From: Caldisericia bacterium
GTDB lineage: Bacteria > Caldisericota > Caldisericia > JAAYUI01
Length of the DNA stretch: 64,000 nucleotides
Assembly (NCBI GenBank): GCA_017992475.1
Contig: JAGOOO010000007.1
Location: 1 to 64,000 of the forward strand
Reading direction: 5' to 3'
The position numbers were made by a program, and so were the translations under genes. Positions 1 through 64,000 of this stretch are shown here, piece after piece (the stretch's first letter is position 1; the number at the start of each line of letters is the position of its first letter). The notes beneath the pieces are model-generated. The model was not told where the DNA came from. It saw only the letters and a list, made by a program, of their open reading frames with translations, and ran no database searches.

Positions 1-11
1 CTTATGCTAGT

Positions 12-3000
12 CTATGGGTACATTGTTTGCCCGTAGTGTTTTGCCAATATTATAAAGTCAATTACGGTTATTTGTCCATCTCCATCAAAATCCATCGATT
101 CAGTATAGTTTTCTTCCCCTTCAGATGTTCCAAGACGGTACATGAGTATGTCACCATCAAGCTCATCAACAACACCATCCATATTTAGATCATAAAAACT
201 GTAGCCCTTTTTTATCTCAAAAACTGCTTTGAGAGGTATTGGAGCAATTTGGCCAAAAGAAGAGGTTGCGGTACATTCTTTTATGGAAACACTCGAGATG
301 CCTTCCTGATGTGAGATGCACTCAATAGCAAAAATGGTGCCCTTAAAATCCACGGAAGAACCATTGGTGGAAAGATACTTTATACCCACCTTGCCCTTCT
401 CATTGTCAACGGCGTTTTCAAACAAAACATTTTCTTTGGAGTTGCCATAAACATCCAGTGCTTTTATAGAGCTCACCTGATAAAATGCGGGATCAGTATC
501 AATGTCCAGTTTTATGGAAGACAAGCTTGGGATAAAACTCGTTTTTATAAGAAGAAGGAAAGGTTCTTCAGGGCGTGGTTTCTCTGGAACACACTTAATA
601 AATATCAGAGGTTTTTCCTTTAGAGGTGCGCCAACAATCGAAATTGGCTTCATTTGACGGGGCGACTGTTCTACTATCGTACCACTGGCATTGGCCGAGA
701 GACCAAATGCATTTACAACATAATCGCCATCTTTTACAAACAGCCTTCCAAGATTGTCCGGCCCTTTCCATATGATATTGTGATAGCCTATCTCCAGGGT
801 ATCATCAAAAAATATGTTTCCAGTAGGATTTTCTTCGTTATCGTAGAGAACTATTTTTGCTGCACCATAATTTGATGAAACATCCTGCCCCGGACCGCCA
901 GACATGAAGGTGCCATAATTGAACCTGAAGCTGATTGTTGTCCCAGCCTCACTGCCCTCACCATGTGTCATAATTGATTTGCTGACCCTTAAGTCAGAAA
1001 CTTGTGGCGGGACATCTGGAGAACCATTGAGGATTATTAGCGGGAGATGAACATTTTCTTGACCCATATTGGCGAAAATCACACCTTCAAGAAAACCTTT
1101 TGAATCGTCATCGCAAACAAAAGATGCTGTTATCGTTTTTGTCTCACCAGGTTTTAGCTTCTCTGTTTCCCTGTCAAAATTGCACTTTGTGGTATCTCCA
1201 AGCGAATGATAACTCAAAGCAAACTCGGTTTGCTTTTTGGAAATATTTGTCACCTTAAAAGATGCCTGTTTTACTTTCCCGGAGATTGCCCTCAAGGAAA
1301 GGGCAGGTGGATCAAATATCATCTTGGCACCAAGTGCAGCAGGAATATTGATTCTTCCGGATCCCTGCGACATCAGGGGAACGTATTCCCCGGCTTCATC
1401 ATTGCGAAGCAGGTCGCAGGTCGCCATAAATATGGCCTTGATTTGTTTTGGTTCGGCCTTTGGATATGCCTGCCTCAGTATTGCGGAAGCCCCAGCAACA
1501 TGAGGACCAGACATTGATGTTCCCTGCATTACTGCCCACTGAGGGTCCCTCTTTTTTGGGTCAGCGCTGTTTGGTTTGGTAGTTACAGTGCTTCTTATGC
1601 CAACACCAGGTGCCGTCACCTCTGGCTTGAAATAATAATCGGCGGAGGGCCCTGAGGAAGAGAAATCAGCTATCTGGCCAAAGGGATTCCCTGAAGAAAC
1701 TTTCACTTTAAGACCCTTTGCTATTAATGACTGGAGTTTAAGACCCTGAACATTTGTGATCGCAAGTGCAGGTATGAACTTCTTTTCCAGGTCTGCATCA
1801 TCTATTTTCATGGTTCCTGCAAAAGAACCAGGGCTATGATTGTAAATTATGCAACCTGCAGCACCTGCTTTTGCAGCATTGAGGTCTTTGTCCCTAAAAT
1901 AGGCATTCTTGTCGGTTATCGGGCCTCTTTGTATCAAAGCAATTTTGCCTTTGACGTCAATACCCTCAAAATCGCTAGGATAACCGTATCCGCAATCAAC
2001 AACCTCCCATTCACTATCTGGCCATTTTGGGGGAAGGTCAAACTCCCTTCCCAGAATGCGCATATTTTCACCTGGTGGGTTTGTTACGGAAATCTCTGGG
2101 TGCTTCATATCGTCAGATGCGGCTACAGAAATAACTGGCATGTAAGTGCTTGGCGTTCCTACAACATAAGGCTGGGTAAGGCAGCGTGAACCATTGTTGC
2201 CTGCAGATGCGACAACAACAATGCCGGCCTTTACAACCTTGTGATAGATTGAATTTCCTTCTTCGCCACCAGTGCTCCCCCCTGGAGAACCTAGCGAAAG
2301 ATTGACTACCCCGCACTTCGATGTGATTGCTTTCTCAAGTGCAGCATTGATGTTTGCACCAACATTGACTGATCTACCCTTTTCACTGGTGAAAACTTTA
2401 TATCCTGCGAGATTTGCTCCAGGAGCAACGCCTTTGACTTTCCCATTTGCTGCACAGATGCCAGCAACATGAGTACCATGCTGTTCTGTATCATTGGATA
2501 TATCAGCGCCATCGGCAAAATCATAGCCATCAACAACTTTTTCCTTCGAACCCATTCTTGAACCAAGGTCGGGATGGCGCCAGTCAAGGCCAGTATCTAT
2601 AACACCAATGATGACTCCTGTTCCATTCAGCGGTTGGCGATTTTGATCAAGCATCTTCCAAGCGTCATTGGCACCTATGACGGTTGTTGAAGTATCAAGA
2701 TCGAGCTTGTAATCCGGAATCTTTTCAACGCTCTTGATCCCAGGAATACTGGCCAGTCTTTTAATATTTCGTGTTTTTATCTTGCAAGCAAAACCTTTTG
2801 TAAGAATGCTGTATTTTTGATAAACTTGTTCGACAATGCCCTGGCAATTTGAAGATATAAAAGATTCAACCGATTTCATTGTTTCGCGTCCAGCAAAGGC
2901 AAGCGATGAATCCAGGGAGATTGAGTCTGTCTGGACATAATTTTGTGGCAAGAAATCCGCAACGGTATTGCCATCCAGAACTACCAGCATGTCAAGAGAA

Positions 3001-3086
3001 ATATCAGGTTTGTTTTCAGCTGCATAAGCAGGTTGTACCATCAAAATAATGGTCGCTACAAGAACAAGACTGAGATGGCGTCTCAT
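12..3086 (-). CDS. Secreted subtilisin-family (S8) serine protease with PA, cohesin-like and dockerin domains
   Basis: This is an exported endopeptidase of 1024 residues. A signal peptide (about 1-23) is followed by an I9-type inhibitor propeptide (about 30-125). The catalytic domain shows Asp164 in GVIDTG, His203 in HGTHVAG, oxyanion Asn297 in SAGN and Ser524 in GTSMSGPHVAG. A PA domain is inserted at about 340-470. After Ig-like and FlgD-like regions comes a cohesin-like beta domain (about 815-955), then a terminal pair of dockerin-type calcium loops (DLNMDGVVD and DFDGDGQIT). The start ATG follows GGAGG closely and there is a good promoter upstream. The triad is complete, so activity is expected. 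The dockerin suggests attachment to a cohesin-bearing surface partner, which is inference. The family call is very secure; the cohesin-like call is moderate. Confidence 0.93.
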   Translation of the reverse strand: MRRHLSLVLVATIILMVQPAYAAENKPDISLDMLVVLDGNTVADFLPQNYVQTDSISLDSSLAFAGRETMKSVESFISSNCQGIVEQVYQKYSILTKGFACKIKTRNIKRLASIPGIKSVEKIPDYKLDLDTSTTVIGANDAWKMLDQNRQPLNGTGVIIGVIDTGLDWRHPDLGSRMGSKEKVVDGYDFADGADISNDTEQHGTHVAGICAANGKVKGVAPGANLAGYKVFTSEKGRSVNVGANINAALEKAITSKCGVVNLSLGSPGGSTGGEEGNSIYHKVVKAGIVVVASAGNNGSRCLTQPYVVGTPSTYMPVISVAASDDMKHPEISVTNPPGENMRILGREFDLPPKWPDSEWEVVDCGYGYPSDFEGIDVKGKIALIQRGPITDKNAYFRDKDLNAAKAGAAGCIIYNHSPGSFAGTMKIDDADLEKKFIPALAITNVQGLKLQSLIAKGLKVKVSSGNPFGQIADFSSSGPSADYYFKPEVTAPGVGIRSTVTTKPNSADPKKRDPQWAVMQGTSMSGPHVAGASAILRQAYPKAEPKQIKAIFMATCDLLRNDEAGEYVPLMSQGSGRINIPAALGAKMIFDPPALSLRAISGKVKQASFKVTNISKKQTEFALSYHSLGDTTKCNFDRETEKLKPGETKTITASFVCDDDSKGFLEGVIFANMGQENVHLPLIILNGSPDVPPQVSDLRVSKSIMTHGEGSEAGTTISFRFNYGTFMSGGPGQDVSSNYGAAKIVLYDNEENPTGNIFFDDTLEIGYHNIIWKGPDNLGRLFVKDGDYVVNAFGLSANASGTIVEQSPRQMKPISIVGAPLKEKPLIFIKCVPEKPRPEEPFLLLIKTSFIPSLSSIKLDIDTDPAFYQVSSIKALDVYGNSKENVLFENAVDNEKGKVGIKYLSTNGSSVDFKGTIFAIECISHQEGISSVSIKECTATSSFGQIAPIPLKAVFEIKKGYSFYDLNMDGVVDELDGDILMYRLGTSEGEENYTESMDFDGDGQITVIDFIILAKHYGQTMYP

Positions 3087-3113
3087 TGGACCTCCAAAGT
3101 CATTTGGTTGGGA

Positions 3114-3141
3114 ATTATAGGTTGAAATGCAATCCAGTCAA
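3114..3141 (-). promoter_or_regulatory. Sigma-70-type promoter of the S8 protease gene
   Basis: On the minus strand, a -35 box TTGACT (3136-3141) is separated by 16 bp from a consensus -10 box TATAAT (3114-3119), about 28 bp upstream of the protease start codon. Confidence 0.75.
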
Positions 3142-3216
3142 CAAATTTGGGAAGGTCTGAATGCCCAGTTTTAATCTGATTTTTTGGGAGATTTGATTTT
3201 TTTGGGTCAGTTTATT

Positions 3217-3292
3217 TGGCGGGATCGAGGGGATTCGAACCCCCGGTCTCCAGCGTGACAGGCTGGCGTGTTGACCGCTACACCACGACCCC
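3217..3292 (-). tRNA. tRNA-Asp (anticodon GTC)
   Basis: A 76-nt cloverleaf is readable on the minus strand. The seven-base acceptor stem (GGGGTCG with CGATCCC) contains one G-U pair. The anticodon stem CCAGC/GCTGG carries the loop CTGTCAC with anticodon GTC, and the T-loop is TTCGAAT. The CCA end is encoded at 3217-3219. It is preceded by a near-perfect promoter. Confidence 0.97.
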
Positions 3293-3307
3293 GCGAAACG
3301 TCCACGT

Positions 3308-3337
3308 ATTATAAGCAAGGCCCAAACAGTTTGTCAA
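3308..3337 (-). promoter_or_regulatory. Strong promoter of tRNA-Asp
   Basis: Both boxes match the full consensus on the minus strand: TTGACA (3332-3337) and TATAAT (3308-3313), with an 18-bp spacer. Transcription would begin about 8-10 nt before the mature tRNA 5' end. Confidence 0.85.
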
Positions 3338-3402
3338 TTAAGAACGCTAAGCTGACCTGGAGAAGAGTAACAAATTAATCATTAATACAATATTTTATTG
3401 TT

Positions 3403-3852
3403 TTACTTTTTTAATTTATTGCCTAAAAGACGCAAGAAAAAATCCTGCTTGCCTGCCAAGGTTATATTGTCTTTTGAAAAATCAACCCACCTGAAATTGA
3501 AAAGGATCAGGTCGAATGAGCCATCACTTGGCTTTGTTTCATAATGGGCCCATGTATCCGGAACATCATCCGGGACTTCAAAATGATAATAATGCCTGTT
3601 GATTAACATCTTTCCTTCAGGCTTTTCCAACACCAGTGTTTGCATACCAAGAAAATCCCTAAGGTAGAGCTTGTTCAGACCAGTTTCCTCAAAGACTTCC
3701 CTCATCACTGCAAAAGTCGGTGTTTCACCATCTTCAATCGTCCCTGCCGGCACTTGTGTCCCAACTTCTGGAAAATTGGCATGATCAAAAACGAGAAGTT
3801 TTGTACCTCTTGTGATGTATGCAACTACCTTATTCTGGTTTTTCATTGTCAT
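3403..3852 (-). CDS. Nudix hydrolase
   Basis: A 149-residue Nudix (MutT-like) pyrophosphohydrolase. The full Nudix box is present: G, five residues, E, seven residues, then REVFEETGL (about residues 38-60), which binds the catalytic metal. The first strand reads KVVAYITRGTKLLVF, as in the family. The substrate, a nucleoside diphosphate linked to some group X, cannot be deduced. There is no clear Shine-Dalgarno sequence. The ATG at 3852 lies 9 nt after a weak -10-like TAGCAT, so a short-leader message is possible; a second in-frame ATG lies two codons on. The gene stands alone between tRNA-Asp and tRNA-Val on the same strand. Confidence 0.88.
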   Translation of the reverse strand: MTMKNQNKVVAYITRGTKLLVFDHANFPEVGTQVPAGTIEDGETPTFAVMREVFEETGLNKLYLRDFLGMQTLVLEKPEGKMLINRHYYHFEVPDDVPDTWAHYETKPSDGSFDLILFNFRWVDFSKDNITLAGKQDFFLRLLGNKLKK

Positions 3853-3942
3853 TTCAAAAAAATGCTAGGGCAATACTGTTAGCAAATGATTATACATTTA
3901 AGATAAAGATTGTTGGGTATTAGAGTTAAGAGGATCGAAAAA

Positions 3943-4017
3943 TGGTGGGCGAAACAGGATTCGAACCTGTGACTTCTTGCGTGTAAGGCAAGCGTTCTAC
4001 CGCTGAACTATCCGCCC
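3943..4017 (-). tRNA. tRNA-Val (anticodon TAC)
   Basis: A 75-nt cloverleaf on the minus strand. The acceptor stem pairs GGGCGGA with TTCGCCC. The anticodon arm CTTGC/GCAAG has loop CTTACAC and anticodon TAC. The T-loop is TTCGAAT and CCA is encoded at 3943-3945. Confidence 0.97.
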
Positions 4018-4028
4018 AGAACAAAAAT

Positions 4029-4056
4029 ATTTTAGCGTCTACTTCTTTCACGTCAA
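4029..4056 (-). promoter_or_regulatory. Promoter of tRNA-Val
   Basis: On the minus strand, TTGACG (4051-4056), a 16-bp spacer and TAAAAT (4029-4034). The -10 box lies 11 nt before the tRNA, so the gene has its own promoter downstream of the secG/tRNA-Leu terminator. Confidence 0.75.
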
Positions 4057-4150
4057 GATTACTTACGTTTGACCATTGGTAACAAAAACTACCGGTTTGA
4101 AGAACTCTTTTCTTGTGCCAGGATGACAAAACACATTTTACCAAAAATGA

Positions 4151-4176
4151 AAAAGGCCGGCAAAAGCCGGCCTTTT
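4151..4176 (-). terminator. Rho-independent terminator after secG and tRNA-Leu
   Basis: A perfect 11-bp stem (AAAAGGCCGGC with its complement) closes a 4-nt loop. On the minus strand it is followed by a T-rich tract. It lies 10 nt beyond the tRNA-Leu 3' end and separates it from tRNA-Val. Confidence 0.88.
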
Positions 4177-4186
4177 GGTTTTTAAG

Positions 4187-4271
4187 TGGTGCCGAGGGCG
4201 GGACTTGAACCCGCACAGGTCTCCCCATACGCCCCTCAAACGTACGCGTCTACCAATTCCGCCACCTCGGC
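4187..4271 (-). tRNA. tRNA-Leu (anticodon GAG)
   Basis: An 85-nt class II tRNA with a long variable arm. The acceptor stem GCCGAGG pairs perfectly. The anticodon stem TACGT/GCGTA carries loop TTGAGGG, so the anticodon is GAG. CCA is encoded at 4187-4189. The gene begins 7 nt after the secG stop codon, so the two are almost certainly co-transcribed and the tRNA is cut out of the secG message. The same secG/tRNA-Leu(GAG) pairing is known in E. coli (secG-leuU). Confidence 0.97.
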
Positions 4272-4278
4272 AAACAAA

Positions 4279-4524
4279 CTACATAGTCCAGATTGATGGA
4301 TCGACAATAGAAAGAACGAAGGCGCAAACCCCAAATATAAGGGCACTCCAGAGAATCAGCTTGTCCAGAAATAAGTCGCGTGATTTCCTCACCTTAAACT
4401 TCTGAGCAGTGCCACCAATGGCACCAAGACCAGATGCTTTTGGTGATGAAACTATGTAGCCGAACACCATTCCGATTCCGGCGATTATTACAACAGTTAC
4501 CATTATGTTCCTGAACAATACCAC
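4279..4524 (-). CDS. secG: Preprotein translocase subunit SecG
   Basis: A small inner-membrane subunit (81 residues) of the SecYEG export channel. It has two hydrophobic helices (about 5-25 and 55-75) flanking a polar loop with the family-typical GLGAIGGTAQKF stretch followed by a basic patch. The start is GTG, set by GGAGGA six bases upstream; the next ATG lies seven codons in. A recognisable promoter precedes it, tRNA-Leu follows at once, and a hairpin terminator follows the tRNA. The length is normal for the family. The many exported proteins in this window depend on this channel. Confidence 0.93.
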   Translation of the reverse strand: MVLFRNIMVTVVIIAGIGMVFGYIVSSPKASGLGAIGGTAQKFKVRKSRDLFLDKLILWSALIFGVCAFVLSIVDPSIWTM

Positions 4525-4558
4525 GTTTCATCCTCCAATCAATCTTGAAGCTTAGGTT

Positions 4559-4587
4559 TATATATCCATTTGGCCAACATATTTCAA
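4559..4587 (-). promoter_or_regulatory. Promoter of secG
   Basis: On the minus strand, TTGAAA (4582-4587), a 17-bp spacer and TATATA (4559-4564). This is a good sigma-70-type arrangement 35 bp upstream of the GTG start. It abuts the palindrome at 4591-4616. Confidence 0.65.
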
Positions 4588-4590
4588 GGG

Positions 4591-4616
4591 GGTAATCTTA
4601 AGAACTTAAAATTACC
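4591..4616. promoter_or_regulatory. 26-bp near-perfect palindrome, candidate operator between secG and asnS
   Basis: The 12-base half-sites (GGTAAT, one mismatched position, TTAAG) mirror each other around a 2-bp centre, with only the C4597/A4610 pair breaking symmetry. It lies 3 bp upstream of the secG -35 box and 48 bp before the asnS start. There is no T-tract and the stem is AT-rich, so a protein-binding site is more likely than a terminator. No regulator can be named. Confidence 0.45.
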
Positions 4617-4664
4617 TTGCGTTTTTCACAACAAATAGTATCTTTTTATAGCTTAAGGAGGAAC

Positions 4665-5951
4665 ATGGTTACTATATCTGAACTCGGAAAACATGTAGGC
4701 GAAGATGTTAAAATTTCAGGCTGGCTGCACAACTCGAGATCGTCCGGCAAGCTGGTGTTTCTTGTAATAAGGGATGGAACTGGCTTCTGCCAGTGTGTCG
4801 CTTTCCAGGGTAACCTCTCGCCAGAGCAGTTCAAGCTGGCAGGAGACCTGACACAGGAGACTTCGTTCTTTGTTGTTGGTACAGTCAAAGAAAACCCGAA
4901 ACAAAAGGGTGTTTTTGAAATTGATGTCAAACAAATTGAGAAATATGGAGATTCTGTTGATTTCCCAATTTCACCAAAAGAGCATGGTGTGGGATTTCTC
5001 ATGTCCAATAGGCACCTGTGGCTCCGTTCCCAAAAACAGTGGGCAACGCTTCGCATCAGGGCAAGAATCGTAAAATCCATAAGGGATTTTCTCGATTCAG
5101 AAGGTTTTGTGAACGTTGATGCACCATGCATAACTCCATCATCATGTGAAGGAACCACAACACTCTTTGAGATAGACTATTTTGGCAAACCAGCCTTTTT
5201 GAGCCAATCTGGCCAGCTTTACAACGAAGCTACAGCGGCGGCGTTTGGAAAAGTCTATTGCCTCGGACCGGTATTCAGGGCAGAAAAAAGCAAAACAAGA
5301 AGACACCTTATCGAATTCTGGCAGGTCGAGCCAGAGGCTGCATTTGTGCTCCACGAAGAGAACATGAAGATACAAGAAAGGCTCGTGGAGAGGATTGTAA
5401 AGGATGCTCTTCATGATTGCGAAACAGAGCTTAAAATACTCGAAAGGGACACGACAGTCTTGCAGCATGTTATCACTCCGTTTCCAAGAATAACCTATAC
5501 AGAAGCGGTAAAAATCTGCCAGCAGGAAGGTTCCAGCATAGAATGGGGCGGAGACTTCGGGGCACCAGACGAGAGTATCGTATCATCAAAATTCGACAGG
5601 CCGGTAATGATCGAGAAATATCCTGCCCAGGTTAAAGCCTTCTATATGAAACAAGATCCTGAAGACCCAAGAGTTGTTCTCTGTGACGACATGATAGCCC
5701 CGGAGGATGTTGGTGAAATAATTGGCGGCTCCCAGAGGGAAGACAATCTCGATGTCTTGCTCAAAAAGATTGCAGACCACAATCTCCCACGGGAGATGTT
5801 CGACTGGTATCTCGACCTCAGAAAATACGGCACCTTCCCACATTCCGGCTTTGGACTTGGAATAGAGAGGGCAACTTCCTGGATTGCCGGCTCACAACAC
5901 ATCAGGGAAGCATCACCTTTCCCAAGACTTCTTGACCACAATTATCCGTGA
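4665..5951 (+). CDS. asnS: Asparaginyl-tRNA synthetase
   Basis: Class II aminoacyl-tRNA synthetase that attaches asparagine to tRNA-Asn, 428 residues. The N-terminal OB-fold anticodon-binding domain covers about 1-100. The class II core follows, with motif 2 FRAEKSKTRRHLIEFW and motif 3 GFGLGIERATSWIAG, and it ends in the conserved PFPR segment. HLIEFWQVEPE resembles the AsnRS form (HLAEFWMIEPE in E. coli) rather than AspRS. The ATG at 4665 is chosen because AAGGAGG precedes it by 4 nt and the OB domain starts there; an open frame runs upstream to 4617 but has no ribosome site. It overlaps holA by 4 nt (GTGA), so the two are probably coupled. Confidence 0.94.
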   Translation: MVTISELGKHVGEDVKISGWLHNSRSSGKLVFLVIRDGTGFCQCVAFQGNLSPEQFKLAGDLTQETSFFVVGTVKENPKQKGVFEIDVKQIEKYGDSVDFPISPKEHGVGFLMSNRHLWLRSQKQWATLRIRARIVKSIRDFLDSEGFVNVDAPCITPSSCEGTTTLFEIDYFGKPAFLSQSGQLYNEATAAAFGKVYCLGPVFRAEKSKTRRHLIEFWQVEPEAAFVLHEENMKIQERLVERIVKDALHDCETELKILERDTTVLQHVITPFPRITYTEAVKICQQEGSSIEWGGDFGAPDESIVSSKFDRPVMIEKYPAQVKAFYMKQDPEDPRVVLCDDMIAPEDVGEIIGGSQREDNLDVLLKKIADHNLPREMFDWYLDLRKYGTFPHSGFGLGIERATSWIAGSQHIREASPFPRLLDHNYP

Positions 5952-6937
5952 ACACTTTTACCGACGAGCTCCGAAAGATCAGAAAAGGGGAACAGCCAAA
6001 ATCCCTCTATTGGGTTTGCTGTTCCAATCCATATCTTGAGCGTGAATTTCTGGAGCTCATTGCTTCATCTGTTGGTGGTGGGGCGATGTCAAAAGTCAGC
6101 ATTGACCTCACCGAAACCGAGATAAATGATTTCGTATTTACAGTTACCTCCGGAAGTCTTCTTTCAGGCGGCAAGGTGATAATTGTTTCTGGCGCATTAA
6201 AGATCAAAGGCGACGACGGAAAAAGAATCACTGATGCAATAACAAATGCAAATCCTGCCAATATTGTTATTTTCACTGAGCCAGATATACCAAAAACCAC
6301 ATCGCTGGGAAAACACCTAGCTTCAAAAGCTGTCCAGATAACAGAATCTGGCCTAACTGAGAAGATGCTCTCGGCATGGGTAAAAAAGAAGTTCCAGGAA
6401 AAAAACTGTCAGGTGGCTGACGATGCTTCATCAATAATGGTAGAACGCTCCATGGGTGACCTTGTGGCACTCTCCGGGGAAATCGAAAAGATAGCATCTT
6501 GGCTTGGCGAAGGCGCTACAGCAACGCGCAAGGACATCGAACAGTTGGTCCCCGAAAATCCAGAAATCATTGTATTTCAGGTCTTTGATGCACTCGGCGC
6601 AAAACAGACATCGAAGGGAATCAAATTGCTCCACGGACTCGTTCGGAACGGTGAACCCGCCGAAAGAGTCATGGCAATGCTGTACAATCACTTCATGAGA
6701 GTACTTGTGGCAAAAGAAATGTCGTCCCAGAAGGCAACAGAAAAACAGATCGCCGAAAGATTAAAGTGCCACCCATTTGCTGCTAAAAAAGCCCTTGAAT
6801 CGGCAACACAGTTCAAAAAAGATGAATTGATCTCTTATCTTTCGGCCATTGCCAATGCAGATGTTGCCGCAAAGACAGGAATGGCGGATGCCCTTTCTGC
6901 AATCGAATCTGCGCTTTTCCAGCTTGCAGGAAACTAG
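5948..6937 (+). CDS. holA: DNA polymerase III delta subunit
   Basis: The clamp-loader delta subunit (329 residues) that opens the sliding clamp, working with DnaX, which is encoded elsewhere in this window. The N-terminal AAA+-like domain has family features (SLYWVCCSNPYLEREFLE, SGGKVIIVSG, VIFTEPDIPKTTSLGKHL) but no Walker A motif, as expected for delta. The C-terminal helical collar domain covers about 210-329. The start is GTG, overlapping the asnS stop, with no other plausible start. Length fits the family. The divergence typical of HolA makes this a pattern-based call, but the domain order is convincing. Confidence 0.88.
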   Translation: MNTFTDELRKIRKGEQPKSLYWVCCSNPYLEREFLELIASSVGGGAMSKVSIDLTETEINDFVFTVTSGSLLSGGKVIIVSGALKIKGDDGKRITDAITNANPANIVIFTEPDIPKTTSLGKHLASKAVQITESGLTEKMLSAWVKKKFQEKNCQVADDASSIMVERSMGDLVALSGEIEKIASWLGEGATATRKDIEQLVPENPEIIVFQVFDALGAKQTSKGIKLLHGLVRNGEPAERVMAMLYNHFMRVLVAKEMSSQKATEKQIAERLKCHPFAAKKALESATQFKKDELISYLSAIANADVAAKTGMADALSAIESALFQLAGN

Positions 6938-7011
6938 CCAATATAGACCTCATTGACCAAACAATTGCATAAAACAGCATGGCTCCAGTAGTAAAACCAT
7001 GTAAAATAAAA

Positions 7012-7041
7012 AAGGACCTTCCCTACCTGGGAAAGGTCCTC
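7012..7041 (-). terminator. Terminator downstream of rpsT, shared with holA
   Basis: A stem of about 11 bp (AGGACCTTCCC against GGGAAAGGTCCT, one bulged A) with a T-rich run on the minus-strand exit side. It lies between the convergent ends of rpsT and asnS-holA and may serve both. Confidence 0.82.
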
Positions 7042-7061
7042 TAATTGACAATAGTTTTTGC

Positions 7062-7325
7062 TTAGGCTTGTTGCAAAGATTTGTTCAGCTTTGCCATAAG
7101 TCTGGATTTCTTTCTGGCAACGGCATTCTTGTGCATGATGCCATGGGATTCGAGTTTGTCTAGCGACTTAATGGCGATCTGTACATTTGTTGTTGCTTCA
7201 CCGGTCCCGATTGAAGCAATGGCTTTCTTTATGGCTGTCTTTGCGGCTGATTTCTGGGTCACGTTTCTTTCGTGCCTTTTGGCCGATTGCCTGACTGATT
7301 TCTGTTGTGCTTTATGTCTCAGCAT
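7062..7325 (-). CDS. rpsT: 30S ribosomal protein S20
   Basis: A small-subunit protein (87 residues) that binds 16S rRNA early in assembly. It has the typical lysine/arginine/alanine-rich three-helix sequence, with N-terminal HKAQQKSVRQSAKRHERN and the helix ending MHKNAVARKKSRL. The ATG at 7325 is preceded by GGAGGA. It is monocistronic: its own strong promoter lies upstream and a hairpin terminator lies downstream. The promoter is back-to-back with that of rpmF, which probably ties the expression of the two ribosomal proteins together. Confidence 0.96.
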   Translation of the reverse strand: MLRHKAQQKSVRQSAKRHERNVTQKSAAKTAIKKAIASIGTGEATTNVQIAIKSLDKLESHGIMHKNAVARKKSRLMAKLNKSLQQA

Positions 7326-7354
7326 GTATCCTCCAATATTTCAAAACCTTAGCG

Positions 7355-7382
7355 ATTGTACAAAAGAGTTCTCACCTGTCAA
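7355..7382 (-). promoter_or_regulatory. Promoter of rpsT
   Basis: On the minus strand, a consensus -35 TTGACA (7377-7382), 16 bp, and -10 TACAAT (7355-7360). Its -35 box lies only 3 bp from the -35 box of the divergent rpmF promoter. Confidence 0.82.
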
Positions 7383-7385
7383 GGG

Positions 7386-7413
7386 TTGACATGTCGTGGT
7401 TAGATAATATACT
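7386..7413 (+). promoter_or_regulatory. Promoter of rpmF-plsX-rnc
   Basis: A consensus -35 TTGACA (7386-7391), a 16-bp spacer and -10 TATACT (7408-7413). The start codon of rpmF is 37 bp beyond the -10 box. The two divergent -35 boxes form the inverted repeat TGTCAA-GGG-TTGACA. Confidence 0.82.
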
Positions 7414-7450
7414 TGCCGTTTGCGTAACCAACAATACTCGGAGGATTAAG

Positions 7451-7663
7451 ATGCCTGAACCAAAAAAGAAAGTAACACCCCGCAGAAGCAGACTTCGCAG
7501 GGCTCACCAAAAAATTGACGTTCCAGCACTGGTCGAGTGCAAAAATTGCGGAAAAATGACCCGTGCACACCATGTTTGCGCCTATTGCGGTTTCTACAAT
7601 GGAGAGCTTGTTGTAGTACCAAAAGTGAAAAAAGTAAAAACTTCCAAGGAAGAGCAGGATTGA
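7451..7663 (+). CDS. rpmF: 50S ribosomal protein L32
   Basis: A large-subunit protein of 70 residues. The N-terminus is basic (PKKKVTPRRSRLRRAH), followed by a zinc ribbon with two cysteine pairs, CKNC and CAYC (about 33-49), so this is the zinc-binding form. The ATG at 7451 is preceded by GAGGA; the open frame reaches further upstream but without family similarity. It overlaps the plsX start by 4 nt. The rpmF-plsX pairing is one of the most conserved gene orders in bacteria, linking ribosome and lipid synthesis. Confidence 0.96.
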   Translation: MPEPKKKVTPRRSRLRRAHQKIDVPALVECKNCGKMTRAHHVCAYCGFYNGELVVVPKVKKVKTSKEEQD

Positions 7664-8646
7664 TAAGGATATCACTTGATGCCATGGGGGGCGACCACGC
7701 CCCCAAGGAAATCATTTCTGGGGCAATACTTGCCCGCTCCTCCATGGAACTTGATATCACCCTTATTGGCGACAAAACGGCGATTGAGGAAGAACTTAAA
7801 ATCCAAAAATCGCCTTTTATGTTTCCAGTAGTTCACACGACAGAAGTTGTCACCATGAATGACCATCCTTCAGAGGTCCTCAGGACCAAGAAGGATGCTT
7901 CAATTTTTGTAGCAACAAGACTGGTGGCCGAGGGCAGGTGCGATGCAATCGTGTCTGCTGGCTCAACTGGGGCACAACTGGCCGCCGCAATATTTATCCT
8001 TGGTCGCGTAAGGGGCATAGAAAGACCAGGAGTGGCAACGCCAGTTCCACAGGTAAACGGCAAATTGGCAATGATGTGTGATGGTGGAGCTGTATCAGAC
8101 TGCAAACCAAACAACCTTCTTGAATTTGCCCAGATGTCATCTGCTTATTGCCAGAACGTAATGGGGATAGACAACCCAAGGGTGGCGCTTCTTAATATTG
8201 GTGAAGAGCCAGAAAAAGGCTCAGAACTTACACAGGCCACACACAAACTTTTGTTAAAATCAGGGCTTAATTTTATTGGGAACATAGAGGGAAAAGACGT
8301 TCTTAAGGGGAATGCAGACGCAATTATAACAGATGGTTTTACTGGAAATGTGATACTCAAGGCGATAGAAGGTATCGCAAGCGACGTTATGGGTCTGGTA
8401 AAAAAAGCCGCCAAGACGTCCCTCAGCTCAAAAATGGGTGGATTGCTTCTGCTACCAGCAATTGGTAATATCAGAAAAATGATGGATTATTCAGAGTATG
8501 GCGGGGCGCCTCTTTTGGGTGTGAATGGCATATCAATAATTTGCCATGGCCGTTCGAATGGCAAGGCCATCTCCTCCGCAATTAGACAAGCTGTAAACTG
8601 TTGCAATGCTCAACTTATTTCAAAAATTTCGTCTCAGACAAGATAG
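7660..8646 (+). CDS. plsX: Phosphate acyltransferase PlsX
   Basis: Converts acyl-ACP and phosphate into acyl-phosphate, the first step of phospholipid synthesis in the PlsX/PlsY pathway; it is a peripheral membrane enzyme. The N-terminus carries the signature LDAMGGDHAP, followed by the conserved VSAGSTGAQLAAA, GFTGNVILKAIEG and the C-terminal GGAPLLGVNG. The start is inferred as TTG at 7660, which overlaps the rpmF stop and gives 328 residues, the normal family length. The open frame extends to 7537 only as a shadow of rpmF. AAGGA lies about 9 nt upstream. Its 3' end overlaps rnc by 41 nt. Confidence 0.93.
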   Translation: MIRISLDAMGGDHAPKEIISGAILARSSMELDITLIGDKTAIEEELKIQKSPFMFPVVHTTEVVTMNDHPSEVLRTKKDASIFVATRLVAEGRCDAIVSAGSTGAQLAAAIFILGRVRGIERPGVATPVPQVNGKLAMMCDGGAVSDCKPNNLLEFAQMSSAYCQNVMGIDNPRVALLNIGEEPEKGSELTQATHKLLLKSGLNFIGNIEGKDVLKGNADAIITDGFTGNVILKAIEGIASDVMGLVKKAAKTSLSSKMGGLLLLPAIGNIRKMMDYSEYGGAPLLGVNGISIICHGRSNGKAISSAIRQAVNCCNAQLISKISSQTR

Positions 8647-9319
8647 TAATCTAACAGCCCAGCAAAAAGCTCTTTTCAAGCGTCTTGGGCTCCAAAATAG
8701 CTATAAGCAAATCTTTCTGGAAGCCTTGACCCACCCGTCATACACAAGCGAGAACGATTCTCCCTCATATCAGAGACTGGAATACCTTGGAGACGCAATC
8801 CTGGGCAGTTATGTGGCCTATCGCTTGTATATGAGGCACAGAGATTGGCAAGAAGATAAACTCACAAGAGCAAGGGCCTCAATAGTCTCACAACCAGCCC
8901 TCGCAAAATCAGCAAGAAAAATGGGGATCCCGCACTGCCTTCTTTTGGGAAAGGGTGAAAGAGCAAACGGAGGTTCTGAAAGAGACTCAATTCTCTGCGA
9001 TTGTTTTGAGTCTATTGTGGCTGTTGTGTTTATTGCAAAAGGCTTTCAAAAAACATGTGATTTTCTTGATGCTTTGGGGATTATCTCTATGGCGACAGAT
9101 AAGGAAGACCCAAAAAGCGAATTGCAATCGTTATCTCAGAAAGAAGGTCTCGGGCTTCCACATTACCATATTGTTGGGAGCGATGGACCTGCCCACTGCA
9201 TGAGATTTGAAGCAAAAGTCTCTGTTGGGGAAAATATCATAGCTACTGCCTGGGGAAATTCAAAACAGGAAGCTGAACAAAACGCTGCAATAGAAGCACT
9301 CAAAAAAATCGAAAAATAA
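8606..9319 (+). CDS. rnc: Ribonuclease III
   Basis: A double-strand-specific endoribonuclease that processes rRNA precursors and structured mRNAs (237 residues). The catalytic signature appears as QRLEYLGDAILG (about 50-61), with its conserved Glu and Asp. The second acidic cluster is RDSILCDCFESIVA (about 128-141). A double-stranded-RNA-binding domain occupies about 165-236 (DPKSELQSLSQKEG, then WGNSKQEAEQNAA). The start overlaps plsX by 41 nt in another frame, suggesting coupling; no good ribosome site is visible. It is the last gene of rpmF-plsX-rnc. Confidence 0.94.
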   Translation: MLNLFQKFRLRQDSNLTAQQKALFKRLGLQNSYKQIFLEALTHPSYTSENDSPSYQRLEYLGDAILGSYVAYRLYMRHRDWQEDKLTRARASIVSQPALAKSARKMGIPHCLLLGKGERANGGSERDSILCDCFESIVAVVFIAKGFQKTCDFLDALGIISMATDKEDPKSELQSLSQKEGLGLPHYHIVGSDGPAHCMRFEAKVSVGENIIATAWGNSKQEAEQNAAIEALKKIEK

Positions 9320-9348
9320 TAGTTTTACATTTCTCAACTCTACAAATT

Positions 9349-9379
9349 AAAAAAGGCACCCCAAAAGGGTGCCTTTTTT
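9349..9379. terminator. Bidirectional terminator between rnc and the SLH protein gene
   Basis: A perfect 13-bp stem (AAAAAAGGCACCC with its complement) and a 5-nt loop, with A/T tracts on both sides. It serves rnc on the plus strand and the long gene ending at 9402 on the minus strand. Confidence 0.92.
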
Positions 9380-9401
9380 AATTTACTTTAGTCTTTCCTG
9401 A

Positions 9402-12400
9402 TTACGGCTCTACAAAACCAAATTTCCTCTTTGCCTGGTTAACTGGCTGTCCTGCCTCAGTGAGTTTCTTGATGTACTCGAATATTGTTTTCCTAAGGTA
9501 AATGCAAGAGGAATTAACATCAGTAGTAACATTCCTTAGAACTTCGTGGCCAAAACCTGGGAGTGTGTGATACTCTCTGGATGGCATGGCAATTGAATAT
9601 GTCTTGGAAGTGTCAACCGGGGTTTTCTCATCATTCTTGATGATATAGGCTTCTGAGACACGGTTACCTGGGTCTTTTGACCTTGTGAAGACAAATGAAA
9701 GACCCCAGAGCTGGAGAACACCTCTTTCACCAGAGACTGATGACTCACAAATTTCTTTTATCTTGGCTCCAGAAATCTTGCCTTTCACCCAAGTGTCATC
9801 AATAGGTAGAATCTGATAGACGTCTTTGACTGTTATGCTTCCTGGTGCAATACCTTTCTTGGTCTGATCTGATGGGAAAACGATTATATCAACACCGAGT
9901 TTATCTGAAGCATATTCAGTAATGAAATCGCCGAGAAGCGACTCATTGGAATCATTGAAATCAAAACCAGTTTCAGTTCTTCCGATAACACGGTCAACAT
10001 CAGCTTTCATTGCTGATCTCTGTCCTTCAACAAAGGTTTTGACAGTATTTGCAAATGTTGCTGCAGCTGGTTTGATCTCGTTATCGAGAAGATCGTTGTA
10101 TGTGTAGTTAAGGGATGGATCGATTGCATCAATAGAACGGTTCTTTGCATCGAATCTAACTTTTGCAAAACCAAGCGACGAACCACCAATCCCGGAGGAA
10201 ATTACCCATATTCCGGAGTTTGTTGGTGCAACAAAGCTCATTGGTGCACCAGAGATAAACATGATGTTTGCGCCTGAGAGTTGGCTTGCAAGTTGGGCTG
10301 CTGGACCCTTAAAACCATCTTTTGCGCTCTTTCCAAGTTCGATATACCCAGAAGCAGAGGCTATTACAACAACAATTTCTGCACCCTGTGATTTGAGGGC
10401 CTTGATTTCAGCGTTAACTGACTGTGCAATCTGATTAATCTTTATCCCTGCAAGATCGCCATCACAGATGTATGTATTTGTGTCTGGGTCAACTGCTCCA
10501 ACAATACCGACCTTAATTCCAGAAATGTTCTTGAGAACGGATCTTTTTGCTCCATCAATTCCCTCGACATTGGCCGCGAGAACTGCGATATTCTGCGGAA
10601 TCTCTTTGGCTCTTGCTTTAATGGTCTCTCCGCCAAGATAGAAATCCCTGATTCCAAACGTCATTGCATCATAACCAAGTGCATTCATGAAACCGGTCGC
10701 CATCTTGCCGCCAGCAAGCTCTGCCCATGCCGTGCCAGAGATCATTCCACCGGCGTCAAGAAGTACATTCTTATCATACAGCGCACGAATATTGCCTACT
10801 GTATATGCAAGGCCATTCCAACCTCCGATTTTGCGATCATTGGTCGGATCAACTCTTGTAGAATCAATTTCGGTTCTGACATCAGATGTTGTCATTACTG
10901 CAACCATTGGGAAGCGGGCCTTTGCCATAATTGTGGCTACTTCGCCTCTCTTGATGTTGGCTTTTGGATTGACATAGAGTTTGCCATCTTTTGCTATTCC
11001 ACCAACAATGCCAACTTTTGTTCCATAAGCAATATATTTCTTTGCCCACGGGGAACATGTGGAAGCATCAGCAAAATTGGCCTCAAACTGTGCCATATCA
11101 GCCGGAGAAATCGCCTCGGCTTGTGCCTTGGCGCCAACAGAGAATATTATGTTTGTAAAGACTTCTTCACGAGTAACGTTTGCATTGAGCCCGAAGGTGT
11201 TGCCCATCCAGCTCCACATTCCAACTTTGACTCCGCCTTCGATAAAACCATAGGCCCAGTGTGATTTTGGAACGTCTTTGAACTTGCCCTTTGCTGGTGA
11301 TGATGGTGAAAGATCGTAGATCGAAAGAAGGATTTTTGAGGCTTCGGCCCTTGTCATATTGGCATCTGGATTGTATCTGCCATATTTGTCGCCTGATACA
11401 ATCTTTTTGCTGATAAGGATGTCAATGTATTCATTGGCCCAGTGATCAACATAGTCCGGTACGACAAACCAGTTCCTGGTGGTATTGCAGCTGAGCTGAC
11501 CACCTTTCTCCTTAATATAATTCTGGATTGCATCAAGGAGCTTCTTTCTGGTTGGTTCAAATTTTGCTTCAAACTTGTATCCACCCTGGCCAAGTGCGAT
11601 GTAGCTGTTGGTGGCAACAGTGTAGGTCTTCTTTGGGTCTATTGGTGAATTGCCGATCATCATGTATCCAACACGATCGGTGACCCCAGGTCTAATGTCG
11701 AGGTAATAGTTGAAACCTTTTCCAATGATGAAGTTGGTGTCGGCTTCTGTGTGATAAAGTGTTGCTGCATGGGAAAGCGCATTCTCAAGCTGCTGCCCAG
11801 TGAGTGTCATTTTGTAGATTTTGCTGTCTTTGGGGAAAAGATTAAACAGTTCTCCAAAAGTGAACGAACCCTTTTTTATTGTTGCAGTTGTCGACCAGAT
11901 ATCAGTGATTGCAAATTGCGCATCAGTTTCTTTCATCATGACATTGCAGGCAAGTTCAGCAATCGGGTTGTCTGTTCTTCTTGCATTTGTTGACGAGATC
12001 TCACATTTTGACTCGCCGATCCTGACATCAAACTTTGTCTTAAGGAGCGAATCCTGCGGCCTAAACTTGTCCATGATGTCCTTGTCCGGGTTAACAGACT
12101 GGTCAAGAATCATGAAACGGGACTTCATGTCTCTTCTGCCATTGACCTTGCGGAAAACAAATGGTTTGACTGGGCAGGTGCATTTTTCAAAAACGAAATC
12201 CATACGACCCATGGTTACGCCATCTTCTGGGAGCTGGCAAACCAGGGTTTCGTGAATCTTTCCAGATGGTTCCGGAACCGTAAAAATTTCCTGCTGTATT
12301 GACTGGCCAGGAGCTGAAGAACAAATGAAATCAACGTGGGTTACTTCCTGGATCATTCTGTAAAGTTCATTTTCTTTCCAGGTGCCATCAGCATTCTTCT

Positions 12401-13166
12401 GGAGGCCAAGATCTGTCATTACAACAATAAAGTCAGCCTTTTCACCAGTTTCTTTGAGTGACTCTGCATGCTCTCTTGCCTTCTCTACATAATCGTCAAG
12501 GGCAAGCTTGGATGAACCGAGGGTAAGGTTATTTGGGTCTTCCCAGTTGAAGACAGCTGGATTTGCCAGACCAACAATTCCGAAACGAAGTGGATGGGCA
12601 GCTGTTGGGATCTTGTAGATCATCATCTGATATTCGTCTGTCAGTTTTGAACGATCTTTCCCAACAACCACATTTGCATTTATCCACTTGAAGGAGGATT
12701 GCGTGTGTAGCTGCTCACGCACGGCCGGCTGAAGTGAGAACTCGCCTGCACCATAGCTCATAGCATCATACTTAATGGCATTCATCGCTTCAATGGTTGG
12801 GTGTTTCTGGTTCTCTGACAATTTTGTGTTTGCAAAAAACCAACCTGTTTGGGAACCCATTATCGTATTTCCAATATCAAGGACCATTGTATTTCCACCA
12901 TACTGCCACCAGGTCTTGTCCTCAAGAACCTGTTTGCGTACTTCATCAATCTTGGTCTTTGCTTTTGCAAAACCACCGAAATTTGGCTGGCCCTTGTAAT
13001 CAAAAGGCTTTACATTGCCATGCATTCCGGCAGTAAAGACAACGGAAAACGGAAGGTATTCCACAGCTTCAGCATTCACAATCGAGACTGGAATAAACGA
13101 GAAAATCCCAAAACAAAGTGCGAGGATTGTGAAAACAGACAAGCTTTTCGTGATGCTTGCTTTCAT
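9402..13166 (-). CDS. S-layer-anchored tandem 5'-nucleotidase-fold protein, probably catalytically inactive
   Basis: A 1254-residue exported protein. A signal peptide (about 1-32) leads into a UshA-like metallophosphatase plus 5'-nucleotidase C-domain module (about 38-560). Three SLH domains follow (571-617, 629-675 and 698-751; TRAE motif in the first), then a second metallophosphatase/C-domain module (about 755-1250). In both modules most metal ligands of the family are lost. The motif TNDxH reads TAGMH (45-49) and TSDVR (760-764), GGD/AGD reads DIGN and DAGG, GNHEF reads GAGEF and GIRDF, and the GGHxH loop reads SSAPG and SGAPM. The fold is recognisable, so a structural or binding role at the cell wall is more likely than hydrolysis. 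The ATG at 13166 follows GGAGGATAAATTA. Confidence 0.86.
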   Translation of the reverse strand: MKASITKSLSVFTILALCFGIFSFIPVSIVNAEAVEYLPFSVVFTAGMHGNVKPFDYKGQPNFGGFAKAKTKIDEVRKQVLEDKTWWQYGGNTMVLDIGNTIMGSQTGWFFANTKLSENQKHPTIEAMNAIKYDAMSYGAGEFSLQPAVREQLHTQSSFKWINANVVVGKDRSKLTDEYQMMIYKIPTAAHPLRFGIVGLANPAVFNWEDPNNLTLGSSKLALDDYVEKAREHAESLKETGEKADFIVVMTDLGLQKNADGTWKENELYRMIQEVTHVDFICSSAPGQSIQQEIFTVPEPSGKIHETLVCQLPEDGVTMGRMDFVFEKCTCPVKPFVFRKVNGRRDMKSRFMILDQSVNPDKDIMDKFRPQDSLLKTKFDVRIGESKCEISSTNARRTDNPIAELACNVMMKETDAQFAITDIWSTTATIKKGSFTFGELFNLFPKDSKIYKMTLTGQQLENALSHAATLYHTEADTNFIIGKGFNYYLDIRPGVTDRVGYMMIGNSPIDPKKTYTVATNSYIALGQGGYKFEAKFEPTRKKLLDAIQNYIKEKGGQLSCNTTRNWFVVPDYVDHWANEYIDILISKKIVSGDKYGRYNPDANMTRAEASKILLSIYDLSPSSPAKGKFKDVPKSHWAYGFIEGGVKVGMWSWMGNTFGLNANVTREEVFTNIIFSVGAKAQAEAISPADMAQFEANFADASTCSPWAKKYIAYGTKVGIVGGIAKDGKLYVNPKANIKRGEVATIMAKARFPMVAVMTTSDVRTEIDSTRVDPTNDRKIGGWNGLAYTVGNIRALYDKNVLLDAGGMISGTAWAELAGGKMATGFMNALGYDAMTFGIRDFYLGGETIKARAKEIPQNIAVLAANVEGIDGAKRSVLKNISGIKVGIVGAVDPDTNTYICDGDLAGIKINQIAQSVNAEIKALKSQGAEIVVVIASASGYIELGKSAKDGFKGPAAQLASQLSGANIMFISGAPMSFVAPTNSGIWVISSGIGGSSLGFAKVRFDAKNRSIDAIDPSLNYTYNDLLDNEIKPAAATFANTVKTFVEGQRSAMKADVDRVIGRTETGFDFNDSNESLLGDFITEYASDKLGVDIIVFPSDQTKKGIAPGSITVKDVYQILPIDDTWVKGKISGAKIKEICESSVSGERGVLQLWGLSFVFTRSKDPGNRVSEAYIIKNDEKTPVDTSKTYSIAMPSREYHTLPGFGHEVLRNVTTDVNSSCIYLRKTIFEYIKKLTEAGQPVNQAKRKFGFVEP

Positions 13167-13221
13167 TAATTTATCCTCCTTTAAAGGTAGGGTTCCGCAT
13201 TTGTGCGGATTAGCGAAACCG

Positions 13222-13249
13222 AGTATAATTGCGGGGTAGTTAAAAACAA
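13222..13249 (-). promoter_or_regulatory. Promoter of the SLH nucleotidase-fold gene
   Basis: On the minus strand, TTGTTT (13244-13249), 16 bp and TATACT (13222-13227). The roughly 50-nt leader contains a small 6-bp hairpin (13194-13209, TCCGCA/TGCGGA) between the promoter and the ribosome binding site. Confidence 0.6.
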
Positions 13250-13331
13250 GATTCACAAGGAAAATTTGGGTTAGGTTAAATGTATTAACGAAACATAGTT
13301 TAACCATAGTCTGGCAATGCTTTGTGCTTGG

Positions 13332-13359
13332 TTGACCTTCACTATTGACACAATAGAAT
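13332..13359 (+). promoter_or_regulatory. Promoter of the giant NHL/cohesin-like protein gene
   Basis: TTGACC (13332-13337), a 16-bp spacer and TAGAAT (13354-13359), about 50 bp upstream of the start codon. An alternative TTGACA sits at 13345-13350 but has a poorer -10 partner. Confidence 0.55.
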
Positions 13360-13409
13360 CAATTCACAATTAGCTTTTCCTGGGTTAACTCAGGAGAGGG
13401 GAGAACAAA

Positions 13410-16400
13410 TTGATAATGAAAAGAACGTGGGCGATAACACTAACCATAGCGATAATCGCATCATTGACCCCCTTTACTCCAGTAGTGCATGCACAGACTT
13501 CGCTGGATTCCTCCTCCCCCCAAATAATAGGCGGACCAATGCCAGCAAGACTTTTCCTTGGGCCAACATTCCTTCATGCGGATGGCTCAAGGTTGTACGT
13601 TGTTGAGGAACTTGCTGTAAGGGTCCAGTCATTATTCCCACAAAATGACTATCTGTTGGGAACTTTTGGTTTCAAAACTGGCCAAATGTTCAAGCCGGGT
13701 GGAATCACAACTTACCAGGGAATATCCTATATCACCGATACAGCGCAAAGCAAAATCCTTGTTTATGGAAAAATGGGTGAGTATCAAGGTGAATTTAAAG
13801 TAAAAGACCAGGCCCAAAAACCTGTCCTTGTGAATCCAATAGGTATCTCTTCTTACCAGGGAAGGCTTTATATTGCTAACTCCGGCGACGGAAACATAGC
13901 AGTCTGTGACACAAACGGCAAGTTTATACAGAGGATATCAAAAAAGGGTACCGGTGAAGGAGAACTCCTCTATCCAACAGGTATTTGTGTTGCATCCGGC
14001 AAAATATTCGTGACTGATCCTGAAGCAGGGAAAATAGAGGTTTTTGATCAGGATGGAAACCATTCTATAACAATTCCTTCCCCCAGACCATGGGCAGTTT
14101 TTCCGACTGAGGGTAAAGTTTTCATAACAGACATATCAACTAATAAAGTAATAATGGTGGGTATTGATGGCACACAAGTTGGCGAGATCCAGGCCAATGG
14201 TTTCATCAAAACACCAAAGGGTGTCGCCTTTATGGATGGCAAAATATATATCTCTTCATATGAAACAAACAAAATCGAAATCTTCGAAGTTGATGGAAAA
14301 CATTCTGGAACATTTGGTCATCCTGTTGAACAGGCCGCAGGAACCCTTGGAAGACCAACAGGATTGGCCATTGGAAATGACAAGCTCTATGTTGCCGATT
14401 CAACCAGAAACAAAATTATAGCTTATTCCAAAGATGGGAAATTGTCCGAGGAATCAAAAGATGATATAGCTGATTCGAAGATGGCCTCGCCAAGCGGCGT
14501 AGCTGTTGATATATCAGGAAACTATTATGTTGCTGACACTGCAAACAACACAATAAAAATGTTCGAAAAAGATGGGACCTTCAAGAAGGCTTTTGGTGGT
14601 TTCGGTTCCGGAAATGGAAAGTTAAACACACCATCAGATATTATAATAATCAACCCGCAAAACAAACTTTTTGTCACAGACACAGGAAACAATCTTGTCC
14701 AGGTCTTTTCTCTCTCAGGTGACTTCCTCTACCAGTTTGGCGGCTTTGGATCAGCCCCAGGGCAGTTCAACAATCCGATTGGCATTTGCACCAATGGCAC
14801 TAATATATTTGTTGCAGACTCAGCCAATTGTAGAATCCAGGAACTTTCAAGCGATGGAAAGCCAATAAGAACTTTCGGTCACAGGGGTAGAGGCAAAGAC
14901 ATGCTCCTTTTCCCAATGGACTGTTCAATTGACAATTCTGGAAAGATATATGTTGCTGACACATACAACCACAGATTGACCGTCTTTGACCCAGAAACAA
15001 ACTTCTCCTGGAATTTTGGTAAAAATGGCGGGCCAGGTGATGTTCCCTATGTCGCAGAAGCTACATGCGATGAACCACCACCAGATAAAATCGTATACGG
15101 AAAATTTAATTTTCCATCAGGAATAGTTGCCAATGATCAAGGTTGCTTTGTATCAGATACTTATAATCATAGAGTGCAATTCGTTGACTTCATCGACATC
15201 TTTGGCGATTCCAACTACCTCATTTCACCATCTTATGTTGATTTTGGCTTTATCTCTCCTGGTTCGATAGCCGAAAAGAGTGTATACCTTAAAAATATTT
15301 CCGGCGGGCCACTCACCGGGGTAGTCATAATACCAAAAGAAGCACAATGGCTTAAAACACACAATCCGACATTCAAAAGCGACGAAGAACCGATTGTCTT
15401 CTATGTTGATTCAAATGGTGTCCCTGCAGGTTCTTATGAAACAGATGTAACGATCGCCACAAACAAAGACGGGCAAAACCAACCAAAAACAATCCACTTC
15501 AAGATCCAGATAGGTGATTCTTATGGTTTCCTCATTGATACAAATGCTTTCATCACAAAAGAATCTAACTCCAGAATTGATATAGTCATAAATCTTGTAG
15601 CACAAAATGGCTATACTGGTACAGCAGCACTCGACGTAAAAGGGACCCCAAGAGGTACATATATTCAATTTTCTGAGCCACTGCTCACACTTTCGAAATC
15701 AACATCAACTGTAATGTCAATAAGGGCAACTACAATTATCGCACCAGGAATATACAACATAACGATTATTGGCCAGAGCCCAAAAATAAAATATGAAACA
15801 AGGCTTGACATCACTCTGATTGTCTCAAGAAACCAGTCATTCGAGCCAAGAACTTCAATTGGAGAGACTTTCACTGCTGTCTGGTGCATCAACTGTCCAT
15901 ACGCCCACAGGGCTGGAGAAATGCTTGTCAACGAGTTCGGAGACAAGAGAGTTGTTTGGCTCATGTATTATGTCGACTCAAAAGAAGATGATGCCCACCT
16001 ATATTATTCACCTGCAGACAAGAGGTATAAATGGTACCCCGGACAAGGACTCCCAACCACTTTTATAGATGGCGTAAACTCCATCATTGGAGGAGACACT
16101 CCGGAAGAAAGACAAAAGCCCCCAAAAGACAAAAAGAAATGCGACAAATTCTCCGGGACAACATTTACCTATTTGAGATATAAAACTGAAGTTGAGAGAA
16201 GACAGAGCATGTCTTCTCAACTATCAATATTCACCGAAACAGAAGTTCTTGATGATACCGTTGAACTCGGAATTGAAATCGAGACGCTTCAGGCATTTGA
16301 AAACCAGAAAAATATTGCCCTGTATGTCATTCTCGCCGAAAACAATATTCCCTTTGAAGCTACAAATGGTGATTCATACCACAACATGGTAGTCAGGGAG

Positions 16401-18635
16401 ATGTACACTGGCCCCCTTGGAGAACCAATAACACTTGTTGAGGGTCAACCAATATACAAGAGGATGACCCTAAAGCTTCCGCAGTGGGTCAACAAGGATA
16501 ACGCCAACATAGTAGTCTGGATCCAGAACAACAACTCAAAAGAGATCTACCAGGGTTCGAACATCAACCTTTACGAACAGCCTGTTGTTAATCAATATAC
16601 AGTAAGGACACAAACAGAAAACATAAAACTTGAAGTCGACAAGGAAGCCGAGTTCAAATATTACGTGACCAATACAAGCACACATTCCTTCCCAATCCAT
16701 TGTTCCCCAGTCATCAAAGCAGCTGGATGGGATTATATAATCCAGGTTGATGGTAAAGAGCAGAAGGCCGAGAATTTTGATATCCCCCTAAGGCCAATGC
16801 AAAGTGCAATTGTATCAATAAAAGCCCTGCCACCTGAAGATGCCCAACCAGGAATAACCGCTTCTTTTGACATCAAAACAAGTTCAAGCCCGATTGACGC
16901 CAGGAGCAACATTACAAGCATAGAGACAATCCCGAGATTGCCACCAGACTTCACTTTCACGTCACCAGTACCAAGGGTCGAGCTGACATCAGGATCAAAG
17001 ACAGAGTTTGACATAAGCATCAACCCAATCAACGATTTTGACGGACCAGTAAGCATAAGCAACTGCACCGATAACGCATCCATAAAGGTAACAATAACAC
17101 CAAACACAGGCATCCCGCCCTTCAAAGCCCATGTGATAGCTGAAGGTGGTTCTGCACTCCAGATTTCAGAAGCCAAGATGTGCATAGTGGCAACAGGCAA
17201 CCCTACAAATGGGCAGGAAATGCAGCACAAGATTGAAATACCAGTGGAAGTGCTCTATGCAAGGCTCTTGCTGGAAGCCAATCCAAAAAAGATCATCAGC
17301 TGTTCGGAAAACCAGTCCTGCCATAGCTCAAGGGTTGACATCAACATCAGCACACCCATAGGCATCAAGGAAGCCAGGTTCTCTGTAAGGTACGATGCTT
17401 CAGTGCTTACAGTGAGCCACACCAGCCTTGGCGACTTCTTCCCCAGCAAGGACACAACGTATGATTTCATCGACAGATCAAGCGAGGGGATCGCAACAGT
17501 ACAGATAAAATCAACAGAATTCAGGAAAGGTGAAAACAAGCTTTTCTCAGTGGTTCTCAGAGGTGTGAAGGGCCAGACAAAACTCGGAACACAAGTCGAA
17601 GTCTGCGATGTAACAATGTATGGTGAAAAGGGTGATAAAGTCCTTACAAATGTTGGTTGCTCAACAGCAACCATGGATATCATATCCCAGATTGCACCGC
17701 CAACCCTCACCGCTGATGTCAAAGATGATATAATAGTCGACCAGGAAATATATGTAATAAAGGGCATAGCCAAAAGCAGCGATCCGCAATATCCAATCAC
17801 CCTTACGATCAATGGTAGACTTGTTTCTGTAAAACCTGATGGCTCCTATGAATACGAGGCAAGGCTCAGGGAAGGCAAAAACAATTTTGTCATAATCGCA
17901 ACTGATGAATCAGGTGGCTCGACAGGAATAAGAAAAACAATAATAAGGGACAGCACACCTCCAGAAATCAACCTTATCGGAATTGAAGACGGCATGACAG
18001 TAAACGATCCAGCTCTTGAAATAAAAGGTTGGGTTGATGAGGTAGCATCAATCACTCTAAATGGTGAACCACTTCAGGTAAACGAATACAGGGAATTCCA
18101 GAAAACAGTAACACTGAAGGACGGCCCAAACAAAATAACAATCAAGGCAACGGACCTTACAGGCAAAACGACAACACTCACAGTCACTGTCATTTTGAAG
18201 AAGAGGACCATCATCCAGCTCTGGCTCGGAAAAACACAGATGTTCGTAAATGGAAGTGCAGTAACTTTATTGACCGCCCCAACCTCATCGTCACCACCAC
18301 TTCCAAAAGATCTTGCCGGATCAACGTTCATGCCCATCTCGGAGGTCGCAAAGGCCCTCGGCGTAGAAGTACAGTGGGATGGCAAGGAAAAACGTGTAAC
18401 ACTGATTCAAAAACTCGAAACTGGAACAAAAAAGATAGAGCTATGGATTGGCAAGAAAACAGCAAAGATAGATGGCAAAGAAGTATTCATAGACTCAAAA
18501 ACGAAGAAGCTTTACCCAACAATAGTGGGTGGAAAAACACTGCTTCCACTCAGGTTTGTTGGTGATGCTCTTGGGGCCGACGTCCAGTACGAGGCTGCCG
18601 AGAAGAAAATAACCCTCACCTATCCGAAACTATGA
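13410..18635 (+). CDS. Giant exported NHL-propeller, thioredoxin-like, cohesin-like and Ig-domain protein
   Basis: A 1741-residue secreted protein. After a signal peptide (to about residue 28) come NHL beta-propeller repeats (about 50-605, recurring GKIYVADTYNHR-type blades) and an Ig-like region. A thioredoxin-fold insert has W825 and a C826-x-x-C829 pair plus a cis-proline LPTTF. Further beta domains follow, then a cohesin-like domain (about 1287-1427), two Ig-like repeats (about 1440-1600) and a C-terminal pair of copper-amine-oxidase-N-like repeats (about 1605-1741). TTG at 13410 is preferred because GGGGAG lies 6 nt before it; ATG at 13416 is the alternative. Function is unknown; a surface scaffold or sensor is inferred. 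It is divergent from the SLH protein gene. Confidence 0.85.
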   Translation: MIMKRTWAITLTIAIIASLTPFTPVVHAQTSLDSSSPQIIGGPMPARLFLGPTFLHADGSRLYVVEELAVRVQSLFPQNDYLLGTFGFKTGQMFKPGGITTYQGISYITDTAQSKILVYGKMGEYQGEFKVKDQAQKPVLVNPIGISSYQGRLYIANSGDGNIAVCDTNGKFIQRISKKGTGEGELLYPTGICVASGKIFVTDPEAGKIEVFDQDGNHSITIPSPRPWAVFPTEGKVFITDISTNKVIMVGIDGTQVGEIQANGFIKTPKGVAFMDGKIYISSYETNKIEIFEVDGKHSGTFGHPVEQAAGTLGRPTGLAIGNDKLYVADSTRNKIIAYSKDGKLSEESKDDIADSKMASPSGVAVDISGNYYVADTANNTIKMFEKDGTFKKAFGGFGSGNGKLNTPSDIIIINPQNKLFVTDTGNNLVQVFSLSGDFLYQFGGFGSAPGQFNNPIGICTNGTNIFVADSANCRIQELSSDGKPIRTFGHRGRGKDMLLFPMDCSIDNSGKIYVADTYNHRLTVFDPETNFSWNFGKNGGPGDVPYVAEATCDEPPPDKIVYGKFNFPSGIVANDQGCFVSDTYNHRVQFVDFIDIFGDSNYLISPSYVDFGFISPGSIAEKSVYLKNISGGPLTGVVIIPKEAQWLKTHNPTFKSDEEPIVFYVDSNGVPAGSYETDVTIATNKDGQNQPKTIHFKIQIGDSYGFLIDTNAFITKESNSRIDIVINLVAQNGYTGTAALDVKGTPRGTYIQFSEPLLTLSKSTSTVMSIRATTIIAPGIYNITIIGQSPKIKYETRLDITLIVSRNQSFEPRTSIGETFTAVWCINCPYAHRAGEMLVNEFGDKRVVWLMYYVDSKEDDAHLYYSPADKRYKWYPGQGLPTTFIDGVNSIIGGDTPEERQKPPKDKKKCDKFSGTTFTYLRYKTEVERRQSMSSQLSIFTETEVLDDTVELGIEIETLQAFENQKNIALYVILAENNIPFEATNGDSYHNMVVREMYTGPLGEPITLVEGQPIYKRMTLKLPQWVNKDNANIVVWIQNNNSKEIYQGSNINLYEQPVVNQYTVRTQTENIKLEVDKEAEFKYYVTNTSTHSFPIHCSPVIKAAGWDYIIQVDGKEQKAENFDIPLRPMQSAIVSIKALPPEDAQPGITASFDIKTSSSPIDARSNITSIETIPRLPPDFTFTSPVPRVELTSGSKTEFDISINPINDFDGPVSISNCTDNASIKVTITPNTGIPPFKAHVIAEGGSALQISEAKMCIVATGNPTNGQEMQHKIEIPVEVLYARLLLEANPKKIISCSENQSCHSSRVDINISTPIGIKEARFSVRYDASVLTVSHTSLGDFFPSKDTTYDFIDRSSEGIATVQIKSTEFRKGENKLFSVVLRGVKGQTKLGTQVEVCDVTMYGEKGDKVLTNVGCSTATMDIISQIAPPTLTADVKDDIIVDQEIYVIKGIAKSSDPQYPITLTINGRLVSVKPDGSYEYEARLREGKNNFVIIATDESGGSTGIRKTIIRDSTPPEINLIGIEDGMTVNDPALEIKGWVDEVASITLNGEPLQVNEYREFQKTVTLKDGPNKITIKATDLTGKTTTLTVTVILKKRTIIQLWLGKTQMFVNGSAVTLLTAPTSSSPPLPKDLAGSTFMPISEVAKALGVEVQWDGKEKRVTLIQKLETGTKKIELWIGKKTAKIDGKEVFIDSKTKKLYPTIVGGKTLLPLRFVGDALGADVQYEAAEKKITLTYPKL

Positions 18636-19249
18636 CAGAAAACCATCCTGTCACTGCAACCAAAAAGAAGGAAGCAATAGAAACAAGAAAGGCCCTTTTA
18701 TGGGGCCTTTCTTGTTTTCTGGCAGGCTGCTCTGTGGGCATTATCGCCGGGATAATGCTTCCACAAATGGACACCGTGCGCCATGAAGACAATCTGGAGC
18801 TGGCAAAATCCGCATCGGCCAAAATTGGTTGGCCAGTAATGGAAAGAGTTATAGCAGTAACAGATGCACAGTTGCAAATCGGCTCTATGGCTGATGCTCA
18901 AAACAAGATCGAATCATCCCTCACACAAAGATTTGAGTTCCTGGAAAAAACAAAACAGGCTACCCAAGTTTCATCCATACCAGCACCCAAAAAAAGTGGC
19001 ATGGTTTCGATTCAGGCAAAACCAACCAGCAACACTAAGTACAGGGATGGGTCAGGCCCAGATGACATAAACACCGCCACTTTTGACAAACTCGACAAAG
19101 TCCCATACCTTAAAGCAGAAACTGCAAACGAGATAATAAAATTCATCAAAACAAAGGGTAGGATTTCAAACTTCGACCAGTTGGGGGAGGTAAAGGGTGT
19201 TGGTCCAAAAACAATCGAAAAACTCAGGCAATATTTCCATATAAAATGA
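18632..19249 (+). CDS. comEA: ComEA-like helix-hairpin-helix DNA-binding protein
   Basis: A membrane-anchored DNA receptor of the natural-transformation machinery (205 residues). It has one N-terminal transmembrane segment (about 23-44), a variable linker, and the C-terminal double helix-hairpin-helix ComEA domain (about 143-203: DINTATFDKLDKVPYLKAE, then LGEVKGVGPKTIEKL). The ATG at 18632 overlaps the stop of the giant surface-protein gene (ATGA), and the stop overlaps comEC (ATGA). The membrane segment is encoded by DNA that also forms a perfect 15-bp inverted repeat at 18681-18717. The linker is longer than in minimal ComEA proteins. The context with comEC makes the call firm. Confidence 0.9.
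   Translation: MTENHPVTATKKKEAIETRKALLWGLSCFLAGCSVGIIAGIMLPQMDTVRHEDNLELAKSASAKIGWPVMERVIAVTDAQLQIGSMADAQNKIESSLTQRFEFLEKTKQATQVSSIPAPKKSGMVSIQAKPTSNTKYRDGSGPDDINTATFDKLDKVPYLKAETANEIIKFIKTKGRISNFDQLGEVKGVGPKTIEKLRQYFHIK
18681..18717 (+). terminator. Intrinsic-terminator-like hairpin inside comEA
   Basis: A perfect 15-bp stem (AAACAAGAAAGGCCC and its complement) closes a 7-nt loop and is followed by TTTTCT on the plus strand. It begins 46 nt after the end of the giant surface-protein gene and lies wholly within codons 17-29 of comEA. It could end the upstream transcript unless ribosomes translate comEA. This is read directly from the sequence; its activity is inferred. Confidence 0.7.
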
Positions 19250-21573
19250 CGCCTATTGTAATCTGTTCGGTTGTATTTGTGGCCGGAACAATACTCGGGC
19301 TTTCATTCCAATCCCCATGGTATATCCTTATCTCAATTGCCGCAGCAGCACTGTCTTTTATCATTGCACCAGCTGGTAAAAAGATATATAAGCTCACAAT
19401 TGGCTTTCTTGCGGCCGGTTTTTTGCTAGCAAGTCTCGGACAAACAACACAAAAACAGGATGAAACGAATTTCCCAAAACAGGCAAATTTCTTGGGGGTT
19501 GCCATTTCCATTGATGAATCCACAGACAAAAGGCTGGTCGTCAATGCGAGGATCAAGGAATCTGAAAGTGACATATTGATTGGGAACATAGTAAGGATTT
19601 ATTCTCCGCCTGTAGAAAATCTGGAAGCAGGAGACATCGTAAGAGGTAGCGGCAACGTGGCAAACCCGGCCCATGCAACAAACCCCGGCCAGTTTGATTT
19701 CTCAAACTATCTTTTAAGAAAAGATGTTTTTTGCGTCATTTTCACAGAAACTCCCCTGAAAATTGAAGGGAAGGGAAGTTTGTCACTAGACAGTATCGGC
19801 GCAAAAATCAGGGCAAATGCGTTTGAGACATTCTCCGAAGCTCTGCCAAAAAGATATGCTACGACAATGGACAGTATGGTCTTTGGAAAATCCGACATGC
19901 CAAAAGAAATACTGGACATATTCCAGAGGACGGGTACATCACACATCCTGGCCGCATCAGGATTCAACCTTACCATACTCGTTTTTGCCTCAATCTGGCT
20001 GCTACTCTGGATAACTGGTTCAAGAAAAACAGCCATAGTGGCTTCAATTGCTGTAGCCATACTCTACGCCGCAAGTGCCGGCTTCACACCATCAATATCA
20101 AGGGCGCTAGTCATGTCCGTTCTTTCGTTGTCTGCGGTATTGCTGGGCAGGAAATACACTGCCGGTTCAGGACTGGCGTTTGCCGTAATACTGCTATTGG
20201 CAATAGATCCAAAAACAATCTATGATCCAGGATTCCAGCTTTCTTTTGTTGCATGCCTTGGGTTCTTTGTGATGACAAGCTCCTTTGAAAACATAATCCC
20301 GAAGAAAAGATGGTACTCCGGTATCGCCATAATGGCCATCCAGACTATTTTCGTTCAGATGGCGACACTGCCAGTACTGGCATACCACTTCCACACATTC
20401 TCGACAGTTTCGGTCGCTTCAAACATGGTGGCCATAACAAGCTCGGAAATAATAATGCCACTTGGCGCACTCTCCGGTTTCCTGGGAATGATTTTCAGGC
20501 CCCTTGGTGTTCTGCTGTGCTACCTTGCATGGCCCATTCTGGCCCTCCAAAACATGGTTCTTGGTTTCCTTGCCTCTCCGGAATGGGCCACAATCTCCAT
20601 TGGCTCCTATCATGTTCTCGTCTGGCTTGCATATTACACCTCATTTGCTGGCCTCTGTTTTTTCATCTGCCGGCCAAAACCTTTTATTCATGATATAAGG
20701 GTAAAAAAAGCTTTTTTAACAACAATGACTATCTCTATTGTTCTCTTTGGCGGATCACTGGTTGGATATGCAAAAGATGGCCAGGCTCAGGTTACTTTTC
20801 TGGATGTCGGACATGGAGACAGCTGTCTAATACGAACATCCTCCGGAAAGACAATACTTGTCGATGGAGGCGGACTTGGAGGTAACTCTTCCTATGATAT
20901 CGGAGAGAGGGTCGTGGTCCCATTTTTGAGGTATCTGGGAATCAACAGGATTGACTATGTTGTTGCATCACACAACGATATTGACCATCTGGGCGGGCTT
21001 GTTCCTGTAATGGAACAGTTCAGGGTAGACAATATTATCGGATCAAAAGTGCCTTCCGGAACATACAAGGAACAAGATTTCTGGGACCTGGCAAATTCAA
21101 AAGGGGCACAAAAAATCTTTCCTTTCCCCGGGCAAAAACTAGACATTGATCCAAAAACATCGGTCATTTTTCTAGGCCCTCCAGCTGAAAAACTTGGCAA
21201 AGACTCAAAACAGATAAACAATGCAAGCGTCGTATTCAAAATAAACATCGATGGAGTAGAATTTCTTTTTTCTGGTGACTTGCAGGAAGAAGGAATGGCA
21301 TTCGAGATGAAAAACAGCCAGTGGCTTGATGCCGATATCATCAAACTGCCGCACCACGGAGGAAAAAACACCAACCTCAAATCGTGGCTTGATGCCGTTT
21401 CACCAAAGCTGGCCATCAACTCCAATTCGGCAAACCAGGGGAATGGCGCTCACAAAGAAACGGCAAAGGTGCTCGATGAAATGAAAATCCCCGTTCTCTC
21501 GACTGCAGAGAACGGGGCCATAACACTCACCGTGGAAAACGGGAAATACTCTATTCTTGCTTTTAAGAAGTGA
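19246..21573 (+). CDS. comEC: ComEC/Rec2 competence DNA-uptake channel
   Basis: An integral membrane protein (775 residues) that carries single-stranded DNA into the cytoplasm during transformation. Order: N-terminal membrane helices with an OB-like DUF4131 domain (about 40-190), then the ComEC membrane domain with the signature GTSHILAASGFNLTILV (about 230-246), then a C-terminal metallo-beta-lactamase-like domain (about 515-775). The last shows FLDVGHGDSCLIRT, SHNDIDHLGGL and LPHHGGKN, so the putative nuclease motifs look intact. It overlaps comEA by 4 nt. The 3' end overlaps the convergent VOC gene by 11 nt and holds a strong hairpin that probably terminates the opposite operon. Confidence 0.95.
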   Translation: MTPIVICSVVFVAGTILGLSFQSPWYILISIAAAALSFIIAPAGKKIYKLTIGFLAAGFLLASLGQTTQKQDETNFPKQANFLGVAISIDESTDKRLVVNARIKESESDILIGNIVRIYSPPVENLEAGDIVRGSGNVANPAHATNPGQFDFSNYLLRKDVFCVIFTETPLKIEGKGSLSLDSIGAKIRANAFETFSEALPKRYATTMDSMVFGKSDMPKEILDIFQRTGTSHILAASGFNLTILVFASIWLLLWITGSRKTAIVASIAVAILYAASAGFTPSISRALVMSVLSLSAVLLGRKYTAGSGLAFAVILLLAIDPKTIYDPGFQLSFVACLGFFVMTSSFENIIPKKRWYSGIAIMAIQTIFVQMATLPVLAYHFHTFSTVSVASNMVAITSSEIIMPLGALSGFLGMIFRPLGVLLCYLAWPILALQNMVLGFLASPEWATISIGSYHVLVWLAYYTSFAGLCFFICRPKPFIHDIRVKKAFLTTMTISIVLFGGSLVGYAKDGQAQVTFLDVGHGDSCLIRTSSGKTILVDGGGLGGNSSYDIGERVVVPFLRYLGINRIDYVVASHNDIDHLGGLVPVMEQFRVDNIIGSKVPSGTYKEQDFWDLANSKGAQKIFPFPGQKLDIDPKTSVIFLGPPAEKLGKDSKQINNASVVFKINIDGVEFLFSGDLQEEGMAFEMKNSQWLDADIIKLPHHGGKNTNLKSWLDAVSPKLAINSNSANQGNGAHKETAKVLDEMKIPVLSTAENGAITLTVENGKYSILAFKK
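21489..21517 (-). terminator. Hairpin terminator of the dnaX-VOC operon inside the comEC 3' end
   Basis: A perfect 11-bp GC-rich stem (CCCCGTTCTCT and its complement) with a 7-nt loop. On the minus strand it is followed by ATTTTCATTTC. It lies 46 nt past the VOC gene stop, inside comEC coding sequence. The T-tract is imperfect, so confidence is moderate. Confidence 0.5.
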
Positions 21574-21943
21574 TTCTTTTTGCAAAAACCAGAACATTGC
21601 CGTCCAAATCCAGGCTGTAAGCAGCAATGTCTCCCCAACCGCGCTCCCTCAAAGGGCTTAGCTCGACTGCACCAGCATTCAAGGCCCTTTTGTGGTATTC
21701 AAGTGGATCGTCAACCATCATGTAAATTTCACTACTTGGGTGCTTAATGGAAGGTTCAGGGAGCAACGACCCCAATATTCTCTTAATGTCAACGGCCGGC
21801 ATTATGCCCAGCAGGCAACTGTCCGATAGTGCAAATTCTGTCATTCCAGGCTCAAAAAGGACCGGCTCGCTGGCAAGAACTTTTTTGTAAAACTCAGTGC
21901 TTCTTTCCTGGCTTGCCACATAAAGTATGAAATATGTTTTCAA
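21563..21943 (-). CDS. VOC (glyoxalase/dioxygenase) superfamily protein
   Basis: A one-domain protein of 126 residues with the beta-alpha-beta-beta-beta fold of the vicinal oxygen chelate superfamily. The N-terminal strand-helix reads YFILYVASQERSTEFYKKVL, and the C-terminal half YMMVDDPLEYHKRALNAG ends in AYSLDLDGNVLVFAKR, as in glyoxalase-like proteins. The substrate is unknown, and metal ligands cannot be assigned with certainty. The TTG start at 21943 is chosen because GGGG lies 7 nt upstream; TTG at 21949 is an alternative. The frame is open further upstream, overlapping the transketolase gene. It is the last gene of the dnaX operon and overlaps comEC tail-to-tail. Confidence 0.75.
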   Translation of the reverse strand: MKTYFILYVASQERSTEFYKKVLASEPVLFEPGMTEFALSDSCLLGIMPAVDIKRILGSLLPEPSIKHPSSEIYMMVDDPLEYHKRALNAGAVELSPLRERGWGDIAAYSLDLDGNVLVFAKRITS

Positions 21944-21960
21944 TGCCAAGCCCCGGCAGA

Positions 21961-22914
21961 CTACAGAACCACTCTCGACATCTGTCTTCTGGAAATGGCC
22001 CTGAGGCATGCCTGGACGATCTCGCAGGAATTGCAGTGGAAATGCTTGAGGAGCTCAAATGGCTCGCCGGATTCCCCAAATCTGTCACCCATGCCAACTA
22101 TCTCAAGAGGAACAGGCAAATTGAGTGAAAGGAGGCTGGCTATTATCGAGCCGATTCCACCTGTGATCTGGTGCTCTTCTGCCGTTACAATGCAACCTGT
22201 TTTTGCAACAGAATTGAGTATCGTTTCGCCATCAAGCGGCTTGATTGTCGAGAGATTTATCACTTCAACTGATACGCCAAAATTTGCAAGGTCGGCGCTG
22301 GCTATAAGGGCTTCGTTCACCATTGTTCCGGTTGCAACAACAGTGGCATCTGAGCCCTTCTTCATGACGGTTGCTTTGCCAACTTCAAACGGCGAATCAA
22401 CCTCGGTTATGATCGGTATCGGTGCCCTTCCAAACCTTATGTAAGCGGGGCCATCAACATAGGCAGCGGCCATCGTTGCTTTTATCGTTTCATAATAATC
22501 ACAAGGCGAAAACACATGCATGTTTGGAAGAACATTCATTATTGCGATATCTTCAAGTGCCTGGTGGGTTGCTCCGTCCGCTCCAACTGAAACACCTGCA
22601 TGACCTGCAATCCTGACGGGGAGCTTGGAATAACAAACCATTGTCCTCATCTGTTCCCATGCCCTGCCAGTCACAAAAACGCCATAACTTGAAGCAAAGG
22701 GTATTTTACCGGATAGTGCGAGTCCTGCCGCAACATCAACCATGTTCTGCTCGGCTATGCCCATGTTGAAAAATCTGTCGGGAAATTTGTCCCTGAACCT
22801 CGCGCTGGATGTTGATTTTGCAAGGTCCGCATCAAGTGCAACTATACGGTCATCTTTTTCACCAAGCATCAGGAGCGCTTCACTATAACCAAAGCGGGTT
22901 GCCTTAGGTTCCAT
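21961..22914 (-). CDS. Transketolase, C-terminal subunit
   Basis: The C-terminal half of a split transketolase (317 residues): the pyrimidine-binding domain of the thiamine-diphosphate site (about 1-165) plus the transketolase C domain (about 185-305). Conserved stretches are LDADLAKSTSS, GIAEQNMVDVAAGLALSG with the catalytic-type Glu, and GHAGVSVGADGATHQALED. Split transketolases need an N-terminal subunit with the diphosphate-binding domain, normally encoded immediately upstream. Here the upstream neighbour is glmS and no N-terminal half lies in the window. The ATG at 22914 has AGGAGGAGA just upstream and follows the glmS stop by 8 nt. Both this enzyme and GlmS handle fructose-6-phosphate. 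Confidence 0.9.
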   Translation of the reverse strand: MEPKATRFGYSEALLMLGEKDDRIVALDADLAKSTSSARFRDKFPDRFFNMGIAEQNMVDVAAGLALSGKIPFASSYGVFVTGRAWEQMRTMVCYSKLPVRIAGHAGVSVGADGATHQALEDIAIMNVLPNMHVFSPCDYYETIKATMAAAYVDGPAYIRFGRAPIPIITEVDSPFEVGKATVMKKGSDATVVATGTMVNEALIASADLANFGVSVEVINLSTIKPLDGETILNSVAKTGCIVTAEEHQITGGIGSIIASLLSLNLPVPLEIVGMGDRFGESGEPFELLKHFHCNSCEIVQACLRAISRRQMSRVVL

Positions 22915-22922
22915 TTCTCCTC

Positions 22923-24740
22923 CTAGTCAACTGTTATTGTCTTGGAGCAGTTCCTCGGGAAATCTGGACTGTATCCTTTAACTACAGTCAAATGATAAGC
23001 GAACAGTTGCATAAAGACAACCGACAGTATCGGGACAAGCGCATACTCTGAATGTGGGAGCGGGTAGAATGCTGTTGAGTTTTTGGCCAGAAGGTCAGAG
23101 GGTGGCGCAACAGTAATGGCACTGCCAAGCCTGCATGTGACCTCGTTGATGTGGGAAAGGGTCATGTGCTGGTCTTCAACGGTTGTGAGATAGAAAACAG
23201 GATAGCCTTCAGTGACGATGGCAAGCGGGCCATGCTTGAACTCTGCCGAATAGAGCCCTTCACAATGGGCATAGGAGATTTCCTTGATCTTCTGTGCGGC
23301 CTCAAGCGCAGAACCATAGGTCGCGCCATAGCCAAGCGTGTACATGTCAACGCAATCCTTGTATTTTTCGGCAAGTTCCTTGGCCCAGCCGTTCATCTGG
23401 TCGATGGTGCCCTTGATTGCTTTTGGCGTTTTGGCAAGCGTTTCCGGAAGATCACCAGCCCTGCCTTTGAGCTTTGCAACTTCAATGGCAAGCGCCAGGA
23501 AAAGAACTGACTGGTTGATAAAAGTCTTTGTTGCTGCAACAGCTATTTCAAGATTGGAGAGCAATGGAAGGTGCCTTCTGGAGCGCATCATGAGGGTAGA
23601 GCCCAGAACGTTAACAACCCCAAGGACATTGTTTGCCATTCCTCTGGCAGTAAGCATGTTCAACACGTTTATGACGTCTTTTGTTTCGCCTGATTGTGAG
23701 ACAAGGACAAAAAGGTCAGTGGGTCTTATTCCTTCACCAAAATGTTCGATAAATGACCCTGCAACAACCGGGAAAGTTGCGCACCCGCCAAGCTTGTTGA
23801 GGTAGTACGATCCTATTACACAAGCATTGTACGACGAACCGGAGCCAACGAGGTATACTCTGTCACCAGAAGCTATTTCTTCTGCAAACGGGACAAGCTC
23901 ATCACATTCGGCAAGATAGTCAAGCAGGGCCTGGGCCCTTTCTGGCTGTTCAAATATCTCTTTCTCCATGAAAAACGGAAAATCGCCTTTTGAGGCCGAC
24001 TCTGGGGAAAGAGGTGAAGTGATTGGTTTTCTGTCTATCTTCTCGCCATTCTCAATGTTGCGGATCTCGTAAGAATCGCTGTCAAACTCGACGTACTCGC
24101 CATCATTGAGTGGAACTATCTGGTTTGTGAGATTGAGTATTGACGGCAAATCGGAGGAACAGCAAACAAATCCGTCACCGACTCCCAGATAAAGTGATGA
24201 ACCCATCTTTGTGCAAAACATCTTCTCGCCCTTGAGCGCTGTGATCGCGTAAGCGTAGTCGCCCTTGAGTATCTTTCTTGCTTCCCTGATTGCCAGATCG
24301 AGATCTCCATGGCGATTGAATGAGTCTTCTATTACATGAACCACGACCTCGCCATCGTTCTCACCCCTGAACACATGACCCTTTGCTGTGAGTTCTTTGA
24401 TGAGATGTATCGTATTCACAACGTTTCCGTTGTGGGCACCAACAAGCCTTCCTTTTGTGTCAAAATGCGGCTGGGCATTTCTCTGCGCAGGGACTCCGAA
24501 CGTAGCCCAGCGGAGCTGGGTTATGCCCCTGTTGCCACAAAGCTCCTCAAAATTGAGCTTTTTGGCAACCTCATCCACTTTACCGATATCTTTTCTGAGG
24601 TCAGCTTTGCCGGTTTTCGTTACAGCAACGGCACCCACCGAATCATAGCCCCTATAGGTAAGGCTTTTTGCGGCCTTCGTGAGTGTCTTGCCCATATCAT
24701 CCTTGTCTTCTTTGTAAACAATGCCAAAAATTCCGCACAT
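22923..24740 (-). CDS. glmS: Glutamine-fructose-6-phosphate aminotransferase (isomerizing)
   Basis: Makes glucosamine-6-phosphate from fructose-6-phosphate and glutamine, the entry step to peptidoglycan amino sugars. It has 605 residues. The N-terminal Ntn-hydrolase glutaminase domain begins MCGIFGIV, with Cys2 as nucleophile after Met removal, and contains the conserved ITQLRWATFG. Two SIS sugar-isomerase domains follow (about 285-420 and 450-595), with GSGSSYNACV and VSQSGETKDV, and the end is KTITVD. The start is fixed by Cys2. It lies 7 nt after recR. No glmS ribozyme space exists upstream, because the gene is embedded in an operon. Confidence 0.97.
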   Translation of the reverse strand: MCGIFGIVYKEDKDDMGKTLTKAAKSLTYRGYDSVGAVAVTKTGKADLRKDIGKVDEVAKKLNFEELCGNRGITQLRWATFGVPAQRNAQPHFDTKGRLVGAHNGNVVNTIHLIKELTAKGHVFRGENDGEVVVHVIEDSFNRHGDLDLAIREARKILKGDYAYAITALKGEKMFCTKMGSSLYLGVGDGFVCCSSDLPSILNLTNQIVPLNDGEYVEFDSDSYEIRNIENGEKIDRKPITSPLSPESASKGDFPFFMEKEIFEQPERAQALLDYLAECDELVPFAEEIASGDRVYLVGSGSSYNACVIGSYYLNKLGGCATFPVVAGSFIEHFGEGIRPTDLFVLVSQSGETKDVINVLNMLTARGMANNVLGVVNVLGSTLMMRSRRHLPLLSNLEIAVAATKTFINQSVLFLALAIEVAKLKGRAGDLPETLAKTPKAIKGTIDQMNGWAKELAEKYKDCVDMYTLGYGATYGSALEAAQKIKEISYAHCEGLYSAEFKHGPLAIVTEGYPVFYLTTVEDQHMTLSHINEVTCRLGSAITVAPPSDLLAKNSTAFYPLPHSEYALVPILSVVFMQLFAYHLTVVKGYSPDFPRNCSKTITVD

Positions 24741-24747
24741 GGTTTTC

Positions 24748-25356
24748 TTACTCCTTGGTTAGATGCACCCTGCCCTTTATGGATTCTGTCAGGGTCACAC
24801 CGTCTGCAAATTCAAGCTCGGTGCCGATCGGGATGCCAGAGGCAATCCTGGAGATTTCGACATCAATCCCGTCAAGCTCTTTTTTTATGTACATTGCTGT
24901 CAAATTACCTTCATGGGTCAGGTTTGTGGCAAGGATAATTTCCTTTATCCCACCATTCCTCACTCTGGCAATCAGGCCGTCTATATTAAGTTTTTCAGGC
25001 CCAATACCCGATGCAAGCCTAATTGTTCCGCCAATAACGTGATAAACTCCTGAAAATGAACCAGCCCTTTCAATAGCCAGGACATCCTTTGCTTCTTCAA
25101 CAACAAGCACGATTGAATGGTCTCTCTTTTCATCAAGGCAAACCGGACATTCACCACCATCCGAAAGATTAAAGCAAACTGGACAGCGCTTTACACGCTC
25201 ATGCAGTTTCCCGATTGCATCAGAGATTTTCCTGGCCTCTTCCGGGTCCATCCCCAAAATAAACAGAGACAGCCTTTCGGCTGTTTTTGGGCCAATGCCT
25301 GGCAGCTTGTGGAGGTTGTCAACAAGCTCTTGAAAGGCCTTGACCGGATAGTTCAT
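24748..25356 (-). CDS. recR: Recombination mediator RecR
   Basis: A 202-residue protein that works with RecO/RecF to load RecA at single-strand gaps. Order: N-terminal helix-hairpin-helix (LPGIGPKTAERLS, about 18-30), a four-cysteine zinc finger with C58, C61, C70 and C73, and a TOPRIM domain (about 80-175, beginning SIVLVVEEAKDVLAIERAG). The ATG overlaps the ybaB stop (ATGA). The dnaX-ybaB-recR order is conserved across bacteria and supports all three assignments. Confidence 0.96.
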   Translation of the reverse strand: MNYPVKAFQELVDNLHKLPGIGPKTAERLSLFILGMDPEEARKISDAIGKLHERVKRCPVCFNLSDGGECPVCLDEKRDHSIVLVVEEAKDVLAIERAGSFSGVYHVIGGTIRLASGIGPEKLNIDGLIARVRNGGIKEIILATNLTHEGNLTAMYIKKELDGIDVEISRIASGIPIGTELEFADGVTLTESIKGRVHLTKE

Positions 25357-25655
25357 CCAAGTTGGAGGTTGCGGGCAATCTTTGCGGCCTCGTTCTTTGC
25401 CTCGGACTGGGCCTTTGTGATTGCGCCAAGAACCAGTTTTGTCAAATCTTTTATGTCAAGTTTCTTGGTTTCTTCGGACTCGGTGATTGATAGACCTATG
25501 ACATCAAGCTTGCCATTTACCAATGCGGTGATCTTCACTTCACCCTTTGATGACTCGCCTTCAATTTTCATTGCGGCAAGCTCTTTTTCGATCTTCATTA
25601 CCTGTGCCTTCATCTGGGAGGCCTGTTTTATCATGTCAAACATGTTGTTTCCCAT
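25353..25655 (-). CDS. YbaB/EbfC nucleoid-associated protein
   Basis: A small DNA-binding protein of 100 residues. It has the family pattern: N-terminal coiled helix (MFDMIKQASQMKAQVMKIEKEL), central strands (GEVKITALVNGKLDVIGLSI) and a C-terminal helix. It probably forms dimers that bind DNA; its exact role is unclear even in studied species. The ATG at 25655 is chosen because the family begins here and dnaX ends 8 nt upstream; the longer open frame (to 25697) would run into dnaX. It sits between dnaX and recR, as in many genomes. Confidence 0.93.
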   Translation of the reverse strand: MGNNMFDMIKQASQMKAQVMKIEKELAAMKIEGESSKGEVKITALVNGKLDVIGLSITESEETKKLDIKDLTKLVLGAITKAQSEAKNEAAKIARNLQLG

Positions 25656-25662
25656 TTTCTCT

Positions 25663-27255
25663 TCAATTCTCCTGTATTTTTCCTTTGAACAAATCAAAAG
25701 CAGCTTTTACCTGGTCATCTTCAGCCAGGTTTTTTGTCTGCACTTTGAGCAATTGTGGTTTGGCAGTGACTTCCTGCCCAATCAATTTTGACACTATTGT
25801 TGAAAGTTTTTCCTGGTTCGGGCGCTCCGAAAGCCTTGCTTTCTCAAATTCGGCATCCGATGGCAAAATAAGCTGGGCAATATTGCCTTCAATTATCACA
25901 TCCAGAAGCCTCGTCAGGAAGGCAAAAAGAATAATATCAGTTTCCTTGACTGCTTCCTTGACCTTGTCTGCAAGGCAGGAGCATGAGCTGGTTTCAGCTT
26001 TTGGTTTGGAATCCTGTGCCACAGAAGGCTTCACTTCAGGGTCTTTTTGGGTCTGCTCTTTCATCGGAGCAACAAGCACATCTTCTTTTTTGATCTGGGT
26101 TTTTGGTGCTTGCTCTTTTACGGCCTGCGGAGCCTGTTCCGGCAATTGCAAAACCGCTCCAGAGGCGATATCGGAAAGTTCGAGTGTCGTCATCTCGAGG
26201 GAAGCCAGTGCCGAGAATGTATAGCGCATCTGAGATACAAGCTCCCTGAGCTTCATTTCTATGAGTCTTAACGAACTGAAGCTGAAGGACGATGATTCCT
26301 GGGAAATGAGTTCTGGATCAACAGCATAGTCTGAGAGCAGTTCCTGCTTTGACACCCCAACAGCAGAGAGAATGAGGATGTGCACCCTCAAAAGCAGGTC
26401 TTTTGAAATCTGCTCCGGCTCCTTGCCATTTTTGTATGCCTCCCTGACCAGTCCGATCGCTTCGCCAGCTTTGCCCTCTGCAATATGCAAAAGGTATCTG
26501 TGCAGGAACTTTTCACCGGTCACGCCAAGCATCATGGCTATGTCCTCGGTGCCTATTTCACCATCAGTAAAAGAAGCCACCTGATCAAGCAGGCTCTCGG
26601 CGTCCCTGAGGGAACCGTTGCTGTCAATGGCAAGCAACCTCAGGGCATCATCGGTAATCTTTATCCCCTCGGCATCAGAAATCCTGCGCAACAGCTGGAC
26701 TTGCATGTCGGTTGGGATCCTCTTCAGGTCAAACCTGATGCACCTTGAGAGTATTGTGACCGGTATCTTGTGCGGCTCGGTGGTGGCAAGCACAAAAATC
26801 ACATGCGGCGGCGGCTCTTCAAGCGTCTTGAGCAGGGCATTGAACGCCTCGCCCGTGAGCATGTGGACTTCGTCGATGATGTAGACCTTGAACCTTGAGG
26901 AAACCGGTGCGAATTTCACCCTTTCCCTCAACTGCCTTATATCATCAACACCCCTGTTTGAAGCGGCATCGATCTCGATTACATCAAGGTTTGTCCCGTC
27001 AGTGATTGACTTGCAGCTTTGGCATACCTGACAGGGGCTAGGGGTTATGCCTGTTTCACAATTGACAGATTTGGCCAGTATCCTGGCAAGACTGGTCTTG
27101 CCAACGCCTCTTGGCCCACAAAAAAGGTAAGCATGCGCAATTCTTCCAGACTTGAACGTGTTGTTCAGGGTCCTGACTGCGAACTCCTGGCCAACGATCT
27201 CGTCCAGCGACTGCGAACGCCATTTGCGATAGAGAGAAATATATGCCGATGACAC
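25663..27255 (-). CDS. dnaX: DNA polymerase III gamma/tau subunit
   Basis: Clamp-loader ATPase of the replicative polymerase (530 residues from the proposed start). Walker A is GPRGVGKT (47-54). Zinc-binding Cys66, 75, 78 and 81 follow, then the DEVHML Walker B and the SRC sensor region. The collar domain extends to about 365, followed by a low-complexity linker and a C-terminal tau-like domain. GTG at 27255 is chosen: it gives the standard SAYISLYRKWR N-terminus and sits exactly where transcription should start from the promoter 7 nt upstream, implying a leaderless mRNA. The longer TTG start at 27279 overlaps that promoter. A run of six adenines (codons 389-390) lies in the linker. Confidence 0.93.
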   Translation of the reverse strand: MSSAYISLYRKWRSQSLDEIVGQEFAVRTLNNTFKSGRIAHAYLFCGPRGVGKTSLARILAKSVNCETGITPSPCQVCQSCKSITDGTNLDVIEIDAASNRGVDDIRQLRERVKFAPVSSRFKVYIIDEVHMLTGEAFNALLKTLEEPPPHVIFVLATTEPHKIPVTILSRCIRFDLKRIPTDMQVQLLRRISDAEGIKITDDALRLLAIDSNGSLRDAESLLDQVASFTDGEIGTEDIAMMLGVTGEKFLHRYLLHIAEGKAGEAIGLVREAYKNGKEPEQISKDLLLRVHILILSAVGVSKQELLSDYAVDPELISQESSSFSFSSLRLIEMKLRELVSQMRYTFSALASLEMTTLELSDIASGAVLQLPEQAPQAVKEQAPKTQIKKEDVLVAPMKEQTQKDPEVKPSVAQDSKPKAETSSCSCLADKVKEAVKETDIILFAFLTRLLDVIIEGNIAQLILPSDAEFEKARLSERPNQEKLSTIVSKLIGQEVTAKPQLLKVQTKNLAEDDQVKAAFDLFKGKIQEN

Positions 27256-27262
27256 GAAAGAG

Positions 27263-27291
27263 AGTGTAGTTTGGGGCAACTTTCAAGTCAA
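27263..27291 (-). promoter_or_regulatory. Promoter of dnaX-ybaB-recR-glmS operon (leaderless)
   Basis: On the minus strand, TTGACT (27286-27291), a 17-bp spacer and TACACT (27263-27268). The GTG start of dnaX begins 8 nt past the -10 box, at the expected transcription start point. Confidence 0.72.
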
Positions 27292-27366
27292 GGAACCAAG
27301 GGCTTTTTGTCTCTCTATCATTGCAAACCGGCACCCTTTATAGTATATGGAACCTGGAGGGCAGGA

Positions 27367-29619
27367 ATGAAGAAACTGGCGCTTATTATGATCATTCTGG
27401 CAATTGGGCTGTCAGGGTGTATGTCTGGGACAAAAAAGCAGGAAGATGATATACAAAAAAACAGTAAAAATGCACCTGGAACAGAACAGCAAGGTGACAA
27501 AAGTGACTTGGATGCTTTAAAAAATATGTACGGAACTAATTTGGTATCTATTAATAATAATCCTCCAGTGTGTATTCAAGCTATCCCAGAAATCCCAAAA
27601 GATGATTTTTACTGGAAGAACAGAAACGTAGGAAACATAAAGAAAAACAATGAATACAAATCTTCGATTGAATACAGCCGATATAAAGCGACCACACTTG
27701 GCGAGGGTATTTTAAAATGGATCAATGATAGCAAAACTCAAGAATCTTTTATTTATTATTGGGCCAGAAGCAACATGGCAGTTTGCTTTTTTTCATCTGA
27801 CAACGGCCAACCATTTGGAGCTACGGAAATCAACAAGCCGGAGTTTGATACAACAATCTCGAGTAAACTTATTTTCTTTTTTTTAAACAATGAGAAAGAA
27901 TTTTACTGGTACGAATTGTCCAGGAATGCTTTTCCAATTACAAAAGAGTTGCCTTTCTTAGTGTTTGATATCAATAATAACGGGGTTATTGAGGTCTATT
28001 TCAAGCATGACAACAATGTATACGAAATAGTTGAGCTAGGTAGAAATCTTGTAGAATTCAAATTATCGATGAATGCAGATTCTAATGGAGAGTTCCTATA
28101 TGGAAAAGGAAACCCCCTTATAATTAAAACATACAAAGAGTATGGAACCGGCGATTGCATAATGGCGATGAAAATCGGCTCTGTAGCTGGTTTTGTATGC
28201 CCCGATCATGAATCACGAATCCATCTTGTGAAACTCTCTGGAGAAGATTTAATAGATGTTTCTTATATGTTCCCAAACATCCTAAGAGGGATATGGAGAC
28301 CAGAAAAACTGGAAGATCCATTTGAAAAATACATTTTCCTTGAACAGATAGGACCATTGAATCAATACAGACGCAATGCGGTGATCAACAAAATCAAGGA
28401 AAAAAGGAAGATTGAAATAAGTGAAAAACTTATACCCATTCAAGTAAAAAACTCGTTTGAACATGAAGAGTGGTATGATCGTAATGTATGGCTCCATCCA
28501 GACAATTTCAGCTATAACAGATTCAAATATTATGAAGATGCTTTAAAAACCTTAAGAGAAGCAATAGAGGAGAAATCCATTCTTTATCTCGCAGAAATCG
28601 AAAACCTTTTATTTAATAGCGACGAAGAAATCAAAATTACTCCATATTCGCCTTATGAATTTGAACCTTTTAGTAAAAGAACTTGGGAAATAGAACCTGG
28701 AAGCTACTGGCCGGAAAGAAGACTTGGAAAACACAAGATGGTTAAGGTGAATTTTAATAACAGTCGTGAATTGCCAACTATACGGCCCGATAATCTTGAA
28801 AAAGACATAATCAGATTTGCCAATGCAACATATGGGGGTACAAAATTTGTTTGGGGGCGAGGCAGTTTTGTAGCAGAAGAATGCAGTTATAAAATTGTCC
28901 CAGCATCCGAAAATATAATGTTTATTATTGCTGGGCCTATACCATGCATGACTGCCATTAAACTTGGGAATGAAAAAAATAACTATAAACCAACCCAATT
29001 AATGGATTGGATCGAGGGAGAAATGGCAATTCTAGTCAATGGGATAGGTGATATAAATTGCGATGGTATCACAGATTTTATCTTCTTATTTAATAATTAT
29101 GGTGCAACAGAAGTCACTGACAGCACAATCACCTACTCAGTAATTGATGACCAATTGCATCAACTTATTATGGATGTTGAAGGGTTAAGATCAGTTGAAT
29201 ACTTCTTTGAGTCTTCTGGTGGCAGAGGCCATTATGGCACCCTTGAATTGGGGTGTGCGCCGGTTCCAGACAATTTTATGGGACGATCACACGCATCAAT
29301 GAAGTTTAGTTCCATGCATAGGATGGAGTTGAGGGAAGACGGATTCATCTACGATGTAACATACAACTACCCAACTTCGGAACATACAAGTGCAGTGAAA
29401 GAAATGTTAATAGGAGAATACCTCGATAGATACCAACTTTGTAATTGTGAAACTGTTGGCCTTTCTAAAATTGCATTGAAGAACATTCCCAAAGGCAGTG
29501 AATGCAACGACGATGATTGCAGAATCTATCGGGATTGTTTGTTGCTGGGGAAAACTTACTATGTCCAGTCTCCAGAAGATGCCATAAAAAACTGGAGCAT
29601 TTATTACCCACAAAGATAA
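27367..29619 (+). CDS. Large AT-rich lipoprotein of unknown function with calcium-loop motifs
   Basis: An exported lipoprotein of 750 residues that I do not recognise. It has a type II signal peptide ending in the lipobox LSGC (Cys18), then a charged, asparagine-rich body with no named domain. Two short FG-GAP/EF-hand-like loops (DINNNGVIEVYF near 205 and DINCDGITDFIF near 565) suggest calcium-binding propeller blades. The gene is visibly richer in A and T than its neighbours. The ATG at 27367 has GGAGG 6 nt upstream. It is divergent from dnaX; a possible promoter (TTGCAA 27321-27326, 17 bp, TATATG) is weak. A surface-exposed role is likely, but no function can be given. Confidence 0.8.
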   Translation: MKKLALIMIILAIGLSGCMSGTKKQEDDIQKNSKNAPGTEQQGDKSDLDALKNMYGTNLVSINNNPPVCIQAIPEIPKDDFYWKNRNVGNIKKNNEYKSSIEYSRYKATTLGEGILKWINDSKTQESFIYYWARSNMAVCFFSSDNGQPFGATEINKPEFDTTISSKLIFFFLNNEKEFYWYELSRNAFPITKELPFLVFDINNNGVIEVYFKHDNNVYEIVELGRNLVEFKLSMNADSNGEFLYGKGNPLIIKTYKEYGTGDCIMAMKIGSVAGFVCPDHESRIHLVKLSGEDLIDVSYMFPNILRGIWRPEKLEDPFEKYIFLEQIGPLNQYRRNAVINKIKEKRKIEISEKLIPIQVKNSFEHEEWYDRNVWLHPDNFSYNRFKYYEDALKTLREAIEEKSILYLAEIENLLFNSDEEIKITPYSPYEFEPFSKRTWEIEPGSYWPERRLGKHKMVKVNFNNSRELPTIRPDNLEKDIIRFANATYGGTKFVWGRGSFVAEECSYKIVPASENIMFIIAGPIPCMTAIKLGNEKNNYKPTQLMDWIEGEMAILVNGIGDINCDGITDFIFLFNNYGATEVTDSTITYSVIDDQLHQLIMDVEGLRSVEYFFESSGGRGHYGTLELGCAPVPDNFMGRSHASMKFSSMHRMELREDGFIYDVTYNYPTSEHTSAVKEMLIGEYLDRYQLCNCETVGLSKIALKNIPKGSECNDDDCRIYRDCLLLGKTYYVQSPEDAIKNWSIYYPQR

Positions 29620-29668
29620 ATCCACCACCAATGGAATGCAGGAATGATTGGCAATCTGCAATAAAACG

Positions 29669-29696
29669 TTGAAAAACACCTCAATTTCGATAAAAT
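29669..29696 (+). promoter_or_regulatory. Promoter of metG-tatD
   Basis: TTGAAA (29669-29674), a 16-bp spacer and TAAAAT (29691-29696), 30 bp upstream of the metG start, with a normal ribosome site (GGAGG) in the leader. Confidence 0.65.
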
Positions 29697-29726
29697 GACA
29701 TGAATATCAATTTTTGGAGGTGCAAG

Positions 29727-31652
29727 ATGAAAAAGTATTATGTGACAACGCCCATTTACTACATCAACGACAATCCACACATCGGACATGTTTACACAAC
29801 GATGGCCGCAGACATTATCGCAAGGTACAAAAAGTCGATGGGGCGCGAAGTCATGTTTCTCACTGGCACCGATGAAAACGCTGTAAAAATCGAAAGGGCT
29901 GCAAAAGAAAAGGGGCTCACAACACAGCAATTTGTTGACCAGCTTGCAGTACAATGGGAGGACTATTTCAAAAAATTTGGCCTCTCGTTTGATGATTTCA
30001 TAAGGACAACCCAGCCCAGGCATGCTGCTGCAGTCAAAAAAGCAATCCAGCAGCTTTACGACCAGGGTGATGTCTACAAGGGGAGTTATGAGGGCTGGTA
30101 TTGCGTGCCATGCGAAACATACTTCCTCGAGAGCGACCTTGTCGATGGAAAATGCCCTGATTGCGGAAGACCAGTCGAGAAAATATCTGAAGAAAATTAC
30201 TTCTTCAAACTGACTAGCTACAGGGACAAGCTCCTGAAGCATTATGACGAGAACCCTGATTTTGTAATGCCAAAAGCAAGGTTCAATGAGGTCTATTCAG
30301 TCATCAAAGAAGGATTGCGCGATGTCTCGTTCACAAGAACAGGGGTGGATTGGGGCATAAAGGCACCATTTGATGAAAAACATGTGGTTTATGTCTGGGC
30401 CGATGCGCTGATAAATTACATAACAGCCGCAGGGTTTGAATCCAATCCCGAGGGCTTCAAAAATATCTGGCCTGCCGATGTTCACCTCGTAGGGAAAGAC
30501 ATCATAAGGTTCCACTGCATAATATGGCCGGCAATGCTCATGGCACTTGGCCTTCCATTACCAAAACACATTTTTGCCCACGGCTGGTGGACATGTGATG
30601 GCAAAAAAATGAGCAAATCGCTTGGAAATTTCGTCAAGCCACACATTGAGGTTGAAAACCTTGTTGCAATCTCGGGGTGTAAAGAGGAATTGGCACAAGA
30701 TGCTTTCAGATATTTTCTGTTCAGGGAACTCCCATTTGGTGAAGATGGTGATTTTTCAAGGGCAAATTTCGAGGGTAGATATAATTCTGATCTTGCAAAC
30801 GACCTCGGCAACCTTCTGAACAGGTCGCAACAGATGCTCCAGAAAAACTTTGAGGGCATCGTGCCGAACGGAAAAGTTCTGTCTGAGGCAAGCGAGAAGT
30901 TCGCAGAAACAATGAAGGTTTTCACCGAGCGCATGGAAGAATTCAAGTTTGGCCAGGCGCTCGAGGCAATATGGGGCTTCATCAACACACTCAACACACT
31001 CATCGAAGTCAAAAAACCCTGGGAGCTCGTGAAGCAGGGCAAAAAAGAGGAGCTTGCCGATCTCCACTACACACTCACCGATGGAATAAGGGTAATTTCA
31101 GCGCTTGTGAACCCTTTTGTTTTCAACACCGCAAAAATACTCGCAAACGCAGTTGGCCTAGACACTCCCCCAACAATAGCGGGCCTCGCCCTTGGCCAGA
31201 TCAAACCAGGAACGATCACAAACAAGGCTGATGTTATGTTCCCAAGGATACAGAAAAAGCAAAACCTGCCTGCCGAAAAACCTGCAGAGCCACAAAAAGT
31301 CGAATTTGTACAACAGGATGAAGAACTGATGGCTATTGAAGACTTCCAGAAATTCAAATTCAGGGTGGCAAAAATCCTAAGCGCTGAAAAGGTTGAGGGT
31401 GCCGACAAGCTCTTGAAGCTGACAATCGACATTGGCACAGAACAGAGAACAATTGCTGCAGGAATAGCAAAATTCTACAAACCAGAAGACCTGATCGGCA
31501 AAACAATTGTGGTTGTTGCAAACCTGAAGCCTGCAAAATTGCGCGGCATAATCTCCCAGGGAATGCTCCTTGCCGCAACCGACATGGAAACAGGAAATGT
31601 TTTTGTCCTGTCTCCAGAAGGTCCGGTGGTCCCAGGTTCCATGGTCAAATAA
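29727..31652 (+). CDS. metG: Methionyl-tRNA synthetase
   Basis: Class I synthetase that charges tRNA-Met for initiation and elongation (641 residues). It has the HIGH motif as PHIGH (17-21), a zinc knuckle CVPC...CPDC at about 126-146, the KMSKS motif near residue 293, a helical anticodon-binding domain, and a C-terminal EMAP/Arc1-like tRNA-binding domain (about 535-641: FRVAKILSAEKVEGADKLLK). This is the Bacillus-type dimeric form. The ATG at 29727 has TTGGAGGTG upstream; an earlier ATG at 29700 lacks a ribosome site. It overlaps tatD by one base (TAATG). The metG-tatD order is common in Gram-positive and related bacteria. Confidence 0.97.
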   Translation: MKKYYVTTPIYYINDNPHIGHVYTTMAADIIARYKKSMGREVMFLTGTDENAVKIERAAKEKGLTTQQFVDQLAVQWEDYFKKFGLSFDDFIRTTQPRHAAAVKKAIQQLYDQGDVYKGSYEGWYCVPCETYFLESDLVDGKCPDCGRPVEKISEENYFFKLTSYRDKLLKHYDENPDFVMPKARFNEVYSVIKEGLRDVSFTRTGVDWGIKAPFDEKHVVYVWADALINYITAAGFESNPEGFKNIWPADVHLVGKDIIRFHCIIWPAMLMALGLPLPKHIFAHGWWTCDGKKMSKSLGNFVKPHIEVENLVAISGCKEELAQDAFRYFLFRELPFGEDGDFSRANFEGRYNSDLANDLGNLLNRSQQMLQKNFEGIVPNGKVLSEASEKFAETMKVFTERMEEFKFGQALEAIWGFINTLNTLIEVKKPWELVKQGKKEELADLHYTLTDGIRVISALVNPFVFNTAKILANAVGLDTPPTIAGLALGQIKPGTITNKADVMFPRIQKKQNLPAEKPAEPQKVEFVQQDEELMAIEDFQKFKFRVAKILSAEKVEGADKLLKLTIDIGTEQRTIAAGIAKFYKPEDLIGKTIVVVANLKPAKLRGIISQGMLLAATDMETGNVFVLSPEGPVVPGSMVK

Positions 31653-32422
31653 TGGAAATTATTGATACTCATGCCCATCTTGACCTCCCTGATTTCAAAG
31701 GCGAGTTTGAAAGGGTGCTTAAAAGGGCAAAAGAGGGCGATGTTTGCCAGATAATAAATGTTGGATTTGACCTTGAATCATCTTCAAGGTCGGTATCTCT
31801 GGCACAAAACAACAGAGAGATTTTTGCCACAGTTGGCATCCATCCGCATGAAGCCAAAAAATGGGGCTCCGAGATCAGAAGCTGGATCATTGAGCTATCT
31901 GGCAGAGAAAAGGTTGTTGCCATTGGGGAGATTGGCCTTGATTACTACCGTGATCTATCAGACAGGCAAACCCAGCGAGAAGTATTCTCGGAGCAGATCG
32001 AGATAGCAAAAAATCTTGGAAAACCAGTAGTGATACATAGCAGGGACGCCCAGGGTGATGTAATGAGGATGCTTGAAGAACATTCACCAGAGTCAGTTGT
32101 CCTGCATTGTTTTTCAGGAGACACTCTCATGGCAGAATGGGCATTTGAAAGAGGTTACCATCTTTCTTTTGGCGGGCCGTTGACATATCCAAGAAACGAG
32201 CGTCTCGAGATGGCAGCCACCATTGCACCAGAAGACCTCATCATGGTTGAGACAGATTGCCCTTATCTTTCCCCTGTGCCCCTGAGAGGCAAAAGAAACG
32301 AGCCTTCCTATATCAGGCATACCCTAATAAGGCTAGCGAATATAAGGAAATGTTCAGTAGAAAAGATGGCTGAGATTACAACGGCAAACGCAAGGAGATT
32401 TTTTTCTATTACGAACCCTTGA
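31652..32422 (+). CDS. tatD: TatD-family metal-dependent deoxyribonuclease
   Basis: A TIM-barrel metallohydrolase (256 residues) with 3'-5' nuclease activity known for the family. Motifs visible are the N-terminal IDTHAHLD metal site, GEIGLDYYR, VIHSRDA, LHCFSG, and the C-terminal ETDCPYLSPVP. All the usual metal ligands appear present. The ATG overlaps the metG stop. The 3' end overlaps the convergent propeller-protein gene by 14 bp, so neither has room for its own terminator in the gap. Confidence 0.94.
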   Translation: MEIIDTHAHLDLPDFKGEFERVLKRAKEGDVCQIINVGFDLESSSRSVSLAQNNREIFATVGIHPHEAKKWGSEIRSWIIELSGREKVVAIGEIGLDYYRDLSDRQTQREVFSEQIEIAKNLGKPVVIHSRDAQGDVMRMLEEHSPESVVLHCFSGDTLMAEWAFERGYHLSFGGPLTYPRNERLEMAATIAPEDLIMVETDCPYLSPVPLRGKRNEPSYIRHTLIRLANIRKCSVEKMAEITTANARRFFSITNP

Positions 32423-34403
32423 TCGTTATCTTTATCTGACTGGCAGAGATCATTACCCACCTAGCATCAAAAGCTTGGGCCATGAATTGTACTGGAACAA
32501 ACGTTTTTCCACCAACAATAACCGGTGGGTCCTTCATCAGGATCGGTATTTTTCCACCACCGCGGCGGTATTCAATGAAGGCTGTCTTGCTTCCAATGGT
32601 AACATAAACTGTTATTCCTCGGCGGTTATAGATTATCGTTACCGTTTTTGTTGGCTGATCCCAGATGACCTGGCATTCAAAGGATTCGGCAACAAATCTC
32701 AACGGAACCATGATTGTTCCACTCGGAAGTTTGTATGGCTTGGCATCAATTTTCTTGAAGGAACCATTCACAAGAGCGTTTGTGGAGCCAACAGTCAAAA
32801 CGATGATTGTGTCCTGAACCGGTACTATATTGAGATCTACAGTTATTGAGACCGAACCACCATTGGTTATAACCTTAATGATCGCCGAGTATCTGCCAGG
32901 AGAAAGACCCTGAGTATTTATCATCATCTGGATCGTGCGGGATTTTCCACTCTGGAGGGTCAACTTATCAGGATTTACTGTTATCCATGATCTTGATGAC
33001 GATATTTCGATATCCAATTCACCGCCACCAACATTTTCAACCCAAAGGTCATCATTGCTGTCAATCTTTGAGTTGGGCGTTACATTCTGGTAAGAAAAGT
33101 TTGATTTTGAAACAGCAAGAGTTGGTGGGTCCTCACCATGTTCCAGCGAATAGATGTTTCCGTCATCCCCGCCAAAAAAGAGCTTGCCGTAGGCTATTGC
33201 TGGTGATGATCTTATTGCGGTACTAGTTCTCTTGACTGACAGCTGGGCACCGTTTGACAGGCTGAAAACATACACTTTACCATCAAGGGAGGTAACATAA
33301 ACATAATCTTTACCGATAGATGGCGTTGAGATAGATTCTTTTGTTGTAAGCGTGTCCCAGACAAGTTTACCGTTTTCATCCAGGCAAATGATTTTTCTTG
33401 CCGAAGCAATTACGATCCTGTTGTTGGCAGAAATGGCCGGTGAGCCATCTATCTTGCCCCCAGCATCGTAGGTCCAAATTATGGAACCCGAAGAAGCTGA
33501 GATTGCATATATTTTCCCAGTTTCTGAGCAAACAATTATTTTTGCTGTATTGACACTTGAGCCAGTTGATGCGGGTGAGCTTGAAACGGGCCCATCAAGC
33601 TTCGTCACCCATTTCAGTTCTGGAGTGTCCTGTGTTCTAACACCTTTGTCGGAAGCAGGGATCTTCAATTCAACACAATAGAAACTCCTCGAATTTGATC
33701 CAAAATACACATTGTTTCCAAGAAGGACAGGACTGCTTTCAATCTGGTCCCCGGTGCCTGATGGTTCAGGCATTCTCCACCTTATCTGCGGGTCCCTGCC
33801 TTCAATATCAAATCCATAAAGCCAGCCATTGCTTGCACCAACAATAATGACCTTGTGGAGCTTTGACACCAAAGGAGATGTTGTAATGTTTGCCCTGTGC
33901 CCTGGGCCCGAAAGATCAACCCTGAAAAGAAACTTCCCTGAATCAGCATTGAGAACAACGAGCATTTGGCCATAGGGGAGATAGACCCTGTTGTCAAAGA
34001 CTGTTACTGGGGTTGTGAGTCTTGCCCTTTGAAAATCTATTGCGCCATTTGGCCATGGTCTATTACCATCGTCATCAACATAATCCTTTACGGAATTATT
34101 GGGGAACTCCCAGTTTTTGGTACCATCATTGGCATCAATGCAATATACATAGCCATTTTCGGTGCAATCATAAACCGAGTTCTTAGTTGTGACTGGCGAG
34201 CAGGATATGGAAGAACCAGAATTAAATTTCCAGCTTACCTTTTGGACTTCTGGCTCGACATAGACTTGAGTATAGGAACTTCTAAGGTAGCCACCCTTGA
34301 AAGTAAACCATTCGTTGGAAGCCGCACTGGCACTTGAGCCAGCAATTATACAAACAAGGACAAAAAGGAGTGAGAAGAACCTAAAACGGCTGTGTCCAAC
34401 CAT
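32409..34403 (-). CDS. Secreted PQQ-like beta-propeller protein with copper-amine-oxidase-N-like C-terminus
   Basis: An exported protein of 664 residues. A signal peptide (about 1-28, ending SASAA) is followed by PQQ_2/WD-like propeller repeats (about 30-435; blades such as GKIYAISASSGSIIWTYD) and an Ig/BACON-like beta domain (about 440-530). A C-terminal pair of copper-amine-oxidase-N-like repeats closes it (about 535-664, with GTIMVPLRFVAESFECQV and KTFVPVQFMAQAFDA). Such propellers often bind ligands or partner proteins rather than PQQ itself; no function can be assigned. The ATG follows GGAGGTGG at some distance. It overlaps the radical SAM gene upstream by 23 nt, so the two are probably co-transcribed. 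Confidence 0.85.
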   Translation of the reverse strand: MVGHSRFRFFSLLFVLVCIIAGSSASAASNEWFTFKGGYLRSSYTQVYVEPEVQKVSWKFNSGSSISCSPVTTKNSVYDCTENGYVYCIDANDGTKNWEFPNNSVKDYVDDDGNRPWPNGAIDFQRARLTTPVTVFDNRVYLPYGQMLVVLNADSGKFLFRVDLSGPGHRANITTSPLVSKLHKVIIVGASNGWLYGFDIEGRDPQIRWRMPEPSGTGDQIESSPVLLGNNVYFGSNSRSFYCVELKIPASDKGVRTQDTPELKWVTKLDGPVSSSPASTGSSVNTAKIIVCSETGKIYAISASSGSIIWTYDAGGKIDGSPAISANNRIVIASARKIICLDENGKLVWDTLTTKESISTPSIGKDYVYVTSLDGKVYVFSLSNGAQLSVKRTSTAIRSSPAIAYGKLFFGGDDGNIYSLEHGEDPPTLAVSKSNFSYQNVTPNSKIDSNDDLWVENVGGGELDIEISSSRSWITVNPDKLTLQSGKSRTIQMMINTQGLSPGRYSAIIKVITNGGSVSITVDLNIVPVQDTIIVLTVGSTNALVNGSFKKIDAKPYKLPSGTIMVPLRFVAESFECQVIWDQPTKTVTIIYNRRGITVYVTIGSKTAFIEYRRGGGKIPILMKDPPVIVGGKTFVPVQFMAQAFDARWVMISASQIKITIKGS

Positions 34404-35298
34404 TTGTTATCCCCACCTCCTCAAGGCAGTCAAGTGCCTCTTCATATTCATCTTCTGTTATGTTCCTGTTTAAACCTGGCTCTGAAAGCGCTCTGTGAGC
34501 AGGAAAATATTGGCTCATCAGCGAAAGATGGACGTTTGGAATATTTTTTACAATCCAGTTCAAAACTCCTTTTGTTCCAGCCCTTCCCTCCGGAAGAACC
34601 AGATGCCTTATTATGAGACCTCTCTTTGCGATCCCATTTTCGTCCATTACTAGATTACCAACCTGCCTGTACATCTCAACCAAAGCCACCCTATTGTTCT
34701 CAACATATTTTACCGCACCAGAATTTCTTAGTGCTTCGCTATCTGAATCATATTTCGCATCTGGAAGATAAATGTCAATAAATCCTTCCAAAAATTTTAA
34801 CACTTCAACTGATTCAAAACCAGAACAATTATAAACAATTGGAATAGAAAGTCCACCCGCTTTAGCAATCTCAATTGCTTCTGCAATTTGTGCAGCATAA
34901 TGTGTTGGGGTCACAAGGTTTACATTGTGGCAACCTCTTGTTTGCTGCTCCAGCATAATTTCTGCAAGCTTTTCAACCGTTACTTCATAGCCATTATGCA
35001 ATTGAGAGATCGGATAATTTTGGCAAAACTTACACGACATTGTGCAATATGTGAAAAAGATTGTGCCTGAACCATTTTTCCCAGAAATTGGCGGCTCTTC
35101 TCCTGGATGAGGACCGGTTGAGGATATTTTCACAGTCATGGGCGCGCGGCAATATCCCACCTCACCTTTATTTCTCATTGCTCCACATTTTCTGGGGCAA
35201 AGGTTGCATGGTGAGGCAAGCCTGTAGAGCTTTGAAATTTTCTCGCTTCTTTGCAATGCTTGAATCATGGCCCTTCGAACGAGGAATTTTAGCATCAT
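34381..35298 (-). CDS. PflX-like radical SAM protein
   Basis: A radical S-adenosylmethionine enzyme of the PflX (COG1313) group, related to pyruvate formate-lyase activating enzymes, with 305 residues. The cluster-binding motif is CTMSCKFC (about 84-91), preceded by the group's N-terminal cysteine set CNLCPRKCG and GEVGYC. The end shows MSQYFPAHRA, usual in this group. The substrate is not known for PflX proteins. No pyruvate formate-lyase gene is in the window. The ATG pair at 35298/35295 has no clear ribosome site. Its stop overlaps the propeller-protein gene downstream. Confidence 0.88.
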   Translation of the reverse strand: MMLKFLVRRAMIQALQRSEKISKLYRLASPCNLCPRKCGAMRNKGEVGYCRAPMTVKISSTGPHPGEEPPISGKNGSGTIFFTYCTMSCKFCQNYPISQLHNGYEVTVEKLAEIMLEQQTRGCHNVNLVTPTHYAAQIAEAIEIAKAGGLSIPIVYNCSGFESVEVLKFLEGFIDIYLPDAKYDSDSEALRNSGAVKYVENNRVALVEMYRQVGNLVMDENGIAKRGLIIRHLVLPEGRAGTKGVLNWIVKNIPNVHLSLMSQYFPAHRALSEPGLNRNITEDEYEEALDCLEEVGITNGWTQPF

Positions 35299-35388
35299 AT
35301 CCGTATCAAAACAAGTCCCTTGATAAAAGATTTCTTTGAACCAAAAAACACCAAAAACTGTATCTTCAAGTAAATAAGAGGAGGTAAA

Positions 35389-37935
35389 ATGAAGAAAGTT
35401 TCAATAATGTTTCTTGTCTTTCTTCTCGCGATACCGGTGACTTTTGTGCAAGCAGCCAATAACACTGCTGATGGGATAGACAAAACACTGCAGCCAGTCT
35501 CAACGCTCATAGTGTCAACTACGCCAAATGTCCTTACTGCTGGTGTTGTTCCTGAGCTTGTTGACACGGCAACACCATTCACAATAAAAGTCACCGATTC
35601 GTCAGGAACACCGATTGACCTTACACAAGGCGGATCTATTGAAAATAAAAATGTATGGAACAATCTTTTCAAAGACCCGCATCCCGAAACGCTAGACCAA
35701 TACTATTGGGTAAGGCTCGATCTCCACAATGATGATGGCACAGACATCAACAATAAAACACTTTTTGGCATTCAGCCAATTGAAATTGACTTCTCAATGG
35801 CAAGAGATGGGGTCTACATCTTCAAGGGTTTTTGTGCAAACGATGTTGGAGAATTCAAAATCCAGGTATTTACGCCTGACAGGAAATTTACCGGCATTAC
35901 AACCGTAAAAGTCAGAGCACCTCTCATTGATTATGCCATATTCAACATTGAAGATCCCGAAAAAAGGGTCTTTCACACCCCAGGTGACCCTGATTTTGTA
36001 ATGACAGCCGCAGACAACAGGATTTATGGCATCACAGCCACTGTCCAGACTTCCGATGGCAAACTGATCAGGGGCAACTCAAAGGGTGTCCAGACATGCA
36101 GCAGCTATACCGCCTCAAGACTGACTGTTGGCACAACAATGCTTGCAAATTTCTATTACAGCAAACCACACATCGTGCTTGAGAGAGACCCACTCACCGG
36201 CAAAAATCTCGAATACATCGTCGATATGGGTGACAGATACTACATAAATCTTGGTATTGATTACAACAATAGTGGCTCTCTGGAAGAAACCAACAGGGAG
36301 ATTTATGATATAGCAGGATTCAGGGTAAGAAACTGGAACCCGTCAACCAGAAGGTTCGAGGAAACAAATTATAAAACTTTTTACAACACAACATGCACAA
36401 AATGGGATGATGGAACTTATGCAACCGGCTATCTCTTTGACTACACCGACCAGACAACCGGGTGGGGAATGGGGTGCATCTACAATTCCCCATACGCTGG
36501 CTGCTATCTGTTCCCTGACATAAATGAGGATGGCAAGCTGGATTACAGAGACTCTCTTGAACTCGATTTTGGCGGAAAAACAATGTTCTACATCTTTGCC
36601 AATGATGTTTGCGGAATAACTTGCCTCGTTGGAGCAAACCATTACGGGCAATCTGATTTTGCCGGTAGAGGACCAATAAATGAAACGGATCCGCAGGATG
36701 TCAGAAAAAGATACAGGCCAGATGGCACTTTCATGCTCGATATGGACGGATGGGTGGCATTCAACCTGGCGTCTGGCAGACAATCAACCTCACAGATCAG
36801 CGCAACTGTTTCCGTTTCTCCGGAAAAACTCGAAGTTGGGAAACCAGCCCACATTGAAGTCACTGTCACAACAAAAAATGACAACAAGCCAATCGACAGG
36901 GCAAGGGTCCAGGTCATGGGTGGAGGCATCCTCGAAACACAATACACAAACGAACTTGGAAAAGCCAATTTTGATGTCATGCCAGACAAACCCGGCAAAT
37001 TGACAATCAATATCGCTGCAGGCAACTTTGGTTCTTTCTCGCAAGACATACAGGTAAAAAGGGACGAAACTCCACCAGAACTCACAATTAACAACGTTCC
37101 GTTGCTTTTCAATAATCCAAAACTGAAAATCACAGGGCAAACTGAGCCTGGCGCAAAAGTGAAAGTCGCAGAAACGGATGCAACAGTAGGTCAGGATGGC
37201 AGGTTTTTCGCTGAAATATTCCTTGGAGAAGGAGACAATGCCATAACGATAGTTGCAACTGATACCAACGGCAATTCCACACGCAAAACAATAACCATCA
37301 CATTGGACACGGTCCCGCCCGAAATGCAAATTGAGGCTTTGGATCCAAAAATAATTGAAGCCAAAACGATAAAGATAAAAGGTAAGGTGAACGAGTCATC
37401 CAAAATTATCATTGGTGACAAAAACCAGAATACTTCTGCTGGTTTTGAGTTCGAGCTTGAGTGCACATACGGCAAAAACACCATCACAGTTGAAGCGTGG
37501 GACAAAGCCGGCAACAAGGCCGCCTCACAAACATTCGAGTTTGAAAACTTCAGAAGAACAACCGTCGTGCTCCAGGTTGGGTCAAACTCAATGCTTGTCA
37601 ATGGATCAACAAAACCAATCCCGGTACCTCCCTTCATTGAGCGAGGAACAACAATGGTGCCCATCAGGGTCATTTCAGAGGCCCTTGGGGCCACAGTCCA
37701 ATACGACCAGGCATCAAAAAGCATCGAGATCGTCCTTGGCGAAAAACAAATAATTATGCAGATAGGCACAAAGATAATGGTGGTCAACGGAGTAAAAAAG
37801 TCACTCACTGTTGCGCCGCTCATAAAGAACGGCTCAACGTTTGTACCTTTCAGGGCAATCGCCGAAGCCTTTGACTGTGACGTGAAATGGGCCTCCGAGA
37901 CAAAGGAAATAACAATAGTGAGGCTCTGGTACTAA
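35389..37935 (+). CDS. Secreted multi-domain Ig-like protein with copper-amine-oxidase-N-like C-terminus
   Basis: An exported protein of 848 residues. The signal peptide ends near VQAAN (about 23). The large N-terminal region (about 25-470) is unrecognised but contains an EF-hand-like loop, DINEDGKLDYRDS, near 378. It is followed by an Ig-like domain (about 475-560), two bacterial Ig repeats of the kind also seen in the 1741-residue protein (about 565-730), and a terminal pair of copper-amine-oxidase-N-like repeats (about 735-848, with GTTMVPIRVISEALGATV and STFVPFRAIAEAFDC). The ATG has GAGGAGG 5 nt upstream. It is followed by a strong terminator, so it is probably monocistronic. A structural or adhesive surface role is inferred. 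Confidence 0.84.
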   Translation: MKKVSIMFLVFLLAIPVTFVQAANNTADGIDKTLQPVSTLIVSTTPNVLTAGVVPELVDTATPFTIKVTDSSGTPIDLTQGGSIENKNVWNNLFKDPHPETLDQYYWVRLDLHNDDGTDINNKTLFGIQPIEIDFSMARDGVYIFKGFCANDVGEFKIQVFTPDRKFTGITTVKVRAPLIDYAIFNIEDPEKRVFHTPGDPDFVMTAADNRIYGITATVQTSDGKLIRGNSKGVQTCSSYTASRLTVGTTMLANFYYSKPHIVLERDPLTGKNLEYIVDMGDRYYINLGIDYNNSGSLEETNREIYDIAGFRVRNWNPSTRRFEETNYKTFYNTTCTKWDDGTYATGYLFDYTDQTTGWGMGCIYNSPYAGCYLFPDINEDGKLDYRDSLELDFGGKTMFYIFANDVCGITCLVGANHYGQSDFAGRGPINETDPQDVRKRYRPDGTFMLDMDGWVAFNLASGRQSTSQISATVSVSPEKLEVGKPAHIEVTVTTKNDNKPIDRARVQVMGGGILETQYTNELGKANFDVMPDKPGKLTINIAAGNFGSFSQDIQVKRDETPPELTINNVPLLFNNPKLKITGQTEPGAKVKVAETDATVGQDGRFFAEIFLGEGDNAITIVATDTNGNSTRKTITITLDTVPPEMQIEALDPKIIEAKTIKIKGKVNESSKIIIGDKNQNTSAGFEFELECTYGKNTITVEAWDKAGNKAASQTFEFENFRRTTVVLQVGSNSMLVNGSTKPIPVPPFIERGTTMVPIRVISEALGATVQYDQASKSIEIVLGEKQIIMQIGTKIMVVNGVKKSLTVAPLIKNGSTFVPFRAIAEAFDCDVKWASETKEITIVRLWY

Positions 37936-37955
37936 AAAATCAGTTGGAACCAGTT

Positions 37956-37991
37956 AAAAGGCCCCAGGAATTTTTCCCTGGGGCCTTTTTT
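37956..37991 (+). terminator. Strong rho-independent terminator
   Basis: A perfect 13-bp stem (AAAAGGCCCCAGG and its complement), an 8-nt loop and a following T-run, 20 nt after the stop of the 848-residue protein gene. Confidence 0.93.
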
Positions 37992-38003
37992 GTTTGGGTG
38001 TGA

Positions 38004-38031
38004 TTGACTAATAAAGCATAACCGCTATCAT
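38004..38031 (+). promoter_or_regulatory. Promoter of the Roadblock protein gene (near-leaderless)
   Basis: TTGACT (38004-38009), a 16-bp spacer and TATCAT (38026-38031). The ATG of the next gene starts 10 nt beyond the -10 box, leaving no space for a Shine-Dalgarno site. Confidence 0.68.
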
Positions 38032-38040
38032 TTTGTTGAA

Positions 38041-38412
38041 ATGCCCCAACCAAATATTGGCTATATTAGAAACATTCTGAACCAGATGGCTGCAAGCAAC
38101 CCTGATATTTTGGGGTGCGCACTGGTTTCTGAAGATGGTCTTCCGATATTCTCCGTAATACCTGGCGAGATCGAAGAAGATTCGATGTCGGCCATGTCCG
38201 CCACCCTTTATGCGCTTGGTGAAAGAGTCATCAGCGACCTTACAAGCGGAAACCTTGAACAGGTCTATGTGAAGGGTGACCAGGGCTACGTTGTAATCTC
38301 ATCAGTTGGGCAAATAGGCACGCTGGCAGTTATCGCAAAACCAACAGCAAAGCTGGGTTATGTATTAATGGTGCTCAGACAGGTCATCTCTGACCTGACA
38401 TCATCCCACTGA
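38041..38412 (+). CDS. Roadblock/LC7-domain protein (MglB-like)
   Basis: A single-domain protein of 123 residues with the Roadblock/LC7 fold (about 5-115): ILGCALVSEDGLPIFSVI, then the helix around SAMSATLYALGERVISDL, and the strands LEQVYVKGDQGYVVISSVG and GTLAVIAK. In bacteria such proteins act as activators or partners of small Ras-like GTPases (MglA/MglB) or as subunits of regulatory complexes. No GTPase gene is nearby, so the partner is unknown. The gene is monocistronic, with its own promoter and no ribosome binding site. Its 3' end overlaps nadE tail-to-tail by 12 bp. Confidence 0.82.
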   Translation: MPQPNIGYIRNILNQMAASNPDILGCALVSEDGLPIFSVIPGEIEEDSMSAMSATLYALGERVISDLTSGNLEQVYVKGDQGYVVISSVGQIGTLAVIAKPTAKLGYVLMVLRQVISDLTSSH

Positions 38413-39210
38413 CCAGTCTTTGATATATCTAAAATCCTGATCGATTGTTCTTCCGGTTATTTTGCACACTGGTGGCAACACCCTCTTGAACTGCGACTTG
38501 CGCATCCTCAGCTCAATTGTCTCAATTTCTTGTAAGCTAAAACCACGCTGTGTGATTTTTTCCTTTGGGAGCCTCTGGTCAACCAGCATGTCAAGTATCT
38601 GGTCAAGTCTCTCATATGTATTGCCTATCTCACCCTCATCAGTTTGCCCCGGCCACAAGTCCGCAGAAGGGGCCTTTTCTATTATCACGTCAGGTACACC
38701 AATGTACTTTGCCAGCGCTCTCACCTGGGTCTTGTATATATCGCCTATGGGATAGCACCCTGCGGCCATGTCGCCGTACCACGTTGAATAGCCCAGGAGC
38801 ATTTCTGTTTTGTTGGAAGTCCCCAAAACGATGCCTTTGCCAGCCATTGACTGGTCAAATATCACGCACATTCTGAGCCTTGCCAGAAGATTGCCAAGCC
38901 TGAACCTGTCAATTTGTTCATGGTAGCCATCGGCCATATCGGAAATATCAATGGTTTTGGTTTTTATGCCAAATTTCTCCGCAACTAGCTTGGCATGCTC
39001 TATCGAATCCTTGCTTGACTGCCTGTATGGAAGCAGGAGCCCCAAGACATTATCTGGCCCAAGGGCCTTTGAGGCAATTGCAGCCACAAGGGCCGAATCA
39101 AGGCCTCCTGAGAGTCCTAGAACAGCACCCTTCATTGAAGCGCCATTTACACAGGAGTGAATGAACCCTTCAATGAGTTTTTGCGCTCTCTCAAGATCGA
39201 TTTCAAGCAT
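38401..39210 (-). CDS. nadE: NAD synthetase, amidating domain
   Basis: Completes NAD synthesis by amidating deamido-NAD with ATP. It has 269 residues. The PP-loop motif is SGGLDS (34-39), and conserved GTSNKTEMLLGYSTWYGD and PSADLWPGQTDEGEIG follow. There is no glutaminase domain in this polypeptide, so by itself it would use free ammonia. The gene immediately upstream encodes a separate nitrilase-family amidase and overlaps it by 8 nt; together they may equal a split glutamine-dependent enzyme. The ATG at 39210 is chosen over 39249, since the longer version would extend 39 nt into the upstream coding region. Confidence 0.94.
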   Translation of the reverse strand: MLEIDLERAQKLIEGFIHSCVNGASMKGAVLGLSGGLDSALVAAIASKALGPDNVLGLLLPYRQSSKDSIEHAKLVAEKFGIKTKTIDISDMADGYHEQIDRFRLGNLLARLRMCVIFDQSMAGKGIVLGTSNKTEMLLGYSTWYGDMAAGCYPIGDIYKTQVRALAKYIGVPDVIIEKAPSADLWPGQTDEGEIGNTYERLDQILDMLVDQRLPKEKITQRGFSLQEIETIELRMRKSQFKRVLPPVCKITGRTIDQDFRYIKDWSVG

Positions 39211-40048
39211 TTTTCTCAATCCTTTCCATTTCATTAAGGACCGTTCCAAAATCGCTTTCCCTGTAAAGGCTCATGTTGTATCTTGCCCTTGCGAGGATCG
39301 ATGAATCAATATCGACGATCTGGACATGCTCTACAAGCTCTGGCAGAATCGCCAGTTCATGGCCATCCGGACCAAAAACAACGGAATTGCCAAAAAATGC
39401 CACACCATCTTCATACCCAACCTTGTTTGCACTCGCCAGAAAAACCTGGTTAGTAAAAGCAATATTGCCAGTTGTTCTTTCAAAAAACTTTTTTACCGAG
39501 AAACCACTTTTTCCAAGGACCCTTGCCGGTATCGCCGAACAGGCAATTATCATCTCGGCGCCATCCCTGGAGAGTACATAAGCTTCTTCCGGGTGCCAGA
39601 GATCACGACACACCATTATCCCAAACCTGCCAAATGGCGTGTCAAAAGCCTTTATGGTATTGCCTTTTCCAAAATACCTCGCCTCCTCAAACAGGCCATG
39701 CGTTGGCAAATGGATTTTTCTGTATATCTGGGCAATTTCACCCCCGATATAGAGGCAGCCGCTGATTCTTACCACATGGTCCGGGCACATCTCCGGAAAA
39801 CTGCATAAAATGGCAATCTCTTTTGAGGCCTCAATTATCGGACGCATCTCCTTGCCATCAGGCTTGATGGCAAGACTATACGAGAGGTCCCTTAAACTGT
39901 AGCCTGAAAGCCCCAGTTCAGGAAAAAGCACCATATCGGCGCCACTACCACGCAATTCCTTTGCGACTCTAGCATGTTTTTCTATGTTGTATGCGAGATT
40001 GCCAAATTTTGATTCGATTTGGGCTACTGCCAGCCTAAAGTCCTTCAT
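39203..40048 (-). CDS. Carbon-nitrogen hydrolase, candidate glutaminase partner of NadE
   Basis: A nitrilase-superfamily amidase of 281 residues with the complete catalytic set: Glu44 in FPELGLSGYS, Lys111 in YRKIHLP and Cys147 in CRDLWHP. Proteins of this family form the glutamine-hydrolysing domain of glutamine-dependent NAD synthetases, where they are fused to NadE. Here the two are separate but overlap by 8 nt in the same order as in the fusion, so delivery of ammonia to NadE is a reasonable inference. It overlaps queT by 14 nt. Another amidase function is possible. Confidence 0.87.
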   Translation of the reverse strand: MKDFRLAVAQIESKFGNLAYNIEKHARVAKELRGSGADMVLFPELGLSGYSLRDLSYSLAIKPDGKEMRPIIEASKEIAILCSFPEMCPDHVVRISGCLYIGGEIAQIYRKIHLPTHGLFEEARYFGKGNTIKAFDTPFGRFGIMVCRDLWHPEEAYVLSRDGAEMIIACSAIPARVLGKSGFSVKKFFERTTGNIAFTNQVFLASANKVGYEDGVAFFGNSVVFGPDGHELAILPELVEHVQIVDIDSSILARARYNMSLYRESDFGTVLNEMERIEKNA

Positions 40049-40586
40049 TCAAAAAACCAGTCCTTTTTAGTACATATGCAAGTGGAACACCAAGAACGCC
40101 AAGGGCCACCGCCTCACCAAGCATTATCTGCCCGGCAACAACCATATACGCCCCGATTTTAAAATTGGTGAACGTGGCTGTAAACCCCTGTAATCCTTGC
40201 GGGATTCCAATATCAAAAAATCCTTGCAAAACAGACACATAGAGTCCAACCACAAGCCCATTGATGACAATCGGAGGGATGGCACCCAGCCATATTTTTT
40301 TTGTTCTGGACAGCAAGAATGTGAGTGTTGCCGCCAAAAGCGTGGCAAAAGTACCAAGTGTCCAGTCTATGACACCAAATGGAGACCAGAGCAGATTGGA
40401 GATAAAACATCCGACTGCAAGCCCGGCAATAGCCTCTGGCCAGAAAAATGGCAGTATAGTGAGTGCTTCGGCAAGTCTTACCTGTATGGCACCAAAAGAA
40501 AATATAGCAAAAGGCCCAGTTAAAACAACGTATGCAGCAGCAATGGCCGATCCTCTGACGATCTTTTTAAGTGCGTTATTTTTCAC
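40035..40586 (-). CDS. QueT-family membrane transporter subunit (ECF S component)
   Basis: A membrane protein of 183 residues with about five hydrophobic helices. The stretch GAIQVRLAEALTILPFF followed by PEAIAGLAVGCFISNLL is characteristic of the QueT family, the substrate-binding component of energy-coupling-factor importers linked to queuosine precursors. The substrate is therefore probably a deazapurine precursor, by family knowledge. No ECF ATPase genes or queuosine enzymes lie nearby, and no riboswitch is visible since the start overlaps the Nudix stop (ATGA). It lies inside the rpsO-nadE run, so expression is presumably constitutive. Confidence 0.82.
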   Translation of the reverse strand: MKNNALKKIVRGSAIAAAYVVLTGPFAIFSFGAIQVRLAEALTILPFFWPEAIAGLAVGCFISNLLWSPFGVIDWTLGTFATLLAATLTFLLSRTKKIWLGAIPPIVINGLVVGLYVSVLQGFFDIGIPQGLQGFTATFTNFKIGAYMVVAGQIMLGEAVALGVLGVPLAYVLKRTGFLNEGL

Positions 40587-41113
40587 TGCTCACCCCTCCA
40601 TAGTTTGTATAATCCATAAATGACAAGCGATTTTGCATCTTCGATGCGCCCATCGGTAAGCATTCTTTCAAATTCTGCCATCGGCACTTCTATTGGGTGC
40701 ACATTTTCATCTTCATCAGGATTGGGTATTCCCTTTTTGAGGTCCCTGGCCAAAAAGTAATGCGATCTTTCGGTACTTATGCCTGGCGTGACAAAAGCCT
40801 TGCCAAGGCTGACCATGTTGCCAGCCTCATAGCCAGTTTCTTCTTCAAGCTCGCGAAAAGCCGCCTCGACAGGAATCTCGCCCTCTTCGATCTTTCCAGC
40901 AACAACTTCAATCAAGTCACTCCGGACAGGGGCCCTGAATTGCTTCACCAGAATAACCTTGCCATCGCCAGTTATTGGCAGAACAACCGCGGCCTCAAAT
41001 TTGGTTCTTATAAACTCCCTTATGTACTCTTTTTCATCCTGATACGTTTCTCTCTGGACGGAAAACAGGATGCCGTCAAACAGGTTTTCTTCTGAAATCT
41101 TTTTTGGCATCAT
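40583..41113 (-). CDS. Nudix hydrolase, ADP-ribose pyrophosphatase type
   Basis: A Nudix enzyme of 176 residues. The box reads GKIEEGE, seven residues, then RELEEETGY (about 72-94). The preceding VKQFRAPVRSDLIEVVAG and the SHYFLARDL region match the ADP-ribose/sugar-nucleotide pyrophosphatase subgroup (NudF-like), which hydrolyses ADP-ribose to AMP and ribose-5-phosphate. The location close to nadE and a nitrilase fits NAD turnover, though that is context only. The ATG overlaps the RNase J stop (ATGA) and the stop overlaps queT (ATGA). Confidence 0.9.
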   Translation of the reverse strand: MMPKKISEENLFDGILFSVQRETYQDEKEYIREFIRTKFEAAVVLPITGDGKVILVKQFRAPVRSDLIEVVAGKIEEGEIPVEAAFRELEEETGYEAGNMVSLGKAFVTPGISTERSHYFLARDLKKGIPNPDEDENVHPIEVPMAEFERMLTDGRIEDAKSLVIYGLYKLWRGEQ

Positions 41114-42771
41114 ATCTGAAGAACCGTTGGAAGTATCATCGGCCTTCTCCTTGTAGTTTCCAGCAAAACATCAGACAATTTCTCCCTTATCTGCCTTTTC
41201 AGCTCACTTGTTGATGAGCCTTCGCCCTTCCAGTTTTTCACTATGTTAATGACAGCCTGCTTTACAACTTCGATTGTCTCTGCCGATTCTTTCATGTAGA
41301 TGAAGCCCTGGCTGGTTATGTCTGGCCCTGCCAAAATCTCCCTGGTGTCCTTTGAAACTGCAACAGATATTGTCATAAAACCATCCCTTGCAAGCTTTGA
41401 TCTTTCCTTGAGGACAACAGTGCCTATGTCTCCAACTGAACTCCCGTCAATGTATACGGCCCCGGCAGGCACTTTCTTTACTATTTTCCCTACCTTCTCC
41501 GAGAGCTGTATCTGGTCACCATTGTCGCAAATAAAGATGTTCTCTTTGTTGATTCCGATGTTCTCTGCGATCTTTGCGTGGAACCAGAGCTGCTTGTATT
41601 CGCCATGGAGCGGGATGAAATACTTTGGTCTGGCAAGCGCCAGGACTATCTTCATTTCTTCCTGTGATGCGTGGCCAGAGACATGCACTCCGTCAACATT
41701 GCGATAGTAGACATTTGCACCGAGTTTCAGCAACCCGGAAACAGTCCTTGAAACAAGACTTTCATTGCCTGGAATGGGGTCAGCAGAAATGAGAACAGTG
41801 TCAGTTTTCTGTATGTGGATTTTTGGATGGGTGGCATTGGCAATTTTGGTCAGGCCAGACATTGGTTCACCCTGTGTTCCAGTTGTAACAATGGCAACTT
41901 TTTCTGGAGGCATTTTGTTTGCCTGCTCTGGCGTGATTATCATGCTGTCCTGCATATTGAAATAGCCGAGCCTCTGCGCGACTTTGATCGTATCAACAAT
42001 GCTCTTTCCATCTATGATGAGCTTGCGTCCAAATTTTACTGTTGTATCGACAATCTGCTGGAGCCTGTGAATGTTTGTGGCAAAAGTGGCCACAACAATC
42101 CTGCCAGGAGCAAACTTGTACAGTTGTTCAAAGGTCTTGCCAACTGTTGATTCTGAAGCGGTGTAGCCCGGCTCATCAGCGTTTGTCGAATCAGCCATAA
42201 GGCACAGTATACCCTTCAGCCCAAGGTCCCCGAGTCTTTGAAGGTCCATGGGATTTCCATCAATCGGATTGAGGTCAATTTTGAAATCGCCAGTGTGTAG
42301 GACAATCCCGGCCGGAAAGTGGAGTGCGATTGCCGCACCATCTGGTATGGAGTGATTGACCCTTATGAATTCTGTTCTGACACCAGCAATAAAGTAGTGC
42401 TTTCCAAATTGCACTGTCCTGAAATCTACGGGCCTAACTGAGCCTGGAAGCACCTCATCAGCAAGCCCGATGGTCAATTCCGTCCCGTAAACAGGCACTT
42501 TGACCTTTTCAAGAACATATCTGAGGCCACCGATGTGGTCGGCGTGTCCATGGGTCAGGAGTACAGCCCTTATCTTCTTGGAAATAGTATCCAGATATGA
42601 AAGATCCGGAATAACTTTGTCAATTCCTGGGAGATCGGCATCTGGGAATTTGAAACCAGCATCAATTATTACAGCGTTGTTTTCCCACTCGATAACGGTC
42701 AGGTTTTTGCCAATCTCGCCAAGACCGCCAAGCGGCGTTATCAAGACAGAATGTGGTTCATTTCTGGACAT
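41110..42771 (-). CDS. rnj: Ribonuclease J
   Basis: A dual endo- and 5'-3' exoribonuclease of the beta-CASP metallo-beta-lactamase family that matures rRNA and decays mRNA. It has 553 residues, the normal length. The metal motif is THGHADHIGG (about 75-84), with TGDFKID and PLHGEYKQL further on, and a C-terminal domain. The ATG at 42771 (MSRNEPHS) is preferred: it overlaps the udg stop as TAATG and gives the family length. The frame stays open for 105 more codons upstream across udg, encoding a basic Gly/Asn/Pro-rich stretch. It works in the same operon as PNPase, a natural partner in RNA decay. Confidence 0.95.
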   Translation of the reverse strand: MSRNEPHSVLITPLGGLGEIGKNLTVIEWENNAVIIDAGFKFPDADLPGIDKVIPDLSYLDTISKKIRAVLLTHGHADHIGGLRYVLEKVKVPVYGTELTIGLADEVLPGSVRPVDFRTVQFGKHYFIAGVRTEFIRVNHSIPDGAAIALHFPAGIVLHTGDFKIDLNPIDGNPMDLQRLGDLGLKGILCLMADSTNADEPGYTASESTVGKTFEQLYKFAPGRIVVATFATNIHRLQQIVDTTVKFGRKLIIDGKSIVDTIKVAQRLGYFNMQDSMIITPEQANKMPPEKVAIVTTGTQGEPMSGLTKIANATHPKIHIQKTDTVLISADPIPGNESLVSRTVSGLLKLGANVYYRNVDGVHVSGHASQEEMKIVLALARPKYFIPLHGEYKQLWFHAKIAENIGINKENIFICDNGDQIQLSEKVGKIVKKVPAGAVYIDGSSVGDIGTVVLKERSKLARDGFMTISVAVSKDTREILAGPDITSQGFIYMKESAETIEVVKQAVINIVKNWKGEGSSTSELKRQIREKLSDVLLETTRRRPMILPTVLQI

Positions 42772-43349
42772 TATTTTATTATTGTTTGATCCAGGATGAG
42801 CCTTAGCTCCCTGAAGTCTCTTTTCATTGCTTCCAGTAGTTCCGGGTCCCTTTTGTGGAGGTATGCTGCCGGATGGTACATTGGGAGGAATCTGAGTCCC
42901 TCCTTTAACTGGAGCTTTCCGTGTGTCACGCTTACGGACATTTGCTTTGACAACATTGTTTGGGTTGCCGGTGCCCCGAGCGTGATTATTATTTTTGGCA
43001 TTATGGCCGCTATCTGGGCCATTAGATATGGTTTGCATGATTCTATTTCGTCCTGTTGTGGCGTCCTGTTTTGAGGAGGCCTGCATTTTACTATATTTGT
43101 TATAAAAACTTCGGACCTTTTCAGTCCTATCATCAAGAGGAGTTTGTCCAGGAGCTGTCCAGCAGCCCCAACAAACGGTTCACCCTTCTCATCTTCGTTT
43201 GCACCAGGACCTTCACCAATGAACATTATTGATGCATCATAGTTTCCTATGCCTGGTACTGGATTTTTTCTCATTACGCCAAGACTGCACTTACGGCAGG
43301 TAGAAACCTGTCTGGTGATCTCATTCAAGATCACTTCGGCGTCAGTCAC
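42771..43349 (-). CDS. Uracil-DNA glycosylase, family 4
   Basis: Iron-sulfur uracil-DNA glycosylase that removes uracil arising from cytosine deamination (192 residues). The four cluster cysteines are C18, C21, C89 and C105. The active-site motif reads GEGPGANED (46-54), and the C-terminal motif LPMYHPAAYL holds the conserved His. This type is common in thermophiles and other deep-branching bacteria. The ATG at 43349 overlaps the M16 peptidase stop by 8 nt. The stop is embedded in the RNase J start codon region. Confidence 0.94.
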   Translation of the reverse strand: MTDAEVILNEITRQVSTCRKCSLGVMRKNPVPGIGNYDASIMFIGEGPGANEDEKGEPFVGAAGQLLDKLLLMIGLKRSEVFITNIVKCRPPQNRTPQQDEIESCKPYLMAQIAAIMPKIIITLGAPATQTMLSKQMSVSVTHGKLQLKEGLRFLPMYHPAAYLHKRDPELLEAMKRDFRELRLILDQTIIK

Positions 43350-44565
43350 TCACAAACCCCTTTTGGTCACAAATGCCCTTTCCTACAAGTGAAATGGCAT
43401 AGTCTTCCGGTATGTTTTGCTTTATGTAGTTATTGAAACTCTTTATTCCCAAGGAGTCTATTCTGTTTAGCGTTTCTTCAAGTGACGGCACCTGCCCAAG
43501 AAGTAGCCCGAATTTTCCGCTGCGGTCCATCCTTGCCATGTTGCTTTCGAGGGACAGGGTTGTCGAACCCTTTATCATCCTCTTTGCCCTCTCGAGCTCC
43601 TCTTCAGTTACACCATGGTTGCGAAGGTTGTTCAGCTCATAAAGCAGAATATCACGGCTCTTTTGGTAATTTTCCTTTGGAACAGCACCATAAACACCCA
43701 GGAGCCCGGCAGATTTCGAGAAAGAAGACATCATGGAAATATTGTAAACCAGACCCTCTTTTTCCCTAAGTCTCTGGAAGAGTCTGGAGCTTATTGAACC
43801 GGCAATAATAACGGAGCTAACAAGCGCCTCGGCCATTTCTGCATCACAAAGCGTTGGCCCTGGCCACACATAGGTGAAATAGACCTGTTCGGAGTCCCTG
43901 TCCATGCAGAGTTTGTTTGGTTTGAATTCTGGCCGGTCTTCAATATATGAGGTTTTCCCATTGAGTGGCTCGTGTGGAATGCCAATCTTTTCGAGTTTGG
44001 CCGACAGCTGTTCGTAGGTTATCCCGCCACAGGCAGACAAAACAGTATTTTCAGGCCTGTAATGGTCTTTGTGGTATTTCCTGACATTGTTCGGAGAGAC
44101 TTCCTTTATTACTTCCGGAAAACCAAGGACCGATCTTGCAAGCGGGTGTGTTCCCCAAGCCGCCTGAAACGCCCTGACAGAAGCAATCTCATCAGGGGCG
44201 TCCATAAATTCAGCTATCTCAGAGAGAACAACCCCTCTCTCCAGATTGATTGAATCATCCTGAAGTGAAGGGTTGTAGGTAACATCAAACAAGAGGTCCA
44301 GCGCGAGGTCAACATCATCCACAAGAACCTTGGCATAAAAGCTTGTCAATTCAACCGAGGTATAGGCATTCAGTTCTCCACCTGTACCATCGATTTCAAT
44401 TGCTATATCACCGGCACTCCTTTTTGGCGTCCCTTTGAAAACAAGGTGCTCAAGGAAGTGCGAAAGGCCCTGCTGGTCCTCTGACTCAGTATAGGCACCT
44501 ACCGGCATGAACAAACCGAGTGCTACCGAGCCAAAACCCGGCATGGTGTCTACTACTAGCTTCAC
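43342..44565 (-). CDS. M16-family zinc peptidase
   Basis: A processing-peptidase-like (pitrilysin family) protein of 407 residues. The inverted zinc motif HFLEH lies at about 36-40 and the third ligand Glu about 75 residues on (LERGVVLSEI). The second half carries the inactive-domain signature SRLFQRLREKEGLVYNI. The start is GTG, overlapping the pnp stop (GTGA). The pnp-M16 peptidase order matches Bacillus pnpA-mlpA and many relatives. The cellular substrate is not known. Length is typical of the bacterial single-chain form, which usually acts as a dimer. Confidence 0.93.
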   Translation of the reverse strand: MKLVVDTMPGFGSVALGLFMPVGAYTESEDQQGLSHFLEHLVFKGTPKRSAGDIAIEIDGTGGELNAYTSVELTSFYAKVLVDDVDLALDLLFDVTYNPSLQDDSINLERGVVLSEIAEFMDAPDEIASVRAFQAAWGTHPLARSVLGFPEVIKEVSPNNVRKYHKDHYRPENTVLSACGGITYEQLSAKLEKIGIPHEPLNGKTSYIEDRPEFKPNKLCMDRDSEQVYFTYVWPGPTLCDAEMAEALVSSVIIAGSISSRLFQRLREKEGLVYNISMMSSFSKSAGLLGVYGAVPKENYQKSRDILLYELNNLRNHGVTEEELERAKRMIKGSTTLSLESNMARMDRSGKFGLLLGQVPSLEETLNRIDSLGIKSFNNYIKQNIPEDYAISLVGKGICDQKGFVSD

Positions 44566-46772
44566 TTTCTCCTGTCCTTGCCATGCCTCTTGCCATGGTG
44601 ATCGTCTTCACGACCATGATCTTCATCACCGTCAATGGCTGGTGGGATTGTTCCTGAATCAGTTTCCAGGAGGCCCTTGCGAGTGAGGGAGATCCTGCCA
44701 GTTTCATCAATCTTTTTGACTTTAACCATGACTTCCTGGCCGATCTTGAGTTCGTCTTCGACCTTTGCGACCCTGTAATTGGCTATTTCAGAGATGTGGA
44801 GGAGACCTTCCTTGCCACCTTTGCCGATATCGACAAAAGCTCCAAAGTCCCTTATTCCGGTTACTCTGCCAAGATAAATCTTTCCGACAGTGACATCTTC
44901 GGTTATCTCGGAGATGATTCCCTTTGCCTTCATTCCAGCTTCTTCATTTGGGGCAGTTATAAAGACCCTTCCATCCTGTTCGATGTCAATCTTGCAGCCT
45001 GTGTCTTCAATGATTTTCTTTATGACTTTGCCACCCGGTCCGATTACCTCACGGATCTTCTCTGTGTCTATGGCCATTGTGTAGACCCTTGGAGCATTTG
45101 GTGAAAGCTCTGATCTTGGCCCTGGAAGGCATTGCCCCATGAGACCAAGAATGAACATCCTCGCTTCCCTGGCCTGTGCCAGAGCGCGCCTGATAATATT
45201 CATGTCGATACCCTTGATCTTGATGTCCATCTGGAGGCCAGTTATGCCTTCAGTTGTTCCGGCAACCTTGAAATCCATGTCGCCAAGGGCATCCTCAACA
45301 CCCTGAATATCGGTGAGGATTGCAATCTTATCATTGCTTGTGATAAGTCCCATCGCTATTCCGGCAACAGGTGCCTTTAACGGCACACCCGCATCCATAA
45401 GCGAAAGGGAACTACAGCAAACAGAAGCCATTGATGAAGAACCATTGCTTTCCAAGACTTCAGAGAAAACTTGAATGGTATAAGGGAATTCTTCTTCGGT
45501 GGGAACAAGCGGCACCAGCGATCTTTCTGCAAGATTGCCATGTCCGATATCTCTTCTTGATGGGCCTCTCAATGGCCTTACTTCACCAACCGAGAATGGG
45601 GGGAAGTTGTAGTAATGCATATAATGCTTGATCTCTTCCTCATACAGTCCTTCAACCAGCTGGCCCTCGTCTTTGGCGCCAAGAGTTGTTACGGATAAAA
45701 CCTGGGTTTGGCCCCTGAGGAAAATCGCTGACCCATGAGTCATTGGAAGTGTGCCAACCTCCATGGAGATTGGCCTGATCTCATTGGTTTTTCTGCCATC
45801 AGGGCGTTTGCCCTGGATGACTATTCTGTCCCTGACAAAAGATTTTAGCTCTTTTTCGAATATAAGGCCAAAATTTGACGTTTTTTCCGGGAGCTTTTCC
45901 TGTACCAGGGCCTTTATCTCGTTCTCAAATTCGCCAGATGCACTTTCACGCTGTGCCTTGTCCGGATTGAAAAGTTTTTCATCACCTTTGCTGAAAAGCT
46001 CATCATGGACGAGTTGTAAAACTTCTGGATCGATCTCTGGCGGAGGAACAACAATCTTCGGCTTCCCAATTTCTTTTTGAAGCTCCATTTGCAGGGCAAT
46101 AATGTCGGCAAAGGAGGCCTGTGCAAGCTCCATGGCTTTTGCGACTGTCTCTTCGTCCACCTGGATTGCGCCACCCTCAACCATCATTATTGCATCGTTT
46201 GTTCCAGCAACCACCAGATCAAGCGTTGATTTCTGGAGCATAGTGACGGTTGGATTTACAACAAGCTCTCCGTCGATAAGCCCAATCCTTACTGCTGCGA
46301 GTGGCCCTTCAAACGGGGCATCAGAAATGGTGAGAGCGCAAGAAGCACCAATTATTCCAAGAAAATCCGGGATGTTCTCCCCATCTGACGAAAGTGTGGA
46401 AACAACAATCTGGACATCTCTGCGGAAATGCTTTGGGAACAACGGCCTGAGGGGTCTATCAATAAGTCTTGACCTCAATATTTCCTGGTCAGACGGCCTT
46501 CCACCCCTCTTGAAAAACCCGCCTGGGATCTTTCCTGCCGCATACATTTTGTCGAAATAATCGACAACCAGCGGGAAGAAATCTATGTCAGGTCTTTCTT
46601 TATCAGCCACAACGGCAGTTGCAAGAACAACCGTTCCGCCGAGTTGCACCATAACAGAACCACCGGCCTGCTGAGCAACTTTGCCGGTGGTGACTGTTAT
46701 TTCCTGCCCCGCTATTTCAGCATGGGCAATATAAACGTCTCTATTTAGCTCTGTCTTTTTGTCTATTTTCAT
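44562..46772 (-). CDS. pnp: Polynucleotide phosphorylase
   Basis: A 3'-5' phosphorolytic exoribonuclease, core of RNA decay (736 residues). It has two RNase PH domains (about 15-235 and 315-545) around an all-alpha linker. The second contains the conserved FPYTIQVFSEVLESNGSSSM and GIAMGLI. A KH domain with GPGGKVIKKI (about 565-620) and an S1 domain (about 630-700) follow. It ends in a short His/Asp/Lys-rich tail. Its start overlaps the rpsO stop (TAATG), and rpsO-pnp is a near-universal pairing. RNase J follows three genes later on the same transcript. Confidence 0.97.
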   Translation of the reverse strand: MKIDKKTELNRDVYIAHAEIAGQEITVTTGKVAQQAGGSVMVQLGGTVVLATAVVADKERPDIDFFPLVVDYFDKMYAAGKIPGGFFKRGGRPSDQEILRSRLIDRPLRPLFPKHFRRDVQIVVSTLSSDGENIPDFLGIIGASCALTISDAPFEGPLAAVRIGLIDGELVVNPTVTMLQKSTLDLVVAGTNDAIMMVEGGAIQVDEETVAKAMELAQASFADIIALQMELQKEIGKPKIVVPPPEIDPEVLQLVHDELFSKGDEKLFNPDKAQRESASGEFENEIKALVQEKLPEKTSNFGLIFEKELKSFVRDRIVIQGKRPDGRKTNEIRPISMEVGTLPMTHGSAIFLRGQTQVLSVTTLGAKDEGQLVEGLYEEEIKHYMHYYNFPPFSVGEVRPLRGPSRRDIGHGNLAERSLVPLVPTEEEFPYTIQVFSEVLESNGSSSMASVCCSSLSLMDAGVPLKAPVAGIAMGLITSNDKIAILTDIQGVEDALGDMDFKVAGTTEGITGLQMDIKIKGIDMNIIRRALAQAREARMFILGLMGQCLPGPRSELSPNAPRVYTMAIDTEKIREVIGPGGKVIKKIIEDTGCKIDIEQDGRVFITAPNEEAGMKAKGIISEITEDVTVGKIYLGRVTGIRDFGAFVDIGKGGKEGLLHISEIANYRVAKVEDELKIGQEVMVKVKKIDETGRISLTRKGLLETDSGTIPPAIDGDEDHGREDDHHGKRHGKDRRK

Positions 46773-47038
46773 TACTTACGCAGTCCGAGGGCACTGATGA
46801 GCTTTAGATACCTGTTTTCTTCTATTGAACGAAGATAACCAAGCATTCTGTGTCTCTCACCAACCATCCTCAAAAGTCCTCTCCTTGATGTAAAATCATG
46901 TTTGTGGGTAAGCAGGTGAGCTGAAAGTTCGTTGATCCTCTGGGTAAGAAGTGCAACCTGGACTTCTGGTGAACCTGTATCACCTTCGTGGGTGGCAAAT
47001 TTCTCAATGATCTGCCGCTTTTTGTCTTTGTCTAACAT
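46772..47038 (-). CDS. rpsO: 30S ribosomal protein S15
   Basis: A primary 16S rRNA-binding protein of 88 residues. It shows the typical helices: [35 protein letters not shown] and [16 protein letters not shown]. The ATG at 47038 is chosen since AAAGGAG lies upstream and the family begins here; an upstream in-frame ATG (47098) lacks similarity. It heads the nine-gene run rpsO-pnp-M16-udg-rnj-Nudix-queT-amidase-nadE, in which every junction overlaps, and has a clear promoter. The leader of about 60 nt could hold the S15 autoregulatory site known in other bacteria, but I cannot assign a structure. Confidence 0.97.
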
Positions 47039-47107
47039 TAATATTTTCTCCTTTCCTGTGGCCACGGTGTCGTCGCGGAGTACGTCCATCCTAGCCAAGG
47101 TTAGGCC

Positions 47108-47135
47108 AATATAACACGAAAACTTACCGATTCAA
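47108..47135 (-). promoter_or_regulatory. Promoter of the rpsO-pnp-nadE operon
   Basis: On the minus strand, TTGAAT (47130-47135), a 16-bp spacer and TATATT (47108-47113). It is back-to-back with the promoter of the HAD gene, the two -35 boxes being 9 bp apart. Confidence 0.75.
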
Positions 47136-47144
47136 GGACTGGTC

Positions 47145-47174
47145 TTGAACCTTTATAAAACAAACGGCTATAAT
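47145..47174 (+). promoter_or_regulatory. Promoter of HAD hydrolase-mnmA (leaderless)
   Basis: TTGAAC (47145-47150), an 18-bp spacer and consensus TATAAT (47169-47174). The ATG begins 9 nt past the -10 box, so the message should begin at or next to the start codon. Confidence 0.75.
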
Positions 47175-47182
47175 TCTAACTT

Positions 47183-47911
47183 ATGATTAAAACCAAAAAC
47201 AAACCGCAAGCCGTAATCTTCGACTTCTGGAATACACTTATTTATGACTTGCCGGATGTTGAGGAAAAGAGGGGTAAATACAGGATTGAAAAGATCCATG
47301 AAATACTAATCAGACATGATATTAGAGTTTCAATCTCTGACGTTTCCTTTGCTTACGAAGCCGCAGGCAAAATGATCACCGAGCTTGCAAAAAACAATAG
47401 AGCATTGACCATCAGGGAACAGATCAGGCTTATGGCAGAAACGATAAGATTCATACCAGACAGGGAACTCATTGAAAAACTTGAGGATGCCTACAACAGG
47501 GCAAACCTCCTCTTTTTGAGTCCACTTGTTCCAGGCGCTGAAGAAATGATCGAATCGCTCTTCAGAAAATACAAGCTTGGTCTCATATCCAATACAGAAC
47601 GCTCTTCCGGAAAACATCTCACAATGGCCTATCACAATTTGATGAAAAGATTTAGTGTGACATATTTTTCCGATGAAAGAAAACTGAGAAAACCACACCC
47701 CGAAACTTATCTTACTACTGCCGCAGAACTTGCTGTCGATCCCATCGATTGTGTCATGGTTGGCGATGACGAAGAAAAAGATTGCACACCTGCTGTTGTT
47801 TGCGGCATGAGGGCAATACTGTTTGCAGACCCAAAAAGGGGAATCAAGTCTGATTTCTCACCACAGGCTTCAACACTCTCCCAGTTGGCTCAAATCCTGG
47901 AAAAAATGTAA
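47183..47911 (+). CDS. HAD-superfamily hydrolase
   Basis: A haloacid-dehalogenase-fold protein of 242 residues with an alpha-helical cap (about 30-110). Motif I reads FDFWNTL, with nucleophile Asp14. The second Asp typical of phosphatases (DxD) is replaced by Trp, as in dehalogenase-like members that have Tyr at this spot. Motif II is LISNTE, and motifs III and IV are KLRKPHPETY and MVGDDEEKD. The substrate is unknown. No ribosome site is visible and the promoter is immediately upstream, so a leaderless start at 47183 is inferred. Its stop overlaps the mnmA start by one base. Confidence 0.88.
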   Translation: MIKTKNKPQAVIFDFWNTLIYDLPDVEEKRGKYRIEKIHEILIRHDIRVSISDVSFAYEAAGKMITELAKNNRALTIREQIRLMAETIRFIPDRELIEKLEDAYNRANLLFLSPLVPGAEEMIESLFRKYKLGLISNTERSSGKHLTMAYHNLMKRFSVTYFSDERKLRKPHPETYLTTAAELAVDPIDCVMVGDDEEKDCTPAVVCGMRAILFADPKRGIKSDFSPQASTLSQLAQILEKM

Positions 47912-48897
47912 TGGCAAAAATACTTGTCGGAATGTCTGGCGGTACAGACTCCACAGCCGCAGTCCTTGTTTTGAGGTCTTACGGGCATGAAGTGTGTGGC
48001 GCGTCACTTCCGATCTGTGGTAGAGAAAGCATCGACACAGCCATAAAAGCCAGCGAGCAGATTGGAATCAAACACTATGTGATCCCGATCCAAAACCTTT
48101 TCAAAACGCAAGTTATCGAATACTTCAAAAATTCAATAATCCGAAACGAGACCCCAAACCCGTGTGTCATGTGCAACCAGATGGTAAAGATGCATGTTCT
48201 GCATAAGTTTGCCATGCAAATGGGTTTTGAATACATCGCCACTGGTCATTACGCAAAAAAAATCTCCTACGCAGGCCACATTACCGTTGCAAAGGCTGAT
48301 TATGAAATCAAGGACCAAAGCTACATGCTTGCCAGGGTTGATGAGGTCATACTTCAAAGGTGTCTCTTCCCGCTGGGAACGCTCACGCGGGCAGAGGCAG
48401 AATCCAAAATCAGCGGCATTCCCACCACACCCCCCAGCCAGGATGCCTGTTTCATCAATGTCCCAATGAAGGAATGGATAGCCAGGGAAATCGGGATAGG
48501 CCAGCCCGGTGATATTGTGGATACTGACGGCAACGTCATTGGCCAGCATTGCGGACTGAACGCTTTTACCCATGGGCAAAGAGAGGGCATTGGTCTTGCA
48601 GATGGTCCATGGTATGTTGTCAGAAAAGACGTAAAAAACAACACGCTTGTAGTCGGGCACAAAGAAAATGTGCAAGTCTCAAGATTCAGGGTAATTGATC
48701 TAAGGCTGATTTCTGATGATAAACCCCAAGTGATGATACGCTACAGATCAAACCCCGTTGAATGCAAAATCGAGCATGAAAGCAATGGCGACATATTTGT
48801 GTCTACAAAAACACCTGTTTTTGCACCAACACCAGGTCAATTCGCAGTCTTCTATTCAAGAAATATCCTGATCGGTTCAGCAATAATCACCGACTAA
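47911..48897 (+). CDS. mnmA: tRNA 2-thiouridylase MnmA
   Basis: Thiolates U34 of tRNA-Lys, -Glu and -Gln (328 residues, slightly shorter than the usual 350-370). The PP-loop is SGGTDS (9-14), the first catalytic cysteine C85 lies in NPCVMC, and the second, C180, lies in SQDACF. The beta-barrel C-terminal domain shows HGQREGIGLADGPWYVV. All key residues are present despite the shorter length, which suggests trimmed loops. The ATG at 47911 overlaps the HAD gene stop. A terminator follows. It might be a divergent MnmA paralogue, but both catalytic cysteines favour genuine thiolase activity. Confidence 0.92.
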   Translation: MAKILVGMSGGTDSTAAVLVLRSYGHEVCGASLPICGRESIDTAIKASEQIGIKHYVIPIQNLFKTQVIEYFKNSIIRNETPNPCVMCNQMVKMHVLHKFAMQMGFEYIATGHYAKKISYAGHITVAKADYEIKDQSYMLARVDEVILQRCLFPLGTLTRAEAESKISGIPTTPPSQDACFINVPMKEWIAREIGIGQPGDIVDTDGNVIGQHCGLNAFTHGQREGIGLADGPWYVVRKDVKNNTLVVGHKENVQVSRFRVIDLRLISDDKPQVMIRYRSNPVECKIEHESNGDIFVSTKTPVFAPTPGQFAVFYSRNILIGSAIITD

Positions 48898-48901
48898 ATT
48901 A

Positions 48902-48933
48902 AAAAGGCCCTTCCCAATCGGAAAGGGCCTTTT
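48902..48933. terminator. Bidirectional terminator between mnmA and glnA
   Basis: A stem of about 13 bp (AAAAGGCCCTTCC against GGAAAGGGCCTTTT, one bulged base) flanked by A and T runs. It lies between the convergent ends of mnmA and the long korDABC-glnA transcript. Confidence 0.85.
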
Positions 48934-48956
48934 GGTATCCTGTTTTTCTTGTTAGC

Positions 48957-50369
48957 TCAGATCAATTCATACATCTCAAATTCTACCGGATGAGGTGTTC
49001 TTTCGATCCTCAGGTGGTCCTGCATCTTGTCTGATATGAATTTTTCAAGCATTCCCTTTGTGAAAACTCCACCATCGAGAAGGAATTGGTGGTCCTTCTG
49101 CAATGCTTCCAGCGCTTCCTTGAGTGATGCTGGAATGGAAACTGGTGGCTCCCAGCCCTTGTCCATTTTTTCGAGCGGGCCAAACTTTCCCTCTGGATTA
49201 AGGTCCTTCTTGACTCCATCAAGTCCGGCCATGAGGATGGCGGAAAGGGCCAGATATGGGTTGAAAGTTGCATCACCAACACGGTATTCAAAGCGCTTTT
49301 CCTCTGGCTGGGTGGCGTAGGCTGGTATCCTTACTGCAGCGTTTCTGTTTGCCATGCCATAGCAGCAGTTGCAAGGTGCCTCATAACCTCTGACAAGCCT
49401 CTTGTAGGAGTTTGTGGACGGGTTGGTGATGGCTGTAATGGCCGGTGCGTGTGTGAGAATTCCAGCAAGGAACGAGAGTGCCATTTTCGAAAGACCCATA
49501 TACCCATTTGGATCGTGGAACACGAGTTCACCATTCTTGCCCTTCATCAGGAAGTGGACATGGAGTCCGTTTCCGGCCTCTCCAAAGATCGGCTTTGGAA
49601 GGAAGCTGGCATATGAGCCAAACTCCTGGGCGGTGTTGCGGATTATGTATTTTCCAAGGATTATGCAATCAGCAGCAACCATGCTGTCCATGAGGTTGAA
49701 CTCCACCTCACACTGGCCAGGACCACCAACTTCGTGATGGTGGTACTTCACATCATATCCAAGTGAAGTCAGCCTTCTTACTGCCTCGACTCTGGTCTGG
49801 TACTGGGTGTCATTTGGTGGGACAGAATGATATCCACCCTTCTTAGGGAGCCTTGTTGCGAAAGAGTAATCATCATCCTGTGACCCCCAATACCCTTCAT
49901 CGGAAATAATCTCTGCCGACATTGCTTGTGGATCGGTCCTTACAAGCAGATCATTGAAGAGGTAGAATTCAAGTTCCGGGCCCCATGTGGCTACATCAGC
50001 CACCCCAAGAGATTGCATGTAAGCGCAAGCCTTTCTCAGGATGCCTCTTGGATCTGATTCGTATGGTTTTACATCCTGGGCCGCTTCATAAACATCACAC
50101 ATGAATGTTGCGGTTGGATCTTCAAGGCAAGGATCGAGCTCAACAAAATCTTTTATGACCGGACGGGCAACAAAATCAGACTTGCCGGTCTCTGCAAAAC
50201 CAAAATTGGAACCATCAAAACCAAAACCGAACTGTAGCTTCTTTTCGGTGATATTGGTTGTCGGAATTGTCACATGGCGGAGCCTTCCATAAAAATCAAC
50301 AATCTTGAAGTCAACCATGTCGGCCTCAAGCGCCTTTATCTGCTCGATGATTTTTGTGTACTTATCCAT
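48957..50369 (-). CDS. glnA: Glutamine synthetase, type I
   Basis: Makes glutamine from glutamate, ammonia and ATP (470 residues). It has the beta-grasp N-domain with GFDGSNFGFAE, then the catalytic domain with WGPELEFYLF (metal Glu), GQCEVEFNLMDS, GNGLHVHFLM and NRNAAVRIPAY. The adenylylation segment NLYDLP of enteric-type enzymes is absent: the matching region (NPEGKFGPLEKMDKG) has no Tyr, so control by adenylyltransferase is unlikely. It is the last gene of a 15-gene run and overlaps korC by 8 nt, which couples nitrogen assimilation to 2-oxoacid metabolism. The GNGLHVH form suggests some divergence from the common GSGMHVH, but glnA remains the best call. Confidence 0.93.
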   Translation of the reverse strand: MDKYTKIIEQIKALEADMVDFKIVDFYGRLRHVTIPTTNITEKKLQFGFGFDGSNFGFAETGKSDFVARPVIKDFVELDPCLEDPTATFMCDVYEAAQDVKPYESDPRGILRKACAYMQSLGVADVATWGPELEFYLFNDLLVRTDPQAMSAEIISDEGYWGSQDDDYSFATRLPKKGGYHSVPPNDTQYQTRVEAVRRLTSLGYDVKYHHHEVGGPGQCEVEFNLMDSMVAADCIILGKYIIRNTAQEFGSYASFLPKPIFGEAGNGLHVHFLMKGKNGELVFHDPNGYMGLSKMALSFLAGILTHAPAITAITNPSTNSYKRLVRGYEAPCNCCYGMANRNAAVRIPAYATQPEEKRFEYRVGDATFNPYLALSAILMAGLDGVKKDLNPEGKFGPLEKMDKGWEPPVSIPASLKEALEALQKDHQFLLDGGVFTKGMLEKFISDKMQDHLRIERTPHPVEFEMYELI

Positions 50370-50961
50370 TCTTGACCTCCTGGGCTATTTTGTAACCAAT
50401 GTCTAGGGCTTTTTGGTTGTTTGTTTTGAATTCAGGTCTGAAATTCTCATGAACAGCACGCTCAAGAGATTCTCTGCCAACTATCTCCGTGAAACCAACG
50501 ATCAATCCAAGCGACATGACATTTATCGCGGTTCCTGTTTTCAGCTCTTTTATCAGTTCAGACCACATTGGAATTCCAATTGCAAACGGTCCATCACCGG
50601 TTGACTTCTCGTCTGGTATTAACACAGAATCAAAGATTATTAGACCGTCTTTTTTGACATCAACTCTGTATTTTTCAAGACCCTCAGAAGTCAGTGCCAA
50701 CAGAACATCTGGATTAACAAGCTTCGGGAAATATATATCGCCTTCTCTGATGACTGTTTCAGATTTTGTTGAGCCACCTCTTGCCTCGGCACCATAAACC
50801 TGTGACTGAAGGACATTGTGGCCTTCATAAACACCGGCTTTGGCAAGAATTACAGAGGCTGTTACAAGTCCATGTCCGCCAGAGCCAGTGAATCTTATTG
50901 ATTCGGCCTTTTTCCCTCCAAAAATTTTGTGGTTTATGCTCTTCCAGGAAAAATCACTCAT
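50362..50961 (-). CDS. korC: 2-oxoacid:ferredoxin oxidoreductase, gamma subunit
   Basis: The gamma subunit (199 residues) of a four-subunit oxidoreductase that decarboxylates 2-oxoglutarate or a similar acid to the CoA ester while reducing ferredoxin. The N-terminus has the gamma-subunit pattern IRFTGSGGHGLVTASVILAKAG, then SQVYGAEARGGSTKSE. The ATG at 50961 is chosen because it overlaps the korB stop by 8 nt and begins just before the conserved domain; the longer frame to 51027 runs inside korB. It overlaps glnA by 8 nt. Confidence 0.93.
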   Translation of the reverse strand: MSDFSWKSINHKIFGGKKAESIRFTGSGGHGLVTASVILAKAGVYEGHNVLQSQVYGAEARGGSTKSETVIREGDIYFPKLVNPDVLLALTSEGLEKYRVDVKKDGLIIFDSVLIPDEKSTGDGPFAIGIPMWSELIKELKTGTAINVMSLGLIVGFTEIVGRESLERAVHENFRPEFKTNNQKALDIGYKIAQEVKNG

Positions 50962-51781
50962 GATGGACCGCCTTTCTTGTAGAAAGTATGCAAGCCCTGT
51001 AGTGGTCAAGGAATGTCGGCTTCTCAACGTCTTGTATTATGCCCCTTGCAAATTTTCCGGCTTTCTCGCTCTGTTCCAGTGAATCATACTTTTCTTTTGG
51101 CACGAGAATTGAGGCCTGGGTCTTGATCAGGTCGATTGGTTTGCCAAGACGGTTGTTTCTACCATAATTGGTTGGGCACTGGGTAAAGATGTCGATCGCT
51201 GCAAAACCATTTTTGGCAAGGGCCAATTTCATGAGTTTCACCAGCTCATTGAAGTAGAGTGTTCCAGTTCTCGCAACGAACGGTGCACCAGCTCCAACGA
51301 GAAGGTCTGTGATACTAAAGGGGTCTTCCACGTGCCCGCATGGCGAAGTGGTCGTGAACGAGCCAAGTGGTGTCGTTGGGCTGTATTGTCCGCCAGTCAT
51401 TCCGTATGTGTAGTTATTGACGATAAAGAGGGTCAGGTCCATGTTGCGCCTTGCAGCATGGATAAGGTGATTGCCGCCAATTGAAGAGGCATCACCATCA
51501 CCACTCACAATGATCACTTTGAGGTTCGGGTTAGCAAGCTTTGCGCCAACAGCAAAAGCCACTGGCCTTCCATGCAAGGTGTGCAAAGAATCAAAGATTG
51601 TATATGTGGCAATTCTTGATGAACACCCTATTCCACCTACAATCAGTATCTGTGTTGGGTCCCAGCCAAGCTCGTCTATGGCCTGGGCCATTGCATGCAT
51701 TACTTCACCATTTCCACAGCCAGGACAAAAAACATGTGGCAGCTTGTCCTGTTTGAAATATTTCAGGATTTGTTCCCTCAT
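50954..51781 (-). CDS. korB: 2-oxoacid:ferredoxin oxidoreductase, beta subunit
   Basis: The thiamine-diphosphate-binding subunit (275 residues). It shows FCPGCGNGEVMHAM, the diphosphate-binding GDGDASSIGGNHLIHAARRN, and VNNYTYGMTGGQYSPTTP. The cysteine in CPGCG and others nearby bind the proximal iron-sulfur cluster in this family. The ATG overlaps the korA stop (ATGA). Co-encoded alpha, gamma and delta subunits make the call secure. Confidence 0.95.
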   Translation of the reverse strand: MREQILKYFKQDKLPHVFCPGCGNGEVMHAMAQAIDELGWDPTQILIVGGIGCSSRIATYTIFDSLHTLHGRPVAFAVGAKLANPNLKVIIVSGDGDASSIGGNHLIHAARRNMDLTLFIVNNYTYGMTGGQYSPTTPLGSFTTTSPCGHVEDPFSITDLLVGAGAPFVARTGTLYFNELVKLMKLALAKNGFAAIDIFTQCPTNYGRNNRLGKPIDLIKTQASILVPKEKYDSLEQSEKAGKFARGIIQDVEKPTFLDHYRACILSTRKAVHHE

Positions 51782-52899
51782 GCCTGCTCAGCCACCTTTC
51801 TAAGCTGGTCTGGCGTTATCAGTTCGCCGTCCCATCTGTTGACGGAAACAATTTTCTTTGTGTCGCCAAAAAGCCTCTGGATCTCTCTGACCATCTGACC
51901 CATGTTCAGCTCTGGAACAACAATAACTTTGGCTTTTTTCAGTTTTTCCTTGACGAGCTTGTCATGGAAAGGCCATATTGTAACAAGCCTTAAAAAGCCC
52001 CATTTTGGGTTCTTTGAATCGTTTAGCACCTGAAGAACGGTCCTGTGAGAGGCACCGTAGGAAACAAAGACAAGCTCCGAGTTTTCGAGGTTATACTCTT
52101 CTGTTTCATAAAACTCGTCAATATATTTTTCGACCTTGTCCACCAGCCTCTTGTTGAACCTTTCTGCAACTTCGGCAGAGGTATTCTGGAAACCGGACTC
52201 ATCATGATAAAGTGCTGTGACAACCGTCCTGAAACCAGTTCCAAATTTAGCCTGGTGAGGCACCAATCTTTCGTCAGGCTGGAATGTTTTGTAGCTTCTT
52301 GGATCTTTTGGCTCTACGCGTGGTTCAACATAGAGCTTTTCATCAACATCAATCTGGACCCTCTCCCTCATATGGGCAATGGTTTCATCGGTCAGGAAAA
52401 TGACTGGCGTTCTGAACCTTTCAGAGAGATTGACTGCTTTCACCATGAGGTAATAAGATTCCTTGACCGATGCTGGACAGAGCGCAATTATTGGATGGTC
52501 ACCATGTGTGCCCCATTTTGCCTGCATTACATCGGCTTGGGTTGGCTTAGTGGGAAGGCCTGTTGATGGACCACCCCTCATTACATCAACAATTACAAGT
52601 GGAACTTCCGCCATTATGGCATACCCAAGGCCTTCCTGCATTAAAGAGAATCCTGGCCCTGATGTTGCCGTTATGGCTTTCGCACCAGCAAGTGAAGCAC
52701 CTATGAGCGATGCAATCGATGCAATCTCGTCTTCCATCTGAATAAAAATTCCATCTCTTGATGGCAGGGCATAAGCCATGAATTCAGCTACTTCAGTTGA
52801 AGGAGTTATTGGGTATCCGGCAAAATAATTGACCCCGGCCTTCAGGGCGCCCTGGGCTACAGCATGAGACCCTTGCCAAAGATATGATTCAATCGCCAT
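51778..52899 (-). CDS. korA: 2-oxoacid:ferredoxin oxidoreductase, alpha subunit
   Basis: The substrate/CoA-binding alpha subunit (373 residues). Diagnostic stretches are YFAGYPITPSTEVAEFMA, ATSGPGFSLMQEGLGYA and GGPSTGLPTKPTQADVMQ, with THGDHP after it. This pattern is typical of the 2-oxoglutarate (Kor) branch rather than the pyruvate branch, although specificity cannot be proven by reading. The start overlaps korD by 11 nt and is preceded by an excellent ribosome site (GGAGGTGACC) inside korD. The enzyme supplies succinyl-CoA and reduced ferredoxin under anaerobic conditions. Confidence 0.94.
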   Translation of the reverse strand: MAIESYLWQGSHAVAQGALKAGVNYFAGYPITPSTEVAEFMAYALPSRDGIFIQMEDEIASIASLIGASLAGAKAITATSGPGFSLMQEGLGYAIMAEVPLVIVDVMRGGPSTGLPTKPTQADVMQAKWGTHGDHPIIALCPASVKESYYLMVKAVNLSERFRTPVIFLTDETIAHMRERVQIDVDEKLYVEPRVEPKDPRSYKTFQPDERLVPHQAKFGTGFRTVVTALYHDESGFQNTSAEVAERFNKRLVDKVEKYIDEFYETEEYNLENSELVFVSYGASHRTVLQVLNDSKNPKWGFLRLVTIWPFHDKLVKEKLKKAKVIVVPELNMGQMVREIQRLFGDTKKIVSVNRWDGELITPDQLRKVAEQA

Positions 52900-53089
52900 T
52901 TTTGGTCACCTCCAGTGCGAAATCGGGGCAAATATTATAACACTGCAAACACCCGATGCACGGCTCGTCGTTTAACACAACAACCTGCCCTCTCTCATTC
53001 ACACCAAAAACTTCCTTTGGGCAAATGAACATGCAAAGCTGACACGACTTGCACATTTTCCTGAAAAGCTCAACCTTGAATTTTTTCAT
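52889..53089 (-). CDS. korD: Ferredoxin-type delta subunit of 2-oxoacid:ferredoxin oxidoreductase
   Basis: A 66-residue protein with two 4Fe-4S motifs, C13-x2-C16-x2-C19-x3-C23 and C44-x2-C47-x2-C50-x3-C54, each followed by Pro. As part of Kor it passes electrons from the thiamine site to ferredoxin. The gene is first of korDABC and lies 8 nt after glyS with no promoter in between, so it is read from upstream. Confidence 0.94.
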   Translation of the reverse strand: MKKFKVELFRKMCKSCQLCMFICPKEVFGVNERGQVVVLNDEPCIGCLQCYNICPDFALEVTKNGD

Positions 53090-53097
53090 TTGACACC

Positions 53098-55134
53098 CTA
53101 GATTGCTATCTCGACAAAATCCGAGACCTCTCTATATTTTTGAAGCAAACCTGAAAGAAAGTTCTTTCTGTTTGCTTTTATCTTCTCATCTTCAGCATTG
53201 ACCATAACTGTATCAAAGTATTTTTCTGCAGGATCAGTGAGATTGCAAAGCAGTCTCAATTTTTCTGCAAAATCATTGCTAGAGGCGACAGATTTGAACA
53301 CGTTTTTACAGGAAACTTCAAATTCCCTCTCGACATCATCTTCGAAAAGTGCTGTGTCATAGTTTCCAGTTGGAGCATAATCCCTGAGGATATTGTTGAG
53401 TCTTTTTGCAGTAGCAACTATGCCGGCAAATTCTTTTGACTCATATATTGCCTGCATTGCATCGGCCCTGCCCATGACTTCTTTCAATTGTTCAATCCCT
53501 GGAGAAATCGCCGCCCTGACAACATCATAACGGTATCCCTTCGACCTCAGGTAATTCTCAAGTCTTGCCTTTATGAAATCAACAGATTTCTGGACAGCAT
53601 CGTCACTCCGCTTGAATCCAAGCTTGCTGCATGAAACAAGCAGATCGGTCAAATTCACAGAGAGCGATCCTTCCACAAGGACTCTTATTATTCCGATGGC
53701 AAAACGCCTCACTCCAAACGGATCTGCTGAACCCTTCGGCATATTGCCAGAAGCAGCAATATTTACAAGTGAATCGGCCTTGTCGACAAGCGAAAGGGCC
53801 TGCCCAAGAGCAGATGATGGTACGGGATCGTCCTCGCCTGCTGGCAGGTAATGTTCGGATATCGCCAGAGCCACTTCCCCGTCTTCCCCGTCAAGTTCGG
53901 CATACAATCCACCAATCCTGCCCTGGAGGTCATCATGCTCATGGACCATTGAAGAGGCAAGATCGGCCTTGGCAAGCGAGGATGCTTTTTCCAGCTTGTT
54001 TTTATCAACACCAAGCTGGACCATTTTTGAGAGTTCAACAAGCCTCTCTGTTTTGTCACGAAGCGTGCCAAGACCTTTAAGGAAAGCGACTCCAGACAAT
54101 TTGCCTGCAAAATCGACCAGCTTTTTCTTTCTGTCTTCAGCAAAGAAGAACCTCGCATCAGATAGTCTTCCCAGGAGAACTTTCAACTCACCCTCAAGGA
54201 CAGTCTGTGCTATCTGCGCAGGTCCATTGATTACAAATGCAAAATTGTTTGTTAGTTTGCCGTCTTTTGTAAATGGGATAAACCTGAGGTCTCCCATAAG
54301 AACGGTTTTGATGACCAGCTCTGGTGCTGACTCAAGATAATCAAATGGGAATTCCCCCTGCCACACAAGAGGTCTTTCAACAATGCTGGCAAGCTCATCA
54401 AGAAGATCCTTGTTCTTCAATGCTTCCATTCCCAATGAAGAGGCAAGTTTTTGTGCTTTCTCAAAAATATGTTCGGAGCGTTCTTCCAGATTGCCCACCA
54501 CACCCATGGAGGAAAGCACTTCAGGATATTTTGATGCAGTCGCTATCTCGACTTTTCTTGAACGTTCCGGCCTTGGCGACATGGTAAAATTTGATGATTT
54601 GGCATTGCCAATGGAGACATCAATCACAACGTCATCGGACATTGCAACAATCCACCGGATCGGTCTTACCCAGGAAATACCTGTTTCATCCCAGCGCATC
54701 GAATGCGGGTGTGGGAATGACAGCACCACTTTGGAAAGCGAAGATGAGACAACTTCTTCGATGGTTTTTCCCGGAACAATTTTTTTGGCAGTCGCATAAA
54801 CACCGCCACTGATCTCACCAAAAACCACATCCTTAGGTTCAATCCCGACTTTTACAGCAAACCCTTGAAGGGCCTTTGTAGGATTTCCATCTTTGTCAAA
54901 GCAGGCCGATTTCGGTGGCCCCTTCTCTTCAACGGTTTTAGATGGGCCAGACTCCTGCACACTGTCAAAAAGGAGCGCAAGTCTTCTTGGGGTGGCAAAT
55001 GTCTTTGGGCTGGAAAAGGAAAGCTCGGCTTCCTTCAAAGCCCCACACATTCCCTCCATAAGATAAATAATGGCTGGTTTTACCAGCCTGGAGGGTAATT
55101 CTTCGCAACCGATCTCGATTAGGAGGCTACGCAT
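53098..55134 (-). CDS. glyS: Glycyl-tRNA synthetase, beta subunit
   Basis: The large subunit (678 residues) of the alpha2-beta2 glycyl-tRNA synthetase, which binds tRNA and supports catalysis. The N-terminus is LLIEIGCEELPSRLVKPA, the conserved hallmark; GRLSDARFFFAEDRKK and a C-terminal anticodon-binding (DALR-like) domain follow, ending VMVNAEDEKIKANR. The start overlaps glyQ by 8 nt. It is followed at 8 nt by korD, with no terminator seen. Confidence 0.96.
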   Translation of the reverse strand: MRSLLIEIGCEELPSRLVKPAIIYLMEGMCGALKEAELSFSSPKTFATPRRLALLFDSVQESGPSKTVEEKGPPKSACFDKDGNPTKALQGFAVKVGIEPKDVVFGEISGGVYATAKKIVPGKTIEEVVSSSLSKVVLSFPHPHSMRWDETGISWVRPIRWIVAMSDDVVIDVSIGNAKSSNFTMSPRPERSRKVEIATASKYPEVLSSMGVVGNLEERSEHIFEKAQKLASSLGMEALKNKDLLDELASIVERPLVWQGEFPFDYLESAPELVIKTVLMGDLRFIPFTKDGKLTNNFAFVINGPAQIAQTVLEGELKVLLGRLSDARFFFAEDRKKKLVDFAGKLSGVAFLKGLGTLRDKTERLVELSKMVQLGVDKNKLEKASSLAKADLASSMVHEHDDLQGRIGGLYAELDGEDGEVALAISEHYLPAGEDDPVPSSALGQALSLVDKADSLVNIAASGNMPKGSADPFGVRRFAIGIIRVLVEGSLSVNLTDLLVSCSKLGFKRSDDAVQKSVDFIKARLENYLRSKGYRYDVVRAAISPGIEQLKEVMGRADAMQAIYESKEFAGIVATAKRLNNILRDYAPTGNYDTALFEDDVEREFEVSCKNVFKSVASSNDFAEKLRLLCNLTDPAEKYFDTVMVNAEDEKIKANRKNFLSGLLQKYREVSDFVEIAI

Positions 55135-55972
55135 TCCCGACCTCTTGGTATAACATCGCGCATTTTCGGGTCAAGTCTCTGATGCGAGCAATAATAAGCG
55201 CTCTTTCCGAAACAGACACGGCCCCTCTTGCATCTAGAAGGTTAAATAGGTGGGAACACTTGAGTGCATACTCATAGGCAGGCATGTAAAGCTGGGCCTC
55301 GATGCACCTACTCGACTCTTTCTCACATATCCCAAACATGGTCCTTAAGGATTCAACATCGGCCAGCTCAAAACCATACTTGCAAAGTTCGTATTCGGCC
55401 CTCTTTCTGAGATCACCATATGTGACATTTTCATTCCAGCCAAGTTCAAAACCGTTGTCTTTGCGCTCAGAGTACATGGCAAGTCTCTCAATTCCGTAGG
55501 TCAGCTCCACAGATGGCGGATTGAGCTCGCAACCACCGGCCTGCTGGAAGTATGTGAACTGGGTCACTTCCTGCCCATCCATCCAGACTTCCCAGCCGAC
55601 ACCTGCGGCACCAAGGGTTGGAGATTCCCAGTTGTCCTCGATGAAGCGCATATCATGCTTTTCATAATCAATTCCAAGAACTTTCAGGCTCTCAAGGTAT
55701 ATGTCCTGCACATCTGCTGGAGGTGGCTTCAGTATTACCTGGAACTGGTGGTGGATGTAGAATCTGTAGGGGCTGTCACCATACCTGCCATCAGCAGGTC
55801 TTCTGGAAGGCTGGATATAGGCGACTTTCCACGGCCTTGGCCCAAGGACGCCAAAAAAGCTGTATGGCACCATTGTCCCAGCGCCCACTTCCATGTCAAA
55901 GGGTTCACCGATGAGGCACCCTTTTTCCTTCCAGTAGCCCTTGAGAGCCAGGATTATAGCTTCAATCGTCAT
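55127..55972 (-). CDS. glyQ: Glycyl-tRNA synthetase, alpha subunit
   Basis: The catalytic class II subunit (281 residues). Motifs are WKEKGCLIGEPFDMEVGAGT, YIQPSRRPADGRYGDSPYR (motif 2 region), the FIEDNWESPTLGAAGVGWEV stretch and GIERLAMY (motif 3). The ATG at 55972 overlaps the CBS gene stop (ATGA). Together with glyS it makes up the tetrameric enzyme typical of most bacteria. Confidence 0.97.
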   Translation of the reverse strand: MTIEAIILALKGYWKEKGCLIGEPFDMEVGAGTMVPYSFFGVLGPRPWKVAYIQPSRRPADGRYGDSPYRFYIHHQFQVILKPPPADVQDIYLESLKVLGIDYEKHDMRFIEDNWESPTLGAAGVGWEVWMDGQEVTQFTYFQQAGGCELNPPSVELTYGIERLAMYSERKDNGFELGWNENVTYGDLRKRAEYELCKYGFELADVESLRTMFGICEKESSRCIEAQLYMPAYEYALKCSHLFNLLDARGAVSVSERALIIARIRDLTRKCAMLYQEVGNA

Positions 55973-56358
55973 TTAAGCATTCCCTTTATTATGTCCTTTC
56001 TGGACAGGATTCCAACAAGCTTGCCGTCTGAGATGACCGGCAACTGCTTTATTTTTGTGGCCGAAAAAATGGCAACGGCCTGGGACAATTCTGCGTCTGG
56101 ATGAATGGTGATGGGATTTTTTGTCATGAGCGTGGTGACATTCATGTTTGTAAGTTGCATTGGATCAAACTCTCTTGAGAACATCTCTGATCTGGAAATG
56201 ATGTCTCCCTCGGTAAGCATTCCGACCACATGCATGTCCTGGTCTACTACCGGGAGCCCGTTGATTCTTCTTTTTATGATTGTTTCCAGCATCTGGCCAA
56301 TGCTTGTGGTGCTGTAAACGAAAAGCACCTCGTCTTCCATCAGGTCACGAATCCTCAT
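55969..56358 (-). CDS. Tandem CBS-domain protein
   Basis: A 129-residue protein consisting of two CBS domains (about 5-60 and 72-127) and nothing else. Repeated pattern: IGQMLETIIKRRINGLPVVD and LSQAVAIFSATKIKQLPVI, followed by VVGMLTEGDI and LVGILSRKDI. Such stand-alone CBS pairs bind adenosine nucleotides and act as energy sensors, but the partner is unknown. The start at 56358 is supported by GGAGG 7 nt upstream; two earlier in-frame ATGs exist (56364 and 56385). It overlaps the O-antigen-ligase-like gene by 14 nt. Confidence 0.88.
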   Translation of the reverse strand: MRIRDLMEDEVLFVYSTTSIGQMLETIIKRRINGLPVVDQDMHVVGMLTEGDIISRSEMFSREFDPMQLTNMNVTTLMTKNPITIHPDAELSQAVAIFSATKIKQLPVISDGKLVGILSRKDIIKGMLK

Positions 56359-57703
56359 TCTCATTCCTCCTTTCTTTGTATGCAAAGCTGGCGGCCAAAC
56401 CCGCCATTACCCAAAAAGATATGTTGAGCGGAGTGATGTCCCACAGGTTTTCAAAGAGCAAGTGGACACAAAAAGCCACCATTCCACCGATTATTCCAGC
56501 AACGAGATACCTGTCTTTTTCAAGCGCGACCCTCAGGCCTCTGAAAGCGTCCCTTATCGATGATACAAGGAGAAACAGGAACGATGCAATTCCGAAAAGG
56601 CCATAGTTCGACAATATTAGAAGGTAGTAGTTATCTACATATAGTCCACCAAAAGCCTGGATTCCATAGGCCACCGCTCCACCAAACCCGCCTGGGCCAA
56701 TACCAAAGAACGGGTGCTCGGAGAAAATCTGGAGGGCCGTGTCCCATCTGAATGTTCTGCCAAGGGAAGCGTCTCTTACGGCAAACTCATCAGAAAAGAT
56801 GGTCGAGAAACGCAATCTCAAATCTGGCAAAAGCAGGATGGCCGAGGCAAGCAAGATCATGAATATTCCGATCCACCATCTTTTATTGGAAGCAATGGCG
56901 AAGACACACAGACCAATGCCAAGTCCTATCCAGGCAGCTCTGTTGAGAGTTGCATAGAGCCCAAAAAAGATTATGGCCGCAAGGGCAAAATAAATTATTT
57001 TGGGGAGCATTTTTTTGATTTTGAGGGCCATCCCTATCGACATTGGAAGCACAAGCGCCAGGAAACCAGCAGTTGCATTTGGACTTCCAAGGAAGCTGGT
57101 TGCCCTGGTAATGTTGACCGCTTCTTTCTTGTCAAGCCAGCCCTGCGGGGTAAAAGCTCCAGATGCCCTCTGCAAGAGCCCATATCCGGCCACCACCACA
57201 GCACAGAGTATCATCAGCGAAGCAACATGAAGGATAACCTTTCTATCAAAATTGGCATTGATTATAACAAAGAAGATTATCGATCCTTGCAGCACTGACC
57301 TTATGGCAGTCAGGATATGTCCATATGGAAGGCCGGAGAGCAATCCGGAAATCACGGACATGGCAAAAAAAGTTGCCACTGCCCACCAGACAATGCCCGA
57401 TTTAATCTTGAGTTGGCCTTCTTTTGCCAGCTTCCATATAACAGCGACAACGATCAGGGCGTACAGGGCATCGTCCCAGTATGAGCCAACTCCACCCGCG
57501 TATGTTCTGACAAGGCCATCTGCCACCGCAGAAAAAGAGAGCGCCGCAATACCAATCTCCGGCCTGAAAAAAACCGCCAGCCCAAGGGTCACAAGTGCAA
57601 CAAAAACAAAAATGATCGGGACGTTCCCAAAGATGGCAATAACAGCAAACAGCACGCCAAGGGCAATCAATACGATTGGTAAGTTTATTTTGTTGTTATT
57701 CAT
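56345..57703 (-). CDS. O-antigen ligase/polymerase-like membrane protein
   Basis: A polytopic membrane protein of 452 residues with roughly 11-12 hydrophobic helices. The central periplasmic loop reads SLGRTFRWDTALQIFSEHPFFGIGPGGFG, of which the FGIGPGGF part is the WaaL/Wzy_C signature. Family members polymerise or ligate lipid-linked glycans at the outer face of the membrane. Neighbouring murJ and an LCP-family gene support a role in cell-surface polysaccharide. The ATG at 57703 has GGTGG 9 nt upstream; a TTG precedes it. It overlaps the upstream hypothetical gene by 8 nt. Confidence 0.87.
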   Translation of the reverse strand: MNNNKINLPIVLIALGVLFAVIAIFGNVPIIFVFVALVTLGLAVFFRPEIGIAALSFSAVADGLVRTYAGGVGSYWDDALYALIVVAVIWKLAKEGQLKIKSGIVWWAVATFFAMSVISGLLSGLPYGHILTAIRSVLQGSIIFFVIINANFDRKVILHVASLMILCAVVVAGYGLLQRASGAFTPQGWLDKKEAVNITRATSFLGSPNATAGFLALVLPMSIGMALKIKKMLPKIIYFALAAIIFFGLYATLNRAAWIGLGIGLCVFAIASNKRWWIGIFMILLASAILLLPDLRLRFSTIFSDEFAVRDASLGRTFRWDTALQIFSEHPFFGIGPGGFGGAVAYGIQAFGGLYVDNYYLLILSNYGLFGIASFLFLLVSSIRDAFRGLRVALEKDRYLVAGIIGGMVAFCVHLLFENLWDITPLNISFWVMAGLAASFAYKERRNENEDS

Positions 57704-58289
57704 CAAGAGAGTCCACCCATTTTATGATCCAGCTTGTTTCGATCATGTCTTTCAGGGTGCCTTTCGTCATGGTGAGCAAAATCGACAGACAGAACATGCC
57801 AAAAACCAGCAACAAACCTCTAAGAGAGATACCGACAACGACAAGTCTGAAAATGCCATATACAGAGAAAAAAGCAGATCCGAGCCAACCAATTACCCAG
57901 AGCGGCCTCTCGACAAACACCAAACGGACAGCCAGAAGAACTGGAATGTATCTGGATTTTGCAAGAGATGAATCTTCTTTGTTCGTCTTGGAGAGATTTT
58001 TCAAAAAACCTTCCCACGAAATCTCAAGTTTTTGGCTAAAAAAACTCTTATTTTGTGTGATCGGCCTGAGCGAAAGTCCCCTTCCCGTTATCCAGAAAAT
58101 AAACAATGACCCCGAGCCAAGTCTGTCAAAAAACCCGACAAGGGCATCAAAAACCTTTCTGGTAACAGATTTCTCCCAGAAACCACAAATTATACAAAGA
58201 CAATTACGGGTTTGGCTTGATTGGATCAGAGCCTGCAAGGAAATTTTCTGAAACAAGTTTTTCAATCTCCACCTTATTTGGGATGACAT
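57696..58289 (-). CDS. Hypothetical membrane protein, start uncertain
   Basis: I do not recognise this protein. The frame is open for 197 residues. The part after the LCP gene stop (from about residue 30) has a basic, polar first half and two or more hydrophobic stretches near the C-terminus (LWVIGWLGSAFFSVYGIF, LLLVFGMFCLSILL). It fills an otherwise empty 500-nt interval inside a tightly packed operon, and its stop overlaps the next start in the usual way (8 nt), so a real gene is likely. The only ATG requires an 86-nt overlap with the LCP gene; TTG codons near 58269 and 58254 (the latter with GGAG upstream) are alternatives. Confidence 0.55.
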   Translation of the reverse strand: MSSQIRWRLKNLFQKISLQALIQSSQTRNCLCIICGFWEKSVTRKVFDALVGFFDRLGSGSLFIFWITGRGLSLRPITQNKSFFSQKLEISWEGFLKNLSKTNKEDSSLAKSRYIPVLLAVRLVFVERPLWVIGWLGSAFFSVYGIFRLVVVGISLRGLLLVFGMFCLSILLTMTKGTLKDMIETSWIIKWVDSLDE

Positions 58290-59190
58290 AGCTTATTTTG
58301 TTGACGTACTGGTCTGTACCCGGAAAACCCAAAACCTTGATTCCATCAGGCCCAACATCTTTCATTTTTGTTGCCAGCCTTATCATCATGGACGGGGTAA
58401 GATCAGTCTCAATTGCATCAGTGGCGGCCTGCATGACTTGGCCAAGCTTGAACCAGTTCTTTGGTGAAGAGGCCTCTTTAAGGATTGCCTTCATAAAGTT
58501 TGCCTGGCGGGCGACCCTGCCCATTGGTTTCCCATCAACGAGGACAAAATCGGCAAGATCAGATCTATACCTAACATACTGGAGCGCCATGCTTCCATTG
58601 AGGTGTTGGTATCCCTTTTTCAGGTCAATCTTGAATTTATCAATTGGATCGTAATAGAGCATGTCTTTCTCGACATTGAGATCTATGCCGCCAAGCTTGT
58701 CTATTATGTCGGAAAACCCTCTGAAATTCGTTTTTACATAAGCATCAATCTTTATGCCAAGGAGTTCTTCGACTGCTTTAATGAGGAATGGGGTACCAAA
58801 TTTGATATTAAAAGCCGGATTGTTGCAAGCATTTATTTTGCATACTCCAAGCCCTTGTGGATTGACCATTGTGTCTCTTGGAACAGAGAGCATTTTCAGG
58901 TTGTTCTCTTTGGCGTAGTAAGAGGCAACCATCAAAACATCTGACCTTGCAGATTCCTTGAGTGAGGGCGCATCAACACCGATTATCAGGATGTTTACTC
59001 TCTTGCTAAAATTTAGGCTGGCCACTGGACGCCCAGGATCCGAAACAAACTGGTTGGAATTAAACTGGCCGAGCAGCCCATAGAAGTAGTTGAAAACGAA
59101 GAACAGCAATATAAAACCCACCGCAAATATTCCGAGAAACCATGGAAGACAGGGACTCCTTTTTTTTCTTTTTCTTATGGGACTGCTCAT
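58204..59190 (-). CDS. LytR-CpsA-Psr (LCP) family glycopolymer transferase
   Basis: A membrane-anchored enzyme of 328 residues that attaches lipid-linked glycopolymers to peptidoglycan or other wall sites. It has a short basic N-terminus (RKRKKRS), one transmembrane helix (about 15-37), then the LCP domain: NILIIGVDA, ARSDVLMVASY, MLSVPRDTMV, GGIDLNVEKDM and YVRYRSDLADF with its conserved arginines. All usual catalytic Asp/Arg positions appear present. The ATG overlaps the murJ stop (ATGA). With murJ and the O-antigen-ligase-like protein it forms a cell-envelope block. Confidence 0.93.
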   Translation of the reverse strand: MSSPIRKRKKRSPCLPWFLGIFAVGFILLFFVFNYFYGLLGQFNSNQFVSDPGRPVASLNFSKRVNILIIGVDAPSLKESARSDVLMVASYYAKENNLKMLSVPRDTMVNPQGLGVCKINACNNPAFNIKFGTPFLIKAVEELLGIKIDAYVKTNFRGFSDIIDKLGGIDLNVEKDMLYYDPIDKFKIDLKKGYQHLNGSMALQYVRYRSDLADFVLVDGKPMGRVARQANFMKAILKEASSPKNWFKLGQVMQAATDAIETDLTPSMMIRLATKMKDVGPDGIKVLGFPGTDQYVNKISYVIPNKVEIEKLVSENFLAGSDPIKPNP

Positions 59191-60749
59191 GCAGATTGCC
59201 CCCTTCTTTTAAAAACAACCAGCATCTGATTTATCTCTTTGCGGTCAATTATGTAAAGAACAACAGCATAAACTGCCACCCCAACAACTATTGCAAATCC
59301 GACCTGGAGACTCCTGCCAAAATTGGAGCCAAGATTTACAACATAGTTTGCCCTGATAGCAATCAAATAAGCCACAATACTCATTACAATTGATGCCACA
59401 GTTGATTTGATAATTGACACCATGAGCCCAGAGAGGCCAAATATGCCAATCTTTTTCCGCATTGCGATAACTACCATCAAGATCCTTACAAAAGCACATA
59501 TTGTTGCACCCAACGCAAGCCCGACAACGCCAAGACCCATTTTGACAAATACAACGTCAAGTATCACAAGCATTATGAGATTGCTCAAATAAATTTTTAC
59601 AGGCGTCTTCGTGTCGCTTATGGAGTAAAAGACTTTTACAAGTACAGCTTCAATGGCCATAGGAATTATCGCAAGACCATAAAAGGCCAGAGGAGCAGAA
59701 GTCATCACGGTGTCCACAATGCCAAATTTTCCTCGCTGAAAAAGCATCATGACAATGGGGTGTGAAAGAGCGAGTAACCCGAAGCCAGCTGGAATGATTA
59801 TCATCACAACCAGCTTTAAACCCCATTGGATATTGGATTTAAGCGCCTCCGGATTGTTTTTTGCTACGGCCTCTGCAAAGAGGGGATAAACTACCGAAGA
59901 AATTGCAAGCACAAATATACCAAGAGGTAGCTGGCTTATCCTGAAGGCATAAGCAAGTGCCGAAACAGCGCCATTTGCAATTCCAGAAGCCAGGAAGGTT
60001 TCAACGAAGGGCACCAGATAATTGATTGAAGAACTCAAAAGTACTGGAATGACAAGACTCCCTATACCCATAAGGGCTGGGTGCCTCATGTTGAAGTTTA
60101 TGTCCAGCTTCATGTGTTTCCCAAATAACCCTGGCAATTGGACAAGAAGCTGGAACAGGGCACCAATACACACGCCAACTGCAAATCCTCTTATACCCCA
60201 GGATTGTGGGAATATCCAGGCAGGAAGGACCATCCAGATGTTAAAAAGGAGGTTTCCAACTGCCGGCATTGTAAAACGCTGGAAGGAGTTGTGGATTCCA
60301 GAAGCAAGACCAGACCAGGCCATCAAAAGAACAGCCGGCATCATGAGCCTGAAAAGCACTATTGCCTCGTCAACAGTTTCAGCAGTTGCGTTGTTGGTGA
60401 GGACATACATAATGAAAGGCCTTGCGAAAATCTCGGCAAGGATTATCAACACGGTGAAACCAACGGTGATAATAATAAAAAGTATCCCGACGAGCTTATT
60501 GAGTTCTTCTTTTTTGTTTTCAATTATGTATCTGGTAAAGATGGGCAAAAAAACTGCAGTGAAAACACCCATAACCAAGAGGTTTGCAATCGTAAGCGGA
60601 ACCTTGGATGCGATATTGAAGGCATCCATGGTGTAGTCCAGGGCAAACCTGGACGCCATGACAACGTCCCTTATGAAACCCACTACAGAACGGAGGCCAA
60701 GAAGAACGGTTACAATCCCAATGTCTTTGATTACTTTTTTTGTGTTCAC
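59187..60749 (-). CDS. murJ: Lipid II flippase MurJ
   Basis: An integral membrane protein of 520 residues with about 14 helices that flips lipid II across the membrane for peptidoglycan synthesis. The MviN/MurJ family is recognised by the N-terminus VLLGLRSVVGFIRDVVMAS, MDAFNIASKVPLTIANLL, the conserved GVFTAVFLPIF and the charged segment near FYSISDTKTPVKI. The start is GTG, right after the TAG stop of the DUF4330 gene; no ATG is available nearby. The length is normal. Confidence 0.94.
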   Translation of the reverse strand: MNTKKVIKDIGIVTVLLGLRSVVGFIRDVVMASRFALDYTMDAFNIASKVPLTIANLLVMGVFTAVFLPIFTRYIIENKKEELNKLVGILFIIITVGFTVLIILAEIFARPFIMYVLTNNATAETVDEAIVLFRLMMPAVLLMAWSGLASGIHNSFQRFTMPAVGNLLFNIWMVLPAWIFPQSWGIRGFAVGVCIGALFQLLVQLPGLFGKHMKLDINFNMRHPALMGIGSLVIPVLLSSSINYLVPFVETFLASGIANGAVSALAYAFRISQLPLGIFVLAISSVVYPLFAEAVAKNNPEALKSNIQWGLKLVVMIIIPAGFGLLALSHPIVMMLFQRGKFGIVDTVMTSAPLAFYGLAIIPMAIEAVLVKVFYSISDTKTPVKIYLSNLIMLVILDVVFVKMGLGVVGLALGATICAFVRILMVVIAMRKKIGIFGLSGLMVSIIKSTVASIVMSIVAYLIAIRANYVVNLGSNFGRSLQVGFAIVVGVAVYAVVLYIIDRKEINQMLVVFKRRGQSA

Positions 60750-60750
60750 G

Positions 60751-61257
60751 CTAGTTGCCAGCCTTGTTTATTGAAACACACAGGGCTTTTACGTGGATAC
60801 CCATCATTCCCTCCGAGACAAAATCATATTCAAGTCTCGATCCAACAAGCATGTTGTTTGTGTTGTACTTTACTCTTGTGCCCTCTGGGGTTTTCACTTC
60901 AACAGTTATGTCCATGTCCTTGAGTTTGGGCTGGACGCTCTCGACTATAAGGCCTTCCCTGGTTTGAACATACACCATTGAATCTTTCAGGGCAGGTTCC
61001 GGTTTTATAACGGCCCCTATGACTGTTCCAGAGCGCTCGACAAGTTTGTCACCAATGTGTATTCCTTCAATTATCTCGGGATTGACATTTTCAGCCCTCA
61101 AGACAACAACGTAGGAATCAAATTTTGGATGGACAAAATACTTCGTGATAATCTTTGTTCCACCCCAATAGAGCCCATACAGTAGAACGATCAGGACCAG
61201 AAGGTCAATGATGTTCAGCTTTCCAAAAAGTCTGCCTTTTTCGTCGAGTATTACCAT
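60751..61257 (-). CDS. DUF4330-like membrane-anchored protein
   Basis: A protein of 168 residues with the N-terminal pattern LDEKGRLFGKLNIIDLLVLIVLL typical of DUF4330. One transmembrane helix (about 16-34) is followed by an extracytoplasmic beta-rich domain. Function is unknown. Several bacteria encode DUF4330 proteins close to polysaccharide and envelope genes, which agrees with murJ next door. The start at 61257 follows clp by 21 nt, the largest gap in this operon. Confidence 0.8.
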   Translation of the reverse strand: MVILDEKGRLFGKLNIIDLLVLIVLLYGLYWGGTKIITKYFVHPKFDSYVVVLRAENVNPEIIEGIHIGDKLVERSGTVIGAVIKPEPALKDSMVYVQTREGLIVESVQPKLKDMDITVEVKTPEGTRVKYNTNNMLVGSRLEYDFVSEGMMGIHVKALCVSINKAGN

Positions 61258-61278
61258 CGTCCCACCTTTTTAGGGATT

Positions 61279-63657
61279 TCAAATCTCCTTTATGGCAAGA
61301 GCACCATCTGAAACTTCAACCCTAGCGGTTTTGCCATCTTTGAGCTTTCCTGTCAAGATCAAATCGGCAAGCCTATTTTCCAGTTCCTGCTGTATTGTTC
61401 TTTTGAGCGGCCTGGCACCATACTCAACCGAATAGCCAATCTCGCCCAAAAGCTCCTGCGCTTCCTTTGTAACATCAAGTTTTATTCCCTTTTTGTCAAG
61501 CATCTTCTGCACCCTGGAAATCTGGATTGAAACAATCTTTCCAAGTTCTTCCCTGGTCAGATGCTTGAATACTATTATTCCATCCAGTCTGTTTACAAAT
61601 TCCGGCCTGAAGTTCTTTCGCACGGCCTCCATGTAAACTTCCTTCATCTTGCCATAGGGCATGTCCGGCTCAACCATCTGGCTGCCAAGATTGCTTGTCA
61701 TTATGATGATGCAGTTCCTGAAATCTACAGTCCTACCCTGGCCATCCGTGAGTCTTCCATCATCAAGGAGCTGCAAAAAAACATTGAAAATGTCCTGGTG
61801 GGCCTTTTCGACCTCATCAAAGAGCAGCACCTGATATGGCCTATGCCTTACGGCCTCTGTAAGCTGGCCACCTTGCTCAAATCCGACATATCCAGGTGGT
61901 GCACCGATCAATCTTGCAACAGTGTGCTTCTCCATGTACTCCGACATGTCAAACCTCGTCAGAGCCTGATCGGAATCAAAAAGCAATTCTGCCAGACTCT
62001 TGGCAAGCTCAGTTTTTCCAACACCGGTTGGGCCAAGAAACAGGAATGATCCTATTGGCCTGTTCGGATCAGAAAGCCCGGCCCTTGAGCGCCTCACTGC
62101 CTGCGCAACAGCAGTTACAGCTTCATCCTGGCCTATCACCCTCTCATGGAGTCTTTCCTCGAGTTTGATGAGCTTTTGCTGTTCGGATTCGGTCAGCGAT
62201 GAAACTGGAATACCTGTCCACCTTGATATTGTCTGGGCTATCTCTTCAGGGCCAACCTCTTCGGAAACCTTGACTTCACGGAGCCACTTTTCACGCTCTG
62301 ATATATATTCTGCATTGCATTTTTCATATTCCGTCTTGAGCTTCATGGCCCTGTTGGTGTCACCGGACTTGGCTGCTGCTTCGCCTTCCCTCTGCAGTCT
62401 TTCCGTTTCCGACTTCAGGGATGCCAGTTTTGGCGGCATGGACTCCATGGTGACCCTTATCCTGGCGGCAGTTTCATCAATCAGGTCTATCGCCTTGTCA
62501 GGCAAAAACCTGTTGGTTATGTATCTTGACGAGAGCTCTGCTGCAGTGGCAAGCGCCTCGTCAGAAATCTTTACACCGTGGTGTGCCTCGTACCTGTCGC
62601 GAAGCCCCCTCAAAATCTCGACGGTTTGTGCAACTGTTGGCTCCGGAACATTGACAGGCTGGAACCTTCTCTCAAGCGCAGAATCTTTTTCAATATACTT
62701 TGTGTATTCATCGGTTGTTGTTGCCCCAATGCAATGGAGCTCGCCCCTTGCAAGTGCAGGCTTGAGCATGTTTGAGGCGTCCATCGCCCCCTCAGCAGCA
62801 CCAGCACCCATGACAAGGTGGAGCTCATCAATGAAGAGGATTATTTTTCCTTCGGCCTTTTTCACCTCATCAATGACCGATTTGAGCCTCTCTTCGAATT
62901 CTCCCCTGAATTTTGTTCCCGCAACAAGAGCACCCATGTCAAGCGACAGTATCTTTTTGCCCCTCATCGAATCTGGAACATTGCTATCAACGATCCTCTG
63001 GGCAATCCCTTCGACAATTGCAGTTTTGCCAACCCCTGCCTCACCTATGAGGACTGGATTGTTCTTTGTTCTTCTGGAAAGGACCTGGAGGCTTCTCTCT
63101 ATTTCAAGCTCCCTGCCAATCACAGGGTCAAGCTTGCCCTTTTTTGCAAGATCGGTAAGGTCTCTCGTAAATTTATCCAGGGCGGTTTTTGCCTGCCCGG
63201 AGCCTCCCCCTTCGCCACCCCTCATTTTTGCTAGACCCTGAAGGATGGTCTCTCTGTCGAGGCCCCTCTGGGTCATTATTCTCCCTGTTTCTCTGGTGTC
63301 CTGGGAAAGCGCTATAAACAGATGCTCTGGCCCCACAAACTCGTCCCCAAGAGAGTTTGCTTCTTCCTCCGCCCTTTCAAGCGTGGACTTTGCCCTTGGC
63401 GTGATATAGATTTGCGACCTTGTGGTGGCCTGGGTTGGGTGCGGATGGCTGGCCAGCGTCCTTTCAACTTCCTGCAGGATGTCCCTCCAGCCTTTTCCAA
63501 GGTTTGAAAGTATTTCCCTGACAACACTGTCTTCCTTCTCAAGCAGGGCGACAAAGAGGTGTTCGTTATCAAGCTCTATGTCATGGTAACGTTCAAGCAC
63601 CTGCTGTGCATCAGACATAACATCTTTTAGTGCATCAGTATAGCGCTCAAATTTCAT
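61279..63657 (-). CDS. Clp ATPase (ClpB/ClpC type)
   Basis: A hexameric AAA+ unfoldase of 792 residues. It has an N-domain with two Clp repeats (1-145), NBD1 with Walker A GEAGVGKT (205-212) and Walker B LFIDELH, a middle region (about 405-465), and NBD2 with Walker A GPTGVGKT (542-549), ending with the D2-small domain. The middle region is about 60 residues, shorter than the long coiled-coil of ClpB and close to ClpC, but TDGQGRTVDFRN reads like ClpB. No clear ClpP-binding loop was found by eye, so disaggregase versus protease-partner cannot be settled. It overlaps a small zinc-finger gene by 11 nt. Confidence 0.92.
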   Translation of the reverse strand: MKFERYTDALKDVMSDAQQVLERYHDIELDNEHLFVALLEKEDSVVREILSNLGKGWRDILQEVERTLASHPHPTQATTRSQIYITPRAKSTLERAEEEANSLGDEFVGPEHLFIALSQDTRETGRIMTQRGLDRETILQGLAKMRGGEGGGSGQAKTALDKFTRDLTDLAKKGKLDPVIGRELEIERSLQVLSRRTKNNPVLIGEAGVGKTAIVEGIAQRIVDSNVPDSMRGKKILSLDMGALVAGTKFRGEFEERLKSVIDEVKKAEGKIILFIDELHLVMGAGAAEGAMDASNMLKPALARGELHCIGATTTDEYTKYIEKDSALERRFQPVNVPEPTVAQTVEILRGLRDRYEAHHGVKISDEALATAAELSSRYITNRFLPDKAIDLIDETAARIRVTMESMPPKLASLKSETERLQREGEAAAKSGDTNRAMKLKTEYEKCNAEYISEREKWLREVKVSEEVGPEEIAQTISRWTGIPVSSLTESEQQKLIKLEERLHERVIGQDEAVTAVAQAVRRSRAGLSDPNRPIGSFLFLGPTGVGKTELAKSLAELLFDSDQALTRFDMSEYMEKHTVARLIGAPPGYVGFEQGGQLTEAVRHRPYQVLLFDEVEKAHQDIFNVFLQLLDDGRLTDGQGRTVDFRNCIIIMTSNLGSQMVEPDMPYGKMKEVYMEAVRKNFRPEFVNRLDGIIVFKHLTREELGKIVSIQISRVQKMLDKKGIKLDVTKEAQELLGEIGYSVEYGARPLKRTIQQELENRLADLILTGKLKDGKTARVEVSDGALAIKEI

Positions 63658-63853
63658 CCTTCACCTCTCGAACAATGGTAATTTGGACGCTTGTTTCAGT
63701 CCTTATGATTATCCTTTTCCGTTTCAGCATCATGAGCGCGTAAGAACAGGAAAAACAGCCGCTGAGATGGTTTGCCATCGCAAGTGAAAGTAGGGGATCA
63801 AGTTCCCCCCTCTCATACAGTGCCAAAAGTTTCAAAACATCATTGCATCTCAT
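63647..63853 (-). CDS. Small zf-HC2 (anti-sigma-factor-like) zinc-finger protein
   Basis: A 68-residue protein resembling the zinc-binding N-terminal domain of anti-sigma factors. It has Cys3 in MRCNDVLKLL, the acidic ERGELD stretch, then His-x3-Cys-x2-Cys in HLSGCFSC. Unlike typical anti-sigma factors it has no transmembrane segment and no adjacent sigma-factor gene. It heads a 15-gene run and overlaps clp by 11 nt, so it may sense stress or redox state and influence Clp production, which is inference. There is no ribosome binding site, and the promoter lies 12 nt upstream. Confidence 0.75.
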   Translation of the reverse strand: MRCNDVLKLLALYERGELDPLLSLAMANHLSGCFSCSYALMMLKRKRIIIRTETSVQITIVREVKDEI

Positions 63854-63865
63854 TTTGGACTGCCA

Positions 63866-63894
63866 ATTTTAGGCCTACCGGAGTTTTCAGTCAA
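63866..63894 (-). promoter_or_regulatory. Promoter of the zf-HC2-clp-glnA gene run (near-leaderless)
   Basis: On the minus strand, TTGACT (63889-63894), a 17-bp spacer and TAAAAT (63866-63871), with only 12 nt to the ATG. The -35 box overlaps the last codons and stop of the upstream partial gene. Confidence 0.7.
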
Positions 63895-64000
63895 CGCCAT
63901 AGGCATAATTCCTTCTTTTCTTTGGTTTTCTGAAACAGAGGAAAAACTCGGCCAGACACCCAATCCCAATCGAAAGAACAATTCCCTGGGCCATGTTCAT
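63887..64000 (-). CDS. Partial hypothetical protein, cut by the window edge
   Basis: An open frame of 37 codons ending in TGA at 63887-63889. It encodes a hydrophobic segment (GIVLSIGIGCLAEFFLCF) followed by a basic tail (RKPKKRRN), like the end of a membrane protein. An ATG falls exactly on the edge, so it could be a very small protein or the C-terminus of a larger one. No function can be given. Confidence 0.35.
   Translation of the reverse strand: MNMAQGIVLSIGIGCLAEFFLCFRKPKKRRNYAYGVD

Follow-up and report, generated by a model that had tools for sequence, protein, structure and literature searches.

A hairpin within the first codons of comEA as a probable operon-internal boundary element in Caldisericia

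Organization of the comEA locus

The window, which is the whole stretch of 64,000 nucleotides analysed here, originates from a Caldisericia MAG; JAAYUI010000003 and JAGOOK010000008 are among its congeners. A giant gene, comEA and comEC overlap one after another on the forward strand, and a hairpin is located in the 5′ part of comEA. The features are as follows.

13410–18635, + strand: giant upstream gene of 1741 codons for a predicted exported protein with NHL repeats, Omp28-like and glucodextranase-B domains and a C-terminal Cu_amine_oxidN1 domain (ORF, Pfam)
18632–18635, + strand: ATGA overlap formed by the giant-gene stop and the comEA start, ATG at 18632 (sequence)
18632–19249, + strand: comEA, with an N-terminal membrane segment and a C-terminal helix-hairpin-helix domain (ORF, Pfam HHH_3)
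18681–18695, + strand: 5′ arm of the hairpin, 15 nt, AAACAAGAAAGGCCC, its inner 12 nt invariant in four genomes
18696–18702, + strand: loop TTTTATG, 7 nt, with the sole synonymous change of the hairpin region among congeners
18703–18717, + strand: 3′ arm, 15 nt, GGGCCTTTCTTGTTT, invariant in four genomes
18708–18720, + strand: U-rich run after the GC core, a candidate terminator tail, TTTCTTGTTTTCT (sequence, d-score)
19246–21573, + strand: comEC, joined to the comEA stop by an ATGA overlap (ORF; Pfam Competence, DUF4131 and Lactamase_B)

The identity of comEA, homologues of which are found in 37 of 61 genomes searched, is supported by an HHH_3 domain at the C-terminus of its product (Pfam 7e-15) and by the presence of comEC directly downstream. 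The coding overlap is also well supported, because the ATGA junction of the giant gene and comEA is common to three congeners and a second genus (G004), and because a start codon located 3′ of the hairpin would delete the N-terminal membrane segment. As a separate observation, the silent sites of the last 27 giant-gene codons (18555–18635) vary at only 2 of 27 positions among congeners, compared to 202 of 415 before them (p = 1e-5). Of this gene end, the genome holds diverged paralogues only.

Structure of the hairpin and its codons

The first-pass annotation described a flawless hairpin at 18681–18717, within comEA codons 17–29, with a stem of 15 bp and a loop of 7 nt, and both the sequence and RNA folding confirm it. 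The arms are 100% complementary; the stem lies 49–86 nt into comEA, and 45 nt separate the hairpin from the giant-gene stop. The description needs correction in the tail alone: the first TTT of the TTTTCT claimed to follow the stem is the last three bases of the stem, and just TCT lies beyond the 15 bp. Read as a terminator, the element has the GC core GGCCC-TTTTATG-GGGCC and then TTTCTTGTTTTCT, a tail interrupted by Ser and Cys codons. A 71-nt fold reaches −32.1 kcal/mol (z −5.0), an energy that none of 200 shuffled sequences matched, and among the ten perfect hairpins in the window with a stem of at least 9 bp this one ranks second in stem length. Its terminator score (d-score, by our own implementation of the d'Aubenton-Carafa formula) is 23.2, whereas 150 coding windows drawn at random give −7.3 or less, and the hairpin resembles the genome's own terminators (AAAAGGCCC...GGGCCTTTT). 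The antisense strand is also terminator-scoring (d 14.5).

The hairpin is made by synonymous codon choice and is not forced by the ComEA protein. When codons were replaced with synonymous ones according to the genus codon usage, with the amino acids fixed, none of 300 recodings matched the observed energy (z −4.5), and when codons were permuted within the gene, none of 100 attained the terminator score of the hairpin.

Conservation in relatives

The inner stem persists in three congeners, despite silent change elsewhere in comEA: their comEA products share 85–88% amino acid identity, the inner 12 bp of the stem are unchanged, and the outermost three pairs vary (AAAC to ATTC). Across the four congeners, codons 19–31 vary at just one of their 12 silent positions, which lies in the loop, whereas the rest of comEA varies at 64 of 140 (Fisher p = 0.014); silent changes resume directly 3′ of the tail. 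Compensatory pair changes in the stem are absent among the four congeners, and family genomes are too few for a covariation test.

G004, the sole other genus of the family compared, encodes a ComEA with 33–34% amino acid identity, and its gene carries a perfect 9-bp stem, GGCCGCTGG-TTAA-CCAGCGGCC, at the equivalent position in a different sequence. This stem has a d-score of 25.1 with a weaker U-tract (TTATTGCAGG), and lies just ahead of the membrane segment after an ATGA junction downstream of a surface-protein gene. G004 may have acquired its hairpin independently. In other Caldisericia families the comEA start is without an unusual hairpin (z −2.1 to +1.6), and comEA is preceded there by a different gene, or by none nearby.

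Several other identities of the element were considered and discarded. The hairpin region has no second copy in the genome, which rejects a dispersed repeat or uptake sequence; Rfam matches in the window are tRNAs only, which rejects a known Rfam element; and a search for viral relatives found none.

Hairpins at tight gene junctions

A census was made on about 1.1 Mb from four partial genomes (MAGs) of this Caldisericia family. Genes were called with a simple home-made codon-usage caller, which in two congeners set the start of comEA too far 3′, and a gene abutting or overlapping the preceding gene was defined as a tight junction (n = 278). Perfect stems of at least 11 bp are mostly outside genes (74 of 81), and five of the seven in-gene ones are located at most 120 nt past the stop of another gene. 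Hairpins with dG < −20 (45 nt) in the first 10–120 nt occur at 20 of 278 tight junctions versus 6 of 711 internal stretches (p = 2e-7), and at 3 of 320 other gene starts. Terminator scores above zero in the first 125 nt are found at 20/278 tight junctions versus 1/708 internal stretches (p = 1e-10) and 2/319 other gene starts, with 1.6 expected from recoding; several of these 20 matches are mutually orthologous, and independent cases are fewer than 20. G004 alone, which is free of this redundancy, has 6 terminator-scoring cases at 66 tight junctions versus 0 at 183 internal stretches. Silent sites pooled over seven stems of the class vary at 4 of 58 positions, compared to 146 of 563 outside (p = 0.0004).

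Gene names in the class were read by eye from protein sequences, except for those under Pfam search. Besides the surface protein and comEA, the pairs include another Cu_amine_oxidN1 protein and an NTP transferase, atpC and an exported protein, secA and X, rplT and glmM (with a hairpin in both genera, the stems being different), ppdK and dnaG (with a hairpin in both genera), and rpsO and pnp (with a strong hairpin whose terminator score is just below zero). In many of these pairs a gene presumably in high demand is joined to an unrelated one. Some orthologous junctions are without a hairpin, such as pnp in G004 and alr in G001. The idea of a class confined to this family is weakened by tight junctions of other bacteria, which show a smaller excess (9/295 terminator-scoring versus 2/1313 internal); the difference between the family and these bacteria, 20/278 versus 9/295, is modest (p = 0.03).

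Some individual cases were also observed. In pnp (44562–46772, − strand), codons 28–38 form a hairpin, ACCACCGGC...GCCGGTGGT, at 46659–46691 (−), directly after rpsO (gap −1), and it is identical in four congeners and absent from G004. The corresponding rpsO-pnp signals of E. coli are intergenic. Near the start of a glyS-like gene for glycyl-tRNA synthetase beta (53098–55134, −), which overlaps a glyQ-like gene by 8 nt, there is a stable hairpin at 55072–55095 (−); this case misfits the idea of high-low pairing, because the two partners would be needed equally. A 902-aa gene with an N-terminal membrane segment, found in another contig of the same genome (C41 43665-) and in G002 (C35 200897-) (L164, L132), carries ACGAAAAAACCCAGA...TCTGGGTTTTTTCGT at its start just ahead of the membrane segment; G004 has a different terminator-scoring stem at the same place, and G001 folds more weakly there. 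comEC holds a further case within its 3′ end, a perfect minus-strand hairpin of 11 bp with a U-rich tail (21489–21517), which is conserved in G001. It lies shortly past the stop of a convergent minus-strand gene (22009–21563), as a terminator inside the coding sequence of another gene. In other bacteria, 7 of 73 comEC starts carry a terminator-scoring hairpin versus 26 of 876 recodings (about 2 expected), with cases in unrelated bacteria (L061:584-, L108:3680-, L045:3704-, L043:3797-). These were rejected as a general competence signal, as they are partly driven by composition (hydrophobic N-termini).

Possible functions of the comEA hairpin

We consider the hairpin a probable operon-internal boundary element: a 3′-end hairpin that would keep the mRNA of the giant gene above that of comEA-comEC. 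Since the overlapping genes leave no intergenic space, the 3′-end hairpin of the upstream mRNA would be written in the first comEA codons. Most giant-gene transcripts probably end, or 3′ trimming stops, at about 18718–18722, through a partial intrinsic terminator, through a barrier to 3′–5′ exonucleases after cleavage in comEA-comEC, or through both, and the outcome would be smaller amounts of comEA-comEC than of the upstream gene. We infer from the sequence that 3′ ends are probably formed in this way, by either route, and that the dose of comEA-comEC is probably lowered.

The proposal of the first-pass annotation that the hairpin could end the surface-protein mRNA holds in that the element is terminator-like, suitably placed and retained in its inner stem, but is qualified by the score of the antisense strand. 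A pure intrinsic terminator with tuned read-through, where the polymerase stops at the U-rich run and a fraction enters comEA-comEC, is a serious possibility, though we would not call it probable. Its d-score of 20–25 at comEA in all five genomes, its AAAGGCCC/GGGCCTTT core, which is the one used in the genome's intergenic terminators, and the clostridial internal terminators that set operon stoichiometry (PMC9045158) all favor it, while the U-tract is interrupted, and weaker still in G004, and antisense scores are positive too. Class-wide, 20 sense and 15 antisense scores are nearly balanced; strand asymmetry thus failed as proof of termination, and the U-tail evidence does not single it out. 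In the family, intergenic hairpins are found at a median of 20 nt past the stop (90th percentile 41.5), compared to 45 for the comEA hairpin. Alternatively, the hairpin may be purely a 3′ exonuclease barrier: the full polycistronic mRNA would be cut within comEA-comEC, and the hairpin would shield the upstream mRNA from PNPase-type decay. The anatomy is that of the E. coli protective hairpins (PMC5927463), the PNPase gene is in the window and several class members have poor U-tails, but the E. coli hairpins have no counterpart to the U-rich tail of the comEA stem, and we regard this alternative as rather unlikely. Rho, encoded in four of the five genomes, is a possible further contributor through polarity.

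A competence-specific attenuator controlled by translation, as had been suggested for the comEA stem, is not supported, with similar hairpins at the starts of glmM, pnp, dnaG, the NTP transferase gene and others. A competence-specific element was rejected as the main reading on account of this device at many non-competence junctions, and also because comEA of related families, with another or no gene just upstream, is without the hairpin. Still, the geometry would suit translation-dependent attenuation, in which a ribosome restarting at ATGA melts the stem and lets comEA-comEC be transcribed, and transcription otherwise stops: a ribosome on ATGA leaves 18681–18717 free, and some 10 codons further it reaches the stem. 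In a 261-nt fold, however, the hairpin is intact, the minimum-energy structure contains no competing antiterminator and no leader peptide is seen, the same device stands at non-competence genes, and tight coupling, which the reading requires, is a premise in this phylum. Attenuation of competence is therefore possible as far as geometry goes, with nothing specific pointing to it, and we hold it to be improbable. Least of all do we expect a by-product of coding, in which A-rich Lys/Arg codons and U-rich codons of the membrane segment pair by accident. The stem does span the junction of the basic flank and the hydrophobic segment of ComEA, and comEC starts of other bacteria show some terminator-like stems of partly compositional origin; but same-amino-acid recoding fails to recreate the stem (0/300; 0/100), which disfavors this reading, and silent sites of the stem codons are conserved. 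It is very unlikely.

If a boundary element is indeed located here, its embedding is apparently selected via synonymous codons. This would call for caution when the 5′ ends of genes of this kind are recoded or shortened, and would offer a route to operon stoichiometry signals in genomes without intergenic space. In a bolder extension, which we regard as unlikely, compact Caldisericia genomes would systematically place their operon-internal terminators at the start of the downstream coding sequence. Synonymous codons of comEA, glmM, dnaG and others would then form a second code for operon stoichiometry, and read-through would depend on the ability of a ribosome restarting at ATGA to keep pace with RNA polymerase.

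Comparison with known systems

Rho-independent terminators of the same genomes share with the comEA stem the AAAGGCCC/GGGCCTTT core and the A-/U-rich flanks, and the stable GC-rich stem-loop typical of an intrinsic terminator is present in comEA (15 bp, z −5.0). These terminators differ in that they are outside genes, at the median distance given above, and in their U-tract, which is cleaner, with 5.8 U of 8 on average.

In clostridia, internal terminators between genes for substrate-binding proteins and translocators tune stoichiometry (PMC9045158). They reduce expression of the second gene below that of the abundant product encoded ahead of it, as is predicted for comEA, but are intergenic, unlike the comEA stem within coding sequence and an ATGA overlap. 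Similarly, in the cip-cel operon of Clostridium cellulolyticum, stem-loops are reported to set relative gene levels by selective RNA processing and stabilization (PMC4423207), again a prediction for comEA; there the stem-loops are intergenic, come with processing sites and were demonstrated experimentally.

In E. coli (PMC7815308) and Borrelia (PMC10319736), 3′ ends commonly fall within coding sequences. The closest counterparts are the protective hairpins of E. coli (Dar and Sorek, 2018, PMC5927463): of 26 operon hairpins that stabilise the upstream gene, 17 are embedded in the coding sequence of the gene that follows, at 107 ± 56 nt from its start; they show wobble conservation and lack a U-tract. 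In both systems a stable stem occupies roughly the first 100 nt of that gene, and the upstream gene is favored, or for comEA would be; the position of the comEA stem, 49–86 nt, agrees with the published mean, and silent sites under the stem are conserved in comEA and in the pooled class. The two differ in the tail, U-rich in the window's genus and weaker in G004, in details of the ATGA setting, and in that the E. coli hairpins were shown by RNA decay data and the comEA stem is described here from sequence. The kind of element is thus already known and is not unique to this family; what is new here is the phylum, in that hairpins embedded in coding sequence at operon boundaries, experimentally established in E. 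coli, have a sequence-level sign in a distant and little-studied one as well.
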